From assembly GCF_900102015.1 (NCBI RefSeq), contig NZ_FNAT01000002.1, positions 496,001-560,000 on the forward strand: a stretch of 64,000 bases of DNA, in the 5' to 3' direction. This document shows positions 1 to 64,000 of this stretch, in pieces; within the stretch, counting starts at the first letter, position 1, and the number at the start of each line of letters is the position of its first letter. The position numbers and the translations under genes are program-made. The DNA comes from Limimaricola pyoseonensis. Its GTDB lineage: Bacteria; Pseudomonadota; Alphaproteobacteria; Rhodobacterales; Rhodobacteraceae. The notes under the pieces are model-generated. The model searched no databases. It saw nothing but the letters and a program-made list of their open reading frames with translations, and was not told the origin of the DNA.

Positions 1-1163
1 TAGTCGCGCCATTCGGCCGTGAGGCCGACCCCCAGATCGGCCGGCCCGAACCGCCGCCCGAAATCGTAATCCGCGGCGAGGGTCAGCCCCTCGTAGCCGA
101 GATCCGGGCGGTCGGTGCGGGCCTCGCGCCAGTCCAGCGACAGGCTCGCCCGGTCGCGCCCCAGGGCGCGCGTCACCCCGACCCCGAGGCCCGGTTTCCA
201 CCATCCGTCGTCGAGATCGAGCCGCTCGACCCGGGTCGTCTCGGCCGAGAGGCTCAGATCCGTGTCGCCATCGATCGCGAAGCTGCGGCGCAAAGCCAAG
301 CGCAGCCGGTTGGAGAGCGGCGCGTCGTCATAGGCGTCGCGCGCCAGCTGCAGCGACAGCTCGGCCGGGCCGCTCCAGCCCTCCTGGCGCCAGGCATGCC
401 GCAGCCCGACCGAGGCGCTGGCCTGCGCGTAGTCGCTGCCGCGGGCCTCGGGCGCCTGCCGGCGCGCCGCGTCGCTCAGGAAATGGGTGCGGCCGGAAAG
501 ATGCAGGTCGGCCGAGGTCATCGAGCTGCGGTCGGCGCGCAGCCGGTAGCGCAGCGCGACACCGGCCGAGACGGTCGCGCCCGACAGCGCCCGCGCGTCC
601 CCCGACAGCGTGAAGTCATAGGGCAGGCCGGGCAGGCGCAGGGTTTCGGTGTCGCTGCCGCCATTGACGTTCGAGGAGGGCGCCACGCCGAAGGTGAACT
701 GCATCGAAAGGGGGTTGCGGGCACGGACCGCCTGGTAATCGCGGCGCAGTTCGGCCCGCGCGTTCGGGCTCGGCGCGTCGGGCAGGGCCCGCCGCAGCCA
801 GAACTGCGACCGGGTGTAGGCGCCGCTCCTCGCATGCGCCAGGGCGACGATGCGGGCGGCGCGGAACCGGGCCGGCCCCTCGAGCCGCGGATGCGCCCGC
901 GCAGCGAAGCCCTGAGCGGCGTCGAGGTCGCCGCGCCGCAGGGCCGCCTCGGCGGAGATCATCAGCCCCGTCGGCTCGTCGGGGGCGTATTGCAGCAGGC
1001 GGCGCGAAAGCGCCTCGGCCTCATCCAGCCGGTTCTCGCTAAGCGCGGTCACGGCGAGGCCGCGCAGCCGCTCGACGGAGAGGCTGGCGGGCGCGGCCGG
1101 CGCGGCAAGGGGCAGCGCCAGCAGCAGCGCCGCCGCCGCCAGGGCGGTGATCGTCGATCGCAT
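1..1163 (-). CDS. Slam-like outer-membrane lipoprotein export factor (partial)
   Basis: The 3' end lies beyond the left edge; about 387 residues are visible. The protein starts with a Sec signal peptide (about residues 1-24, hydrophobic LLALPLAAPAAPA). A helical TPR-like stretch follows (about 30-115, with ALSENRLDEAEALSRRLL). From about 130 there are alternating amphipathic strands with aromatic and Arg/Asp turns, beginning NPLSMQFTFGVAPSSNVNGG. This TPR-plus-barrel layout and the APSSNVN stretch match surface lipoprotein assembly modifier (Slam, DUF560) proteins, which help move lipoproteins across the outer membrane. Its start overlaps the stop of the lipoprotein gene upstream (TGATG), so the two should be co-translated and the lipoprotein is the likely client. 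The family call is by recognition, not a search. Confidence 0.72.
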   Translation of the reverse strand, partial: MRSTITALAAAALLLALPLAAPAAPASLSVERLRGLAVTALSENRLDEAEALSRRLLQYAPDEPTGLMISAEAALRRGDLDAAQGFAARAHPRLEGPARFRAARIVALAHARSGAYTRSQFWLRRALPDAPSPNARAELRRDYQAVRARNPLSMQFTFGVAPSSNVNGGSDTETLRLPGLPYDFTLSGDARALSGATVSAGVALRYRLRADRSSMTSADLHLSGRTHFLSDAARRQAPEARGSDYAQASASVGLRHAWRQEGWSGPAELSLQLARDAYDDAPLSNRLRLALRRSFAIDGDTDLSLSAETTRVERLDLDDGWWKPGLGVGVTRALGRDRASLSLDWREARTDRPDLGYEGLTLAADYDFGRRFGPADLGVGLTAEWRD

Positions 1164-2257
1164 CAGTCGCGATACGCCGTGAAGCCGCCGGTTTCCTGCA
1201 CCCGGATGTCTTCCAGCCGCGGATCCTCGGATTCGAAGACCAGAATGCCCGTGACCTCGCCGCCGGTTTCGAGGTCGCCGCTCAGCACCCCGAAATACTC
1301 GCCGGCCTCATAAGGCTCGGCCTTGCCGTCGACCACCACCAGGTTGTTCAGCTGGCCCACGATCTCGCCGTTCGGGGTGGAGGCCGCGTCCGTCAGCACG
1401 AAGCGGACCGTCGGCAGGTCGAGGATCGCCCGGTCCGACAGGTCGGTCCGGCGCACGCCGCTGGTGTTGGTCTCGATCTCGAGCCCGTCCTCGTCGAAGG
1501 CGCGGCGGTTGGAGAGCGTGCCGCGCACGCCGTCGGAGGCGTTGAAGTCGTCGAAGTCGACCAGCACCTCGATGTCGCCGGTGGTGAACTCATGCCGCGA
1601 GATGGTGTCGAACACCCGAATGCCCGCGTAATCGCCGCGGAAGGCGGCCTGCCCGCGGGCCGGGATCTCGACCCCGCCATTGCGCTCGTAGAGGAAGCCG
1701 CCGAAGCCGAAGTTCGAGAAATCGCCGGTGCGCACCACCGCGAAGCGGGTGCGGGGCAGCCGTTCGCCATCGACCCGAACGGTATTGATGCTCTCGCCGT
1801 AGATGGCGCGGTAGTCGAGCTGGTCGATCGGCTCGGAGCCGCCGGTCTCGACCTCGGCCGCGCTCTGGAACACGGCATAGCCGTTGAGCGTGCTCGGCCC
1901 GCGATAGTCGCTGCGATAAGGTTCGGTGCCGTCGAAGGCGAGGTTGTCGACCTCCAGCCGCGCGCCGGACAACAGCGTGACGCGGCGCACGAAGCCGCCA
2001 CCATCCTCGGTCTCGGCCTCGAAGCGGGTGATGGAGCGGTCGGGGTCGGGGTCGGCGGTGCCGGGCAGCAGCCGCTCGTCGCCGCCGAAGCCGTCATCGG
2101 CGTCGTCCCCGTCCTCCGCATCGCCGCCGCTATCGCGGCCGCCGGCGTCGCCGCCATCGGCCGGGGCGTCGGCGGGGTCCTCGAAGTCGAAGGGTTGGCC
2201 GTCGCCGCAGCCGGCGAGCAGGGCCAGCAGGGCGGCGGTGGAAAGAAGGCGGATCAT
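1163..2257 (-). CDS. TbpB-like surface lipoprotein, likely Slam client
   Basis: A 364-residue lipoprotein. The N-terminus is a lipoprotein signal with lipobox LLAGC, Cys17 being the lipidated residue, which decides the ATG at 2257. After the cysteine comes an acidic, glycine-rich tether (about residues 20-60, Asp/Gly/Glu dominated) and then a beta-rich domain with repeated Gly-aromatic strands, ending in a barrel-like stretch (FGVLSGDLETGGEVTGILVF). This resembles the C-terminal barrel of transferrin-binding protein B-like lipoproteins, the usual substrates of Slam. The gene runs directly into the Slam-like gene (TGATG). The ligand cannot be read from sequence; iron or heme carriers are typical in pathogens, but no such neighbour is visible here. 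Confidence 0.65.
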   Translation of the reverse strand: MIRLLSTAALLALLAGCGDGQPFDFEDPADAPADGGDAGGRDSGGDAEDGDDADDGFGGDERLLPGTADPDPDRSITRFEAETEDGGGFVRRVTLLSGARLEVDNLAFDGTEPYRSDYRGPSTLNGYAVFQSAAEVETGGSEPIDQLDYRAIYGESINTVRVDGERLPRTRFAVVRTGDFSNFGFGGFLYERNGGVEIPARGQAAFRGDYAGIRVFDTISRHEFTTGDIEVLVDFDDFNASDGVRGTLSNRRAFDEDGLEIETNTSGVRRTDLSDRAILDLPTVRFVLTDAASTPNGEIVGQLNNLVVVDGKAEPYEAGEYFGVLSGDLETGGEVTGILVFESEDPRLEDIRVQETGGFTAYRD

Positions 2258-2415
2258 GGCGGGTCCTCGGGGGCTGTCCTCGGGGCCGACCCTTCCGGCC
2301 GGGGCGCGCGAAGTCAACGCGCGGCCGCAACCGGGGCGGGGGCCAGCGCGGAATGTTCCCTCGCCGCCACGCCTCGTCTAGAGAGGGGCGACAGCCGATC
2401 CAGAGGAGACCCGCC

Positions 2416-3345
2416 ATGCCGCTGACGCCCGAGCAGGAGGCCGAGATCGAAGATCTCCGCGCCGCCCCGAAACCGACCCTGCGCGCCGTCTCGGAGGGCG
2501 CGGAGGCGCATCTCTACAAGGTGCATCCCGTGCTCGACCACGGCTTCGTGCGGATGGTCGACTACATGGGCGACGATTCCGCGATCTGCCAGGCGGCGCG
2601 CGTCAGCTACGGCCGCGGCACCAAGTCGGTCAGCAACGACGAGGGGCTGATCCGCTACCTGATGCGGCACTGGCACTCGACGCCGTTCGAGATGTGCGAG
2701 CTGAAGCTGCACGTGAAACTGCCCGTCTTTGTCGCCCGACAGTGGATCCGCCACCGCACCGCCAACGTGAACGAGTACTCCGCACGCTACTCGATCCTCG
2801 ACCGCGAGTTCTACATCCCGCGCGCCGAGGACCTCGCCGCGCAGTCGGCGCAGAACAACCAGGGCCGGGGCGACGTGCTGAACCCGGAGGAATCGGCGCG
2901 CGTGCTGCAATGGCTGCGCGAGGACGCGATGCGCTCCTACGACCATTACGAGGCGATGATCTCCGACACCTCGCCCGAGGGCGAGGGGCAGCAGGGCCTC
3001 GCGCGCGAACTCGCCCGGATGAACCTGCCGGCCAACATCTACACGCAGTGGTACTGGAAGGTGGATTTGCACAACCTGTTCCACTTCCTGCGGCTCCGGG
3101 CCGACGCCCACGCGCAATACGAGATCCGGGTCTATGCCGACGCGATCTGCGAGATGGTGAAGGACTGGGTGCCGATGGCCTACCGCGCCTTCGAGGACTA
3201 CCGGCTCGGAGGGGTGACTCTGTCAACCATGGCGGTAGAGTGCCTGCGCCGGATGCTCGTTGGGGAGGAAGTGACCCAAGAGACTTCCGGCATGAGCGCC
3301 AGGGAGTGGCGGGAGTTTCAAGGGGTGCTAAAAAAACATGACTAG
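2416..3345 (+). CDS. thyX: FAD-dependent thymidylate synthase ThyX
   Basis: 309 residues. ThyX makes dTMP from dUMP with methylene-tetrahydrofolate and reduced FAD. The signature RHRX7S is present (RHR at residues 112-114, Ser122 in RHRTANVNEYS), and the segment QWYWKVDLHNLFHFL also fits the family. The ATG at 2416 has AGAGGAGA upstream. The last 45 codons (from 3208) use A or T at the third position 14 times, against 2 in the preceding 45, and run into the AT-rich gene downstream. The tail still reads as a normal ThyX C-terminus (SGMSAREWREF), so the enzyme is probably intact. The end overlaps the next gene by 8 bases. Confidence 0.97.
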   Translation: MPLTPEQEAEIEDLRAAPKPTLRAVSEGAEAHLYKVHPVLDHGFVRMVDYMGDDSAICQAARVSYGRGTKSVSNDEGLIRYLMRHWHSTPFEMCELKLHVKLPVFVARQWIRHRTANVNEYSARYSILDREFYIPRAEDLAAQSAQNNQGRGDVLNPEESARVLQWLREDAMRSYDHYEAMISDTSPEGEGQQGLARELARMNLPANIYTQWYWKVDLHNLFHFLRLRADAHAQYEIRVYADAICEMVKDWVPMAYRAFEDYRLGGVTLSTMAVECLRRMLVGEEVTQETSGMSAREWREFQGVLKKHD

Positions 3346-4048
3346 AATTGGCGCAGAATATTTCGATAAGATGACTCAAGATAATACTTCTTGTGATTAT
3401 CCTGCCGCGATTAGATCTGTTTGCCCAAATTGTGGAAATTGGGCATCCTTCACTCTAGCGCACAACCATTTGAATCCGGCGATGTCGATCCGGACCGCAG
3501 GTTCGTATTGCCCTAGCTGTAATTTCCTAGTGAAGTTTGTAATGCTATATGAGGATCGGGCCGTTCAAAATAGATCACGGGTGCCGATTCAGGTAGATCT
3601 GTATCCCGAGATGGACTCTGAATTTAAGGTCGGGGCGCTTCCCGATAGTGTGCCAGCGCCCCTCAGAAAATCTTTGGACGATGCAATTCGCGCCTATAAT
3701 GCAAGGATCTATGGGGCGACGACAACCAGCGGTCGACGTACGCTTGAGGGTATTTTTAAATATATGCTGCCAGAAGAGCAGCGAGATACTTCCCTGTACA
3801 AGCTAATCCAAGCTGCTGGCGATAATTACGACTTCAAGGCTCCTATAGACAGGTTGTCGAACGCTGTTAGAAAGGGAGGCAATCTTGGAGCTCATTTTGA
3901 TCCGGACAAAGAAGCAGACCAAGTAATGGCGCGGCAGACTCTAGACTTGTTGGTTTATCTAATCGAGTATCTCTACGTCCTTCCAAAAAGGATAGAGTCA
4001 CTAGAGAACGCTATTGAAATGCCTGAAGTGGCAATTGGAGAAGGCTAA
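3338..4048 (+). CDS. DUF4145-like protein in an AT-rich islet
   Basis: 236 residues. The N-terminal part has two CPxC pairs (CPNCGNW and CPSCNF, about residues 29-62) suggesting a zinc ribbon. The C-terminal part (about 130-215) is helical with RLSNAVRKGGNLGAHF, the Gly-Asn...His motif seen in DUF4145 proteins. DUF4145 occurs alone or fused to restriction and other defence-associated proteins; its biochemical role is unknown to me. Base composition is strikingly unlike the neighbours: 3361-3420 has 22 G/C of 60. The ATG overlaps the end of thyX by 8 bases, and the TAA shares bases 4045-4048 with the convergent cold-shock gene stop. Likely horizontally acquired; a defence role is a guess. Confidence 0.7.
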   Translation: MTRIGAEYFDKMTQDNTSCDYPAAIRSVCPNCGNWASFTLAHNHLNPAMSIRTAGSYCPSCNFLVKFVMLYEDRAVQNRSRVPIQVDLYPEMDSEFKVGALPDSVPAPLRKSLDDAIRAYNARIYGATTTSGRRTLEGIFKYMLPEEQRDTSLYKLIQAAGDNYDFKAPIDRLSNAVRKGGNLGAHFDPDKEADQVMARQTLDLLVYLIEYLYVLPKRIESLENAIEMPEVAIGEG

Positions 4049-4251
4049 ACCTTCCTCAAATTCCCCGCCATCTGCCGCCCGTCGCGGCCCTCGATCAGCT
4101 CGAATTCCACCTGCTCCTCGTCGGCCAGACCGGTGAGGCCCGAGCGTTCGACGGCGGAGATGTGCACGAAGATGTCCTTGCCGCCGTCCTCCGGCGCGAT
4201 GAAGCCGTAGCCCTTGGTCGTGTTGAACCACTTCACGGTGCCCTTCGGCAT
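4045..4251 (-). CDS. Cold-shock domain protein
   Basis: 68 residues, a single cold-shock domain that binds single-stranded RNA and DNA. RNP1-like GYGFIAPE and RNP2-like DIFVHISAV are both visible after the canonical start MPKGTVKWFN, which fixes the ATG at 4251. The usual length of a bacterial Csp is 65-70 residues. The stop (4045-4047) overlaps that of the convergent DUF4145 gene. A possible -10 (TAGACT on the minus strand near 4310) would give a leader of about 55 bases, but I would not rely on it. The exact Csp paralogue cannot be named. Confidence 0.95.
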   Translation of the reverse strand: MPKGTVKWFNTTKGYGFIAPEDGGKDIFVHISAVERSGLTGLADEEQVEFELIEGRDGRQMAGNLRKV

Positions 4252-4352
4252 GGTCGTAACTCCAGTCTCAAGTGTCGTCCTCCGCCACGCGGGGCGGTTG
4301 ACAGGGAGTCTAGAGCGCTCCACCGAAAGGCAAATCACGAATGGAGGGAAAG

Positions 4353-4646
4353 ATGCGGGTGCTGGGGCTGAAGAACTGCGACACGACGCGCAAGGCGGTG
4401 AAGGCGCTGAAAGAGCAGGGGCATGAGCCGCTGCTGGTCGACGTGCGCGCCGAAGGGCTGAGCGAGGCCGAGATCGCGGCGCTGGTCGAGGCTTTCGGCG
4501 ACAAGGCGATCAACCGCGCCTCTGCGACGTGGCGGGGGCTTTCCGAGGACGAAAAAGCCCGGCCGGCGGCCGGGCTTCTGAAGGACCACCCGGCGCTGAT
4601 GAAGCGCCCGGTGATCGAGGAGGGCGGGCGTTACCGCCGGCCCTGA
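4353..4646 (+). CDS. ArsC/YffB-type thioredoxin-fold reductase
   Basis: 97 residues of the ArsC/Spx superfamily. The cysteine motif NCDTTRKA (Cys9) and the later blocks [17 protein letters not shown] and LMKRPVIE match the YffB branch, which is arsenate-reductase-like and glutathione-linked; a physiological substrate is not established for most members. The ATG at 4353 is preferred over 4341 because GGAGGGAAAG lies just before it. The last 16 bases overlap the end of convergent thrS. Confidence 0.85.
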
Positions 4647-6589
4647 CGCAGATCCGGCGGGGTGGCCTCGTCCTTGAGGCGCGAGACCACCTCGTCCAAG
4701 CCCAGCACCTCGGAGCGGTTCTCGCCCAGACGCCGCAGGCTGACGGTGCGCTCCTCGACCTCGCGGCCGCCGATGGCGAGGATGACAGGGACTTTCCCGA
4801 CGGAATGCTCCCGCACTTTATAGTTAATTTTCTCGTTGCGGGTGTCGGCCTCGGCGCGGATGCCGGCGCGGGTCAGCTCGGCCACCACCTCGTGCACGTA
4901 GTCGTCGGCATCCGAAACGATCGAGGCCACGACGACCTGACGCGGCGCGAGCCAGAGCGGCAGGCGGCCGGCGTGGTTCTCGATGAGAATCCCGAGGAAC
5001 CGCTCGAACGAGCCGAGGATGGCGCGGTGCAGCATGACGGGCCGGACCTTGTCGCCCTTCTCGTTGACGTATTCGGCGTCGAGCCGGTCGGGCAGGTTGA
5101 AGTCGGCCTGGAAGGTGCCGCACTGCCACTCGCGCCCGATGGCGTCGGTCAGCTTGAAGTCGAGCTTCGGGCCGTAGAAGGCGCCTTCGCCCGGATCGAC
5201 GGTGTAGTCGGCCCCGGCCTTCTGGATCGCCTTTTCCAGCGCGCTTTCGGCCTTGTCCCAGATGTCGTCCGAGCCCACGCGGGTCTCGGGCCGGGTGGAA
5301 AGCTTGATGTCGAACTTCTCGAAGCCGAGATCCTCGTAGACCGAGGCCAAGAGCGCGATGAAGTCCGCGCATTCCTGCTCGAGCTGGTCCTCGGTGCAGA
5401 AGATATGCGCGTCGTCCTGCACGAAGCCGCGCACCCGCATCAGCCCGTGCATGGAGCCCGAGGATTCGTAGCGGTGGCAGGAGCCGAACTCCGCGAGGCG
5501 CAGCGGCAGGTCGCGGTAGGACTTGAGGCCCTGGTTGTACACCTGCACGTGGCAGGGGCAGTTCATGGGCTTCAGCGCGTTGGTGCGCTTTTCCTTCGCG
5601 CCTTCCTCGTCCACCTCGACGATGAACATGTTCTCGCGATAGGCCTCCCAGTGGCCCGAGCGCTCCCACAGCACGCGGTCGACGACCTGCGGGGTGCGGA
5701 TCTCCTTGTAGCCCGCGGCGATCTGGCGGCGGCGCATGTAGTCCTCGAGCGCGCGGTAGACGGTCCAGCCGTTCGGGTGCCAGAACACCATGCCCGGCGC
5801 CTCTTCCTGCAGGTGGTAGAGGTCCATCTCGCGGCCGAGCTTGCGGTGGTCGCGCTTGGCGGCCTCCTCGAGCAAGGTGAGATGCGCCTTCAGCTCCTCG
5901 CGGTTGCGGAAGCCGACGCCGGAGATGCGCTGCAGCTGCGGGCGCGAGACGTCGCCGAACCAGTAGGCGCCCGAGACGCCCATCAGCTTGAAGGCGTCGG
6001 CGGGCAGCTGGCCCAGATGCTGCAGATGCGGGCCGCGGCAGAGGTCCTGCCAGTCGCCGTGCCAGTACATGCGGATCGGCGCGTCCTCGGGGATGCGGTC
6101 GATCAGCTCGATCTTGAAGGTCTCGCCGCGCTCCTGGTAGTAGGCGCGCGCCTGCGCCCGGTCCCACACCTCGTTGCGGATCGGCTCGGACTTGGCGATG
6201 ATTTCCTTCATCTTCTTCTCGATCGCGCCGAGATCTTCGGGGGTGAAGGGCTCCTCGCGGTCGAAATCGTAGAACCAGCCGGTCTCGGTGACCGGGCCGA
6301 TGGTGACCTTCACGTCGGGCCAGATCTCCTGCACGGCGCGCGCCATGACGTGCGCGAAGGCGTGGCGGATCAGCTCGAGCGAGGGCAGCTCGTCCTTGTT
6401 GGAGTAGATGGCGATGCGGCTGTCGGTCTCGATCGGCCAGCTCAGATCCCAATGGGTGCCGTTCACGTCGGCCGAGATGGCCTTCTTGGCAAGGCTCGGC
6501 GAGATCGACTGCGCCACCTCGGCGGCGGTCACGCCGGCCGGGTAGTCACGGCTGTTGCCATCGGGAAAGGTGAGGGAGATCTGGGCCAT
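4631..6589 (-). CDS. thrS: Threonine--tRNA ligase
   Basis: 652 residues, a class II synthetase that charges tRNA-Thr and edits Ser-tRNA-Thr. In order: TGS domain (from [11 protein letters not shown]), editing domain with [12 protein letters not shown], catalytic core with the zinc-site segment [11 protein letters not shown] and class II motif 2 (FGSCHRYE then [13 protein letters not shown]), and an anticodon-binding C-terminus with [13 protein letters not shown]. The ATG at 6589 gives the canonical N-terminus; an upstream in-frame ATG would add ten non-family residues. It ends 16 bases inside the ArsC-like gene on the other strand. Confidence 0.98.
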
Positions 6590-6746
6590 GTTCGGCCTCC
6601 TCGTCGGTTTGGCGCCCACGGAACGCCCGGTTGCGGGTTATGTGTCGGGGCTTGATGCTTGGCGGCGGCGCGGGTGTCAAGCGCGGGGCTTGCCATCGGG
6701 GCCGCGCGCTTCGATGCTGCGCGCCGACCAAGAGAGGGAGACCGCC

Positions 6747-7484
6747 ATGCCCGACTTCACCAGCCCGCAGGGCCGCCGCATCGCCTACGACCTGACGCCC
6801 GGGACCGGGCCGGGGGTGGTGTTCCTCGGCGGTTTCCGCTCGGACAAGGAGGGGACGAAGGCGCTGCACCTCGAGGAATGGGCCAAGCGCGAGGGCCGGG
6901 CCTTCCTTCGTTTCGACTATTCCGGGCATGGCAGCAGCGGCGGCGCCTTCGAGGAGGGCGCGATCGGCGACTGGGCCGAGGACGCGGCGGCGGCGCTGGG
7001 TCTGACCGAGGGGCCGCAGATCCTCGTGGGCTCCTCGATGGGCGGCTGGATCGCGCTGCTGCTGGCGCGGGCGATGCCCGAGAATGTGGCGGGGCTCGTG
7101 ACCATCGCCGCAGCACCCGATTTCACCGAGGACGGGTTCCGGGCCGAGATGACCGCGGAGATGCTGCGCCGGTTCGAAGCCGACGGCTATCTCGACTACC
7201 CGTCGGACTATGGCGAGCCGCTCAGGATCACCCGGCGGCTGATCGAGGAGGGGCGGGGGCACCTCGTGCTGCGCACGCCCTTGTCGCTGCCCTTCCCGGT
7301 GCGCTTCCTGCAGGGCACGGCAGACGAGGACGTCTCGGTCGCCACCGCGCTGCGGCTTCTGGAGCATGCCGAGGGGCCGGACATGCGGCTGACGCTGGTG
7401 GACGGGGCGGATCACCGCTTTTCCACGCCCGACTGCCTCGACCTGATCACGGGGAGCGTCGCGGAGGTGACGGCGCGGCTCTAG
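6747..7484 (+). CDS. Alpha/beta hydrolase
   Basis: 245 residues. The nucleophile elbow is GSSMGGW (Ser97), with an HG-less oxyanion region (VVFLGGFRSDKEGTKA), an acid in the region TADEDVSV and a His in VDGADHRFS near the C-terminus. The FDYSGHGSSGG block and compact size recall the ABHD10/carboxyl-esterase-like branch, for which thioesterase or acyl-ester activities are reported. The ATG at 6747 follows AGAGAGGGAGA. The stop TAG shares CTAG (7481-7484) with the convergent small membrane protein gene. Substrate unknown. Confidence 0.9.
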   Translation: MPDFTSPQGRRIAYDLTPGTGPGVVFLGGFRSDKEGTKALHLEEWAKREGRAFLRFDYSGHGSSGGAFEEGAIGDWAEDAAAALGLTEGPQILVGSSMGGWIALLLARAMPENVAGLVTIAAAPDFTEDGFRAEMTAEMLRRFEADGYLDYPSDYGEPLRITRRLIEEGRGHLVLRTPLSLPFPVRFLQGTADEDVSVATALRLLEHAEGPDMRLTLVDGADHRFSTPDCLDLITGSVAEVTARL

Positions 7485-7651
7485 CGCCGCACGCGGCGGG
7501 CGATGGGGCAGGCCAGGCGGTCGAAGCCCCACGCGCCGAGCATCACCCCGACCCAGCCCCAGATCGCGGCCACGGTGAGCAGGCCGAAGAACAGCAGCAC
7601 GCCGAGCGTGGTCAGGAAGGCGGCGGTGTAGTCCGGGGCGGGCTGTCGCAT
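7481..7651 (-). CDS. 56-residue membrane protein
   Basis: A short gene: MRQPAPDYTAAFLTTLGV, a long hydrophobic stretch of roughly residues 10-40 (one or two membrane segments with GWVGVMLGAW), then an Arg-rich cytoplasmic-looking tail ending ARRVRR. A good ribosome site (GAGGAGACCCCG before ATG) supports translation. It sits 25 bases after the HisC-like gene on the same strand, so it is probably the last gene of that operon. Its stop shares CTAG with the convergent hydrolase gene. I do not recognise a family. Confidence 0.72.
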   Translation of the reverse strand: MRQPAPDYTAAFLTTLGVLLFFGLLTVAAIWGWVGVMLGAWGFDRLACPIARRVRR

Positions 7652-7676
7652 CGGGGTCTCCTCGACCCCGTGCGAT

Positions 7677-8789
7677 CTAGTCCGCGGCGCGGGCCTCTTC
7701 CAGCGCCTCGGGTAACGCTTGCGCGAAGGCGTCGAGATCGGCCTCGGTGCCGGCGCTGACGCGGATGCAGCGGTTCAGAGGCGCGACGCCGGGCATCCGC
7801 ACGAAGACGCCGCGCTTCACCAGCCCGTCGAGCACGCGCTTGGCAAAGGCGCCGTCGGCCCCGCAGTCGATGGCGACGAAGTTGGTGGCCGAGGGCAGCG
7901 GCACGAGGCCGTTGTCATGGGCGATGGCGGCGATGCGGGCGCAGGCGTCGGTGACATGCGCCTGCACCTGCGCGAGCCAGTCCTGATCCTGCAGCGCTGC
8001 GAGCGCGCCGGCCTGCGCCATGCGCGTCAGCCCGAAATGGTTGCGCACCCGGTCGAAGGCCGCGATCAGCGGCGCCGGGCCGATGGCATAGCCGATCCGC
8101 GCGCCGGCAAGGCCATGCGCCTTGGAAAAAGTGCGGAAGCGGATCACCCGCTCGTCGGTCGGGTCGATCTCGGGGGCGGTGCCCTCGGGGGCGAACTCGA
8201 CATAGGCCTCGTCGAGCACCAGGAGCGCCCCTTCGGGCAGGGTGTCGATCATCTCGAGGATCGTGTCGGCGCCGTGATGCCCGCCCATCGGGTTGTCGGG
8301 GTTGGCGATGTAGACGAGCTTCGCGCCCGCGAACTCGGCACGCTCGATCAGGCCCTTCGCATCGACGCGGTCGCCGTCATAGGGAATCCGCTCGATCCGG
8401 CCGCCGAAGCCGGTGACGTGGAAGTCGAAGGTCGGGTAGCCGCCCTCGGAGGTCACGGCCCAGTCGCCCGGCCCGATGGTCAGCCGCGCCAGAAGGCCCA
8501 GGAGCCCGTCGATGCCTTCGCCGACGCGGATATGCTCGGGCCCCACGCCGTGATGCGCGGCGATGGCGTGACGCAGCTCGTGCGCCTCGGGGTCGCCATA
8601 CATCCAGGCCTCGGCGGCGGCGGCGCGCATTGCCTCGATGGCCTTTGGCGAGGGGCCGAAGACGTTCTCGTTGGCGCCGAGCCGGGCCGCGAAGGGCCGG
8701 CCCATGGCGCGCTCCTGGGTTTCCGGGCCGACGAAGGGCACGGTGTCGGGCAGCGAAGCGGCGAGCGGGGTGAGGCGCGGATCGGTCAT
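7677..8789 (-). CDS. HisC-like PLP aminotransferase
   Basis: 370 residues, fold-type I aminotransferase of the histidinol-phosphate aminotransferase group. Visible: substrate/PLP region LGANENVFGPSP, VIRFRTFSKAHGLAGARIGY containing the Schiff-base lysine (FSKAHG), NPDNPMG and the C-terminal Arg segment NRCIRVSAGT. Members transfer an amino group between glutamate and histidinol phosphate or aromatic 2-oxo acids. No other his gene is near, so it may be an aromatic or broad-range aminotransferase rather than the dedicated HisC. It lies between DUF1992 and the 56-residue membrane protein on the same strand. Confidence 0.9.
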   Translation of the reverse strand: MTDPRLTPLAASLPDTVPFVGPETQERAMGRPFAARLGANENVFGPSPKAIEAMRAAAAEAWMYGDPEAHELRHAIAAHHGVGPEHIRVGEGIDGLLGLLARLTIGPGDWAVTSEGGYPTFDFHVTGFGGRIERIPYDGDRVDAKGLIERAEFAGAKLVYIANPDNPMGGHHGADTILEMIDTLPEGALLVLDEAYVEFAPEGTAPEIDPTDERVIRFRTFSKAHGLAGARIGYAIGPAPLIAAFDRVRNHFGLTRMAQAGALAALQDQDWLAQVQAHVTDACARIAAIAHDNGLVPLPSATNFVAIDCGADGAFAKRVLDGLVKRGVFVRMPGVAPLNRCIRVSAGTEADLDAFAQALPEALEEARAAD

Positions 8790-8847
8790 GGCGGGGAAGA
8801 TGGCGCGGCGCGGGGTCGGCGTCCAGCGGGCATCGTGCCGGCGCGCG

Positions 8848-9183
8848 TCAGGGGCGCAGAAACTTGCGCCGCGCCTCGGTGGCGATGGCGTGGCGCAGCT
8901 CCAGGTCGGCGGCCTCGGCCTGCAGGCGGCGGCGCTCCTGCGGGTCGCGGGCCGCGGCCAGCGCCGCGCGGGCGGCGTCGAGTCGGCGCTTGATGCGGAA
9001 CTCCTCGGGCAGCGCCCCGGCCTCGGCCATGATGCGGTGCCCGACCTGCGTGCCGGTGTCGAGATGCGCTTCGCCCGAGCGGTCGGGCAGGGGCTTGCCC
9101 TCGCCCGCGAGCCCGCGCAGCTCGCCCGCCGCCTCGGCGGCGCGGATGCGGCTTTCGGTGAGATGGCGTAGCGAGCGAATCAT
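8848..9183 (-). CDS. DUF1992 (DnaJ-homologue subfamily C member 28-like) protein
   Basis: 111 residues, helical and strongly charged. It starts MIRSLRHLTESRIRAAEAAGE and contains the LAGEGKPLPDRSGEAHLD block typical of DUF1992 proteins, followed by a coiled helical region (about residues 50-105). The family's function in bacteria is unknown. It is separated from valS upstream by a terminator-like hairpin and leads into the HisC-like gene 58 bases later. Confidence 0.8.
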   Translation of the reverse strand: MIRSLRHLTESRIRAAEAAGELRGLAGEGKPLPDRSGEAHLDTGTQVGHRIMAEAGALPEEFRIKRRLDAARAALAAARDPQERRRLQAEAADLELRHAIATEARRKFLRP

Positions 9184-9223
9184 GTCCGCATCCTGCGGCA
9201 GATCCGCCCCGGCAGCACGAAGA

Positions 9224-9251
9224 AAGGGCGGCACCTCGCGGCACCGCCCTT
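9224..9251 (-). terminator. valS terminator
   Basis: An 8-bp perfect stem (AAGGGCGG with CCGCCCTT), extended by two inner pairs around a 2x2 mismatch. On the minus strand it is followed by TTTCTTCG. It lies between the valS stop and the DUF1992 start. Confidence 0.65.
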
Positions 9252-9253
9252 GC

Positions 9254-9275
9254 TCACTTCGCTCCTGAAATACTC
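9254..9275 (-). repeat. Dispersed intergenic element, copy 1
   Basis: On the minus strand it reads GAGTATTTCAGGAGCGAAGT, immediately before the valS terminator. A second copy at 29070-29091 matches it at 18 of the first 20 positions. Similar GAGTATTT...GAAG elements recur between genes in Rhodobacterales genomes, as far as I know. Confidence 0.6.
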
Positions 9276-9325
9276 CGGGGGAGCCCCGAAGGGGCGGGGG
9301 CAGCGCCCCCATGCCCGGCGCCAGG

Positions 9326-12300
9326 TCAGGCGATCTCGTTCAGCCGGTCGAGCGCGGCGGAAAGCTGCGCCGCCTCGGCCTCGCGCGCGACGAGGTTCTC
9401 GCGGGTTTCCTCGACCACCTCCTCGGGCGCGCTCTCGGCGAATTTCGGGTTGTTCAGCCGGCCCTTCAGCCCGCCGATCTCCTTCTCGAGCTTGCCCATC
9501 ACCTTCGACAGCCGCGCCTTCTCGGCCGTGACGTCGATGATGTCGGCCAGCGGCAGCGCCACGGTCGCGCCGGGCAGCGCCACGGTGATCGCGCCCTTGG
9601 GCGCGGTCTCGGCCTCGGTCAGCCCCTCGATCCGGGCGAGACGCTGGATCATCGCGGCGTTGCGCTCCCAGGCGGTGCGGACGGCGTCGTCGGCGCCGAC
9701 CAGCACCACCGGCACCTGTAGGCCCGCCGGCACGTTCATCTGCGCGCGGGCCGAGCGCACGCCCTCGACCATCGCGATGGCGAGCGACATCTCGGCCTCG
9801 GCCTCCGGGTCGGCCAGCTCGGCCAGCCCGTATTCGGGCCACTCGGCATGGACCAGCATGGTGTCGCGCCGCGCCGTGGTGCCCCAGAGCTCCTCGGTGA
9901 TGAAGGGCATGATCGGGTGCAGCAGGATCATGCACTGGTCGAGCACCCAGGCCATCACGGCCTGTGTCTCGGCCCGGGCCTCCATGTCCTCGCCCTGCAG
10001 GAGCGGCTTGGAGAACTCGACATACCAGTCGCAGACCTTGCCCCAGACGAAGGCGTAGAGCCCGTTGGCGGCGTCGTTGAAGCGGTAGGCCTGCAGCGCG
10101 GCGTCGGTCTCCTCGCGGATCTTCGCGGTCTCGGCGACGATCCAGCGGTTGACCGTGGCGCGCGCCTTGGGCGGCACGTTCGGCGCGGCCTCGCGCTCGG
10201 CGCCCAGCGCGCCGTTCATCTCGGCGAAGCGGCAGGCGTTCCACAGCTTGGTGGTGAAGTTGCGGTAGCCCTGGATGCGCTGGGTCGAGAGCTTCAGGTC
10301 GCGCCCCATCGCCGCCATGGCGGTCAGGGTGAAGCGCACCGCGTCGGCGCCGTACTCGTCGATCAGGTCGAGCGGGTCCATGACGTTGCCGAGCGACTTC
10401 GACATCTTCTTGCCCTTCTCGTCGCGGACGAGGGCGTGGACGTAGACGGTGTCGAAGGGCCGCTCACCCACCACGGCGTATTGCATCATCATCATCCGGG
10501 CGACCCAGAAGAAGATGATGTCGAAGCCGGTGACGAGGGTGGAGGTGGGGAAATACTTCTCCAGCTCCGGCGTCTGCTCGGGCCAGCCCAGCGTGCCGAT
10601 CGGCCAGAGGCCCGAAGAGAACCAGGTGTCGAGCACGTCGGGGTCGCGCCAGACCGGGATCGCGGTCGGCGCGTCGGGGGTGCGGATCGCGCCCTCGTCG
10701 GTGGTGTTGCCGATCGCCGCCTCGAACAGCGCCATGGCCTCGGCGCGGTCCTCGACGAAGCGGATCTCGTCATGGCCGTAATAGGCGGCCATCTTCTGCA
10801 GCGCCTCCTCGCGGGTGGCGGCGCAGAACGGCGTCCAGTCGGCCTCGAGGTCGACATGGCCGTCGGTCAGGGTCGGCCCGTACCAGACCGGGATCTGGTG
10901 GCCCCACCAGAGCTGGCGCGAGATGCACCAGGGCTCGATGTTCTCGAGCCAGTGGAAATAGACCTTGGCATCGCGCTCGGGCAGGATCGTGGTCTCGCCC
11001 GACCGCACGGCGTCGAGCGCGGGGCCGACGATCTTCGAGGTGTCGACGAACCACTGGTCGGTCAGCATCGGCTCGATCACCACCTTCGAGCGGTCGCCGA
11101 AGGGCTGCATGATCGGCTTGTGCTCCACGAGCGGGACGAGCCGCGTCTCGGGCGGGGTGCCGCCTTCCTCGGCGGCCTCGCGCTTGGCGGCCTTGGGGCC
11201 GAGCCGCGGGTCCCATTCGGGCACCATGACGGAAAGGCCCTCGGCCGTGATGTCCTCGACCACCGCCTCTCGCGCCGCAAAACGGTCGATGCCGCGATAT
11301 TTCTCAGGGACCAAGTTGAGCGCGTCGGCCTCCATGACCGAGATCTCGGCACCCTGCGCCACCTCCTGCGCCCGCGCGGCGGCCTCGTCATAGGGCGCGC
11401 CGTCGGCGCGCATCGCGCCCTTGGTGTCCATCAGGCGGTACATCGGGATGCCGCCGCGCTTGGCGACCTCGTAGTCGTTGAAGTCGTGCGCGCCGGTGAT
11501 CTTCACCGCGCCCGAGCCGAAATCCATCTCGGGGTATTCGTCGGTGATGATCGGGATCAGGCGGCGGTGTTCCTTGGGCCCGACCGGGATCTCGCAGAGC
11601 TTGCCGACGATCGGCGCGTAGCGTTCGTCATCGGGGTGCACCGCGACCGCGCCGTCGCCGAGCATGGTCTCGGGGCGGGTGGTGGCGATGGCGATGTAGT
11701 CGCGCTCCTCCTCGAAGACGACGTTGCCGTCCGCGTCGCGCTCCACGTAGGTGTAGGTCTCGCCGCCGGCGAGCGGGTACTTGAAGTGCCACATGTTGCC
11801 GGGCGTCTCGACGTTCTCGACCTCGAGGTCGGAGATCGCCGTCTCGAAATGCGGGTCCCAGTTCACCAGCCGCTTGCCGCGGTAGATCAGGCCCTTCTCG
11901 TACATGTCGACGAAGACCTTGATCACGGCATCGTGGAAGTTGCCCTGCTCGCCCTCGGGCGCGCCCGGCGCGCCGGACATGGTGAAGGCGTTGCGCTCCC
12001 AGTCGAGCGAGGCGCCCAAGCGCTTGAGCTGACCGACGATCTGGCCGCCGGACTGCGCCTTCCATTCCCAGACCTTCTCGAGGAACTTCTCGCGGCCCAT
12101 CTCGCGGCGGCTCTCGTTGCCGGCCTTGGCCATCTCGCGCTCGACCACCATTTGGGTGGCGATGCCGGCATGGTCCTGGCCGGGCTGCCACAGCGTGTCG
12201 AAGCCGCGCATCCGGTGCCAGCGCACGAGGATGTCCTGCAGCGTGTTGTTGAAGGCGTGGCCCATGTGCAGCGAGCCGGTGACGTTCGGCGGCGGGATCA

Positions 12301-12421
12301 TCATCGAGAAGGTCTCGGGCCGCCGCGCGCCCGCGCCGGCGCGGAACGCCCCCGCCTTTTCCCAGGCCTCGTAGAGCCGGGCCTCGGCCCCGGCCGCGTC
12401 GAACGTCTTTTCCATCGCCAT
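9326..12421 (-). CDS. valS: Valine--tRNA ligase
   Basis: 1031 residues, class I synthetase. Signatures: HIGH-type HMGH (residues 52-55) after PPPNVTGS, editing domain with [10 protein letters not shown], the tryptophan-rich WYGP segment, KMSKS (KKMSKSLGN), an anticodon-binding helical domain and a C-terminal coiled coil ([13 protein letters not shown]) that ends the protein, as is usual for ValRS. The ATG at 12421 has CGAGGAG seven bases upstream; a second ATG two codons on is possible. The length is slightly above the E. coli enzyme. Confidence 0.98.
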
Positions 12422-12493
12422 GTCCGGGCTCCTCGTAGAAATCGCGCCGATCTCTAGCGCGCGGGACGGTGGAGGAAAAGGCCGCGGCGGGCC

Positions 12494-12931
12494 TCAGCCG
12501 CCGCGGTCGATCCGGGTGCTAAGGTGAATCAGCGCCTCGGTCGCCTTCACGCCGGCCAGAGCGCCGATCCGGTCGAGCGCCGCGTCGAGATCCTCGGTCG
12601 AGCGGGCGCGCAGCCGGCAGGCGAGGTCGAAGCGCCCCGAGGTGGTGTGCACCGTCTCGATCTCGGGCAGTTTCCTCAGCCCGGCGAGCACGGCGGCCTG
12701 CCGCGCCGGCTCCATCTGCACCAGCACGGTGGCGGCGATGCCGCCGCGCGCCCTGTCCGACAGCCTGAGCGTGTAGCCCGCGATCGCGCCCGACCGCTCC
12801 AGCCGGTCGAGCCGCGCCTGCACGGTGGAGCGCGCGAGGCCGAGCTTCTGCGCCAGATGCGCGACCGGCAGGCGGGCGTTCTCGCTCAAAAGCGCGATCA
12901 GGCGGGCATCGGTGCGGTCGATCTCGGTCAT
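12494..12931 (-). CDS. Lrp/AsnC-family regulator
   Basis: 145 residues. The N-terminal winged helix-turn-helix (RTDARLIALLSENAR, then LAQKLGLARSTVQARLDRLE) is followed by an effector-binding RAM domain (about residues 65-140). Lrp-family proteins bind DNA as multimers and respond to amino acids. It is divergent from the PLP decarboxylase gene, with 106 bases between starts, so that gene is its likely target. Two CATATCGCCG copies 50 bases apart lie in this interval. Confidence 0.92.
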   Translation of the reverse strand: MTEIDRTDARLIALLSENARLPVAHLAQKLGLARSTVQARLDRLERSGAIAGYTLRLSDRARGGIAATVLVQMEPARQAAVLAGLRKLPEIETVHTTSGRFDLACRLRARSTEDLDAALDRIGALAGVKATEALIHLSTRIDRGG

Positions 12932-12988
12932 ATCGCCGATGAAGCCGACGAAATGCCGCAAGGTCCAGACAAATCGGGCATATCGCCG
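12929..12988. promoter_or_regulatory. Paired direct repeats between lrp-like and decarboxylase genes
   Basis: CATATCGCCG occurs at 12929-12938 and 12979-12988, start-to-start distance 50 bases (about five helical turns). The first copy overlaps the regulator's start codon. Same-face spacing suits a multimeric Lrp protein; the binding itself is inferred. Confidence 0.35.
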
Positions 12989-13037
12989 CTTCGGATCGGC
13001 GGGCGGGGCCGGCAGCATGAGGGAGAGGAGGACGATG

Positions 13038-14213
13038 ATGCTGCAGACGACGGTTGTTCCCGACACCACGGTTGTTCCCGGCCATGCCGACGGCCCGGAG
13101 GACTGGCTCGCCCGGCATGGCGGCGAGTTGCCGGTGCTGTTCTTCTGTCTGGCCGCGCTGTCGGCTCGGCACGACCGCTTCCGGCGCGGGTTTCCGGGCG
13201 CCGTGACCTATGCGGTCAAGGCCAATCCCGACGAGGCGGTGATCGCGCGGCTCGGCGCCGAGGGGATGCCCGCCTTCGACGTCGCCTCGCCCGCGGAGAT
13301 CGCGCTGGTGCGCCGGCTCTGCCCGTCGGCGGCGCTGCACTACCACAACCCGGTGCGGTCGCGCGGCGAGATCCGCGCCGGCCTCGCCGCGGGCGTCGCC
13401 TCGTGGTCGGTCGACGATTCGCGCGAGCTGGAGAAGCTCGTGGCCGAGGGCGTCGGCCCCGGCGCCGAGATCGCGGTGCGGCTGAAGCTGCCGGTGGCGG
13501 GCGCGGCCTATGATTTCGGCTCGAAGTTCGGCGCGCCGCCGGAGCTGGCCGAGGCGCTGCTGCGGCGCGCGGCGGCGACCGGGGCGCGGGTCTCGATGAC
13601 GTTTCACGTCGGCACGCAATGCGCCGACCCGGCCGCCTGGACCGCCTACATGGAGGCCTGCGCCGACATCGTCCGGCGCACCGGGCTGCGGCTGGCGCGG
13701 CTCAATGTCGGCGGCGGCTTTCCCTCGGGGCGCGACGGCGGCGACCCGGCGCTCGAGCCGATCTTCGCGGCGGTGGCGCGCGGGCTGTCGCGGTTCGAAC
13801 GGCCGCCCGAGCTGGTCTGCGAGCCGGGGCGCGGGCTGGTGGCCGACGCCATGGCCTACGCGGTGCGGGTCAAGGCGCGCCGCGGCGCCGCGCTCTACCT
13901 CAATGACGGCATCTATGGCGGGCTGTCGGAATGCCCCTCGATCGGCGTGCCGCGGGTGGATCTCGTGACCGATGACGGCCGCGCGACCGGTCCCGCGCAG
14001 CCCTTCACGCTGTTCGGCCCGACCTGTGACAGCCTCGACCGGCTGCCGGGCGAGACGCGGCTCGCCGGCTGCGTGGCCGAAGGGGACTGGCTGCTGTTCC
14101 GCTCGGCCGGGGCCTATCTCAACGGCGTCACCACCATGTTCAACGGATATGGCACACGCGAGCAGGCCAGCGTCGGGCGGCTCTGGACAGACCCGTGCCA
14201 TCCCCTAGGCTGA
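13038..14213 (+). CDS. Type III PLP ornithine/diaminopimelate-type decarboxylase
   Basis: 391 residues, alanine-racemase-fold decarboxylase. It has the PLP lysine in YAVKAN (Lys61), the phosphate-binding glycines in LNVGGGFPSG, the EPGR segment and the active-site cysteine block FGPTCDSLD (Cys330), so it most resembles ornithine/lysine decarboxylases making putrescine or cadaverine. The second of two adjacent ATGs (13038) is chosen because AGGAGG lies six bases before it. The start of the gene carries a 13-base direct repeat with 18-base period, encoding TTVVPDTTVVPG. Divergent from an Lrp regulator, which probably controls it. Confidence 0.88.
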   Translation: MLQTTVVPDTTVVPGHADGPEDWLARHGGELPVLFFCLAALSARHDRFRRGFPGAVTYAVKANPDEAVIARLGAEGMPAFDVASPAEIALVRRLCPSAALHYHNPVRSRGEIRAGLAAGVASWSVDDSRELEKLVAEGVGPGAEIAVRLKLPVAGAAYDFGSKFGAPPELAEALLRRAAATGARVSMTFHVGTQCADPAAWTAYMEACADIVRRTGLRLARLNVGGGFPSGRDGGDPALEPIFAAVARGLSRFERPPELVCEPGRGLVADAMAYAVRVKARRGAALYLNDGIYGGLSECPSIGVPRVDLVTDDGRATGPAQPFTLFGPTCDSLDRLPGETRLAGCVAEGDWLLFRSAGAYLNGVTTMFNGYGTREQASVGRLWTDPCHPLG

Positions 14214-14277
14214 AGGAGAGCAGGAAGGACCGACATGATGCGAGGCAGGGCAGGGCGGCACGGCGGCGGAGGCGTGG

Positions 14278-15390
14278 ATGGGCGTCCGTGACTGGCTGCT
14301 GGGCCTGTTCGGCCGCCGCGCGCGGCAGGCGGAGGGTCAGCCCCGCGCCCGCGGCCCCGCGATCCACGTCATCATCCTCGACGGCACCATGTCGACGCTC
14401 AGGCGCGGCTACGAGACCAATGCCGGGCTGACCTACAAGCTGCTGCGCGAATCGGGCCGCCAAGCCAACCTCACCGTGCATTACGAGGCCGGCATCCAGT
14501 GGCCGAGCTGGTCCGAGACGCTGGACGTGATGATGGGGCGCGGCATCAACCGGCAGATCCAGCGCGCCTATGGCGTGCTCGCCTCGCGATTCCGCCCCGG
14601 CGACCGGATCGTGCTGGTGGGCTATTCGCGCGGCGCCTACGCGGTGCGCTCGCTGGCCGGGGTGGTCAGCCGGGTCGGGCTGCTGCGGGCCGAGGAGGCG
14701 ACCGAGCGCAACGTCCGCGACGCCTACCGCCACTACCGCCACCGCGGCGAGGCGCCGAGCGAGGCGGCCCGCGCCTTCGCCCGGCTGCATTGCCACGACC
14801 GGGTCGACATCGAGGCGGTCGGCTGCTGGGACACGGTCGCCTCGCTCGGGCTCAGACTGCCGCTCCTGTGGCGGCTGTCGGAGCCCAACCACATGTTCCA
14901 CGACCACCGGCTCGGCCGGCACGTGCTGCACGGCTTCCACGCGCTGGCGCTCGACGAGACGCGGGAGGGCTACGCCCCGGTGCTCTGGACCACGCCGGAC
15001 GCCTTCGAGGGCCATGTCGAGCAGGTCTGGTTCCGCGGCACGCATGGCGACATCGGCGGCCAGCTCAACGGCGAGTTCGCCGCGCGGCCGCTGGCCAACA
15101 TTCCGCTGGTCTGGATGCTGACCCGGCTCGAGGCCTGCGGCCTGCCGCTGCCCGCGGACTGGGAGGCGCGCTTTCCCTGCGACCCGGACGCGCCCTCGGT
15201 CGGGACCTGGCGCGGCTGGGGCAAGATGTTCCTGCTGCGGGGGCGGCGGGTGATCGGGCGCGACCCCTCCGAGCGGCTGCACGACTCGGTGGCGGGCGGT
15301 CATCGGGCGCGGCGGCTCCTGCCCGGGTCCGCGCCCGCGCCGGAGCCGGAGATCCCGGGGCCGCCGGTGGGGCTCGGCGCGGCCGAGTAG
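14278..15390 (+). CDS. DUF2235 (Tle1-like hydrolase domain) protein
   Basis: 370 residues. The N-terminal DGT (residues 35-37), nucleophile motif GYSRGAYAVR (Ser117), and the later FRGTHGDIGG block are the DUF2235 alpha/beta-hydrolase signature, shared with the catalytic domain of type VI secretion phospholipase effectors (Tle1). No signal peptide, VgrG, PAAR, Hcp or immunity-like gene is near, so a secreted toxin role is not supported here; a housekeeping lipase or esterase is as likely. It starts 64 bases after the decarboxylase gene with GGAGG before the ATG. Confidence 0.85.
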   Translation: MGVRDWLLGLFGRRARQAEGQPRARGPAIHVIILDGTMSTLRRGYETNAGLTYKLLRESGRQANLTVHYEAGIQWPSWSETLDVMMGRGINRQIQRAYGVLASRFRPGDRIVLVGYSRGAYAVRSLAGVVSRVGLLRAEEATERNVRDAYRHYRHRGEAPSEAARAFARLHCHDRVDIEAVGCWDTVASLGLRLPLLWRLSEPNHMFHDHRLGRHVLHGFHALALDETREGYAPVLWTTPDAFEGHVEQVWFRGTHGDIGGQLNGEFAARPLANIPLVWMLTRLEACGLPLPADWEARFPCDPDAPSVGTWRGWGKMFLLRGRRVIGRDPSERLHDSVAGGHRARRLLPGSAPAPEPEIPGPPVGLGAAE

Positions 15391-15405
15391 GCCAGCCCTC
15401 GCCGC

Positions 15406-16359
15406 TCAGCCCCCGTGGCGGCCGAAATGCCGGGTGATCCGGTCGATCCGCGCGCCGCGGGTCGCGGCGTCCTCGATCAGGAGCTCGTGCCGGCCGCCCT
15501 CGATCATCTCGAACTCCGCGCCGGGCCAGCTCCGCATCCGCGCGCGCACCCGCGCCGAATCCACCACCCATTCCTCGGTGCCGAGCAGGGTCAGGCAGGG
15601 CAGGCGCGGCGCGGGCAGGGCGGCGAGGCGGCGGGTTTCCAGCAGCGCCTCGTTCAGCCAGTGCAGCGAGGGCGCGGCCAGCGCCAGCTCGGGATGCGCC
15701 TCGACCTGCCGGCGCACCCAGTCGAAGCTCTCGGCGTCGCGGGTCAGCATGTTGGCCTCGGCCGCCTCGATCGCGTCGTCGAGCGTGGCCGAGCGGCCGG
15801 GCGAGGGCAGGTGCGACAGGCCGGTCAGCCGGCTCGCGGTGCTCAGCCCCCAGGCCGCGACCCGAAGCCCGCCGCTCATCATCACGCCCCACATCGGCGC
15901 GGTGAAGCAGGCGCTGGCCACCGGCAGGCCGCGGATCAGCGACCTGAGCCCGATGCAGCCGCCCATGGAATGCGCCAGCAGGTGCCACGGCCGGGGCAGG
16001 CCGAGCGCCTCGGCATGGTCCAGCAGCGCCGCCACGTCCGTCTGGTAGTCTGAGAAGCTGTCGACATGGCCGCGCAGCGCGATCCGGTGGCCGCGATCCG
16101 ACAGGCCCTGTCCGCGCCAGTCGAGCGTGACGCAGCCATAGCCGCGCGCGCCGAGATCGGCGGCGACGCGGCCGTATTTCTCGGCATATTCGGTGCGGCC
16201 CGTGAAGAGCAGCACCGTGCCGTTCGGCTGAGGGCCGTCCCAGTGGACGGCCCTCAGCCGAACCCCGTCGGCGGTGCGCAGCCAGCGGGCGCGCGCCGGG
16301 CCGTCCGCCACCTCGGCGAAGAACGGCGCCGCAGCCTCGGGGGTCGTGCCGTCAGCCAA
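15406..16359 (-). CDS. Lysophospholipase-like alpha/beta hydrolase
   Basis: 317 residues. Oxyanion region LLFTGRTEYAEKYG, LDWRGQGLSDR, nucleophile elbow AHSMGG (Ser131), acid in the LGTEEWVVDS region and His in EGGRHELLIED. This is the PldB/monoacylglycerol-lipase pattern, acting on lysophospholipids or monoglycerides. The start overlaps the end of the SCP2 gene by 8 bases, so the two are co-translated and may share lipid substrates. Confidence 0.9.
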   Translation of the reverse strand: MADGTTPEAAAPFFAEVADGPARARWLRTADGVRLRAVHWDGPQPNGTVLLFTGRTEYAEKYGRVAADLGARGYGCVTLDWRGQGLSDRGHRIALRGHVDSFSDYQTDVAALLDHAEALGLPRPWHLLAHSMGGCIGLRSLIRGLPVASACFTAPMWGVMMSGGLRVAAWGLSTASRLTGLSHLPSPGRSATLDDAIEAAEANMLTRDAESFDWVRRQVEAHPELALAAPSLHWLNEALLETRRLAALPAPRLPCLTLLGTEEWVVDSARVRARMRSWPGAEFEMIEGGRHELLIEDAATRGARIDRITRHFGRHGG

Positions 16360-16645
16360 GTACCGCCGCCAGCTTCATCGCGAGGCCCATGTCGCCATCG
16401 ACCGAGAGCTTGCCCTGCATGAAGGCGGCGGTCGGGTCGAGCTCGTCCTCGAGGATCGCCTTGAAGGTCTCGGCGTCGGCGCTGAGCGTGACCTCGGCGG
16501 CCTCGTCGCCGGCGCGCGCGCCGTTCTCGTCGATCATGATCGCGCCCTCGTCCTCGATCACGAACTTCGCCGGGCCGCCATCGAGGCCGTCGCCGTTCAT
16601 CTTGGCGTTCAGCGCAGTCACCGCCTGGTTCACCAGTTCGCTCAT
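16352..16645 (-). CDS. SCP2 sterol-carrier-domain protein
   Basis: 97 residues forming a single SCP2-type lipid-binding domain: KFVIEDEGAIMIDENG, AEVTLSADAETFKAIL and the closing FMQGKLSVDGDMGLAMKL. Such small proteins bind acyl chains or sterol-like lipids in a hydrophobic tunnel. It is the first gene of a two-gene unit with the lysophospholipase-like hydrolase. No signal peptide; cytoplasmic. Confidence 0.92.
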   Translation of the reverse strand: MSELVNQAVTALNAKMNGDGLDGGPAKFVIEDEGAIMIDENGARAGDEAAEVTLSADAETFKAILEDELDPTAAFMQGKLSVDGDMGLAMKLAAVLG

Positions 16646-16737
16646 CCCGTCGTCCTTCCCTTGTGTCGGCCGTCATCTGGGCCTTGTGATGGCGCCGCCT
16701 CTGGTCTCGGCCGGGGGCGGTGCCTACACTAGGGACT

Positions 16738-17301
16738 ATGGGTGCAAGATTTCCTAGCTTCAAACCTGTCCTCGCGGCACTGCTGCTGGGCCTGACGCCC
16801 GTGGGCCACGTCGCCGCGCAGGACACGGCGCGAATCGACCGGCTCTTCGCCGATCTGGCCGAGGCCGGGCCCGTGGAGACGGGCGAGATCGAGGCCGAGA
16901 TCCGCGACGCCTGGTCGAAGAGCGGATCGGCGGCGATCGACCTGCTGCTGCGCCGCGGCCGCGAGGCGCTGGAGGCCGGCGACCAGCGCGCCGCGATCGA
17001 GCACCTGACCGCCGCCATCGATCACGCCCCGGACTTCGTCGAAGCCTACGAGGCGCGCGCCAACGCCTATTACCTCGCCGGTCTGACCGGCCCCGCCATC
17101 GAGGATCTGCGCCTCGCCCTGCTGCTGGAGCCGCGGCATTTCGGCGCGCTCCGGGGCTTTGCCATCCTGCTCGAGGAGATGGGCCGGCCCGAGGACGCCC
17201 TCGAGACCTGGGGGCGGGTGCGCGACATCTCTCCCGGCGACGACACCGCCCGAGCCGCGCAGGAGCGGCTCGACATCCAGCTCGGCGGCCGGACGCTCTG
17301 A
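16738..17301 (+). CDS. Exported TPR protein
   Basis: 187 residues. A Sec signal (LAALLLGLTPVGHVAAQ) is followed by about three tetratricopeptide repeats (about residues 70-175), with ALEAGDQRAAIEHLTAAIDHAPDF, YLAGLTGPAIEDLRLALLLEP and LLEEMGRPEDALETW. TPR proteins mediate protein contacts, here in the periplasm. I take the ATG at 16738; a GTG six codons upstream is possible. The stop is 48 bases before the helicase gene. Confidence 0.85.
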   Translation: MGARFPSFKPVLAALLLGLTPVGHVAAQDTARIDRLFADLAEAGPVETGEIEAEIRDAWSKSGSAAIDLLLRRGREALEAGDQRAAIEHLTAAIDHAPDFVEAYEARANAYYLAGLTGPAIEDLRLALLLEPRHFGALRGFAILLEEMGRPEDALETWGRVRDISPGDDTARAAQERLDIQLGGRTL

Positions 17302-17349
17302 GCCGGTCTTCGACCGCCCATTCCCGGCCCCGTCCGAAACAGGACCCCT

Positions 17350-20300
17350 ATGACCCCCTCCCGCATCGGCGCCGTTCTCGGCCCCACCAATACCGGAAAG
17401 ACGCATTACGCGATCGAGCGGATGCTGGCCTACCGGACCGGCGTGATCGGCCTGCCGCTCAGGCTGCTCGCCCGCGAGGTCTATGACCGCATCGTCAAGG
17501 CGCGAGGCCCCGGCGTGGTGGCGCTGGTCACCGGCGAGGAGCGGATCGTGCCGCCGCGCGCCGCCTACTGGGTCTGCACCGTCGAGGCGATGCCCGAGAT
17601 GGATGCCGACTTTCTCGCGGTGGACGAGATCCAGCTCTGCGCCGACCCCGAGCGCGGCCATGTCTTCACCGACCGTCTGCTGCATGCGCGCGGCCGCCAC
17701 GAGACGCTCTTCCTCGGCTCCGAGACCATGGCCCCGGCGATCCGGGCGCTGGTGCCCGAGGCCGAGATGATGCGCCGCGAGCGGCTCTCGGTGCTGAGCT
17801 ACGCGGGCTCGAAGAAGCTCAGCCGCATGCCCGAGCGCTCGGCCGTGGTCGGCTTCTCGGTCGACAGCGTCTACGCCATCGCCGAGCTGATCCGCCGCCA
17901 GAAGGGCGGGGCGGCGGTGGTGATGGGGGCGCTCAGCCCCCGCACCCGCAACGCCCAGGTCGAGATGTACCAGAACGGCGACGTCGACTACCTGGTCGCC
18001 ACCGACGCGATCGGCATGGGGCTCAACCTCGACATCGGCCATGTCGCCTTCTCCTCGCTGATCAAGTTCGACGGCCACAAGATGCGCCACCTCGCGCCGC
18101 CGGAGCTGGCGCAGATCGCGGGCCGGGCCGGGCGGCACAAGATGAACGGCAGCTTCGGCGTCACCGGCGAGGCGCCGCCGCTCGAGGAAGAGACCGTCGA
18201 GGCGATCGAGAACCACCGCTTCCGCCCGGTGACGCGGCTGTTCTGGCGCAACTCGCGGCTGCAGTTCGGCTCGCTCCGGCGGCTGATCCAGACTCTGGAG
18301 GAGCGCACCAGCAATCCATGGCTCGGCCGGGTGCGCGAGAGCGACGACCTCGCGGCGCTCAAGACGCTCGCCGCCGACCCGGTGATCGCGGCGCGCGCGC
18401 ATGACGGCCCGTCGGTGAAGCTGCTGTGGGAGGTCTGCCGTCTGCCCGATTTCCGCGGCATCGGCCGGGGCGAGCATGCCGAAATGGTCGGGCAGATCTT
18501 TTCGCACCTGCAGGATCGCGGCCGCATCCCCGAGGACTGGTTCGCCAAGCGGGTCCAGCGCATCGACCGCACCGACGGCGACATCGACGCGTTGTCGAAG
18601 CGGCTGGCCTATGTCCGCACTTGGACCTATGTGGCCCAGCGCAGCAACTGGCTCTCGGACGAAAGCCATTGGCGCGAGGTGACGCGCGCTGTAGAAGATC
18701 GTCTGTCGGACGCGCTGCATGGCGCTCTGACGCAAAGATTCGTGGACCGGCGGACCAGCGTTCTGGCCCGGCGGCTCAAGCAGAAGGAGGTCATGGTGGC
18801 CGAAGTGACAGACACCGGCGACGTGACGGTCGAGGGCGAGTTCGTGGGACGGCTGGAAGGATTCCGCTTCCGGGCCGACAAGGCGGGCGGCCCGGACGAG
18901 GCGAAGACCCTGCGGCAGGCCGCCGAGAAGGCGCTCGCGCCGCAGTTCCACCTGCGCGCCGACCGGTTCTACAACGCGCCCGACACCGAGATCGACGTGA
19001 CCGAGCAGGGCGGCCTGATGTGGGGCAGCTCGGCCGTGGGCAAGCTGGTCTCCGGTCCCGACGCCTTCCGCCCGCAGGTCGTGGCCTATGTCGACGAGGA
19101 GGCCGGCGCCGAGATCTCCGAGAAGGTGAAGCGCCGCCTGCAGCACTTCATCGACCGCAAGATCGCGGCCACCCAGGAGCCGCTGCTGGCGCTGAAGAAC
19201 GACGAGGCGCTGACCGGCGTCGCCAAGGGCTTCGCCTACCGCATGGTCGAGAATTTCGGCGTGATCCCGCGCGGCGAGGTCGCTGAGGAGGTCCGCGGCC
19301 TCGACCAGGAGGCGCGCGGCGCGCTCAGGAAGCACGGCATCCGCTTCGGCCAGTTCACCGTCTTCATGCCGGCGCTGCTGAAGCCCGCGCCGACCCGCAT
19401 CCGTCTGGTGCTCTGGGCGCTGTCGAAGAACCTGCAGGAATTCCCCGAGACCCCGCCGCCGGGCCTCGTCACCGTGCCCGCCACCCGCGGCGCCGCGCCG
19501 GGCTACTACGCCATGGCGGGCTATCGCGCCGCCGGCGAGCGGGCGATCCGCATCGACATGCTCGAACGCCTCGCCGACATGCTGCGCGACCGCGACAGCA
19601 AGAACGGCTTCGAGGCGGTGCCGGACATGCTCTCGATCACCGGCCTGACGCTCGACCAGTTCGCCGAGCTGATGTCCGGCCTCGGTTATAAGGCCGAGAA
19701 GGGCGAGCGGCCCAAGGCCCGGCCCGTCAAGGCCGGCGACCCGCAGGAGGTGCCGGGCGACGTGCCGGACACCACCCCGCCCGCGCCCGAGGGCCCGGAC
19801 GTGCCGGGCGAGACGCCGCAGGAGGCGCCGGACCAGCCGGACGCGCCGGGCATCACCCCGCCCGAGCCGCCGACCGCGCCCGACCTGCCGGACGAGACCC
19901 CGCCCGCGCCGGATCAGCCCGACGCGCCGCCGGCCTCGCCCACCGACGTGCCGGGCACCCAGCCCGACGTGCCGCCCGCCGAGGTGCCGGGCGACTCGCC
20001 CGATCGCGGCCCCGCGCCCGCGCCCGACGAGATGCCCGACAGCGACCCGCCGGCCGGCATTCCCGCCGGCAGTCCGACCGAGATCCCGCCGGGCACCATC
20101 GCCGTGGGCGAGACCGCGCCGGAGGCTGCGCATGAGGCGGCCGACCAGGCCACCGAGCAGGCGGCGGAGACCGAGACCTTCTACACCTTCACCTGGGCCG
20201 GGCGCGGGCAGCGCCGGGGCCGCGAGGGTGGCGAGGGCAAGGGCCGGCGCCAGGCCAAGGGCGACGGCGCGCCGCGCGGCGCCAAGGGCGGCAAGCCGCA

Positions 20301-20451
20301 GGGCAAGGGCAAGAGCGACGGCAAGCGCCGTGGCGACAAGCCCGAGCGCGGCGACAAGCCCCGGCAGTTCTCCTCGCAGCCGCAGCGCGAGAAGAAGATC
20401 GACCCGGACAACCCGTTCGCGGCCGCGCTCGCGGGCTTCAAGCGCGATTGA
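17350..20451 (+). CDS. Suv3-like ATP-dependent RNA helicase with long C-terminal tail
   Basis: 1033 residues. The helicase core has Walker A GPTNTGKT (residues 11-18), the DExH box as DEIQ, motif V around ATDAIGMGLNLDI and motif VI QIAGRAGRH, the hallmarks of Suv3, the mitochondrial degradosome helicase with alphaproteobacterial relatives. From residue 795 to about 930 the protein is a low-complexity Pro/Asp/Glu tail with repeated VPG and PDxP units; then a Gly/Lys/Arg-rich basic segment (about 945-1015) that could bind RNA. The stop TGA overlaps the TTG start of the S4 gene. A role in RNA decay is inferred. Confidence 0.93.
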   Translation: MTPSRIGAVLGPTNTGKTHYAIERMLAYRTGVIGLPLRLLAREVYDRIVKARGPGVVALVTGEERIVPPRAAYWVCTVEAMPEMDADFLAVDEIQLCADPERGHVFTDRLLHARGRHETLFLGSETMAPAIRALVPEAEMMRRERLSVLSYAGSKKLSRMPERSAVVGFSVDSVYAIAELIRRQKGGAAVVMGALSPRTRNAQVEMYQNGDVDYLVATDAIGMGLNLDIGHVAFSSLIKFDGHKMRHLAPPELAQIAGRAGRHKMNGSFGVTGEAPPLEEETVEAIENHRFRPVTRLFWRNSRLQFGSLRRLIQTLEERTSNPWLGRVRESDDLAALKTLAADPVIAARAHDGPSVKLLWEVCRLPDFRGIGRGEHAEMVGQIFSHLQDRGRIPEDWFAKRVQRIDRTDGDIDALSKRLAYVRTWTYVAQRSNWLSDESHWREVTRAVEDRLSDALHGALTQRFVDRRTSVLARRLKQKEVMVAEVTDTGDVTVEGEFVGRLEGFRFRADKAGGPDEAKTLRQAAEKALAPQFHLRADRFYNAPDTEIDVTEQGGLMWGSSAVGKLVSGPDAFRPQVVAYVDEEAGAEISEKVKRRLQHFIDRKIAATQEPLLALKNDEALTGVAKGFAYRMVENFGVIPRGEVAEEVRGLDQEARGALRKHGIRFGQFTVFMPALLKPAPTRIRLVLWALSKNLQEFPETPPPGLVTVPATRGAAPGYYAMAGYRAAGERAIRIDMLERLADMLRDRDSKNGFEAVPDMLSITGLTLDQFAELMSGLGYKAEKGERPKARPVKAGDPQEVPGDVPDTTPPAPEGPDVPGETPQEAPDQPDAPGITPPEPPTAPDLPDETPPAPDQPDAPPASPTDVPGTQPDVPPAEVPGDSPDRGPAPAPDEMPDSDPPAGIPAGSPTEIPPGTIAVGETAPEAAHEAADQATEQAAETETFYTFTWAGRGQRRGREGGEGKGRRQAKGDGAPRGAKGGKPQGKGKSDGKRRGDKPERGDKPRQFSSQPQREKKIDPDNPFAAALAGFKRD

Positions 20452-20786
20452 GCCGGACCAGCGGCAACCCCGCCGAGGCGCCGCGCGAGACGCTGCGCCT
20501 CGACAAGTGGCTCTGGCAGGCGCGGTTCTTCAAGACCCGCGGCCTTGCCGCCGCGCTCGTCACCAAGGGGCGGGTGCGGGTCAACGGCCAGCCCGCCGCG
20601 CGCCCTTCGCGCGGGGTGGGCCCCGGCGACGTGCTGACCTTTCCGCAGGGCCGCGCGATCCGGGTGATCCGCATCCTCGCGCTGGGCGAACGGCGCGGCC
20701 CGGCCAGCGAGGCGCGCGGCCTCTACGACGATCTCGACCCCCCGGTCACGTCTGCGGCAGAGGAGCCGCCCGGGGCGCTTGAATGA
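20448..20786 (+). CDS. Hsp15-like S4 RNA-binding protein
   Basis: 112 residues. The S4 domain is clear: LRLDKWLWQARFFKTRGLA then TKGRVRVNGQPA, followed by GDVLTFPQGR. The E. coli relative Hsp15 binds stalled 50S subunits. No ATG or GTG precedes the domain; the only plausible start is TTG at 20448, whose bases overlap the helicase stop (TTGA). Translation is therefore probably coupled to the helicase. The C-terminal 25 residues are Pro/Glu-rich. Confidence 0.88.
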   Translation: MSRTSGNPAEAPRETLRLDKWLWQARFFKTRGLAAALVTKGRVRVNGQPAARPSRGVGPGDVLTFPQGRAIRVIRILALGERRGPASEARGLYDDLDPPVTSAAEEPPGALE

Positions 20787-20835
20787 TCCCGCCCGCTGCT
20801 CTAGCTAGGCCGCAAGAAGCATCGAGGGCCCGACA

Positions 20836-21171
20836 ATGACCTACGTCGTCAAGGACAACTGCATCGCCTGCAAGTACACCGACTGCGTCGAGGTCTGCCC
20901 GGTCGACTGCTTCTACGAGGGCGAGAACATGCTCGTTATCCATCCCGACGAGTGCATCGACTGCGGCGTCTGCGAGCCCGAATGCCCGGCCGACGCGATC
21001 CGTCCCGACACCGAGCCGGATGTCGAGAAATGGGTCGAGTTCAACCGGAAATACTCCGAGATCTGGCCGGTCATCGTCACCAAGAAGGACCCGCTGCCCG
21101 GGGCCGAGGAGATGGACGGCAAGGAGGGCAAGATGGAGCTGTTCTCCGAGAAGCCCGGCGAGGGCGGCTGA
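20836..21171 (+). CDS. fdxA: Seven-iron ferredoxin FdxA
   Basis: 111 residues. It has cysteines for a [3Fe-4S] and a [4Fe-4S] cluster: C9, C12, C17, C21, C25 and C40, C43, C46, C50 ([12 protein letters not shown]). It belongs to the FdxA/7Fe family of small electron carriers, with a C-terminal extension of about 55 residues typical of proteobacterial members ([18 protein letters not shown]). It follows the S4 gene by 49 bases. Its downstream region carries the carD control sequences. Confidence 0.96.
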
Positions 21172-21187
21172 GCCGCTGCTCCGACGA

Positions 21188-21220
21188 CTAGATGGCGGCT
21201 AGATGGCGGCCCGACGTCGG
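21188..21220. promoter_or_regulatory. Tandem 11-mer plus palindrome upstream of carD promoter
   Basis: CTAGATGGCGG is repeated back-to-back (21188-21198, 21199-21209), and the perfect palindrome CCGACGTCGG follows at 21211-21220, just upstream of the probable -35. It could be an operator; no known motif is recognised. Confidence 0.4.
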
Positions 21221-21237
21221 ACCGAATGCGCCCCCGC

Positions 21238-21266
21238 TTCCGTCGAGGGCGTTTTCGTGGTATGAT
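21238..21266 (+). promoter_or_regulatory. Probable carD promoter
   Basis: The -10 hexamer TATGAT (21261-21266) lies 17 bases after a weak -35 TTCCGT (21238-21243). It keeps the T at -7, which many alphaproteobacterial promoters lack. Transcription would start near 21273, leaving a leader of about 115 bases. Confidence 0.5.
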
Positions 21267-21311
21267 CCTCCGGTAATGCTGCTGACAACCTGATCCAGCT
21301 TGGCCGACGCC

Positions 21312-21345
21312 GGCCTGACGGACCCCTCGGTCCGGCAGGCCTTTT
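21312..21345 (+). terminator. Strong hairpin with U-tract in front of carD
   Basis: GGCCTGACGGACC pairs with GGTCCGGCAGGCC with one mismatch and a 4-base loop, then TTTT. It lies after the probable promoter and 42 bases before the carD ATG, so it would end either an fdxA transcript, a short leader RNA, or act as an attenuator. Confidence 0.75.
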
Positions 21346-21387
21346 CGGCGTTCTGGGCCACGATTCGGATCTCCCAGGAAGGACATC

Positions 21388-21900
21388 ATGAGCAAGAAGA
21401 AGAACGAGTTCCGTCCCGATGATTTCGTCGTCTACCCGGCGCATGGCGTCGGCAAGATCGTCTCGATCGAGGAGCAGGAAGTGGCGGGCATGTCGCTCGA
21501 ACTCTTCGTGATCTCCTTCGAGAAGGACAAGATGACCCTGCGGGTGCCCACTCACAAGGCCACCGAGGCCGGCCTGCGCTCGCTCTCCTCGCCCGACGTC
21601 GTGGCCCACGCCATGAAGACGCTCAAGGGCAAGGCCAAGGTCAAGAAGGCGATGTGGTCGCGCCGGGCCCAGGAATACGAGCAGAAGATCAACTCCGGCG
21701 ACCTGATCGCCATCGCGGAGGTGGTGCGCGACCTGCACCGCGCCGACGACCAGCGCGAGCAGTCCTACTCCGAGCGCCAGCTCTACGAGGCCGCGCTCGA
21801 GCGCCTGATCCGCGAGATCGCCGCCGTCTCGGGCAATGACGAGACCGCCGCCGCGCGCGAGATCGACGGCGTGCTCGGCGCCCGCGCCGCCGCCGCCTGA
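21388..21900 (+). CDS. carD: CarD-family RNA polymerase-binding regulator
   Basis: 170 residues. The N-terminal RNAP-interaction domain (about residues 7-65: FRPDDFVVYPAHGVGKIVSIE, LRVPTHKA) is followed by a helical DNA-binding domain (about 70-160) with the conserved MWSRRAQEYEQKINSGDL. CarD stabilises open complexes at promoters lacking the -7 T in Rhodobacter. Good ribosome site CCAGGAAGGACATC before the ATG. It is preceded by its own probable promoter and a terminator-like hairpin and followed by a strong terminator. Confidence 0.96.
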   Translation: MSKKKNEFRPDDFVVYPAHGVGKIVSIEEQEVAGMSLELFVISFEKDKMTLRVPTHKATEAGLRSLSSPDVVAHAMKTLKGKAKVKKAMWSRRAQEYEQKINSGDLIAIAEVVRDLHRADDQREQSYSERQLYEAALERLIREIAAVSGNDETAAAREIDGVLGARAAAA

Positions 21901-21922
21901 TCGTCCCGACGGTTCATGAAGA

Positions 21923-21953
21923 AAGGCCGCATCCGCCGGATGCGGCCTTTTTT
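21923..21953 (+). terminator. carD terminator
   Basis: Perfect 12-bp stem AAGGCCGCATCC/GGATGCGGCCTT with a GCC loop, followed by TTTT. It starts 22 bases after the carD stop. The 118 bases between here and purD hold only a weak GTATTTGAGGATGG element of the intergenic-repeat type. Confidence 0.92.
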
Positions 21954-22071
21954 CGTGTTCGGCCTCGAAGATACGGGCAAAGCCCCGGGCTTGCCGGTCG
22001 CCATGCGTATTTGAGGATGGACGCAGCGGGAGACGGCTCGGCCGTTCTCCCTTGATGCGACAGCCGGCGCC

Positions 22072-23346
22072 TCAGTTGCCGCTCGGCAGTGCCCGCCAGC
22101 CGATGTCGCGCCGGCAGAACCCCTCGGGCCAGTCGATCGCCTCGACCATCGCGTAGGCCCGCTCGCGCGCCTCCGAAAGGCTGTCACCGCGCGCCGTCAC
22201 GTTCAGCACCCGGCCGCCATTGGCCAGGAGCCGCCCGTCGCGCCGCGCCGTCCCGGCATGGAACACCATCGCCGAAGAGCTGTCCTCCAGCGCGTCGAGA
22301 CCGCGGATCTCGGAGCCCTTCACGTAGCTGCCGGGGTAGCCCTCGGCCGCCATCACCACCGTCATGGCGTGGTCATCGGACCAGGCCACCTGCATTTCCG
22401 AAAGCCGCCCCTCTGCGCAGGCCTGCATCAGATCGAGCGCCTGACCGCCGAGCCGCATCATCAGCACCTGGCATTCCGGGTCGCCGAAGCGGACGTTGTA
22501 CTCGACCAGTCGCGGCTGGCCGTGCTGGATCATCAGCCCGACATAGAGCACGCCCTGGTAGGGGGTGCCGCGCTTCGCCATCTCGGCCATGGTCGGGCGG
22601 ACGATCTCGTCGAGCGCCATTCGCGCGGTCTCGTCGTCGAGGATCGGGGCGGGGGAGTAGGCGCCCATGCCGCCGGTGTTCGGGCCGGTGTCGCCTTCGC
22701 CGACGCGCTTGTGGTCCTGCGCGGTGCCGACCGGCAGCACCTCCTCGCCGTCCACCAGCACGAAGAAGCTCGCCTCCTCGCCCTCCATGAACTCCTCGAT
22801 CACCACCTCGGAGCCGGCCGCGCCGAACTCGCCGCCGAACATGTCATCGAGCGCTGCCATCGCCTCGTCGCGCTCGGTCGCCACCACGACGCCCTTGCCG
22901 GCGGCAAGACCGTCGGCCTTGATCACGATCGGCATCGGCTGCGCCTCGAGATAGGTGCGCGCGGCGTCGAGATCGGTGAAATGCGCATAGGCCGCGGTCG
23001 GCGCGCCCGCCGCGTCGCAGATCGCCTTGGTGAAGCTCTTGGAGCTTTCCAGCCGCGCCGCCTCGGCCGAGGGGCCGAACACCTTCAGCCCCGCCGCGCG
23101 GCAGGCATCCGCCACGCCCGCGGCCAGCGGCGCCTCGGGGCCGATGACCACGAGGTCGACCGCCTCGTCGGCGGCGAAGCCCGCCACCGCGTCGCCGTCG
23201 AGGATGTCGAGATCGGCGCATTCGGCGATCTCGGCGATCCCGGCATTGCCCGGCGCGACGATCAGCTTGTCGCATTTCGGGTTCTGCAGCACCGCCCAGG
23301 CGATGGCGTGCTCGCGCCCGCCCGATCCGAGGATGAGAATGTTCAC
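22072..23346 (-). CDS. purD: Phosphoribosylamine--glycine ligase
   Basis: 424 residues; it catalyses the second step of purine synthesis, joining glycine to phosphoribosylamine using ATP. N-terminal NILILGSGGREHAIAW, ATP-grasp core with IKADGLAAGKGVVVA, GPNTGGMGAYSPAP and VEYNVRFGDPECQ are all present. The start is GTG at 23346, which has AGGAGG eight bases upstream and gives the canonical N-terminus. It is divergent from xseA with 125 bases between starts. No other pur gene is nearby. Confidence 0.98.
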   Translation of the reverse strand: MNILILGSGGREHAIAWAVLQNPKCDKLIVAPGNAGIAEIAECADLDILDGDAVAGFAADEAVDLVVIGPEAPLAAGVADACRAAGLKVFGPSAEAARLESSKSFTKAICDAAGAPTAAYAHFTDLDAARTYLEAQPMPIVIKADGLAAGKGVVVATERDEAMAALDDMFGGEFGAAGSEVVIEEFMEGEEASFFVLVDGEEVLPVGTAQDHKRVGEGDTGPNTGGMGAYSPAPILDDETARMALDEIVRPTMAEMAKRGTPYQGVLYVGLMIQHGQPRLVEYNVRFGDPECQVLMMRLGGQALDLMQACAEGRLSEMQVAWSDDHAMTVVMAAEGYPGSYVKGSEIRGLDALEDSSSAMVFHAGTARRDGRLLANGGRVLNVTARGDSLSEARERAYAMVEAIDWPEGFCRRDIGWRALPSGN

Positions 23347-23471
23347 GATCGAGCCTCCTGCGCGCTTGCCGTCGGGGCCGCTTCTAGGGCGGGTGCGCCG
23401 CGAGGGCAATCATCCGCCCCGGAGCCGCGCGCCCCGTTGCCCGGACCGCGCGGCTGGGGCAGACAGGACGC

Positions 23472-25049
23472 ATGGACCTGTTCGAAGACGACACCCCCGG
23501 CACCGGCGCCAACGCGCATGAGTTCACCGTCTCGGAAATCTCCGGCGCGGTGAAGAAGACCATCGAGAGCGAATTCGGCTATGTCCGGGTGCGCGGCGAG
23601 GTCGGGCGCGTCACCGTGGCCCGCACCGGGCACATGTATTTCGACCTCAAGGACGACCGCGCCGTGCTTTCGGCGGTCAGCTGGAAAGGGCAGGTGGCCA
23701 AGCTCGCCCATCGCCCCGAAGAGGGCATGGAGGTCATCGCCACCGGGCGGATGACCACCTTCGGCCCGCAGTCGCGCTACCAGCTCAACGTCGAGGAAGT
23801 CGTACCCGCGGGCGCGGGCGCGCTGATGGCGATGCTGGAGAAGCGGCGGCAGGCGCTCGCCGCCGAGGGGCTGTTCGACGAGGGCCGCAAGCGGCCGATC
23901 CCTTTCCTGCCCGAGATCATCGGCGTCGTCACATCGCCCACCGGCGCGGTGATCCGAGACATCCTGCACCGTCTGCGCGACCGCTTCCCGCGCAAGGTGC
24001 TGGTCTGGCCGGTCGCGGTGCAGGGCAAGGGCTCGGCCGAGCAGGTCGCGGCCGCGATCCGCGGCTTCAACGCGCTCACGCCGGGCGGCGCGCTGCCGCG
24101 GCCCGACCTCCTGATCGTCGCACGCGGCGGCGGCTCGATCGAGGATCTGTGGGGCTTCAACGAGGAGATTGTCGTCCGCGCCGCCGCCGAGAGCCGGATC
24201 CCGCTCATTTCCGCCGTCGGCCACGAGACCGACACCACGCTGATCGACCACGCCGCCGACCGCCGCGCGCCCACGCCCACCGCCGCCGCCGAGATGGCGG
24301 TGCCGGTGCGGGCCGAGCTTCTGGCCGACCTCGCCCAGCTCGGCGCGCGCATGGCGCAAAGCCAGCGCGGCGGGCTCGACCGCCGCGCCGAGCGGCTGCG
24401 CGACCTCGCCCGCGCGCTGCCGCGCCCCGAGGCGCTGCTGGCCTCGCCGGCGCAGCGGCTCGATTCGCTCGACACGCGGCTGCCCGGCGCGCTGCGCGCC
24501 GCCATCGCGAAAAAGCGGATCGAGCTGTCGGACCACCCGCTGCGCCCCGGCCTCGCCGCCCGCGCGGTCGAGCGCGCCCGCGACCGGCTCGCGGGCAGCA
24601 CGGCCCGGCTGCCCGGCGCGCATCGCGCGGGGCTGTCGCAGAAGCGGCTGCGGCTCGAAGGGCTGCGGCTGCGCCCGGCCGCGCTGCAGACCGCGCTGCG
24701 GCAGGAGCGGCGCAACCTCGATCGGCTGGCCGAGCGGCTGCGCCCCGATCTCGTCACCACCCGCATCGACCGCCAGCGCGAGCGGCTCGACGCGCTGGAG
24801 CGGCTGCGCGGCACGCTGGGCTACGAGGCGACGCTGGCGCGCGGCTATGCCGTGGTGCGGGCCGAGGGCGCGCTGGTGACAGACGCGGCGACGGCGCGCG
24901 AAGCCAAGCTTCTTGAGGTGCAATTCGCCGACGGGCGGGTCGAGGCCGTGCCCACCGGCGGCGGCGCGGGTCCCGCGACCCCGGCCAAGCCGAAGAAGCA
25001 GAAGAAGCAGGAGACCGCCGCGCCGCCCGAGCAGGGCACACTGCTCTAG
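23472..25049 (+). CDS. xseA: Exodeoxyribonuclease VII large subunit
   Basis: 525 residues. N-terminal OB-fold (SEISGAVKKTIESEFGYVRVRGEVG, GHMYFDLKDDRAVLSAV), catalytic region with GVVTSPTGAVIRDILHR, ARGGGSIEDLWGFN and SAVGHETDTTLIDHAADRR, then a long Arg/Leu-rich coiled coil (about residues 290-440) with several degenerate RLxxLxxRL repeats. XseA with XseB degrades single-stranded DNA. Its stop shares CTAG (25046-25049) with the convergent small exported protein gene. XseB is not in the window. Confidence 0.97.
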   Translation: MDLFEDDTPGTGANAHEFTVSEISGAVKKTIESEFGYVRVRGEVGRVTVARTGHMYFDLKDDRAVLSAVSWKGQVAKLAHRPEEGMEVIATGRMTTFGPQSRYQLNVEEVVPAGAGALMAMLEKRRQALAAEGLFDEGRKRPIPFLPEIIGVVTSPTGAVIRDILHRLRDRFPRKVLVWPVAVQGKGSAEQVAAAIRGFNALTPGGALPRPDLLIVARGGGSIEDLWGFNEEIVVRAAAESRIPLISAVGHETDTTLIDHAADRRAPTPTAAAEMAVPVRAELLADLAQLGARMAQSQRGGLDRRAERLRDLARALPRPEALLASPAQRLDSLDTRLPGALRAAIAKKRIELSDHPLRPGLAARAVERARDRLAGSTARLPGAHRAGLSQKRLRLEGLRLRPAALQTALRQERRNLDRLAERLRPDLVTTRIDRQRERLDALERLRGTLGYEATLARGYAVVRAEGALVTDAATAREAKLLEVQFADGRVEAVPTGGGAGPATPAKPKKQKKQETAAPPEQGTLL

Positions 25050-25435
25050 ACGCCGACCTCGGGCTGGCACAGCAGCGGGCCCTCGGCCTCCTCGACCTCG
25101 TAGAGCACCGGCGCGTCGGGGTCGTTGACGAACTCGGCCCGGAGCCGCCCGCCCTCGTCGTAGAAGCGCCAGCATTCCGGGCCGGTGCCGTCCTCGTAGT
25201 CGAAGCAGATCGCGCCGGCATTCGGGTACCACTCGCCCTCGAGGCAGCGCCCGTCGAGGAAGGACCACGTCACAGCGCGCCCCGGCCCGTAGCGCTCGAT
25301 CCCGTAGGGCGCGCCGCCGCTGTGATAGGTCAGCGTCCGGCCATCCACCCGGGCCGCGAACTCCTCGGGCGAAAGCGACGCCTCCTGCGCGGTGGCAGGC
25401 AGGGCGAGAAGCAGGAGGGCGGCGAGCGTTCGCAT
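25046..25435 (-). CDS. Small exported protein of unknown function
   Basis: 129 residues with a Sec signal (MRTLAALLLLALPATAQE). The mature part has LSPEEFAARVDGRTLTYHSGG, CLEGEWYPNAGAICFDYED and CWRFYDEGGRL, with four cysteines that could form two disulfides (CLE, CFD, CWR, CQP). This W/Y-rich pattern recurs in short periplasmic proteins of Rhodobacterales, but I cannot name a function. Start chosen for the signal peptide. Convergent with xseA, sharing a CTAG stop. Confidence 0.75.
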   Translation of the reverse strand: MRTLAALLLLALPATAQEASLSPEEFAARVDGRTLTYHSGGAPYGIERYGPGRAVTWSFLDGRCLEGEWYPNAGAICFDYEDGTGPECWRFYDEGGRLRAEFVNDPDAPVLYEVEEAEGPLLCQPEVGV

Positions 25436-25673
25436 GGGATCAGGCTGGCACGGCGGCGCGCGTCCCGCCAGCCCCCGCCGGCACCGAGGCGTGCCGGCCC
25501 GGCTTTGCCGCGGCAGGCGGCGCAAGGGCCATGGCGGGGGAGGGCAGAGCGCCCGTCGGCGGCATCGGGCGGGGTTCGCCGCCGTTCCCGCCGCGGCCCT
25601 GTCCCTTTCCAAGCCCCCTCGCAGGGGTTAGGTGAGAGGGGAAATCTCGCATATCGGCAAACACGGGCGGCGC

Positions 25674-26996
25674 ATGTCCTTCTTCGGCAAACTGAAAGAC
25701 CGGCTCTTCTCCTCTTCCTCCAAGCTCGACAAGGGGCTTGAGGAGATCGTCGAGGAGGGGGCCGAGGCGCAGGTCGAAGACACCCCCGAGACGGAAACCC
25801 CCGAGCAGGACGCGCCGCGCCCCGACGCGCCGCAGGCGCCCGAGCCCGCGCCCGAGGAGCCCGCCGCCGAACCCGAAGAGCGGCCCGAGCCCAGCGCCCC
25901 GGCCGCGCCGCAGCCCGCCACGCCCGACGCCCAGCCGCCGGTCGCGCCGCCGGTCACCCCCGGCATGCCCGCCGCCCCCGTCACCCCGCCCGCGCCGCCG
26001 GTGCGCGAGGAGACGCCGCCCCGCGCCGAGCCCGCACCCGAGCCCACGCCACGCCCCGCCGAGACGGCCCGCGCGCCCGAGCCGCAGGCCGAACCCGCCC
26101 AGAAGCCCGGCTTTCTCGGCCGCATCTTCGGCAGGGGCGAGGCGGCCGCGCCGCGCCGCGAACTCGACGACGCGATGCTCGAGCAGCTCGAGGAGCTGCT
26201 GATCCAGTCCGACATGGGCGTCGAGACGGCGCTGCGCGTCACCGCCAACATCGCCGCGGGGCGGATGGGCCGAAAGCTGTCGGTGCCCGAGATCAAGGAC
26301 CTGCTCGCCGGCGAGATCGCCCGCATCATGGAGCCGGTGGCCCGGCCGATGCCGATCTATCCCAAGAAGCCGCAGGTGGTGCTGGTCGTCGGCGTCAACG
26401 GCTCGGGCAAGACCACCACCATCGGCAAGCTCGCCAGTCAGTTCCGCGAGGCCGGCAAGTCGGTGGTGATCGCCGCCGGCGACACCTTCCGCGCCGCGGC
26501 GGTCGAGCAGCTGCAGATCTGGGGCGACCGCGCCGGCGTGCCGGTGATGACCGCGCCGCAGGGCACCGACCCCGCGAGCCTCGCCTTCGACGCCATGACA
26601 CGGGCGCAGGCCGAGGGTGCGGATCTCCTGCTGATCGACACCGCGGGCCGGCTGCAGAACCGGCAGGACCTGATGGAGGAGCTGTCGAAGATCGTCCGCG
26701 TCATCCGCAAGAAGGACCCCGACGCGCCGCACAACACGCTTCTCGTGCTCGACGCCACCACCGGCCAGAACGCCGTGAGCCAGGTCGAGATCTTCCAGAA
26801 GATCGCCGACGTCTCGGGCCTCGTGATGACCAAGCTCGACGGCACCGCGCGCGGCGGCGTGCTGGTCGCCATCGCCGACCGCTTCGGCCTGCCGATCCAC
26901 GCCATCGGCGTGGGCGAGCAGATCGACGATCTCGCGCCCTTCGACCCCGAGGAGTTCGCGCGCGCGCTCACCGGCGCGGAGGGCGAGCTCGCCTAG
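25674..26996 (+). CDS. ftsY: Signal recognition particle receptor FtsY
   Basis: 440 residues. N-terminal amphipathic start MSFFGKLKDRLFSSSSKL, an acidic, Pro/Ala/Glu-rich A domain (about residues 25-145), then the NG GTPase domain: GVNGSGKTTTIGKLA (G1), DTFRAAAVEQL, DTAGRLQN (G3), TKLDGTARGG (G4) and the closing GVGEQIDDLAPFDPEEF. FtsY receives ribosome-SRP complexes at the membrane. A GTG 14 codons upstream is in frame, but the family start is MSFFGK. The stop shares CTAG with the mgtC-like gene. Confidence 0.97.
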   Translation: MSFFGKLKDRLFSSSSKLDKGLEEIVEEGAEAQVEDTPETETPEQDAPRPDAPQAPEPAPEEPAAEPEERPEPSAPAAPQPATPDAQPPVAPPVTPGMPAAPVTPPAPPVREETPPRAEPAPEPTPRPAETARAPEPQAEPAQKPGFLGRIFGRGEAAAPRRELDDAMLEQLEELLIQSDMGVETALRVTANIAAGRMGRKLSVPEIKDLLAGEIARIMEPVARPMPIYPKKPQVVLVVGVNGSGKTTTIGKLASQFREAGKSVVIAAGDTFRAAAVEQLQIWGDRAGVPVMTAPQGTDPASLAFDAMTRAQAEGADLLLIDTAGRLQNRQDLMEELSKIVRVIRKKDPDAPHNTLLVLDATTGQNAVSQVEIFQKIADVSGLVMTKLDGTARGGVLVAIADRFGLPIHAIGVGEQIDDLAPFDPEEFARALTGAEGELA

Positions 26997-27478
26997 TCGT
27001 GCCAGCCCAAGAGCCGCTCGACCTCGCGCAGCAGCATCAGGACCACCACCACCATGACCGAGGCCATCGCGGCGAGCGGGATCTGTCCGGCGCCGCAGCC
27101 CAGACCGACAGCCCCGGCCAGCCAGAGCGACGCCCCGGTGGTGATGTTGCGCACCTCGCCCCGCGACGTGAAGATGATGCCCGCCGCGAGGAAGGCCACG
27201 CCCGAGGTCACCGCCTCGATCAGGCGCAGCGGGTCGATCCGCCGGTCGTCGGTGCCGCCGAAGTCGAGCTGCGTCACCTCCTGCCCGAGGATCACGAACA
27301 GCGCCGCCGCGAGACCCACGAGGATATGCGTCCTCAGCCCCGCCGGCTTGCCGCGCCACTCCCGCTCGATCCCGATCATCCCGGTCAGCACGATCGCCGA
27401 GAACAGCCGCACCGCCGCGACCCAGGGCGAGGTGGATCTGAAGCCGCTCTGCAGATCGGCGAGGAGGGTGTCGAGCAT
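26993..27478 (-). CDS. MgtC/SapB-family membrane protein
   Basis: 161 residues with about four membrane segments. Family marks: RLFSAIVLTGMIGIEREWRGKPAGLRTHILVGLAAALF and VAFLAAGIIF, then TTGASLWLAGAVGLGCGAG. MgtC proteins affect Mg2+ homeostasis, membrane potential or F-type ATPase; the short form lacks the C-terminal ACT-like domain of Salmonella MgtC, so the exact role is open. Convergent with ftsY (shared CTAG) and divergent from the EamA transporter gene. Confidence 0.9.
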   Translation of the reverse strand: MLDTLLADLQSGFRSTSPWVAAVRLFSAIVLTGMIGIEREWRGKPAGLRTHILVGLAAALFVILGQEVTQLDFGGTDDRRIDPLRLIEAVTSGVAFLAAGIIFTSRGEVRNITTGASLWLAGAVGLGCGAGQIPLAAMASVMVVVVLMLLREVERLLGWHD

Positions 27479-27547
27479 GGGCGTGGCTCCGTCTGACGTT
27501 TGCGTGATGAACGCCCGCGACACGGCTGCGTTCCGAGGCGCGGCGCG

Positions 27548-28450
27548 GTGAGCGACTGGCTCGCCGCCCTCGCCGGCACGCCCGAGGGCGCGCGTCTCGC
27601 CGCCGGGCTCGCGCTGCTCTCGGCGGTGGCGCATGCCGCATTCGGCGCGCTGCAGAAGGGCCGCCACGACCCGTGGCTGTCGCGCGGCGCGATCGACCTG
27701 TGGCTCGCGATCCTCTCGGCCCCGGTCGCGATCTTCGTCGTGCCGTGGCCCGACGCGGTGACGTGGGGCTTCGTGGCGGGCGCGCTGGTCGTGCATTTCG
27801 CCTACAAGTGGGCCATGGCCACCGCCTACGAGAAGGCTGCCTACACCGTCGTCTACCCGGTGGTGCGCGGCGCGGGGCCGGTGGTCACCGTGCTCGCGGC
27901 CTTCCTCGTCTTCGGCGAGGCTTTCACCGCCGCGCAATGGCTCGGCGTGGCGCTGGTGTCGGGCGCGATCCTCGCGCTGGCGCTGCGCAACCTCTCCGAG
28001 GAGCGGATCGACCCGCTTGCGCTGCGCGCGGGCCTCGCCTGGGCGCTGCTAGCGGGGCTCCTGGTCGCGGCCTACACGACCTGGGACGCCGCCGGCATCC
28101 GCTCGGCGCCCGATCCCTTCACCTTCCTCGCGTGGTTCTTCTTTGTGACCGCGCTCGACTTCCCGGTGCTGGCCTGGCGCAGGCTGCGGCGCATGGAGGT
28201 GCGGCCGCCGATGGCGCCGCTGATGCTGCGCGGGCTCGTCGGCGCATTGGTCGCATGGGTCAGCTTTGGCGGCGTGATGCTGGCCACCTATCTCGACAAG
28301 GTCGGCGAGGCCGCGGTATTGCGCGAGACCTCGACCGTCTTCGCCGCGCTGATCGGCTGGTTCATACTGGGCGAAACGGTCGGACCGCGGCGGCTGGTGC
28401 TGATGTCGCTGATCGCGCTGGGCGCGGTGATCGTGGAATTCGGAGGCTGA
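27548..28450 (+). CDS. EamA/DMT-superfamily transporter
   Basis: 300 residues with about ten membrane helices and the two EamA halves of the drug/metabolite transporter fold (for example KAAYTVVYPVVRGAGPVVTV in the first half and AAVLRETSTVFAALIGWFI in the second). Substrate unknown. The likely start is GTG at 27548, which gives a hydrophobic N-terminus; there is no good ATG. It ends 2 bases before yciB, so the two form an operon. Confidence 0.85.
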   Translation: MSDWLAALAGTPEGARLAAGLALLSAVAHAAFGALQKGRHDPWLSRGAIDLWLAILSAPVAIFVVPWPDAVTWGFVAGALVVHFAYKWAMATAYEKAAYTVVYPVVRGAGPVVTVLAAFLVFGEAFTAAQWLGVALVSGAILALALRNLSEERIDPLALRAGLAWALLAGLLVAAYTTWDAAGIRSAPDPFTFLAWFFFVTALDFPVLAWRRLRRMEVRPPMAPLMLRGLVGALVAWVSFGGVMLATYLDKVGEAAVLRETSTVFAALIGWFILGETVGPRRLVLMSLIALGAVIVEFGG

Positions 28451-28452
28451 GA

Positions 28453-29052
28453 ATGGCGGAACGCAAGATCAACCCTGTGCTCAAGCAGGTGCTGGAACTG
28501 GGCCCGACGCTGGCCTTCTTCCTCGTCTACCTGCGGGTCAAGGACGAGCAGTTCCTGATCGCCGGCACCGAGTATTCCGGCTTCATCGTCGCGACGCTGC
28601 TGTTCATCCCGATCCTGCTCGCCGCCATGGCCGCGCTCTGGGCGCTGTCGGGCAAGCTCAGCCGGATGCAGGTCTTCACCGCCTTCATGGTGATCTTCTT
28701 CGGCGGCCTCACCGCCTGGTTCAACGACGAGCGGTTCTTCATGATGAAGACCACCATCGTCTACGGCCTCTTCGCCGCGATCCTCGGCACCGGGCTGATC
28801 TTGAGGAAGAGCTGGCTCGAATGGATCATGGGCGAGGCGCTGCCGATGAAGCACGAGGGCTGGATGCTGCTGACAAAACGGCTCGTCGCGATGTTCGCGG
28901 GCCTTGCCGTCGCCAACGAGATCGTCTGGCGCACCCAGACCGAGGAACTCTGGGTCAAGATCGAGACCTTCGCCTTCCCGGCGGCGCTGTTCCTGTTCCT
29001 GTGGCTGCAGATCGCCTCGCTGCAGCGCTACATGATCGAGCCGGAGAAATAA
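28453..29052 (+). CDS. yciB: Inner membrane septation protein YciB
   Basis: 199 residues, about five membrane segments. The family pattern is clear: PVLKQVLELGPTLAFFLVYL, the central KPTxxxx-type loop here as GLTAWFNDERFFMMKTTIVYGLFA, WLEWIMGEALPMKHEGW and NEIVWRTQTEELWVKIETF. YciB/IspA proteins are needed for normal envelope integrity and septation. The ATG follows GGAGGCTGA, two bases after the EamA stop. Confidence 0.93.
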   Translation: MAERKINPVLKQVLELGPTLAFFLVYLRVKDEQFLIAGTEYSGFIVATLLFIPILLAAMAALWALSGKLSRMQVFTAFMVIFFGGLTAWFNDERFFMMKTTIVYGLFAAILGTGLILRKSWLEWIMGEALPMKHEGWMLLTKRLVAMFAGLAVANEIVWRTQTEELWVKIETFAFPAALFLFLWLQIASLQRYMIEPEK

Positions 29053-29069
29053 CCGAGGCCGCCGGACCT

Positions 29070-29091
29070 GAGTATTTCCGGAGTGAAGTTG
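29070..29091 (+). repeat. Dispersed intergenic element, copy 2
   Basis: Reads GAGTATTTCCGGAGTGAAGT, 17 bases after yciB, between convergent yciB and GST genes. It matches the minus-strand copy after valS at 18 of its first 20 bases. Confidence 0.6.
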
Positions 29092-29126
29092 CCGCCGGGC
29101 GCCGCAAGGCCCCGGCGGCTTCGCGT

Positions 29127-29828
29127 TCAGCGGCTGCCGAACAGGTGCTTCTGCTGGTCCGCGTTCGCCGTGCCCTGCCGCTTGTCGAGATGCAGCGCCA
29201 CGCCGCACTGCACGGCCGGGCGCGCCTCGAGCGCCTCGAGCCAGCGCTTCATGTGCGGGAAGTCGTCGATCCTCTGCTGCTGCCGCTCCCACAGCCGCGC
29301 CCAGGGGAAGGTGGCCATGTCGGCGATGGTGTAGTCCGCGCCCGCGACGAATTCGTTCTCTGCAAGCTGCCGGTCGAGCACGCCGTAGAGCCGCGCCACC
29401 TCGCCGCGATAGCGGTCCTTGGCGTAGGGCAGGTCCTGCGGCGGCTCCATCCCCGGCGCGTAGTGCAGGAAGTGGTGCGCCTGTCCCGCCATCGGCCCCA
29501 GACCGCCCATCTGCCACATCAGCCACTGGTCCACCGCGATCCGCGCGCGCTCGGTCGCGCCGCAGAACCGGCCGGTTTTGCGCGCGAGGTACTGCAGGAT
29601 CGCGCCGCTCTCGAAGATCGCGATGGGTGCGCCGTCCGGCCCCTCGGGATCGACGATCGCCGGCATCCGGCCGTTGGGCGAGAGCTTCAGGAAGGCGGCC
29701 TCCTTCTGCTCGCCCGCGCCGATGTTCACCAGCCGCACCTCGTAGGGCAGGCCCATCTCCTCCAGCGCGATCGAGACCTTCCAGCCGTTCGGCGTCGGCC
29801 AGTAATGCAGTTCGATGGGGGCGGGCAT
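29127..29828 (-). CDS. Glutathione S-transferase, YghU/Nu-like
   Basis: 233 residues. N-terminal thioredoxin-like domain: IELHYWPTPNGWKVSIALEE, LSPNGRMPAIVD and IFESGAILQYLA (the glutathione-binding ES pair). C-terminal helical domain with YTIADMATFPWARLWE. The TPNGWK motif points to the YghU/YfcG (Nu-class-like) group that binds glutathione and reduces disulfides or peroxides. The ATG at 29828 follows AAGGAGACC. Substrate unproven. It is divergent from metZ. Confidence 0.92.
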   Translation of the reverse strand: MPAPIELHYWPTPNGWKVSIALEEMGLPYEVRLVNIGAGEQKEAAFLKLSPNGRMPAIVDPEGPDGAPIAIFESGAILQYLARKTGRFCGATERARIAVDQWLMWQMGGLGPMAGQAHHFLHYAPGMEPPQDLPYAKDRYRGEVARLYGVLDRQLAENEFVAGADYTIADMATFPWARLWERQQQRIDDFPHMKRWLEALEARPAVQCGVALHLDKRQGTANADQQKHLFGSR

Positions 29829-29992
29829 GGCGGTCTCCTTCCGTTTCCGCGAGGAGAATGGCGCGCCGCGCGCCATGCGCAAGGGCCGGGCGCTTGACCC
29901 GACGCCAGCCGGGGTCTATCGCCCGGGCAATTCGCGGCGCCCCGGCCGTCATGGCCCCGCCGCCCGGACAGACAAGGCCCGGAGGCCAGCCC

Positions 29993-31168
29993 ATGACCGA
30001 ACACCGCAAGCGCACCCGCGCCGTCCACGCCGGCACCCGCCGCAGCCAGTATGGCGAGGTGAGCGAGGCGATCTTCCTGACGCAGGGCTTCGTCTACGAG
30101 AGCGCCGAGGCCGCCGAGAAGCGCTTCGTCGGCATCGAGGGCGACGAGTTCATCTATGCCCGCTACGGCAACCCGACCGTGGCGATGTTCGAGGACCGGC
30201 TCGCCGCGCTCGAAGGCGCCGAGGCCGCCTTCGCCTGCGCCTCCGGCATGGCCGCCGTCAACGGCGCGCTGACCTCGATGCTCAAGGCCGGCGACCACGT
30301 CGTCTCGGCCCGCGCGCTGTTCGGCTCCTGCCTCTACATCCTGGAAGAGATCCTGCCGCGCTACGGCGTCGAGGTGACCTTCGTCGACGGCAAGAACCTC
30401 GACGAGTGGAAGGCGGCGATCCGCGAGGACACCAAGGCGGTGTTCTTCGAGAGCGTCTCCAACCCGACGCTGGAGGTGGTCGACATCTCCGCCGTGGCCG
30501 AGATGGCCCATGCCGTCGGCGCCAAAGTGATCTGCGACAACGTCTTCGCCACGCCGGTCTATTCCGACGCGATCGCGCAGGGCGCGGACGTGGTGGTCTA
30601 CTCGGCCACCAAGCACATCGACGGGCAGGGCCGGGCGCTGGGCGGCGTGATCCTCGGCACCGAGGAGCACATCCGCGGCCCGGTCGAGACCTACATGAAG
30701 CACACCGGCGGCTCGCTCTCGCCCTTCAGCGCCTGGATGATGCTCAAGGGGCTCGAGACCATCGACCTGCGGGTCCGGGCCCAGACCGAGACCGCCGGCC
30801 GCATCGCCGAGGCGCTGAAGGGCGAGGACAAGCTCGCCCAGGTGCTCTACCCGGGCCATGCCGACCACCCGCAGCACGACCTCGTCATGCGCCAGATGGG
30901 GGCGGGCGGCACCGTGGTGGCCTTTGACGCGGGCTCGCGCGAGGCGGCGTTCCGCCTGCTCAACGCGCTCGAGATCGTCGTCATCTCCAACAATCTCGGC
31001 GACGCCAAGTCGATCGCCACGCACCCGGCCTCGACCACGCATCAGCGCCTGCCGCAGGACCAGAAGGACCGGCTCGGCATCACGCCGGGGCTGATCCGGC
31101 TCTCGGTCGGTCTCGAGGACGCGGAGGACCTGATCGCGGACCTGCGGCGCGGCGTCGCGGCGATCTGA
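29993..31168 (+). CDS. metZ: O-succinylhomoserine sulfhydrylase
   Basis: 391 residues, Cys/Met-metabolism PLP family. VHAGTRRSQYGEVSEAIFLTQG, YARYGNPTVAMFEDRLAALEG, DNVFATPVY, the PLP lysine in YSATKHIDGQGRALGG and THPASTTHQRL are all there. MetZ makes homocysteine directly from O-succinylhomoserine and sulfide; the YSATKHIDGQGR block favours MetZ over cystathionine lyases. GGAGG lies eight bases before the ATG. No SAM riboswitch was seen upstream. Confidence 0.93.
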   Translation: MTEHRKRTRAVHAGTRRSQYGEVSEAIFLTQGFVYESAEAAEKRFVGIEGDEFIYARYGNPTVAMFEDRLAALEGAEAAFACASGMAAVNGALTSMLKAGDHVVSARALFGSCLYILEEILPRYGVEVTFVDGKNLDEWKAAIREDTKAVFFESVSNPTLEVVDISAVAEMAHAVGAKVICDNVFATPVYSDAIAQGADVVVYSATKHIDGQGRALGGVILGTEEHIRGPVETYMKHTGGSLSPFSAWMMLKGLETIDLRVRAQTETAGRIAEALKGEDKLAQVLYPGHADHPQHDLVMRQMGAGGTVVAFDAGSREAAFRLLNALEIVVISNNLGDAKSIATHPASTTHQRLPQDQKDRLGITPGLIRLSVGLEDAEDLIADLRRGVAAI

Positions 31169-31208
31169 TCGCCGGGAACCTGCGACAACCTGCCGTTTGC
31201 CGCGGGCG

Positions 31209-31253
31209 CGGTGCGATGCATTTTCTTCACCGCACCCCCATATGAGGGTGCGG
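31209..31253 (+). promoter_or_regulatory. folE2 leader with two alternative hairpins
   Basis: CCGCACCC (31230-31237) pairs perfectly with GGGTGCGG (31246-31253) across an 8-base loop. The overlapping segment CACCGC could instead pair with GCGGTG about 14 bases upstream. The two structures exclude each other. It could be an operator or RNA switch; no known class recognised. Confidence 0.35.
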
Positions 31254-31274
31254 AGAGACAGAGGGACCAGCCCC

Positions 31275-32393
<1,119 letters not shown>

Positions 32394-32413
32394 GCCGTGG
32401 GCCACGGCCGTGA

Positions 32414-32447
32414 GGGGCGCGCCGGTCACGGTCGCGCCCCTTGTTTT
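32414..32447 (+). terminator. folE2 terminator
   Basis: GGGGCGCG pairs with CGCGCCCC around an 11-base loop, followed by TTGTTTT, 20 bases after the folE2 stop. Confidence 0.8.
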
Positions 32448-32500
32448 GCGCGGCGGTCGCCCAGCTTGACAGGGCGGCGGGGCTGGGCCAACGCTCCGGC

Positions 32501-33949
32501 ATGATCGACCTGCGCCCCGTCGGATACGTGAACGGCCTGCTCCTGTCGGTGCTGGGCCTGACCATGCTGGGGCCGATGCTCGCCGATCTGGCCGCCGGCA
32601 ACGACCACTGGCCGGTGTTTCTCGAAAGCGCGGTGCTGACGACCCTGACGGGGCTTCTGATGGCGCTGTCCTGCCTCAACGGCGTGAAACCGAAGCTGAC
32701 GCTGCGCCAGACCTTCCTGCTGACCTCGACCGTCTGGATCGCGCTGCCGCTGTTCGGCGCGCTGCCCTTCATGCTGGGCACCACCGGCGCCTCGCTGACC
32801 GACGCGATGTTCGAGGCGATGTCGGGCATCACCACCACCGGCGCCACGGTGCTGGTCGGGCTCGACGAGCTGCCGCGCGGCCTGCTGCTGTGGCGCGGCA
32901 TCCTGCAATGGCTGGGCGGCATCGGCATCATCGTCGTCGCCATGGTGTTCCTGCCCGAGCTGAAGGTCGGCGGCATGCAGGTGTTCCGCTCCGAGGCCTT
33001 CGAGACCATGGGCAAGATCCTGCCCCGCGCCGCGCAGATCGCCTCCGGCATCGCGGTGATCTATGTCGGCCTGACCATCGCCTGCATGCTGGCCTACATC
33101 ACCACCGGGATGGAGCCCTTCGACGCCGCGGTGCACGCGATGACCACCATCGCCACCGGCGGCTTCGCCAACAGCGACGCGTCCTTTTCGGCCTACGGCG
33201 CGGGCGTGCACTACGTGGCGACGCTGTTCATGTTCCTCGCGGCGCTGCCCTTCGTGCGCTACGTGCAGCTCGCCGCCGGGCATCCGCGGCCCCTGCTGCG
33301 CGACACGCAGGTCCGCGACTTCTTCCTGACGATCCTCATCTGCGTGCTGCTGATCGCGCTGTCGATCGCCAATTGGAGCCACGGCTTCACCGAGCGCGCG
33401 CTGCGCGAGGCGCTGTTCAACGTGGTCTCGATCATGTCGGGCACCGGCTATGCCAGCGCCGACTACATGCAGTGGGGGCCGTTCCCGGTCGCCATGTTCT
33501 TCTTCATCGGCCTGATCGGCGGCTGCGCCGGCTCCACCGCCTGCTCGGTCAAGATCTTCCGCTACCAGATCCTGTTCGCCTCGATCTCGGCGCAGGTCCG
33601 CAAGATCCACCAGCCGCACGGCATCTTCACGCCGCGCTACGACGGCCGCCCCGTCGCCCCCGACGTGCTGTCCTCGGTGATGTCCTTCTTCGTGGTCTTC
33701 GTGGTCTCGATCGGCATCACCTCGGTGCTTCTGTCGCTGACCGGGCTCGATTTCATCACCAGCGTCTCGGGCGCCGCCACCGCGATCGCCAATGTCGGGC
33801 CCGGGCTCGGCCAGGTGATCGGGCCGGCCGGCACCTTCGAGCCGCTGCCCGACGCCGCCAAGTGGATCCTGACCTTCGCGATGTTCGTCGGTCGGCTGGA
33901 ACTGCTGGTGGTGCTGGTCGTGGGCACACGCGAATTCTGGAGATCCTGA
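32501..33949 (+). CDS. trkH: TrkH-family potassium uptake protein
   Basis: 482 residues with the four M1-P-M2 pore repeats of TrkH/KtrB transporters. The four filter loops are visible as SGITTTGATV, TTIATGGFAN, MSGTGYAS and ANVGPGLG, each with the required Gly. Other TrkH marks are LLWRGILQWLGGIGIIVV and GGCAGSTACSVKIFR. It forms the K+ channel part with the regulator TrkA, which is not in the window. Its stop overlaps the start of the next gene (TGATG). Confidence 0.95.
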   Translation: MIDLRPVGYVNGLLLSVLGLTMLGPMLADLAAGNDHWPVFLESAVLTTLTGLLMALSCLNGVKPKLTLRQTFLLTSTVWIALPLFGALPFMLGTTGASLTDAMFEAMSGITTTGATVLVGLDELPRGLLLWRGILQWLGGIGIIVVAMVFLPELKVGGMQVFRSEAFETMGKILPRAAQIASGIAVIYVGLTIACMLAYITTGMEPFDAAVHAMTTIATGGFANSDASFSAYGAGVHYVATLFMFLAALPFVRYVQLAAGHPRPLLRDTQVRDFFLTILICVLLIALSIANWSHGFTERALREALFNVVSIMSGTGYASADYMQWGPFPVAMFFFIGLIGGCAGSTACSVKIFRYQILFASISAQVRKIHQPHGIFTPRYDGRPVAPDVLSSVMSFFVVFVVSIGITSVLLSLTGLDFITSVSGAATAIANVGPGLGQVIGPAGTFEPLPDAAKWILTFAMFVGRLELLVVLVVGTREFWRS

Positions 33950-35559
33950 TGCTCGACACCGAACCCATGACGCGGCCGCTGGGCGCACAGATCAGCCACG
34001 CCCTCGCCGCGCGCGGCGTCGAGGTGATCTTCGGCATTCCCGGCGTGCACAATCAGGAAATGTATCGCGGCATCGAGGAGGCCGGGCTGCGCCACGTGCT
34101 GGCCCGCCACGAGCAGGGGGCGGGTTTCATGGCCGACGGCTACGCCCGCGCCACCGGCCGGCCCGGCGTCGCCTACGTGATCACCGGGCCGGGGCTGTGC
34201 AACATCCTGACGCCGCTGGGCCAGAGCTGGTCCGACAGCGTCGCGGTGCTGGCCATCTCGTCCTGCCTGCCCGAGGGCGGCCGGCACGATCACCGGCTGC
34301 ACGAGATGCGCGACCAGCGGGCCGCGGCCGCCGCCGTGACCGAATGGTCCGAGGAGGCGCGCGATGCCGAACATGCCTACGCGCTGGTCGACCGCGCGCT
34401 TCTGGGCTTCGAGGGGCGGCGCAGGCGCCCGGTTCACATCCAGGTGCCGATCCCGGCGCTCGAGGCCGCCGCGAAACCGGCCGCCCCGCGCTCCGCGGGG
34501 CCGCGCCGCGCCGCGCCGCCCGATCCGGGCGCGGTGGCGCGCGCCGCGCGGCTTCTGGCCGAGGCGCGCCGTCCGATGCTGCTGCTCGGCGGCGGCGCCG
34601 CGGGCGCGGCGACCGAGGCCCGTGCGCTGGCCGCGCGGCTGGGCGCGGCGAGCTTTGCCTCCTATGCCGGGCGCGGCGTGATCGACAGCGGCGCGCCGCT
34701 GCATTACGGCTGCGCCCTTGCCCGGCCAGACAGCGCCGCCGAGATCGGCCGCGCCGACGCGGTGCTGGTGGTGGGCTGCGCGCTCTCGGAGACCGATCTG
34801 TGGCGTGCCGATCCCGGCTTCGCGGCCGATGCTAAGGTGATCCGCTTCGACATCGACCCGGCGATCCTCGCCGCCGACCATCGGGCGGATCTGCGGATCG
34901 CGGGCGACGCGGCCGAGGGGCTCGGCGCGCTGCGCGCGGCGTTGGGCGAGGCCGAGCCCGCCACGCTGTGGCAGCCGGACGAGGTCGCCGCCGCGCGCGA
35001 CCGCTGGCGCGCCGCGATCGCCGCCGAGCGGCCCGGGCTGGTGCCGGTGATCGAGGCACTGCGCGCGGCGCTGCCGGCCGATGCGACGGTGTTCTCCGAC
35101 ATGACCCAACTCGCCTATGCGGCGCTCGAGCTCTGGCCCGCCCGCGCGCCGGGGCTGTGGCACCACCCCTCGGGCTTCGGCACGCTCGGCTACGCCCTTC
35201 CGGCCGCGATCGGCGCCAAGGTCGGATGCCCGGGCCGGCCGGTGGTGGCGCTGGCCGGGGATTACGGGCTGCAATACACCATCCAGGAGCTCGGCACCGC
35301 GGTCGAGCTGGGCCTGCCGCTGCCGATCATCGTCTGGGACAACGGCAAGCTAGGCGAGATCGAGGACAGCATGACCGCGGCGCAGATCGCGCCCAACGCG
35401 GTGATCCAGCGCAACCCCGATTTCTGTGCGCTGGCCCGGGCCTGGGGTGCGGCGGCCGAGCGGCCGCAGAATCTCGAGGAGCTGCGCGACACCGTGGCGC
35501 TGGCCTTCGCCACCCGCGGCCCGACGCTGATCCACCTGACGCCCGCGGCGGTGCGCTGA
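33949..35559 (+). CDS. TPP-dependent decarboxylase, AruI-like (5-guanidino-2-oxopentanoate decarboxylase)
   Basis: 536 residues with the three-domain acetolactate-synthase fold. The catalytic glutamate is in RHEQGAGFMADGYARATG, followed by VITGPGLCNIL; the central domain has LLLGGGAAG. The TPP-binding segment reads GDYGLQYTIQELGTAVELG and ends IVWDNGKLG, so the usual GDG is GDY and NN is DN. The N-terminal GIPGVHNQEMYRG and the HEMRDQRAAAAAVTEW block resemble AruI-type enzymes of the arginine transaminase pathway, which decarboxylate 2-oxo-5-guanidinopentanoate. Substrate is inferred. It is translationally coupled to trkH, an odd partner. Confidence 0.82.
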   Translation: MLDTEPMTRPLGAQISHALAARGVEVIFGIPGVHNQEMYRGIEEAGLRHVLARHEQGAGFMADGYARATGRPGVAYVITGPGLCNILTPLGQSWSDSVAVLAISSCLPEGGRHDHRLHEMRDQRAAAAAVTEWSEEARDAEHAYALVDRALLGFEGRRRRPVHIQVPIPALEAAAKPAAPRSAGPRRAAPPDPGAVARAARLLAEARRPMLLLGGGAAGAATEARALAARLGAASFASYAGRGVIDSGAPLHYGCALARPDSAAEIGRADAVLVVGCALSETDLWRADPGFAADAKVIRFDIDPAILAADHRADLRIAGDAAEGLGALRAALGEAEPATLWQPDEVAAARDRWRAAIAAERPGLVPVIEALRAALPADATVFSDMTQLAYAALELWPARAPGLWHHPSGFGTLGYALPAAIGAKVGCPGRPVVALAGDYGLQYTIQELGTAVELGLPLPIIVWDNGKLGEIEDSMTAAQIAPNAVIQRNPDFCALARAWGAAAERPQNLEELRDTVALAFATRGPTLIHLTPAAVR

Positions 35560-35570
35560 CCGCCGCGGGC
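35541..35570. terminator. 12-bp perfect hairpin between convergent genes
   Basis: GCCCGCGGCGGT and ACCGCCGCGGGC pair perfectly around GCGCTG. The stop codon of the TPP enzyme (35557-35559) is inside it, and the convergent gene stops 8 bases further on. There is no U-tract, so it may act as a 3' barrier for both transcripts. Confidence 0.5.
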
Positions 35571-35577
35571 CGGCGGC

Positions 35578-37353
35578 TCACTCCCAGCAGCTGACCAGCG
35601 CGGTCATCTCGGCGGCGCGGCGCGTCAGCGCCTCCGGCGTGCCGCCTTGCGGCGTATCGGTCGTGCGCGCCGCGATGCCGGCCGCGTCGAGCGCCGGCAG
35701 GATCGCGCCCGCCTCCAGCGCCAGAGCGACCTCCTCGGGCAGTTGCCGGTCGGCGCGCCCCTCGCCGGGCAGAAGCAGCCCCAGAACCGCGCCGCCGCCG
35801 TCGAGCACCGGCCCGCCGGCATCGCCCGGCTCGGCCCTGAGCTCCAGCCGCGACACCTCCTCGCGCCCGTCCAGCCCGCGGATGTCGGCCAGCCGGCCGA
35901 AGGTCAGCGCCGGCACCGACAGCGCGTCGCCATAGGGAAAGCCCGCCACCGCCACCTTGTCCTGCAGCCGCGGCGTGGCGGTCTGGAACTGCGCGACCCC
36001 GCGCGGCGCGACCGGTCGGGCCGGGCGCAGCAGCGCCAGCCCGAGCGCCGCGTCCTGCATCAGCACCTCGGCGCCGCGAATGCCGTCGATCGCCACCTCG
36101 CCGCAGCCCGCGACCGCCTCGGCCACGGTGGCGACCGCGCCCGCCTCGTCGACGAAGACGCCCGAGCGCTCGCGCAGCGGCTGGCGGATCTCGAGCCCGG
36201 CGACGAGGTCGATCGCCTGCGCGTCGTCGGCGGCGATCTCGGCCGGGTCGAGCGTGCCGGGCAGGCGCACGAAGCTCGCCTTCATCTCATCGAGGACGCG
36301 CTTGCGCCGGCCCTCGTCGCCGGCCGGCCAGACCAGCACGAAGCCCTTGATCTCGCCGTTCTCGAGCCGCGCCTCGGCATGGGCGGTGAAGGTCTCGCCC
36401 GCGCCCTCGATCACGAAGCCCGTCTCGTTGCGACCGCGCGGCCCCTCGCGCGGGATGATCTCCAGCGTCTGCAGGATCTCGTAGAGACCGGCGAGCCGGT
36501 TGGCGTCGCCCCGCTGCGAGATCAGCAGCACCTGCGCCGGCACCTCGCCCGCGGCCTCGTAGATCGCGAAGGGCGGCCGGTGCTCGGCAAAGCGCACAAG
36601 ATCGCGCGGCATGTCGATGGCGATGCCGGCGGCCTCGTCCGTCACCGGGCCCATGCCGATCCCTTCGAGCACGCCGTTATAGGCCGCGACCAGCGCGGCG
36701 CGCTGCCGCGTGGTCATGACGCCGGTGGCCTCGAAGCCGTTCTGCCGCTGCCATTCGGCCATGGCCGCGCGCGTGCCCGCGCCGAAGGCGCCGTCGATCC
36801 CGGCGTCGTAGACCCCGGCCCAGCGCAGCGCCACCTGCAGCCGCTCGCGCTCGGCCCGGCTCAGCGCGGCCTCCGAGGCGCGCGCCTCGGGCAGCGTCTC
36901 CTCGGGCGGGGTGGGGGCCTCGGGGGCGGCCTGCGCGGCGACCTCGACCGGCCGTTCGGCGGCCTCCTCGGTCGGTTCGGCCGCGTCCGAAGCGACGCGC
37001 GCAGAGGCGCCGGGGGCGCGGGCGGCGGCGCCGGCGGGCCAGAACCGCGAGCGGAACGCGTCGCCATCGGCGATGAAAGCGTCGCCCGGCACCGCGCCCT
37101 GCGCCTTCAGCTCGCCCAGCAGGCGCCGCGCCTCGGCCGGGTCGTAGGGGCCGAGCGCGATGCCGTACCAGCCCGAGCCCAGCGCGTAGCCGCTCACGTC
37201 CTCGAACCGCCCGGCATAGGCGCGCGCCCGCGCCTCGGCGCGGCTCAGCGTCGGCAGCGCCTCGACCTGCAGCCAGACGCCGCCCTCCTGCGCCCAGCCC
37301 GCGCCGCTGAAGAAACCCGAGGCCAGAAGCCCGGCGAGGAGTATCCGTTTCAT
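35578..37353 (-). CDS. Exported trypsin-like pseudoprotease with peptidoglycan-binding domain
   Basis: 591 residues. Sec signal (ILLAGLLASGFFSGAGWAQ), an SPOR-like segment (about 28-90: WLQVEALPTLSRAEARARAY, SGWYGIALGPYD), an Ala/Pro/Glu linker, a peptidoglycan-binding-1 domain (about 165-225: VYDAGIDGAFGAGTRAAMAEW), a middle domain and a C-terminal trypsin-like fold. The serine motif GDSGGPV reads GDAGGPV (510-516), so the nucleophile is Ala512; the expected TNAHVV reads ATVAEAV, and the Asp site is also altered (LGLALLRP). It is probably a non-catalytic scaffold or sensor in the periplasm. Confidence 0.85.
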   Translation of the reverse strand: MKRILLAGLLASGFFSGAGWAQEGGVWLQVEALPTLSRAEARARAYAGRFEDVSGYALGSGWYGIALGPYDPAEARRLLGELKAQGAVPGDAFIADGDAFRSRFWPAGAAARAPGASARVASDAAEPTEEAAERPVEVAAQAAPEAPTPPEETLPEARASEAALSRAERERLQVALRWAGVYDAGIDGAFGAGTRAAMAEWQRQNGFEATGVMTTRQRAALVAAYNGVLEGIGMGPVTDEAAGIAIDMPRDLVRFAEHRPPFAIYEAAGEVPAQVLLISQRGDANRLAGLYEILQTLEIIPREGPRGRNETGFVIEGAGETFTAHAEARLENGEIKGFVLVWPAGDEGRRKRVLDEMKASFVRLPGTLDPAEIAADDAQAIDLVAGLEIRQPLRERSGVFVDEAGAVATVAEAVAGCGEVAIDGIRGAEVLMQDAALGLALLRPARPVAPRGVAQFQTATPRLQDKVAVAGFPYGDALSVPALTFGRLADIRGLDGREEVSRLELRAEPGDAGGPVLDGGGAVLGLLLPGEGRADRQLPEEVALALEAGAILPALDAAGIAARTTDTPQGGTPEALTRRAAEMTALVSCWE

Positions 37354-37533
37354 GTGAATCGCGCGTCCCGTGCCGTGGATGTGGCAGGCCACTCTAGCAG
37401 CCCTGCCGCCGGGGACGAGGGCGAAGCGCCGCACCAAGCCGGCGCTGTTGCCCCGGCGCGCCATGATTGACCCCCGGCAGCGCCCGCCGTAATCAGGCCC
37501 GCGATCCTGCACCTCGCCCGCGAAAGGCCAGAC

Positions 37534-38493
37534 ATGACCGACGCCCCCCGTTCCTTCCAGGAGATCATCCTGCGGCTCCAGTCCTACTGGGCCTCGAAGG
37601 GCTGCGCCGTGCTGCAGCCCTACGACATGGAGGTGGGCGCGGGCACCTTCCACCCGGCCACCACGCTGCGCGCGCTGGGCGACCGGGCCTGGGCCGCGGC
37701 CTATGTCCAGCCCTCGCGCCGCCCGACCGACGGCCGCTATGGCGAGAACCCGAACCGGCTGCAGCACTACTACCAGTACCAGGTCATCATCAAACCCAGC
37801 CCCTCGGACCTGCAGGACCTCTATCTCGGCTCGCTCCGTGCCATCGGGATCGACACCGCCCTGCACGACATCCGCTTCGTCGAGGACGACTGGGAAAGCC
37901 CGACGCTCGGCGCCTGGGGGCTGGGCTGGGAGGTCTGGTGCGACGGCATGGAGGTGAGCCAGTTCACCTATTTCCAGCAGGTCGGCGGGCATGACTGCAA
38001 GCCGGTCTCGGGCGAGCTGACCTACGGGCTCGAGCGGCTCGCCATGTACGTGCTCGGCGTCGACCACGTCATGGACATGCCGTTCAACGACCCCGACGCG
38101 CCGATCGCGCTCAAGTATGGCGACGTGTTCCGCCAGACCGAGGAGGAATATTCGCGCCACAACTTCGACACCGCGACCGCCGAGATGCTGTTGCGGCATT
38201 TCGAGGATGCCGAGGCCGAATGCGCGAAGATCCTGTCGGCCCCGGCCGAGGACCCGCGCACCGGAAAGCGCATCGTCATGGCGCACCCGGCCTATGACCA
38301 GGCGATCAAGGCCAGCCACCTGTTCAACCTGCTCGACGCGCGCGGCGTGATCTCGGTGACCGAGCGGCAGGCCTATATCGGCCGGGTGCGGGCGCTGGCC
38401 AAGGCCTGCGCCGACGCCTTCGTGACCACCGAGGCGGGCGGCTTCGTTCCCGGCAACGCCAACGCCGACACCAGCGCCGACGCCACCGCATGA
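37534..38493 (+). CDS. glyQ: Glycine--tRNA ligase alpha subunit
   Basis: 319 residues of the heterotetrameric GlyRS alpha chain: [59 protein letters not shown] and [12 protein letters not shown]. The start follows CCAGAC with an ATG giving the canonical N-terminus. The stop overlaps the start of the membrane-anchored DUF6446 gene (ATGA), and glyS follows it, so the operon keeps both synthetase chains with one insert. Confidence 0.98.
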
Positions 38494-39011
38494 CCGCGCG
38501 CATCATCATCGTCGCGGGGCTGGTCGTCGCGCTGATCGCCGGCGCGGCGATGTGGTACCTGCAGGTCTACGCCTTCTACGAGGAGCTCGACGCCCCCGAG
38601 ATCGGCGCCGTCACCGTGCTCGACGACCGCGCCGCCCCGATCCCGGTCGCGGTCGAGAACCTGCGCGGCATCGATAGCGACAGCTCGCCGATCCGCTTCC
38701 GCGCCTGCATGGACATCGAGGACGCGACGCCGTTCGACAACGCCGTGGTCCACGAGCGCGCCGAGCCGCTGGTCGCGCCCGGCTGGTTCGACTGCTTCGA
38801 CGCCGCCGCGATCGGCGCCGCGCTCGAGAGCGGCGAGGCCCGCGCCTATGTCTGGAAGCTGAACGAGCCCTACGGCATCGACCGCGTGCTCGCGGTGACG
38901 CGCGACGGGCGCGGCTACGCCTGGAACCAGATCAACGCCTGCGGCGAGGTCGTCTTCGACGGCGACCCGGTGCCGCCCGGCTGCCCGACCCCACCCGAAG
39001 GGACCTATTGA
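38490..39011 (+). CDS. DUF6446-like membrane-anchored protein between glyQ and glyS
   Basis: 173 residues. One N-terminal membrane anchor (about residues 5-25, [20 protein letters not shown]), then a periplasmic domain with five cysteines and blocks [28 protein letters not shown] and [14 protein letters not shown] protein like this sits between glyQ and glyS in Rhodobacterales, as far as I recall. Its function is unknown. Starts overlap on both sides (ATGA with glyQ, TGATG with glyS), so all three are co-translated. Confidence 0.82.
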
Positions 39012-41071
39012 TGCCCGACCTGCTGATCGAACTCTTCTCCGAGGAAATCCCCGCCCGCATGCAGGCCCGCGCGGCCGAGGATCTCAAGCGCTTGGTGACC
39101 GACGGCCTGGTCGAGGCGGGTCTCACCTACGCCTCCGCCGGCGCCTTCCGCACGCCGCGCCGCCTCGCGCTTTCGGTCGAGGGGCTGTCTGCGGCGAGCC
39201 GCGACACCGTCGAGGAGCGCAAGGGCCCGCGGGTCGGTGCGCCCGAGAAGGCGCTCGAGGGCTTCCTGCGCTCGACCGGGCTGACGCTGGAACAGCTGGA
39301 GATCCGCGACGAGAAGAAGGGCCAGTCCTACTTCGCGCAGATCACCCACAAGGGCCGCCCGGCCGAGGCGATCGTCGCCGAGGTCCTGAGCCGCACGATC
39401 CGCGACTTCCCCTGGCCCAAGTCGATGCGTTGGGGCGCGGGCGAGCTGCGCTGGGTGCGGCCGCTGCACTCGATCCTGTGCCTGCTCACCGACGAGGAAG
39501 GCGCGCGCGTCGTGCCGATGGAAGTCGGCGGCATCAACGCCTCCGACACCACGCGCGGCCACCGCTTCATGGGGCCTGACGAATTTTCCGTCACCTCCTT
39601 CGAGGATTACGAGGCCAAGCTGAAGCGCGCCTGCGTGCTCTTGCGCGCCGAGGAGCGGGCCGAGGCGATCTGGTCCGAGGCCTCGAGCCAGGCTTTCGCG
39701 CAAGGTTTGGAGCTGGTCGAGGATCGCGGCCTTCTGGACGAGGTCGCGGGCCTCGTCGAATGGCCGGTGGTGCTGATGGGCGAGATCGGGGCCGACTTCC
39801 TCGACCTGCCGCCCGAGGTGCTGCAGACCTCGATGAAGGAGCACCAGAAGTTCTTCTCGGTGCGCGACCCCAGGACCGGCAAGATCACCCGCTTCGTCAC
39901 CGTCGCCAACATCGAGACCCGCGACCACGGCGCGACCATCCTCGCCGGCAACGGCAAGGTGCTCGCCGCGCGGCTCTCGGACGCCAAGTTCTTCTGGGAG
40001 AACGACCTGCGCATCGTGCGCGAGGGCGGTCTCGAGGCGATGGGCGAGGGGCTGTCGAACGTCACCTTCCACAACCGGCTGGGCAGCCAGGCCGACCGGA
40101 TCGAGCGCATCGCCGCCCTGGCGCGCGAGATCGCGCCGCAGGTCTCGGCCGAGGCCGACGACGCCGAGCGCGCGGCCCGCGTCGCCAAGGCCGACCTGCG
40201 CTCCGAAATGGTGGGCGAGTTCCCCGAGCTGCAGGGCCTGATGGGCCGCTACTACGCCGAGGCGCAGGAGCTGAAGCCCGAGGTGGCGGCGGCGGTGCAG
40301 GAGCACTACCAGCCGCTCGGCCCCTCCGACGCCGTGCCCGCGGCCCCGGTCTCGGTGGCGGTGGCGCTCGCCGACAAGCTCGACACGCTGGCGGGCTTCT
40401 GGGCGATCGACGAGAAGCCCACCGGCTCCAAGGATCCCTTCGCGCTGCGCCGCGCCGCGCTGGGCGTGATCCGGCTGATCCTGTCGAACGGGCTGCGGCT
40501 GAAGCTGTCGGAGCTGTTCGCCAAGGCCGACGACCGGGCCGATGCGGACGACCTCCTCGCCTTCTTCCACGACCGCCTCAAGGTGCACCTGCGCGCCGAG
40601 GGCATCCCGCATGACGTGATCGACGCCTGCATCGCCATGCCGGGCAACGACGATCTGGCGCTGCTGGTGGCGCGGGCCGAGGCGCTTTCGGCCTTCCTCA
40701 AGACCGAGGATGGCGAGAACCTGACGCAGGGCTTCAAGCGCGCCAACAACATCCTCACACAGGCCGAGGAGAAGGACGGGGTCGAGTATTCCTTCGGCGC
40801 CGACGCCAAGTTCGCCGAAGGCGCCGAGGAAAAGGCGCTCTTCGCTGCGCTCGACGGCGCGCAGCCGAAGATCGACGACGCCATGTCGCGTGAGGACTTC
40901 GGCGCCGCCATGGCCGCGATGGCGAGCCTGCGCGCGCCGATCGACGCCTTCTTCGAGGCGGTGCAGGTCAACACCGACAACCAGGTGCTGCGCCGCAACC
41001 GCCTCAACCTGCTCTCGCGCATCCGCACCACCTGCCTGATGGTGGCGGACCTGTCGAAGATCGAGGGCTGA
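39011..41071 (+). CDS. glyS: Glycine--tRNA ligase beta subunit
   Basis: 686 residues: LLIELFSEEIPARMQARA, FPWPKSMRWG (the FxKSMRW motif), GHRFMGPDEF, LEEHQKFF-type block MKEHQKFFSV, FFWENDLRI and a C-terminal anticodon-binding region ending LNLLSRIRTTCLMVADLS. With GlyQ it forms the alpha2beta2 enzyme. The ATG at 39011 overlaps the previous stop. The length is typical of beta subunits. Confidence 0.98.
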   Translation: MPDLLIELFSEEIPARMQARAAEDLKRLVTDGLVEAGLTYASAGAFRTPRRLALSVEGLSAASRDTVEERKGPRVGAPEKALEGFLRSTGLTLEQLEIRDEKKGQSYFAQITHKGRPAEAIVAEVLSRTIRDFPWPKSMRWGAGELRWVRPLHSILCLLTDEEGARVVPMEVGGINASDTTRGHRFMGPDEFSVTSFEDYEAKLKRACVLLRAEERAEAIWSEASSQAFAQGLELVEDRGLLDEVAGLVEWPVVLMGEIGADFLDLPPEVLQTSMKEHQKFFSVRDPRTGKITRFVTVANIETRDHGATILAGNGKVLAARLSDAKFFWENDLRIVREGGLEAMGEGLSNVTFHNRLGSQADRIERIAALAREIAPQVSAEADDAERAARVAKADLRSEMVGEFPELQGLMGRYYAEAQELKPEVAAAVQEHYQPLGPSDAVPAAPVSVAVALADKLDTLAGFWAIDEKPTGSKDPFALRRAALGVIRLILSNGLRLKLSELFAKADDRADADDLLAFFHDRLKVHLRAEGIPHDVIDACIAMPGNDDLALLVARAEALSAFLKTEDGENLTQGFKRANNILTQAEEKDGVEYSFGADAKFAEGAEEKALFAALDGAQPKIDDAMSREDFGAAMAAMASLRAPIDAFFEAVQVNTDNQVLRRNRLNLLSRIRTTCLMVADLSKIEG

Positions 41072-41144
41072 CACACGACGCTGCGAAGGTCGCGCTTGGC
41101 GGATGGCCGGGCGCGGCCTATCTTGCGGCGAAAGGAGCGCCGCA

Positions 41145-43721
<2,577 letters not shown>

Positions 43722-43757
43722 GCGGGGTTACGCGACTTCCTGCTTGCCTGATTGGCG

Positions 43758-43778
43758 GGAACCTGCCGGTTCCTTCTT
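43758..43778 (+). terminator. Short hairpin after the PPDK-like gene
   Basis: GGAACC and GGTTCC pair across TGCC and are followed by TTCTTAA. Short stem, so moderate support. Confidence 0.4.
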
Positions 43779-43870
43779 AACAGAAAACCGGTCGGTGGAC
43801 ACCCGGCCCCCGGTCCCTTAGGTCACTCCTGCCAGCGCGGGGCACACCGCGAGGAACCGAGGGGACAGCG

Positions 43871-44593
43871 ATGAATCGACTGAACTTTCTGCGCCTGACC
43901 AAGTCCGGCGCGATGGCATGTCTTGTGGCTTTCACGACCGCAATGCCCGCCACCGCCGACGGAAACGTGGCCGCGGCGCGGATCGACGGTCGAGCCGCCG
44001 CCCCCGATCAGGAGACCCGTCTCGGGGCGCTTCTGGGCACTGAACGCGACGAGGCCGAGATTGTTCCCGCCGTCGCCACCGCCGCGACCCTGCCGGCCGC
44101 CGCCGACCGCGGCATTGAGCTCGCCACCGCCGCCGGCCGCCAGGATTACGAGGCCATGCTCGCCGCCCAGCCGGGCGGCAAGGGCGACGCCGAGTGGAAC
44201 TGCCTGACCGAGGCGCTCTACTTCGAGGCGCGCGGCGAGGCGCTCAAGGGCCAGTTCGCGGTCGCCGAGGTCATCCTCAACCGCGTCGACAGCCCGGACT
44301 ACCCCGACAGCGTCTGCGGGGTGGTGCGCCAGGGCACCGGCCGCAAATATGCCTGCCAGTTCTCCTACTACTGCGACGGCCTGCCCGACACGGTGAACGA
44401 CAAGGGCTCGTGGAAGAAGCTCGGCCGCATCGCCTCGATCATGCTCGAGGACGGCCCGCGCGAGCTGACCGCCGGCGCCACGCACTACCACACCAAGGCG
44501 GTGAACCCGTCCTGGGCCGGCCGCATCCCGCGCACCGCCTCGATCGGCGCGCATCTGTTCTACCGCGAGGCCACCCGCACCGCTTCGAACTGA
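43871..44593 (+). CDS. Cell-wall hydrolase (SleB-like)
   Basis: 240 residues. A Sec signal (GAMACLVAFTTAMPATA), a variable linker and a C-terminal Hydrolase_2 domain (about 115-235): NCLTEALYFEARGE with the catalytic Glu candidates, VAEVILNRVDSP, GRKYACQFSYYCDG and ATHYHTKAVNPSWA. The family includes the spore-cortex lytic enzyme SleB, a lytic transglycosylase; in non-sporeformers it trims peptidoglycan. Cysteines in CGVV, ACQF and YCDG may form disulfides. Confidence 0.9.
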   Translation: MNRLNFLRLTKSGAMACLVAFTTAMPATADGNVAAARIDGRAAAPDQETRLGALLGTERDEAEIVPAVATAATLPAAADRGIELATAAGRQDYEAMLAAQPGGKGDAEWNCLTEALYFEARGEALKGQFAVAEVILNRVDSPDYPDSVCGVVRQGTGRKYACQFSYYCDGLPDTVNDKGSWKKLGRIASIMLEDGPRELTAGATHYHTKAVNPSWAGRIPRTASIGAHLFYREATRTASN

Positions 44594-44657
44594 GGCCGTG
44601 CTTGCCGGCCGGGCGGGGGGCGGTTAGACCGCCCCTGCCTCCAGCCCGGAGCGGTAG

Positions 44658-45548
44658 ATGACCGACGACACCAGACAGGCCTTCGACCTGGCCGCCCGCG
44701 CCCAGTCCGGCGCCGAAACAGGCGCCGCCGGTCCGCGCGACCGGCTGCTTCTGCGCGACTATCCGGTCGAGGTCGAGATCGGCGCCTTCCAGGCCGAGCG
44801 CGGCAAGACGCAGCGGCTGGTCGTCGACATCGTGACCGACCTGCGGCCCGCTGCGCCTGCGGGCGACGATGTCGACCGCATCCTTTCCTACGACCGGCTG
44901 ACCGAGGCGGTGGACAGCGCGCTGGCCGCCGAACGGCTCGACCTGCTCGAGACGCTGGCCGAGCGCATCGCCGCGCGTCTGCTGGCCGAGCCGCAGGTCG
45001 AACGCGTCTACCTGCGCATCCGCAAGCTCGACCGCGGGCCGGGCGAGCTGGGCGTCGAGATCATGCGCGAGGACGCGTCAGACGCAACCGAGCAAGCCGG
45101 ACAGACACCGCGCCCGGTCGTGGCGCTGATCGGCGCCGCCACGGCCGCCGCGCCCGAACGCTGGCGGGACATGCTGCTGGCCGAAGCCGGGCCGCTCGTC
45201 ATCTGCGTCGCGCCCGCCGCGCCCGGTCTGGCCGTGCCCGACCCCGTGGCGCAGGCCCGCATCGATCTTCTGGCCTTCGACCAGGCCGCATGGGCGATGG
45301 TTCCGGTGCTCGGCCTCGAGGTGCGCGACAGCCGCACCGAGCTCGACTGGGCGATGCGCCGCGGCGCGGCCAGTCTCTGGGCGCCGTCGCGGATGGTCGC
45401 GGCGGCGGTGGAGCCGCCCGCCGGCACCGGGCCGGGCGACCTGGCGGCTTGGCTGGCCGATCGCTTCGACGCGCGGGAGATCCTGCTGCTGGGCGCCGAC
45501 GCGCCCGGCGCGCGCTGCCCGGCCCGGCGGCTGGACCCGGCGCCATGA
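44658..45548 (+). CDS. folB: FolB-like dihydroneopterin aldolase with extra C-terminal domain
   Basis: 296 residues. The first 140 hold the FolB tunnel fold: [53 protein letters not shown] and [14 protein letters not shown]. The remaining 150 residues ([53 protein letters not shown]) are an extra domain I do not recognise. Normal FolB is about 120 residues. The operon folB-folP-glmM is joined by ATGA overlaps, which supports the folate role. Confidence 0.85.
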
Positions 45549-46546
45549 GCCGCCCGCCCGCGCCCCTGCCGCTCTGGCCGATCGGGCCGGAGCGGGGCCT
45601 GCCGCTCGCAGGGATCGCCGGCGCGCGGTTCTCCGAGGCGCTCGGCGCGGACGGGCAGCTGATCGCGGCCGCCGACCTCGCCCCCGACCTGCAGGGCCGC
45701 CTCTCAGCCCGCCGCCCGGACCTCTGCGGCCTGCCGCTCGACCGGCCGCGGATCATGGGCATCCTCAACGTGACGCCCGACAGCTTCTCCGACGGCGGCG
45801 ACCATGCCCGCCGGGCCGACGCGCTGGCGCGGGCCCGGGCGCTGGTGGCCGAAGGGGCCGAGATCCTCGACATCGGCGGCGAATCCACCCGCCCCGGCGC
45901 GCAAGCCGTGCCGGTGGCCGAGGAGATCGCCCGCGTCGTGCCGCTGGTGGCCGAGCTGCGCGCCGCCGGCCTCTCCACGCCGATCTCTGTCGACACCCGC
46001 AAGGCCGAGGTGGCGCGCGCGGCGCTGGCCGAGGGCGCGGACATGGTCAACGACGTCTCGGCGCTGGGCTACGACCCGGATCTCGCCCATGTCGTGGCCG
46101 AGGCGGGGGTGCCGCTCTGCCTCATGCATGCCAAGGGCAGCCCGGCCGAGATGCAGGACGCGCCACGCTATTCGGACGTGACAGCCGAGGTCTGGGACAT
46201 GCTCGAGGCCCGCATCAGGGCGGCGCAGGCGGCCGGCATCGACCGGGCGAAGCTGCTGGTCGATCCCGGCATCGGGTTCGGCAAGGATCTGCAACACAAT
46301 TTGACCCTGCTGCGGGCGCTGCCCGTGTATCACGGCTTCGGGTTGCCGCTGCTCTTGGGCGTGTCGCGCAAGCGGTTCATCGGCACGATCGCCGATGTCG
46401 CCGCCCCGAAGGACCGGGTACCCGGTTCGGTGGCGGTGGCGCTGGCCGCGGCGCAGCAGGGAGTGCACGTCTTGCGTGTGCACGACGTGAGCGATACCAG
46501 GCAAGCCCTGCGGTTGCACAGGGCCATGATGGGACAGGACGAATGA
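45545..46546 (+). CDS. folP: Dihydropteroate synthase
   Basis: 333 residues, TIM-barrel enzyme joining p-aminobenzoate and dihydropterin pyrophosphate. Signatures: [54 protein letters not shown] and [12 protein letters not shown]. An N-terminal extension of about 65 residues precedes the core. ATGA overlaps join it to folB-like and glmM. It is the sulfonamide target in other bacteria. Confidence 0.97.
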
Positions 46547-47886
46547 CACGAAAGCTTTTCGGGACCGACGGGGTGCGCGGCACCGCCAATGCCTGGCCGA
46601 TGACCGCCGAGACCGCGCTCAGGATCGGCGCGGCCGCCGGGCGCTACTTCCGCAATGACGGCTCGAACGGCCACCGGGTGGTGATCGGCAAGGACACGCG
46701 CCTGTCGGGCTACATGTTCGAGAACGCGCTGGTCGCGGGCCTCACCTCGACCGGCATGAACGCGCTGCTGCTGGGGCCGGTGCCGACCCCGGCGGTCGGG
46801 CTGCTGACCCATTCGATGCGCGCCGATGTCGGCATCATGATCTCGGCGAGCCACAACCCGCACCACGACAACGGCATCAAGTTCTTCGGCCCCGACGGCT
46901 TCAAGCTCTCGGACGAGGCCGAGGCCGAGATCGAGGCGATGGTCGCGGGCAAGATCGAGCCGGCCAAGGCTGCCAATATCGGCCGGGCGCGCCGCGTCGA
47001 CGACGGCCGCTTCCGTTATGCCGAGCGGCTCAAGTCGACCTTCCCGACCGGGCTGCGGCTCGACGGGCTCAAGGTGGTGATCGACTGCGCCAACGGCGCG
47101 GCCTACAAGGTCGCCCCCGAGGTGCTGTGGGAGCTGGGCGCGACGGTGATCCCGGTCGGGGTCGAGCCCGACGGCACCAACATCAACGAGCATTGCGGCT
47201 CGACCTATCCGCGCCACGCCGCGGCGCGGGTGCTCGACGAGGGCGCCGATCTCGGCATCTGCCTCGACGGCGACGCCGACCGGGTGATGATCATCGACGA
47301 GACCGGCCAGATCGCCGATGGCGACCAGCTCATGGCGCTGATGGCCGGCCGCTGGGCCGAGGCCGACCGGCTGCGCGGCGGCACGCTGGTGGCCACGGTG
47401 ATGTCCAATCTCGGGCTGGAGCGCTACCTCGAGGGCCGCGGCCTGAAGCTCGAGCGCACCAAGGTCGGCGACCGCTACGTGGTCGAGGCGATGCGACGCG
47501 GCGGCTGGAACCTCGGCGGCGAGCAGTCGGGCCACATCGTCATGACCGACTACGCCACCACCGGCGACGGCCTGCTGGCCGGGCTGCAGTTCCTGGCCGC
47601 GATGATCGAGACCGGCAAGCCGGCCTCGTCGCTGGTGCGCCAGTTCGAGCGGGTGCCGCAGCTTCTCAAGAACGTGCGCTACGCGCCGGGGCAGGACCCG
47701 CTCGAGACCGAGGCGGTCAAGCGGGCGATCGCCGAGGCCGAGGGCCGGCTGAACGGCAAGGGCCGGCTGCTGATCCGCAAGTCGGGCACCGAGCCGCTGA
47801 TCCGCGTGATGGCGGAATGCGAGGATGACGGGCTGCTCGCGCAGGTGGTCGACGGCATCGTCGCCGAGGTCCAGTCCGTCGCCTGA
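46543..47886 (+). CDS. glmM: Phosphoglucosamine mutase
   Basis: 447 residues. [10 protein letters not shown], the active phosphoserine segment [17 protein letters not shown], metal site [12 protein letters not shown], the sugar loop GGEQSGH and the C-terminal [12 protein letters not shown] are all present. It converts glucosamine-6-phosphate to glucosamine-1-phosphate for peptidoglycan and LPS. Overlaps folP by 4 bases; glmM downstream of folP is a common arrangement. Confidence 0.98.
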
Positions 47887-47895
47887 GCCTCAATC

Positions 47896-48804
47896 CTAGG
47901 CCTGCGCGCGCCTGGCCAGCGCGCGCAGGTTGCGCCCCTGGCTGATGCCGAGCCCGGTCAGGATCAGCACCAGCGCCGCGAAGAAGCGCCAGGGCAGCGC
48001 CTCGTTCAGCGCCAGCGCGCCGATCGCCATCGACCAGACCGGCACCTGGTAGTTCACCAGGGTCATGAAGACCGACCCAGCCGAGCGGATCACCGTGACC
48101 CGCAGGAGCGCGGCGAGCGCCGTGGGCAGCAGGCCGAGGAACAGCACCGCGAGCCCCGCCCGCGGCCCGGCCCAGCCCGGCACCCCCTCGATCACCAGCA
48201 TCGCCGGCAGCAGGATCGCGGCGCCGACGCCGAGGCTCAGCGCGGTCAGCACGATGCCGTCGATCGGCGGGCAGCGCCGCGTCAGGATCGAGGCCACGGC
48301 GTAGGACAGCGCGGCGGCGAGGCAGGCGAGCTGCCCCCAGGCCGAGAGGCCGGCCCCCGGCGCCAGCACGCCCGGGCCGATCAGCACCAGCGCCCCGGCG
48401 AAGCCGACGCCGACACCGGTGGCCGAGCGCCAGTGGAGCGGCTCGTCCGAGAAGACCGCCGCGAGGGGCAGCACGAAGAGCGGCAGCGCCGCCATCGAGA
48501 TGCCGGCGAAGGCCGAGGGCACGTATTGCTGCCCCCAGGCCAGCAGCAGGAAGGGCAGGGCGGTGGAAAGGCCCCCGATGGCCGCGAGGTAGCCCATGGT
48601 GCGGCGATCGAGCCGGGGCAGCGGCCGCCGCATGGCCCGCATCAGGGCCAGCATCGCGGCGGCGCCGAGCGTGGTGCGCGCGCAGGCCACCGTCACCGGC
48701 CCGTAGCCGTCGAGCGCGACGCGCACCACGGCGAAGGTGCCACCCCAGATCACGCCGAGCAGCAGGATCGAGAGCCAGTTCGCGGGTGTGGGGCGACGGG
48801 TCAT
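47896..48804 (-). CDS. EamA/DMT-superfamily transporter
   Basis: 302 residues with about ten membrane helices. The two EamA repeats show GVIWGGTFAVVRVALDG and LSYAVASILTRRCPP; VNYQVPVWSMAIGALALNEAL is the second-repeat signature. Substrate unknown. It is convergent with glmM (9 bases between). The ATG at 48804 gives the usual short cytoplasmic N-terminus. Confidence 0.88.
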   Translation of the reverse strand: MTRRPTPANWLSILLLGVIWGGTFAVVRVALDGYGPVTVACARTTLGAAAMLALMRAMRRPLPRLDRRTMGYLAAIGGLSTALPFLLLAWGQQYVPSAFAGISMAALPLFVLPLAAVFSDEPLHWRSATGVGVGFAGALVLIGPGVLAPGAGLSAWGQLACLAAALSYAVASILTRRCPPIDGIVLTALSLGVGAAILLPAMLVIEGVPGWAGPRAGLAVLFLGLLPTALAALLRVTVIRSAGSVFMTLVNYQVPVWSMAIGALALNEALPWRFFAALVLILTGLGISQGRNLRALARRAQA

Positions 48805-49259
48805 GCCCGCGCATTGAGCATGGCCGGCCGGCGCTGTCCACGTGCCGGGGCCGGCACGGGCGGAGAGTTGCGCCCCCCGGGGGTGCGACCGATTCGCGCA
48901 GCCCGCGCCGAAATCCGGGTCCCGAGCCTGAAACAAAGGCCGCAGATCGCTCACGGACGGGGTATTCACGGCGGTTGACGATTTGCGGCAGCGGTCCTGC
49001 GGCGCGATTTTCGTGAACTTCGTGACATTCGCGGCGCATCTCTGGGTGGAAGACGGTGCATCTCGGACCGGAACCTGCCCGCCTGCGCCGCCGGTCGGGC
49101 CGAGGGTGCGCAGAACTCGCTTTTCAAGAGGCGAAACCGTTCAACTCTCGTCACCGGGCTTGTGATGTTACGGCCGTTCCCCCGTGACGGGTCGGGGCGC
49201 AGCATGTGGTCACGTGAACCCGACGGGCTCGACCCCGTAACACAGGAAAGGGACACATC
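48805..49259. other. 455-base intergenic region with structured leader
   Basis: No convincing gene: small open frames here lack ribosome sites. The 3' part looks like the leader of the next gene. GTTACGG (49167-49173) pairs with CCGTAAC (49235-49241), and inside it GGTCG (49190-49194) with CGACC (49230-49234). CACGTG (49210-49215) is a palindrome. The composition is more even than in the flanking genes. No promoter was fixed with confidence. Confidence 0.5.
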
Positions 49260-49604
49260 ATGCGCACACTGTTTCTCGCTTTCGCCGCAGCAAGCCTGGT
49301 TGCCACCGGAGCGCCGGCGATGATTCCGGAAGACAATGCCTTCACCTCGCTGAGCCGTATCCAGGACAACACCAAGATCGTCGATGTCGGCACGGTGCGT
49401 TCGGGCGGCGACGGCGTCGTCGAACTCTACACCTTCCATGCCGGCCGCCTGGGCGACCTGATCGGCACGGAGCGCGTTCATGCCGGGGCGAACAGCGATG
49501 TCCGCATCGACACCCGCCGCCCGGTGCGTGGCGACGTGATGGCGGTGCTGAAGGTGGACGGGCAGATCGTCGCGACACACCAGTTCCGCAACATCAACCG
49601 CTAA
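49260..49604 (+). CDS. Small exported protein of unknown function
   Basis: 114 residues. Signal peptide MRTLFLAFAAASLVATGAPA, then a short beta-rich domain: FTSLSRIQDNTKIVDVGTVRSGGDGVVELYTF and MAVLKVDGQIVATHQF. No cysteines. An AGGAAAGGGAC site precedes the ATG. The product is likely periplasmic; no family recognised. It has a long structured leader and a strong hairpin after its stop, hinting at regulated or stable mRNA. Confidence 0.75.
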   Translation: MRTLFLAFAAASLVATGAPAMIPEDNAFTSLSRIQDNTKIVDVGTVRSGGDGVVELYTFHAGRLGDLIGTERVHAGANSDVRIDTRRPVRGDVMAVLKVDGQIVATHQFRNINR

Positions 49605-49629
49605 CCGGACGACAGCGCATTCGCGCAGG

Positions 49630-49662
49630 CAGGGCCGGTCCGCCACAAGCGGACCGGCCCTG
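49630..49662 (+). terminator. 14-bp perfect hairpin after small exported protein
   Basis: CAGGGCCGGTCCGC pairs with GCGGACCGGCCCTG across CACAA, 25 bases after the stop. There is no U-tract, so it may stabilise the 3' end rather than terminate. Confidence 0.6.
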
Positions 49663-49710
49663 TCCGCCCGTCCGCTGGCGTTCGACACCCGACGACCGGC
49701 CCGAACGGAA

Positions 49711-49738
49711 AAGGGGGGCGCCTCGCGGCGCCCCCCTT
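49711..49738 (-). terminator. ilvC terminator
   Basis: AAGGGGGGCGCC/GGCGCCCCCCTT, 12 bp with a 4-base loop; on the minus strand TTTTCC follows. It begins 20 bases after the ilvC stop. Confidence 0.88.
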
Positions 49739-49758
49739 CGAAATCTGCTGCCGCGCGA

Positions 49759-51378
<1,620 letters not shown>

Positions 51379-51382
<4 letters not shown>

Positions 51383-51834
51383 GCGCGCTCGACGACACCG
51401 ACCGCCGGCTGCTGCGGCTTTTGCAGGAGGACGCGGCGCGCCCGGCCTCGGAGATCGGCCGCGAGCTGGGCCTGTCGCAGCCCGCCGCCTGGCGCCGCAT
51501 CCGGCGGCTGCGCGAGATCGGCGCGCTGAAGGGGCGGCGGCTCGATCTCGACGCGGCCGCGCTGGGCTTCGGCGTCACCGTGTTCCTCGGCGTGAAGCTG
51601 GCGCGGACGGGCCGCGCCAATCTCGAGGATTTCGAGCGCGCGGTGAGCGCGATCCGCGAGGTGCAGACCGTCGAGCATGTGCTCGGGCTCTACGACTACC
51701 GGCTGCGGGTCGTCGCCCGCGACCTCGCCGATTTCGAGCGGGTGCTCAGGCGGCGGATCATGACGCTGCCGGGGATCGGCCCGGTCGAGGCCAACGTGCT
51801 TCTGTCCGAGGAACGGCTGCCCGGCCCGATCTAG
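51379..51834 (+). CDS. Lrp/AsnC-family regulator, second of a tandem pair
   Basis: 151 residues. The start [13 protein letters not shown] is identical to that of the partner before it over 13 residues, pointing to tandem duplication; the helix-turn-helix IGRELGLSQPAAWRRIRRLREIG differs more. The RAM domain has VQTVEHVLGLYDYRLRVVARDLADF. The start is GTG, overlapping the upstream stop. The stop shares CTAG with the convergent hydroxylase gene. Confidence 0.92.
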
Positions 51835-53021
51835 CGCCCCATCCCGAGGCCGAGCCGCATCACGCCGCGCCGGATCGGCCCGACATCGTGCATCACGCCG
51901 AGCCCCGCGCCGCGCAGCGCCTGCGCCACCGGCCCGCCCGCCATCGCCACCCGGTTCAGCGCGTCGATGCCGAGGCTGCGCAGCCGGATGTCGCCCTCGC
52001 GCGCCTTGGCATAGGCGTCGAGCATTGCGGGCTTGCCCAGCTCCTCGGGCTTTTCGCGCGCAAGCTCGAGCAGCGCCGCCACGTCGGCCAGCGAGGTGTT
52101 CAGACCCTGCGCGCCGATCGGCGGCATGACATGCGCGGCCTCGGCCACCAGCGCCACGCGCTGCGCCGTCAGCCGCCGCGCCGTGCGGGTGACGATCGGC
52201 CAGAGCTGCCGCCCGGTTACCAGCTTGAGCCGCCCCAGCACCCGCTCGGAGCGCGCCGTGGCCTCGATCTCGAAATCGCTCGCGGGCAGCGCGGCCAGAC
52301 GCTCGGCCTCGCGCCCCGGCTCCATCCAGATCACGGCGGAAGAGGGGCGTCCCTCGTGGTCGGGCAGCGGCACTAGCGTGAACGGCCCGCCGGAGCGGTG
52401 GATCTCGGTCGAGATGTTGTCGTGCGGCACCTCGTGCGTGACGGCAAAGGCCAGCGCCTTCTGGCCGTAGCGCCGCGTCGTCGCCGGGATGGAGCAGGCC
52501 GCGCGCACCGGCGAATCGCGCCCGTCGGCGGCCACCAGCAGCTTGGCCGCGACGCAGGCGCCGTCGCTCAGCCGCACCATCACCCGGTCGTCGCGCGGCG
52601 TCTGACCGGCGAAGCCGGTGCCGGCGCGGAACGCGGCATTGTCCATCTCTTCGATCCGTGCCGCCATCTCGCGGCGCAGAAGCCAGTTCGGGACGTTCCA
52701 GCCGAAGGGCAGGGGGCCGAGATCGGCGGCGTCGAAGTCGCGCGTGACCGGCCCGCGCGGCCCGGCCTCGACGATGCGCATGACCTGCAGTGGCATGGCG
52801 TGCGGGTCGAGCCGGTCCCAGATGCCGGCCTGCTCGAGCAGTTCGCGGGCGGGCTGCAGGAAGGCGGTGGAGCGCAGATCGGCGCCCTCGTCGGCCGCCT
52901 CCTGCACCGGCGGGGCCGGATCGACGCAAAGCACCGAGAAGCCGGCCGCGCCGAAGGCCGCCGTGGCCGCGAGACCGGCGACGCCGCCGCCGGAGATCAG
53001 GATGTCGACATGCTGGGTCAT
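51831..53021 (-). CDS. UbiH/UbiF-family FAD monooxygenase
   Basis: 396 residues. N-terminal Rossmann motif ILISGGGVAGLAATAAFGAAG, the DG motif LLVAADGRDSPVR and the FAD/NADPH-binding GD-type block RVALVAEAAHVMPPIGAQGLNTSLAD (here VAEAAH where VGDAAH is usual). Such enzymes hydroxylate the ubiquinone ring; which position this one modifies cannot be told. Start at 53021. The stop shares CTAG with the second Lrp gene, and the HAD phosphatase gene is just upstream on the same strand. Confidence 0.88.
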   Translation of the reverse strand: MTQHVDILISGGGVAGLAATAAFGAAGFSVLCVDPAPPVQEAADEGADLRSTAFLQPARELLEQAGIWDRLDPHAMPLQVMRIVEAGPRGPVTRDFDAADLGPLPFGWNVPNWLLRREMAARIEEMDNAAFRAGTGFAGQTPRDDRVMVRLSDGACVAAKLLVAADGRDSPVRAACSIPATTRRYGQKALAFAVTHEVPHDNISTEIHRSGGPFTLVPLPDHEGRPSSAVIWMEPGREAERLAALPASDFEIEATARSERVLGRLKLVTGRQLWPIVTRTARRLTAQRVALVAEAAHVMPPIGAQGLNTSLADVAALLELAREKPEELGKPAMLDAYAKAREGDIRLRSLGIDALNRVAMAGGPVAQALRGAGLGVMHDVGPIRRGVMRLGLGMGR

Positions 53022-53058
53022 GGCGTTGAGATAGGCCGGGACGGGGCGCAGGGAAAGC

Positions 53059-53718
53059 TCAGACCAGCTGCGACAGAAAGCCCGCGAGGTCGTCGGTGTG
53101 GTGGTGGATGTGATCGGCCCGCGTCGCCTCGGGCGGCCCGACGAGAACGGTGCGCATCCCCATCGCGTGCGGCACGGCGAGGTTGCGCGGGTCGTCCTCG
53201 AACATCGCGCCTTGGTCGGGGGCGAGATCGTCGAGCGCGAAGACCGCCTCGAAGGCGGCGCGCTCGGGCTTCGGCACGAGGCCGGCATGCTCGACGCCGT
53301 AGACCGCGTCGAACACGCCCGTGAGCCCGCGCGCCTTCAGCACCTGCAGCGCGTAAGGTCTCGTGCCATTGGTGTAGACGATGCGGCGGCCGGGCAGGGC
53401 GGCGATGGCGGCGGCCAGCGCCGGGTCGGCCTCAAGCGCGCCGAAGTCGATCTCGTGCACGTCGCGCAAAAAGTCGTCGGCGGGCAGACCGTGTTCGGCC
53501 ATCAGCCCGGCCAGCGTGGTGCCGTAGCGCGTCCAGTAGTCGGCGCGCAGCCGGTCGGCCTCGGCGTCGTCGATCGACAGCTCGCGCCGCATCCAGGCCC
53601 GCATCCTGACCTCGATCTGGTCGAAGAGCCGCATCCGGGGCGGGTAGAGCGTGTTGTCGAGGTCGAAGACCCAGGCACGCACATGCGAAAAGTCGGTCGG
53701 GAAGGGGAGGCTGGTCAT
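53059..53718 (-). CDS. HAD-family pyrimidine 5'-nucleotidase (SDT1/PpaX-like)
   Basis: 219 residues. HAD motif I VFDLDNTLYPP (nucleophile Asp and second Asp), motif II VYTNGTRPYA, motif III Lys in PKPERAAFE, motif IV MFEDDPRNLAVPHAMGM. The LDNTLYPP form with a helical cap matches Sdt1-type nucleotidases that dephosphorylate UMP or CMP. It precedes the UbiH-type gene by 37 bases on the same strand; pairing is probably only transcriptional. Confidence 0.9.
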   Translation of the reverse strand: MTSLPFPTDFSHVRAWVFDLDNTLYPPRMRLFDQIEVRMRAWMRRELSIDDAEADRLRADYWTRYGTTLAGLMAEHGLPADDFLRDVHEIDFGALEADPALAAAIAALPGRRIVYTNGTRPYALQVLKARGLTGVFDAVYGVEHAGLVPKPERAAFEAVFALDDLAPDQGAMFEDDPRNLAVPHAMGMRTVLVGPPEATRADHIHHHTDDLAGFLSQLV

Positions 53719-53829
53719 GGCGCGACCCTAGGCGCGGGCGCGGTCGGGGTCCAGCGGCGGCGGGCGGTTCGGCTTGATCGTCCCGCGCCCATGGGGGTAT
53801 CGTCGCAAGACCCCAAGGAAAGCCCGCGG

Positions 53830-54483
53830 ATGCAGGACACCAGACCCTCGCAGAAGGATGCCTACGGGCTGATCCTCGACTCGATCGACGGCGGCATCTA
53901 CCGCCCCGGCGACCGGCTGGTCGAAAGCGAGCTGGCCGACCGCTTCGGCGTGTCGCGCACGCCCGTGCGCGAGGCGCTGCAGCGCCTCGAGACGCAGGGC
54001 ATGCTGAGCCGCGACGGCCGTTCGCTGATCGTCGCCTCGCTCGACCACACGCAGCTGGCCGAGCTCTACGTGGTGCGCGGCGAGCTCGAGGGGCTGGCGG
54101 CGCGCCTCGCGGCGCGCCATGCCGCGCCCGAGGAGGTCCGCGTGCTGCGCGACATGCTCGAGGCCGACCAGGCGCTGGTGAACGACCCGCAGGCGCTCAG
54201 CCGTGCCAACCGGCGCTTCCACAAGCAGATCCATCTCGCCAGCCACAACCGCTTCCTGGTGCGGCAGCTCGACCTCGTGCACCGCTCCATGGCGCTCCTG
54301 GCCTCGACCTCGCTCGCGGCCGAAGGGCGCGGGCGCGGCGCACTGGACGAGCACCGGGCGATCGTCGAGGCGATCGAGGCGGGCGACGGCGACGCCGCCG
54401 ACCGGGCGGTGCGCGACCACATCTCGCGCGCCTTCGTCACCCGGCTGAAGCTCGATGCGGCGAAGGTCGAGGCGGCGGAGTGA
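53830..54483 (+). CDS. GntR-family regulator with FCD domain
   Basis: 217 residues. The winged helix-turn-helix (GGIYRPGDRLVESELADRFGVSRTPVREALQRLE) is followed by an all-helical FCD effector domain with the metal/ligand residues spread over VVRGELEGLAARLAA, NRRFHKQIHLASHN and HISRAF. Such regulators sense small carboxylic acids. The target is not clear; the HAD gene is divergent. The last 47 bases overlap the end of the convergent glycosyltransferase gene. Confidence 0.93.
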   Translation: MQDTRPSQKDAYGLILDSIDGGIYRPGDRLVESELADRFGVSRTPVREALQRLETQGMLSRDGRSLIVASLDHTQLAELYVVRGELEGLAARLAARHAAPEEVRVLRDMLEADQALVNDPQALSRANRRFHKQIHLASHNRFLVRQLDLVHRSMALLASTSLAAEGRGRGALDEHRAIVEAIEAGDGDAADRAVRDHISRAFVTRLKLDAAKVEAAE

Positions 54484-56155
54484 CCCGGTCGGGCCGCTCC
54501 GGCCCGAAGACGCCGTGCCTGGTCTTGTCCCAGTGGAAGGGGCGCAGCAGCAGCTCGAACATCGCGCGCCAGAAGGCCAGCGTGGCCAGCGGAAAGTAGA
54601 CCTGCAGCGCCAACGCCCAGAGCGCGAGCTTCGGCCGGCCCGCCCGCGCGGCCCCGAGCGCCGCGACCGCCAGCGTCACCATCTCGGCCCCGAGGAACAG
54701 CCCGACGAGGGCCAGCCCCGTGCCGGGCGGCAGCCAGGGCGCGGCGGGGTGCGGCAGGCCGAAGGTCAGAAGCCAGAAGGACCACAGCATCGGCGCCAGA
54801 GCGAACTGAGCGAGCGTGCCCAGAAACAGCAGCTGCAGCCCGAGGCAGCGTTTCGCGCCCAGCTCGCGCCACAGCCGCCCGGGGTCGCGCATCGCCACGC
54901 CCCAGCACATCGCGTAGCCCTTGAGCCAGCGCGAACGCTGCCGCACCCAGGGCCAGAGCCGGGCATTGGCCTCTTCGCGGGTGACGGTGTCGATCACCTC
55001 GGTCCGGTAGCCGCGGCGTGCCAGCCTGATGCCGAGATCGGCATCCTCGGTGACGTTGTGCGCGTCCCAGCCGCCGACCTCCTCGATCACGTGGCGGCGC
55101 AGGAACAGGGTGGTGCCGCCCAGCGGCAGCACCAGCCCCAGACGCTGCAGGCCCGGCAGCATCACCCGGAACCACATCGCGTATTCCAGCGTGAAGCAGC
55201 GCGCGATCCAGTTGCTGCGCGGGTTGTAGAAGTCGAGCACGCCTTGCAGGCAGGCCAGCCGCGGATCCGCATGGGCAAAGCGCGCCGCGACGCGCAGCAG
55301 CTGGTCGGGTGCCGGCGCATCCTCGGCGTCGTAGACGGCGACGATGGTGCCGCGCGCCCCTTCGAGCGCGAAGTTCAGCGCGCGCGGCTTGGTGCGGATC
55401 CGGCCTTCGGGCACCTCCACGACCCGCGCCCAGTGCGGCAGCGCGATCTGCGCGAGCGCCTCGAGCGTGGTCGTGTCGCGGGCCTCGACGGCAAGCCGCA
55501 GCTCCAGCCGGTCGCGCGGGTAGTCGAGCCGGCCGAGCCGGACCAGAAGGCGTTCGGCCACCCGCTCCTCGCGGTGCAGCGGCACCAGCAGCGTGACCAG
55601 CGGCAGCTGCTCGGGCGGCACCGCCGGCAGCTCGGTCCGGGCCGGGCCGCCGCGCAGGGTGGCGAGCGCGGCCGCGGCCTTGAGGCCGGCATTCATGAGC
55701 AGGCACAGCGCGCAGAGCGCGGCCAGCAGCGTCAGCGCCGGGCCGGGCGCGAGGATGACCGTGAGCGTGCCGACCAAGGCGAGCGCCGCCGCGACGCCGC
55801 GGGCGAGCCGCGGGTCCAACGCCCGGGCGCTATGCCCCCAGGCGGTGCGGGTCTCGGCGCGCAGGATGCGGGCCGGGTCGAGATAGGGGCGCAGGGCGGT
55901 CTCGATCGTCGCGGCATCGCATGGCGCCCAGTGGCAGGGCCGCAGCGGCGCCACCAGCGCCCGTGCCGCCGCATCCGGCGGGCCGGCGCACAGGATCACG
56001 GTGGTGCCGCCGGCGCGGCGCCATGGCAGCAGGCCCGCCGCGAGGCAGGCGCGCGCGCCCAGGCGCCGCACCAGCCGCGGATCGGGTGGGCAGGTCAGCG
56101 GGCAGACCAGCGGGTCGGGCCGGCCGGACGATTCTGATCGGTTGCCTGCGCGCAT
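54437..56155 (-). CDS. Membrane glycosyltransferase family 2 (cellulose-synthase-like)
   Basis: 572 residues. A GT2 catalytic domain (about 180-400) has LVTLLVPLHREERVAERLL, the Asp pair AVYDAEDAPAP, the TED motif HNVTEDADLGIRLARRG, and QRSRWLKGY, the QxxRW block of processive beta-glycosyltransferases. Two or more membrane helices precede the domain (about 115-165) and several follow. It probably makes a cell-surface polysaccharide or glycan; no partner genes are near. I prefer ATG 56155, with GGGAGG nine bases upstream, over 56185. Overlaps the GntR gene end. Confidence 0.88.
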   Translation of the reverse strand: MRAGNRSESSGRPDPLVCPLTCPPDPRLVRRLGARACLAAGLLPWRRAGGTTVILCAGPPDAAARALVAPLRPCHWAPCDAATIETALRPYLDPARILRAETRTAWGHSARALDPRLARGVAAALALVGTLTVILAPGPALTLLAALCALCLLMNAGLKAAAALATLRGGPARTELPAVPPEQLPLVTLLVPLHREERVAERLLVRLGRLDYPRDRLELRLAVEARDTTTLEALAQIALPHWARVVEVPEGRIRTKPRALNFALEGARGTIVAVYDAEDAPAPDQLLRVAARFAHADPRLACLQGVLDFYNPRSNWIARCFTLEYAMWFRVMLPGLQRLGLVLPLGGTTLFLRRHVIEEVGGWDAHNVTEDADLGIRLARRGYRTEVIDTVTREEANARLWPWVRQRSRWLKGYAMCWGVAMRDPGRLWRELGAKRCLGLQLLFLGTLAQFALAPMLWSFWLLTFGLPHPAAPWLPPGTGLALVGLFLGAEMVTLAVAALGAARAGRPKLALWALALQVYFPLATLAFWRAMFELLLRPFHWDKTRHGVFGPERPDRVTPPPRPSPHRASAG

Positions 56156-56212
56156 GGGGCTCGCCCTCCCGGGGGTCGCCGCCATGCTGCGAGGCGTTCG
56201 GTTAACGCGCGG

Positions 56213-57388
56213 TTAAGCCTCGGCGGAGGCCGATTTGCGCTGCGCCATCGCCTCGGCGAAGCGCTCGAACAGGTAGTAGCTGTCCTGCGGGCCGGGGCTG
56301 GCTTCGGGGTGGTACTGCACCGAGAAGACCGGGCGGTCGGTCATGCGGATGCCGCAGTTCGAGCCGTCGAACAGCGAAACATGGGTCTCGACCACGTTCT
56401 TGGGCAGCGACTGGCTGTCGACGGTGAAGCCGTGGTTCATCGAGGTGATCTCGACCTTGCCGGTCTCGCGGTCCTTCACCGGGTGGTTCGCGCCGTGATG
56501 GCCGTGGTTCATCTTCACGGTCTGCGCGCCCAGCGCCCGGGCCAGCATCTGGTGGCCGAGGCAGATCCCGAAGACCGGGATGTCCGAGCGGTCGAGCACG
56601 CCCTTGATCGCCGGCACGGCATAGGCGCCGGTCGCGGCCGGGTCGCCCGGACCGTTCGACAGGAACAGCCCGTCGGGCTCGAGCGCGAGGATCTCGTCGG
56701 TGGTGGCGGTCGCCGGCAGCACCGTCACCTCGCAGCCGGCCGAGGCGAGGCTGCGCAGGATGTTGCGCTTGGCGCCGTAATCCACGGCGACGACCTTGTG
56801 GCGCGGCTTGTCGAGCTTCTTGAAGCCGTCCGGCCAGGCCCAGCGCATCTCGTCCCAGCGGTAGGACTGGACGCAGCTCACCTCCTTGGCGAGGTCGAGG
56901 CCGACGAGGCCTTCGAAGGCGCGCGCCTGCGCCACCAGCGCCTCAATGTCGAACTCGCCGTCGGGGTTGTGCTCGATCGCGACATGCGGCGCGCCCTGCT
57001 GGCGGATCGCCCGGGTCAGGCGGCGGGTGTCGATGCCGCCCATGCCGATCCGGCCGCGCCGGGCGAGCCAGTTCGACAGCGTGTCGGTGGCGCGCCAGTT
57101 CGACGGCTCGGTCGGCGACCAGCGCACGATCATCGCGGCGGCGACCGGATCGGCGGCCTCCTCGTCCTCCTCGGTGGTGCCGGTGTTGCCGACATGCGGG
57201 AAGGTGAAGGTCACGACCTGGCCCGCATAGGAGGGGTCGGTCATGATTTCCTGATAGCCGGTCATGGCGGTGTTGAAGCACAGCTCCGCGGTGGTGCGGC
57301 CCGGTGCCCCGAAGCCTTCGCCGTAGAACACGGTGCCGTCTGCCAGGGCGAGGCAGGCGGTCGGCTTGCCGGTATCGGTCATCGGCAT
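56213..57388 (-). CDS. carA: Carbamoyl-phosphate synthase small subunit
   Basis: 391 residues. N-terminal half ACLALADGTVFYGEGFG, ELCFNTAMTGYQEIMTDPSY, GIDTRRLTRAIRQQG; glutaminase half with the nucleophile Cys in VFGICLGHQMLARALG, FLSNGPGDPA and VQYHPEASPGP. It supplies ammonia for carbamoyl phosphate, used for pyrimidines and arginine. carB is not in the window. CAGGAG lies before the ATG. Divergent from the yqeY-like gene. Confidence 0.98.
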   Translation of the reverse strand: MPMTDTGKPTACLALADGTVFYGEGFGAPGRTTAELCFNTAMTGYQEIMTDPSYAGQVVTFTFPHVGNTGTTEEDEEAADPVAAAMIVRWSPTEPSNWRATDTLSNWLARRGRIGMGGIDTRRLTRAIRQQGAPHVAIEHNPDGEFDIEALVAQARAFEGLVGLDLAKEVSCVQSYRWDEMRWAWPDGFKKLDKPRHKVVAVDYGAKRNILRSLASAGCEVTVLPATATTDEILALEPDGLFLSNGPGDPAATGAYAVPAIKGVLDRSDIPVFGICLGHQMLARALGAQTVKMNHGHHGANHPVKDRETGKVEITSMNHGFTVDSQSLPKNVVETHVSLFDGSNCGIRMTDRPVFSVQYHPEASPGPQDSYYLFERFAEAMAQRKSASAEA

Positions 57389-57538
57389 GGCGGCGTACTC
57401 CTGTTCCGAAATTCGACGCTTCCTAGGCGTCAGTCGGGCGAGAATCAAGACGCAGCGTCGCCCGCCGGCCGAGTTGTCAGCCCCGGTCCGAACCGGTAGT
57501 TTGTGCGCTTGTGTCTGCAACAACCCGGAACCGATCCG

Positions 57539-57997
57539 ATGACCCTGCGCGACAAGATCAACGCGGCCCTCAGGGGCGCGATGAAAGCCAAGGAGACCGA
57601 GCGGCTCTCGACGCTGCGTCTCATCAACGCCGCGATCAAGGACCGCGACATCGCCGCCCGGGGCGAAGGCGAGGACGGGCTGGTGCCCGATGACGTCGTG
57701 CTCGCGATCCTCGCCAAGATGGTCAAGCAGCGCCAGGACAGCGCGCGGGCCTATGACGAGGCCGGGCGGATCGAGCTGGCCGAGAAGGAGCGCGCCGAGA
57801 TCGCGGTGATCGAGGAGTTCCTGCCTCGCCCGCTGAGCGAGGCCGAGACTAAGGCCGCCGTCGACGAGGCGATCGCCGAGACCGGCGCCGACTCGATCCG
57901 CGACATGGGCAAGGTCATGGCGGCGCTGAAGGCGCGCTATGCGGGGCGGATGGATTTCGCCCGGATCGGGCCGATGGTGCGCGAGCGGCTGGGCTGA
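57539..57997 (+). CDS. GatB/YqeY-domain protein
   Basis: 152 residues, entirely the YqeY domain: LRDKINAALRGAMKAKETERLSTLRLINAAIKD, LAKMVKQRQDSARAYDEAGR, IEEFLPRPLSEAE and the closing DMGKVMAALKARYAGRMDFA. It resembles the tRNA-binding tail of GatB and is often encoded next to carA. Its exact role is unknown; tRNA contact is inferred. The ATG gives the canonical MTLRDKI. Confidence 0.93.
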   Translation: MTLRDKINAALRGAMKAKETERLSTLRLINAAIKDRDIAARGEGEDGLVPDDVVLAILAKMVKQRQDSARAYDEAGRIELAEKERAEIAVIEEFLPRPLSEAETKAAVDEAIAETGADSIRDMGKVMAALKARYAGRMDFARIGPMVRERLG

Positions 57998-58079
57998 GGC
58001 CGGGCCAAGCGCGGACCCGGGCCGGAACGCGATGCGGCATGCGAGGGTTCTCTCCACGTCTCAACGATGGAGGATGAGC

Positions 58080-58262
58080 ATGCCGGCACAATCCAAGGCG
58101 CAGCAGAAGGCGGCCGGGGCGGCGCTCGCGGCGAAGCGGGGCGAGGCCAAGGTCGGCGACCTGCAGGGCGCGTCTAAGGAAATGTATGACGAGATGAGCG
58201 AGAGCCAGCTCGAGGATCTCGCGCAGACCAGCCGCGAAGACCTGCCCGACAAGAAGGGCTGA
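58080..58262 (+). CDS. DUF3008-like small protein
   Basis: 60 residues, hydrophilic and helical: MPAQSKAQQKAAGAALAAKR, then SKEMYDEMSESQLEDLAQT and a DLPDKKG end. This matches DUF3008, a short family in alphaproteobacteria with a KMYKSMSESELxDFA pattern. GGAGG lies six bases before this ATG. Function unknown; it may be a stress protein. Confidence 0.8.
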   Translation: MPAQSKAQQKAAGAALAAKRGEAKVGDLQGASKEMYDEMSESQLEDLAQTSREDLPDKKG

Positions 58263-58332
58263 GGGCGCCGCCGCCCGCCTCGCCTTCCGTGCCCCCCGGC
58301 GCCCGCTGACGGGCGCGGGGGACGAGACCGAA

Positions 58333-58365
58333 ACGGCCCGCCCCCTCTTCCGGGTGGCGGGCCGT
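58333..58365 (-). terminator. Terminator after the 50-residue gene
   Basis: ACGGCCCGCC and GGCGGGCCGT pair over 10 bp across a 13-base loop; on the minus strand TTTCGG follows, so it suits the minus-strand small gene ahead of it. Confidence 0.6.
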
Positions 58366-58409
58366 GTCATGGAACACTGTGTACCGGGAACGCTCCGACG
58401 GGGCCGGCC

Positions 58410-58562
58410 TCAGCGGCGTCGGCGGTCGTCGGCGGGGATCGGGATCGGCCGGTAGTCGGGCTGCGGCTGCGGCAGCACCGCGTCGGCGAGACCGGCGAGG
58501 ATCGAGCGGCCCCGCTCGGCCAGCTTGCGGATCGTCTCGATCGGGTCGTTGCGCTTGGACAT
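58410..58562 (-). CDS. 50-residue protein of unknown function
   Basis: A short gene: MSKRNDPIETIRKLAERGRS, then ILAGLADAVLPQP and a Pro/Arg-rich end IPIPADDRRRR. GGAGG lies seven bases before the ATG and a terminator follows the stop, so it is a plausible real gene of its own. An amphipathic N-terminal helix with a Pro-rich basic tail is visible, no known domain. It lies 95 bases downstream of the DUF2244 gene on the same strand. Confidence 0.6.
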   Translation of the reverse strand: MSKRNDPIETIRKLAERGRSILAGLADAVLPQPQPDYRPIPIPADDRRRR

Positions 58563-58657
58563 ATCGAATCCTCCGTTGTCATGAAAATGCCCGCTTATCG
58601 GCCCGGGTTCCATGACGACGTCGCGACGCGGCGTCCGGTCGCGGCTTCCCGCCGGTG

Positions 58658-59161
58658 TCAGGCCGCGCGCAGCCGGTCGAGCAGGGGCTGCAGCTCCGCG
58701 GCCAGCGCGCGCCGCTCCTCCTCGCTCAGGAAGGCGCCGAGCTCGACCTCGCGGCCGGCGCCGTGCAGCGTCAGATAGGCCGGGACCGGGCCGCCCGTCT
58801 CGTGCAGCGTCAGCCGCACCCAGTAGGGATCGGCCTCCCAGCTCTGGTCCGGGCCGCGGGGGTTGTGGCGCACCAGCCGCAGCCGCCCCGGGCCGATCTC
58901 GAGCCGCTCCAGCACGCTGCCGTCGCGGTAGCTGCGCATCAAGGCCCACCAGATCGCCGCCACGGCCGCCACGAGGAAGGGCAGGAGCCCCCACAGGACG
59001 GGCGATCCGAGCACCGCCAGAAGCGGCAGCGTCACCAGCGCGGCGGTGGCGGCGATGAAGCGCACGAAGTCGCGCTTGGGCAGCGAGCGGTAGGGCCAGA
59101 GGTCGATCTCGGCCACGAGCGGGCCGGTCTCGGCCGGGCGCCGGGTCCATTGATAGGGCAT
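58658..59161 (-). CDS. DUF2244 membrane protein
   Basis: 167 residues with two membrane helices (about residues 38-72: FIAATAALVTLPLLAVLGS, LWGLLPFLVAAVAAIWWAL) and a soluble C-terminal half with GRLRLVRHNPRGPDQSWEADPYWVRL and FLSEEERRALAAELQPLL. DUF2244 genes are commonly found beside ctaD or other oxidase genes in alphaproteobacteria; a role in oxidase assembly is only suggested. A terminator separates it from ctaD upstream. Confidence 0.88.
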   Translation of the reverse strand: MPYQWTRRPAETGPLVAEIDLWPYRSLPKRDFVRFIAATAALVTLPLLAVLGSPVLWGLLPFLVAAVAAIWWALMRSYRDGSVLERLEIGPGRLRLVRHNPRGPDQSWEADPYWVRLTLHETGGPVPAYLTLHGAGREVELGAFLSEEERRALAAELQPLLDRLRAA

Positions 59162-59188
59162 GTGGGGGATCTTCGCGGGGAAATGAAG

Positions 59189-59216
59189 AAGGGCCCGGCG
59201 TTGCGGCCGGGCCCTT
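59189..59216 (-). terminator. ctaD terminator
   Basis: AAGGGCCCGGC pairs perfectly with GCCGGGCCCTT across GTTGCG. On the minus strand the hairpin is followed by CTTCATTT. It lies 26 bases after the ctaD stop. Confidence 0.85.
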
Positions 59217-59242
59217 CCTGTCTGTCGCGTCGCGGGCCGGCC

Positions 59243-60946
59243 TCAGTGGGCGTGGCTGCGGTCCCAGTCGCTCTGCTTGGGGAGCGTCTCGAAGGTGTGC
59301 TCCGGCGGCGGCGAGGGCAGGGTCCATTCGAGCGTGTCGGCATACTCGTTCCACGGGTTCGCGACGTTGACGCGCTTGCCGGCGAGCAGGACGTAGAACA
59401 GCATCACGATGAAGAACACGAAGCTCGCGAAGGCGATGAAGGCGCCGATCGAGGAGACCATGTTCCAGGTGGCGAAGGCCTCCGGGTAGTCGATGTAACG
59501 GCGCGGCATGCCCTGGCGGCCCAGGAAGTGCTGCGGGAAGAAGGTGATGTTCGCACCGATGAACATCGTCCAGAAGTGCAGCTTGCCGGCCCATTCGGGG
59601 AACATCTTGCCCGACATCTTGGGGAAGTAGAAGTAGATCCCCGCGAAGATGCCGAACACGGCACCGAGCGACATCACGTAGTGGAAGTGGGCCACCACGT
59701 AGTAGGTGTCGTGATAGGCGCGGTCGATGCCGGCCTGGCTCAGCACGATGCCGGTGACGCCGCCCACGGTGAACAGGAACAGGAAGCCGAAGGCCCAGAG
59801 CATCGGCGTCTTGAACTCGACCGAGCCGCCCCACATCGTCGCGATCCACGAGAAGATCTTCACGCCGGTCGGCACCGCGATGACCATGGTGGCCATCATG
59901 AAGTAGGACTGCTGCGTCAGCGACATGCCCACGGTGTACATGTGGTGCGCCCAGACCACGAAGCCGAGCACGCCGATCGCCACCATCGCGTAGACCATCG
60001 GCAGGTAGCCGAAGATCGGCTTCTTGGAGAAGGTCGCGATCACGTGGCTGATGATGCCGAAGGCGGGGATGATGATGATGTACACTTCCGGGTGGCCGAA
60101 GAACCACAGGATGTGCTGGTAGAGCACCGGGTCACCGCCGCCCGCGGGCTGGAAGAAGCTGGTGCCGAAGTTGCGGTCGGTCAGCAGCATGGTGATGGCG
60201 CCGGCCAGCACCGGCAGGGCCAGCAGGATCAGCCAGGCGGTGACGAAGATCGACCAGGCGAAGAGCGGCACCTTGTGCAGCGTCATGCCGGGCGCGCGCA
60301 TGTTGAGGAAGGTGGTGATGATGTTGATCGCGCCGAGGATCGACGAGGCGCCCGAGACGTGCACCGCGAAAATCGCGAGATCCATCGACATGCCGGGCTC
60401 GGAGGTCGAGAGCGGCGGGTAGAGCACCCAGCCCACGCCCGAGCCGTGCTGGCCGTTGCCGCCGGGCGCGAAGAGCGACGCCACGCCGAGCGCGCCGCCG
60501 GCGACGAACATCCAGAAGGACAGGTTGTTGAGACGCGGGAAGGCCATGTCCGGCGCGCCGATCTGCAGCGGCATGAAGTAGTTGCCGAAGCCGCCGAACA
60601 GCGCGGGGATGACGACGAAGAACATCATCAGCACGCCGTGATAGGTGATCGCGACGTTCCACATGTGCCCGTTCGGGGTGCACTCGCTCTCGGGGCTGGG
60701 GATCCAGCTCTTCAGCGTCGTGGCCAGCGCGTTGCCCGAGACGTGCTCGGCGCACATGAACTGCACGCCCGGCTGCATCAGCTCGAGGCGCATGTGGATC
60801 GTCAGGATCACCGACAACAGGCCCAGGAAGCCCGCGACGAAGAGGTAGAGGATCCCGATGTCCTTGTGGTTGGTGGACATGAACCAGCGGGTGAAGAACC
60901 CCCTCTGGTCGTCATGCCCGTGGCCGTGAATGGCGGCGTCTGCCAT
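59243..60946 (-). CDS. ctaD: Cytochrome c oxidase subunit I
   Basis: 567 residues with twelve membrane helices. Heme and copper ligands: [10 protein letters not shown] (heme a His), [17 protein letters not shown] (CuB His cross-linked to Tyr), [11 protein letters not shown] (CuB His pair) and [14 protein letters not shown] (heme a3/a His). K-channel residues and [16 protein letters not shown], the start of the aa3-type subunit, are present. A periplasmic loop between helices I and II has a pair of cysteines (FMCAEH, SECTPN). Subunits II and III are not in the window. Start chosen at [10 protein letters not shown]. Confidence 0.98.
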
Positions 60947-61138
60947 GTGGCTCTCCCGGTTTCTGGTTGCCTGTCGGGCCCGCACGAGGACTCGCGCAGG
61001 CAATTGCCGCCCTTCTAGAGAGGGATCGCGCGCAGCACAACGGTCAGGACGCCGCAGGCGGGCCGTGAAACGCGGTTCGGGTCACCGCCTTGCCACGCCC
61101 CCGCCGCGCCCGGCCGTGGCCCCCGCCTCGGGCCGGTT

Positions 61139-61645
61139 TCAGGCCCTCGTCGCGGAGCGGTAGGGGGCGAGCGCGCGCGCCTCGACCCGGATGCGCCACG
61201 CCAGCATCGCGGCGTTCAGCAGCCCGAAGACCAGCGCCACCTCCCACAGCCCGAGCACCATCGGCGCGACCGGGATCTCGACCGCCACCAGAAGGTAGTT
61301 CGGGTGCCGCAGCCAGCGGAACGGCCCCGTCGCCACCAGCGGCGCGTCGATCACGATGATCCGGGTGGTCCAGCGCGGCCCGAGGCTCGCGAGGATCCAG
61401 ACCCGCAGCAGTTGCAGGAGCGCGAAGAGCCCGAGCCAGCCGAAATGCAGCGCCGCGTCATGGCCCATCACCGCCATCGCCGCGAGCCATCCGGCGTGCA
61501 GCGCCACGATCAGCGGGTAGTGCCCCGCGCCATGCTCGACCGCGCCGCGCGCCATCAGCCGCGCGGTGTTGCGCCGCGCCAGCGCCAGCTCGGCCAGCCG
61601 CTGCAGCCCCAGAAAGCCGAGAAAGAGCAGCGCGCCCGCGCTCAT
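61139..61645 (-). CDS. Isoprenylcysteine-methyltransferase-like membrane methyltransferase
   Basis: 168 residues with about four membrane helices. The SAM-binding end is seen in GPFRWLRHPNYLLVAVEIP, the RHPNY motif of the ICMT/PEMT family; ATMAC helices precede it. It overlaps the stop of the type III polyketide synthase gene by 4 bases (ATGA), so the two are a unit. In Bacillus, an equivalent pair (BpsA/BpsB) makes and methylates alkylpyrones; a similar job is likely here. Confidence 0.85.
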   Translation of the reverse strand: MSAGALLFLGFLGLQRLAELALARRNTARLMARGAVEHGAGHYPLIVALHAGWLAAMAVMGHDAALHFGWLGLFALLQLLRVWILASLGPRWTTRIIVIDAPLVATGPFRWLRHPNYLLVAVEIPVAPMVLGLWEVALVFGLLNAAMLAWRIRVEARALAPYRSATRA

Positions 61646-62697
61646 GCCGCGACGTCCAGCACGACGAAGGCGGCGGTGAAGCCCGGCCCCAGCGCGCAGG
61701 CCAGCATCCGCCCCGTGGCGCCCGAGGCCAGCACCCGCTCGAGCACGAAGAGCGCGGTCGGCGCGCTCATGTTGCCGCAATCGCGCAGCACGGCACGCTC
61801 GGCGTCGAGCGTGCCCTCCGCAAGCGACAGAGCCGATTCGATGGCCGTCACCACCTTGGCGCCGCCCGGATGGCAGACGAAGCGGTCGATGTCGGCGCGC
61901 CTGAGGCCGGCCGCCGCCAGCGCGCCGTCGACGGCCTCGGCGAAATGCTCGGTGGCGAAGCCGGGGATGGCGCGGTCGAACACAACGCCCAGGCCCTCGT
62001 CGTCGACCTCCCAGCCCATGATCCGCAGCGTGTCGGGCCACATGTGCTGATGCGCAGGCCCGATCGCCACCGGCCCGCTGCCGCCCTCGGCGTCGCAGCT
62101 CAGGCAGGCCGCCGCCGCGCCGTCGCCGAACAGCACCGTGGCGATGATGTCGGCCTTCTGCAGCCGGTCGGCGCGGAAGGAGGGCGTGCAGGCCTCGACC
62201 ACCACCAGCAGCACCTTGCTGCCGGGGCGGGCGCGGGCGAGATCGGCGGCGATGCCGAGCCCGGCGGTGCCGCCGGCGCAGCCCAGCCCGAAGATCGGCA
62301 CCCGCGTGACGTCGCCGCGAAACCCCATCGCGGCCGCGGCGCGCGCCTCGAAGCTCGGCGTGGCGATGCCGGTGGTGGAGACGGTGACGATGGTGTCGAC
62401 CTCGTCGGCGCGCCAGCCCGCGCGGTCGAGCGCGCCGGTGGCGGCGTCGCGGAACATCTTCTCGCCGCCCTCGAGATAGACGGCGTTGCGGTCGGCCCAG
62501 CCATGCGGCTCGTCGAACCACTCGAACGGCGCGACCGACCAGCGCCGCGCGATGCCCGACTGCGCGAAGCTCGCGGCGAGGCGTTCGAACTGCGGGTAGC
62601 GGGGGCCGAGGATGCGCTCGGCATTGCGCCGGACCAGGTCCTGCGGCAGCTCATGCGCAGGCAGTGCGGTCGCGAGACCGTGCAGCGTCACGCTCAT
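61642..62697 (-). CDS. Type III polyketide synthase
   Basis: 351 residues, chalcone/stilbene-synthase fold. The catalytic triad is intact: Cys140 in FGLGCAGGTAGL, His276 in CHPGGAKV and Asn309 in CGNMSAPT. Such synthases extend a fatty acyl starter with malonyl-CoA into alkylpyrones or alkylresorcinols. The start MSVTLHGLATALP is canonical. Its partner is the membrane methyltransferase just downstream, so a methylated alkylpyrone is the most likely product. Product identity is inferred. Confidence 0.92.
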   Translation of the reverse strand: MSVTLHGLATALPAHELPQDLVRRNAERILGPRYPQFERLAASFAQSGIARRWSVAPFEWFDEPHGWADRNAVYLEGGEKMFRDAATGALDRAGWRADEVDTIVTVSTTGIATPSFEARAAAAMGFRGDVTRVPIFGLGCAGGTAGLGIAADLARARPGSKVLLVVVEACTPSFRADRLQKADIIATVLFGDGAAAACLSCDAEGGSGPVAIGPAHQHMWPDTLRIMGWEVDDEGLGVVFDRAIPGFATEHFAEAVDGALAAAGLRRADIDRFVCHPGGAKVVTAIESALSLAEGTLDAERAVLRDCGNMSAPTALFVLERVLASGATGRMLACALGPGFTAAFVVLDVAA

Positions 62698-62795
62698 GGA
62701 TGTCCCCCCTTCTTTTCGGGGGCGACCGCGCCGTTATCCGATCCGCGCGTCGCCCTGGCCGGCCAACCGTAGCACCGGGGCAGGGGGTCGGGGGC

Positions 62796-63470
62796 TCACA
62801 GTGACGTGGCGCGCCGCAATTCGCCGCCGACGCAGGCGCCGAAGCTGCGCTCCAGCGCCGCGTCGAGATCGGCCATCGTCACCGGCAGGCCGAGATCGAC
62901 GAGGCTGGTCACGCCGTGTTCGGCGATGCCGCAGGGCACAATGCCGTCGAAATGCGACAGCTCCGGCTCCACGTTGATCGAGATGCCGTGGTAGCTCACC
63001 CAGCGGTGCAGCCGGATGCCGAGCGCGGCGATCTTGTCCTCGGCCACCGCGCCGGCGGGCCCGCGCGGCCGCTCGGGGCGGCGCACCCAGACCCCGACCC
63101 GGCCCTCGCGCAGCTCGCCCGCGACGTTGAACTCGGCCAGCGTCGCGATCACCCAGCCCTCCAGCGCCTTGACGAAGGCGCGCACGTCGCGGCCGCGCCG
63201 GCCGACATCGAGCATGACGTAGATCACCCGCTGGCCGGGGCCGTGATAGGTGTACTGCCCGCCGCGCCGCGTCTCGAACACCGGAAAGCGGTCCGGGTCG
63301 GTGAGGTCCGAGGCCTTGGCGCTGGTGCCGGCGGTGTAGAGCGGCGGATGCTCGAGCAGCCAGATCGCCTCCTCGGCCTCGCCGGCCGCGATCGCGCGGG
63401 CGCGCGCCTCCATCGCGGCCACCGCCGCCTCGTATTCCACGAGATCGTCACTCACGATCCAGTCCACCAT
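62796..63470 (-). CDS. lipB: Octanoyltransferase LipB
   Basis: 224 residues. LipB moves octanoate from ACP to lipoyl domains. [20 protein letters not shown], the catalytic Lys146 region [20 protein letters not shown] and Cys180 in [12 protein letters not shown] are all present, with [10 protein letters not shown] at residues 41-50. It is divergent from the tRNA-Leu gene. Its lipoyl partner lipA is not in the window. Confidence 0.97.
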
Positions 63471-63579
63471 GGCCGCGCCCTTGCCCTGCCGTTGTCCTCC
63501 GGGCGGGCATGGCGCGCGCCGCGCCGAAAGTCAAAACGCGCGATTGCGACGTTGACGCCGGGTCCTCCGAAATTGTCTC

Positions 63580-63609
63580 TTGCGCTCCCCCGAACGGGCG
63601 GTCTATAGG
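63580..63609 (+). promoter_or_regulatory. Probable tRNA-Leu promoter
   Basis: A -35 TTGCGC (63580-63585) and -10 TATAGG (63604-63609) with an 18-base spacer stand 23 bases before the tRNA. The hexamer ends in G, so it lacks the -7 T, the class that CarD helps in Rhodobacter. Confidence 0.5.
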
Positions 63610-63632
63610 CCCCCCAGCCTACCTGATCACGT

Positions 63633-63719
63633 GCGGTCGTGGCGGAATTGGTAGACGCGCAGCGTTGAGGTCGCTGTGGGGTAACTCCCGTGGAAGTTCG
63701 AGTCTTCTCGACCGCACCA
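63633..63719 (+). tRNA. tRNA-Leu (GAG)
   Basis: An 87-base class II tRNA. The acceptor GCGGTCG pairs with CGACCGC, the discriminator is A and CCA is encoded. The anticodon stem CAGCG/CGCTG encloses TTGAGGT, giving anticodon GAG for CUC and CUU codons. A long variable arm (GGGGTAACTCCC) and T-loop GTTCGAGTC are present. Confidence 0.97.
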
Positions 63720-63723
63720 ATCA

Positions 63724-63750
63724 GGCGGACCTGCCGAAGGGCAGGCCGCC
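63724..63750 (+). terminator. Hairpin after tRNA-Leu
   Basis: GGCGG and CCTGCC pair with GGCAGG and CCGCC around GAAG, with one bulged A, 4 bases after the tRNA. No U-tract follows, so it may be a 3' processing structure. Confidence 0.55.
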
Positions 63751-64000
63751 GGGACTGGAAGGCACCATCCCCGACATGATCGTCCCGACCCGCCGCGCCC
63801 CCTGCGCATCGGCGGGGTTTGGCCGTTTCGGGCCGCGCAGTGCCTGCCGGCTTGTCGCGGGTCGTTTCCGACTTCAGATTGGATGAAAGCGACCTCGGGA
63901 ATCGCATTTCGGGCAGTCCCTCGAAAAAATACATCTCAGGGTTGCGCCGCAAGACCGCCGTTCCGGCCGCGGCCGCGTGCCGCCTAGCACCTGCGGATAT
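63751..64000. other. Region downstream of tRNA-Leu, nothing recognised
   Basis: The last 250 bases hold no recognisable gene. Open frames here on either strand have no domain and no ribosome site. Composition becomes more AT-rich after 63870. A gene could begin or end outside the window. Confidence 0.4.

Follow-up and report, generated by a model that had tools for sequence, protein, structure and literature searches.

An A+T-rich islet between thyX and csp

How did a short block of A+T-rich DNA come to replace the very end of thyX in Limimaricola pyoseonensis, and why does it stop exactly where the next gene stops? We analysed this locus in a stretch of 64 kb (hereafter the window). The features of interest are the following.

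2416..3345, + strand: thyX, FAD-dependent thymidylate synthase (Pfam Thy1, 9e-56); left neighbour and fixed edge of the slot
3208..3318, + strand: A/T-shifted thyX tail ending at codon WREF, common to the genus
3310..3318, + strand: tail signature CGGGAGTTT (codons R-E-F); the left junction lies directly after 3318
3319..3345, + strand: cargo-side DNA giving the last thyX codons and the stop; differs among all 8 Limimaricola genomes
3338..4048, + strand: cargo gene, starting in overlap with the thyX stop; its 236-aa product has two CPxC pairs and matches DUF4145 weakly
4045..4251, - strand: cold-shock protein gene csp (Pfam CSD, 5e-23); right neighbour, with the same junction in 8/8 genomes of the genus
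4353..4646, + strand: ArsC-family gene, conserved right flank
4631..6619, - strand: thrS, conserved right flank; named by its translation and conserved place

A sequence-only reading of this DNA had placed the break in codon use inside thyX instead of at the gene border, and its figures are exact: 14 of 45 codons end in A or T from 3208 onwards, against 2 in the 45 before (and 17 of the 264 ahead of 3208). The G+C count that it gave for 3361-3420 (22 of 60 bases) is also exact, and the islet is the poorest part of the window in G+C, positions 3201-4000 being the only ones below 55% (in 400-base steps). The cargo gene itself has 46.6% G+C and a GC3 of 44.7%. As claimed, the islet ends at a shared stop: the TAA of the cargo gene (4046-4048) interlocks with the csp stop on the minus strand (4045-4047). 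The last sense codon of csp is native, and its stop codon lies within the cargo DNA. The same reading proposed that DNA from another lineage, carrying its own thyX tail plus a cargo gene, had recombined into the 3′ end of thyX. This proposal is largely upheld by the tail signatures at three genes and the orphan lepA tails described below, with one refinement. The break at 3208 is real, but the A/T-shifted tail up to WREF is common to the genus, and the DNA private to this genome begins after 3318.

Same junctions, different occupants in Limimaricola

All eight Limimaricola genomes have csp, arsC and thrS behind thyX, i.e. two conserved flanks, with an A+T-rich block of 0.6-1.8 kb between thyX and csp. 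In 8/8 genomes the left junction falls at the same codon (WREF), the right junction falls at the last sense codon of csp, and the cargo side supplies the last 5-9 codons of thyX together with the stop codons of both thyX and csp. The occupants are different in all eight species compared: the DUF4145-type gene of the window, a HicA/HicB pair with a small gene, a GmrSD_N gene with a second gene, a Fic gene, a DUF6338 gene, a possible glycosyltransferase (below the cut-off) and two proteins without a Pfam match. When their frames were compared by BLASTP at 1e-4, with the second gene of G003 outside the set, no related pairs were found. Hence, the expectation that relatives carry other A+T-rich cargo at the same place is borne out in 8/8 genomes. 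Relatives with csp close behind thyX, also expected, were found outside the genus (e.g. loci L055 and L071, which have no A+T-rich block) and not among its eight genomes. The islet could have been ancestral, with the same gene and the same tail in all relatives. This is the case for the tail up to WREF, genus-wide, and not for the gene, which we found in 1/8 genomes of the genus and in 2/61 relatives, the other copy being 28% identical.

Among the seven closer species (21 pairs), identity in the 75-base windows that flank the cargo is 85-97% on the left side and 84-96% on the right side. Such values would be compatible with homologous recombination without being proof of it. The final 60 bases of thyX show raised divergence within the genus, ranking 85th of 856 windows, which is only suggestive. 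One congener also has, on another contig (G001:C261:80186-80293), a fragment that matches thyX residues 197-231 (35 residues, 83% identity).

A cargo slot behind thyX across the family

A thyX match was found in 8/8 genomes of the genus and in 313/395 genomes of the family Rhodobacteraceae; 82/395 have none. In 44 of 67 named loci, an A+T-rich islet (at least 350 bases) begins no more than 150 bases from the thyX stop, and all other DNA of these loci (each at least 14 kb, 1,129 kb in total) holds 5 islets. A random 300-base window would give 0.09 loci. The count omits 13 of the 80 named loci, mainly those shorter than 14 kb. Occupants are small, 0.1-2.0 kb in 72 loci, and their longest frame is on the thyX strand in 65/71. 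The first frame begins exactly 4 bases before the end of the thyX stop in 17/65. Outside the genus, csp and arsC lie at widely varying distances or are absent while the left edge remains constant. Among the thyX loci on chromids or plasmids (four in Paracoccus, one in Pseudorhodobacter), that of P. ferrooxidans has an annotated gene 57 bases behind thyX. Five loci from several genera (L057, L095, L099, L118 and L138) have a second type of left end, in which thyX finishes in NDPA and a similar hairpin with GCTCCAGTGGAGCG comes between it and the cargo.

We consider it fairly probable, taken jointly with the route of entry proposed below, that the islet of the window is the present occupant of a cargo slot at the thyX 3′ end that is used across the family, and that more such slots exist at parE, rimO and lepA. 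In the open-access literature, as far as titles and the beginnings of abstracts go, we found no earlier report of them.

A tail signature tied to occupancy

Once repeats and loci with fewer than 400 bases behind thyX had been excluded, 10 of 118 thyX loci fitted neither the occupied nor the empty cut-off. In the 74 occupied loci, no synonymous columns of the gene are more biased than three in its last codons: Arg is encoded by CGG in 91% (expected 30%), Phe by TTT in 84% (26%) and Gly by GGG in 88% (33%). Among the 34 empty loci, CGG drops to 47% and TTC is the commoner Phe codon. The complete CGG GAG TTT is present in 54/74 occupied versus 7/34 empty loci (p = 6e-7). Ranked by plain codon identity among the blocks of thyX, it is number 14 of 293 in occupied loci (genus excluded) and number 220 of 290 in empty ones. 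The codons directly upstream show no comparable conservation. A conservation that simply rises towards the 3′ end of thyX was ruled out, since only the last codons stand out.

rimO and parE have signatures of their own. At rimO (12 occupied and 31 empty loci; 10 of 53 were intermediate and set aside), Leu is encoded by TTR in 10/12 occupied versus 5/31 empty loci, and Glu by GAG in 10/12 versus 7/31. At parE, 51 loci were read and one more of the 52 was too short, giving 30 occupied, 20 empty and 1 intermediate. Here, 27/28 scorable occupied loci (2 of the 30 lack the VEEL anchor) have three or all four of the marks GAGGAG, TTG, GAT and GTT, versus 2/20 empty ones (p = 5e-10).

Such counts of loci ignore descent. 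Hence, we compared slots inside single genomes, using the 24 in which thyX, rimO and parE include at least one occupied and one empty slot (18 slot readings were intermediate, and two of the 24 genomes, G000 and G005, are from the same genus). The signature was commoner at the occupied slot in 20 genomes, at the empty slot in none and tied in 4 (p = 1.9e-6). An empty slot also bears the signature in 4/24 genomes (G013, G101, G105 and G222). The signature thus tracks cargo far more than the codon habits of a lineage, and the same-genome comparison excludes lineage codon bias as its source.

Orphan tails behind lepA

A+T-rich DNA was found behind lepA in 12 of 30 loci, one of them judged on about 250 bases; 5 loci were intermediate and 13 had none. 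A second lepA match is present in 7 of the 193 genomes that have a lepA match. Four genomes (G236, G068, G127 and G000) have an orphan lepA tail between the native lepA end and the A+T-rich DNA. In G236, 602 bases lie between the native end and a second, diverged lepA tail (about 36 codons); the stop of this tail and the start of an A+T-rich gene overlap. In the genome of the window (G000; locus L379, C13, 360019-360465), a 50-codon tail, decayed and interrupted by an internal stop, lies 65 bases behind lepA and is followed by about 0.9 kb of A+T-rich DNA. Internal stops also occur in the orphan tails of G068 and G127. As for the other second matches, lepA reaches the contig end in G203 and G070 and the second tail piece is on a different contig, and in G078 there is a second near-full copy of the lepA query stretch. 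These tails would be fossils of one-sided replacement: incoming DNA that anchors in the gene and joins inside the old tail would shift the old tail and its cargo downstream. This fits our best reading of the slots, given in the next section. At thyX, the search for orphan tails gave only two short, chance-like peptide matches (L106 and L118).

Two other observations concern this locus. The piece in G203 (L376, G203:C7:64456-64731) is a 92-residue lepA tail with A+T-rich DNA behind it, and could be a fifth orphan tail or a broken gene. The 602-base stretch before an orphan tail holds an apparent GIY-YIG-type gene (by eye) between similar palindromic repeats (L322).

A proposed route of entry

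The locus-specific signatures at three genes and the orphan lepA tails support the view that the tail may travel with the cargo. The unit would consist of the last tens of bases of a housekeeping gene and, usually, one A+T-rich and often defence-type gene of up to 2.0 kb. Recombination anchored in the conserved end of the gene would bring it in, and its other end would join without a fixed partner, i.e. by homology-facilitated illegitimate recombination (HFIR). The incoming tail would preserve the housekeeping protein and often set the start codon of the cargo on the stop codon of the gene. Within a genus, ordinary recombination in thyX on one side and csp on the other might then swap occupants, as in a minimal mobile element. 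The DNA could plausibly arrive in gene transfer agent (GTA) particles or by competence. That tail and cargo enter together at the conserved 3′ end, spread by flank recombination and are plausibly carried by GTAs is, in our judgement, the likelier account of the data, though by no means a secure one. What the data show directly is the slots, the change of occupants from species to species, the constant left edge, the tail signature, the orphan tails and the modest length of the cargo; the recombination route, the carrier and the defence function are inferred. The parE signature beside reversed cargo frames and the lack of a convincing second gene tail at the right border (both described below) also favour this account.

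A related process is known from type VI secretion. One report proposes that T6SS effector modules are displaced by HFIR, and that old modules remain as downstream orphans (PMC5361080). The likeness would lie in the single conserved anchor, the non-homologous join at the other end and the orphans downstream. On the first two features the slots give a mixed picture: their left edge is constant and their right side varies outside the genus, but the right border is exact inside Limimaricola. They differ in that the anchor is the tail of a housekeeping gene, the cargo is often defence-like and the orphan is that gene's own tail.

Some results go against the proposed route. One-sided illegitimate joining alone does not predict the exact right border in 8/8 Limimaricola. 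The signature is short, with no conservation of the codons just upstream, and replacement of long homologous tracts should have left a longer one. Its block is only 14th by plain codon identity in occupied thyX loci, and four genomes show it at an empty slot as well. Finally, orphan tails were found at lepA alone, in 4/193 genomes.

For the carrier, the family TIGR02217, which we take to mark a GTA, is present in 6/8 genomes of the genus. GTAs carry about 4 kb of DNA, and the 2-kb ceiling on the cargo would suit such a small load. GTA DNA is taken up by a competence-type route and may be incorporated by homologous recombination (PMC7296036). A search for a vehicle found the exact motif in 0 viral contigs. 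If the proposed route is right, the 3′ ends of housekeeping genes are standard sockets for the family-wide exchange of single, often defence-like genes without local mobile-element machinery. This would help to explain the spread of small defence genes, and it would give GTAs a testable benefit.

Alternative explanations

The alternative that survives best, although we regard it as unlikely, is a site-specific recombinase or transposase encoded elsewhere, which would recognize the 3′ tails and insert single-gene cassettes, somewhat as in an integron without a neighbouring integrase. The short signature and the precise left edge leave room for such a dedicated enzyme. This edge is constant to within a few codons over many genera, and the signature is sharply bounded and at synonymous sites. 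The ends of thyX, rimO and parE are similar in being G-rich/T-rich (by eye), and the preference of the cargo for the orientation of the gene would suit an enzyme. So would the parE signature, which is also present in 7/7 loci where the longest cargo frame is reversed (three of these frames are short and perhaps not genes).

Other results go against such an enzyme. Alignment revealed no repeat of the gene tail at the far end (p = 0.11 inverted, p = 0.51 direct), so that integration of the att type, with its attL and attR, was rejected; alignment and peptide search gave no convincing second gene tail there either. A palindrome at some right borders had pointed to the A+T-rich genes behind rimO and parE; of its 14 strict copies in the six genomes that first drew attention to it, 10 are beside A+T-rich genes. 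A BIME-like palindrome is present in 10 of 30 other genomes, at 1-18 copies each and sometimes beside slot cargo (L320-L339), but copies adjoining an A+T-rich gene were just 2 of the 17 checked in G236 and 0 of 4 in G213 and G178. We dropped the idea of a dedicated right-end palindrome because most copies checked later are away from cargo. The palindrome is not specific to cargo, yet the rimO and parE slots that it pointed to hold up. Folding energies of the borders compared with downstream controls gave p = 0.06 for 27 parE borders and p = 0.22 for 57 thyX borders. Moreover, no transposase, integrase or recombinase model matched at E 0.01 in the 50 cargo proteins of thyX slots, and few cargo proteins are related to one another, with kinship both rare and distant (25-55% identity).

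parE is a site for Tn7-like transposons. As with these, and with integrases that use the 3′ ends of conserved genes, the cargo immediately follows such a gene end and is often defence-like; here, in contrast, it is at most 2.0 kb, the 50 proteins hold no transposase or integrase model and no end repeats were found. Integron cassettes often have one gene each, usually in one orientation, and a fixed entry point. The slots share these three traits and differ in having a single occupant, no tail repeat and a right-border palindrome that is not cargo-specific. A bolder form of the enzymatic explanation, which we hold to be improbable, is a distributed system of defence-gene cassettes in Rhodobacteraceae, in which thyX, parE, rimO and lepA would bear short recognition sequences at synonymous sites of their final codons and a remote enzyme would swap single-gene cassettes at these sequences.

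The signature might also have arisen after the cargo. Selection could have recoded the end of the gene so that it serves the overlapping cargo gene as a ribosome-binding start region with little structure, leaving a pattern that is no trace of recombination. Cargo start codons often overlap the stop of the gene, and the marks are purine-rich and then A/T-rich, e.g. GGAGGAGTTGGATG at parE. We give this a low probability. The signature also accompanies parE cargo on the opposite strand (some frames being short) and cargo whose first frame begins about 40-140 bases downstream, and the orphan lepA tails joined to A+T-rich DNA indicate that tails can move with the cargo.

Saunders and Snyder reportedly described, in 2002, minimal mobile elements (MME) in Neisseria. 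Such elements are defined in PMC3082526. The slots resemble them in having two conserved genes with differing whole-gene cassettes in between, which would be exchanged by homologous recombination. They differ in that only a single edge, formed by the end of the housekeeping gene, is constant family-wide while the other neighbour changes, and in having an occupancy-linked tail signature and several slots. A plain MME, with random past insertions later exchanged through both flanking genes and no part for the gene tail, fits Limimaricola with its two constant flanks and two constant junctions, but it is a doubtful general explanation because it leaves unexplained the occupancy-linked signature within genomes, the orphan tails and the left edge that persists outside the genus where csp and arsC are distant or missing.

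What the occupants encode

Pfam matches at the curated cut-off were found in 28 of the 50 thyX-slot proteins scanned. The families include HicA, HicB, GmrSD_N, Fic, PIN_12, AbiJ_NTD4, the CAP12/Pycsar TIR and ThsB TIR domains, Mrr_cat, SLFN_AlbA_2, reverse transcriptase, SIR2_2, FRG, AAA_15/AAA_21 and HSDR_N. Families that are not defence-like are present too, namely a glycosyltransferase, a HAD hydrolase and several DUFs. The 20 proteins scanned from rimO and parE slots include AbiJ/Abi_C, HEPN and DUF3800. With PADLOC, 3 of 10 occupants scanned singly match at 1e-5, and 227 families are matched by at least one of 70 occupant proteins. If slots are what we propose, candidate defence genes could be listed by position alone.

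The protein of the window had been put forward as a possible defence protein. It matches none of the PADLOC families, and its DUF4145 match (E = 0.0044, 17.5 bits) is below the curated Pfam cut-off of 23.1. No PDB relatives were found at E 1, and a structure prediction was not used (mean pLDDT 39). An annotated DUF4145 relative on a Deinococcus plasmid is 36% identical, a resemblance only; relatives were found in 0 phage and 2 plasmid records, and none was confirmed in viral contigs. The protein has a GNLGAH motif with a preceding Arg, which we take to resemble HEPN-type motifs, and a DUF4145-family gene above its cut-off occupies a rimO slot in another genus. A defence role for the gene, for which it would be a candidate, matches the company that it keeps in the slots.

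Occupants are occasionally shared between places. One type is found in both a thyX slot and a rimO slot (46% identity). Two thyX slots from different genera (L033 and L052) share one kind of occupant, HicA and HicB with a third small gene, at 29-50% identity.
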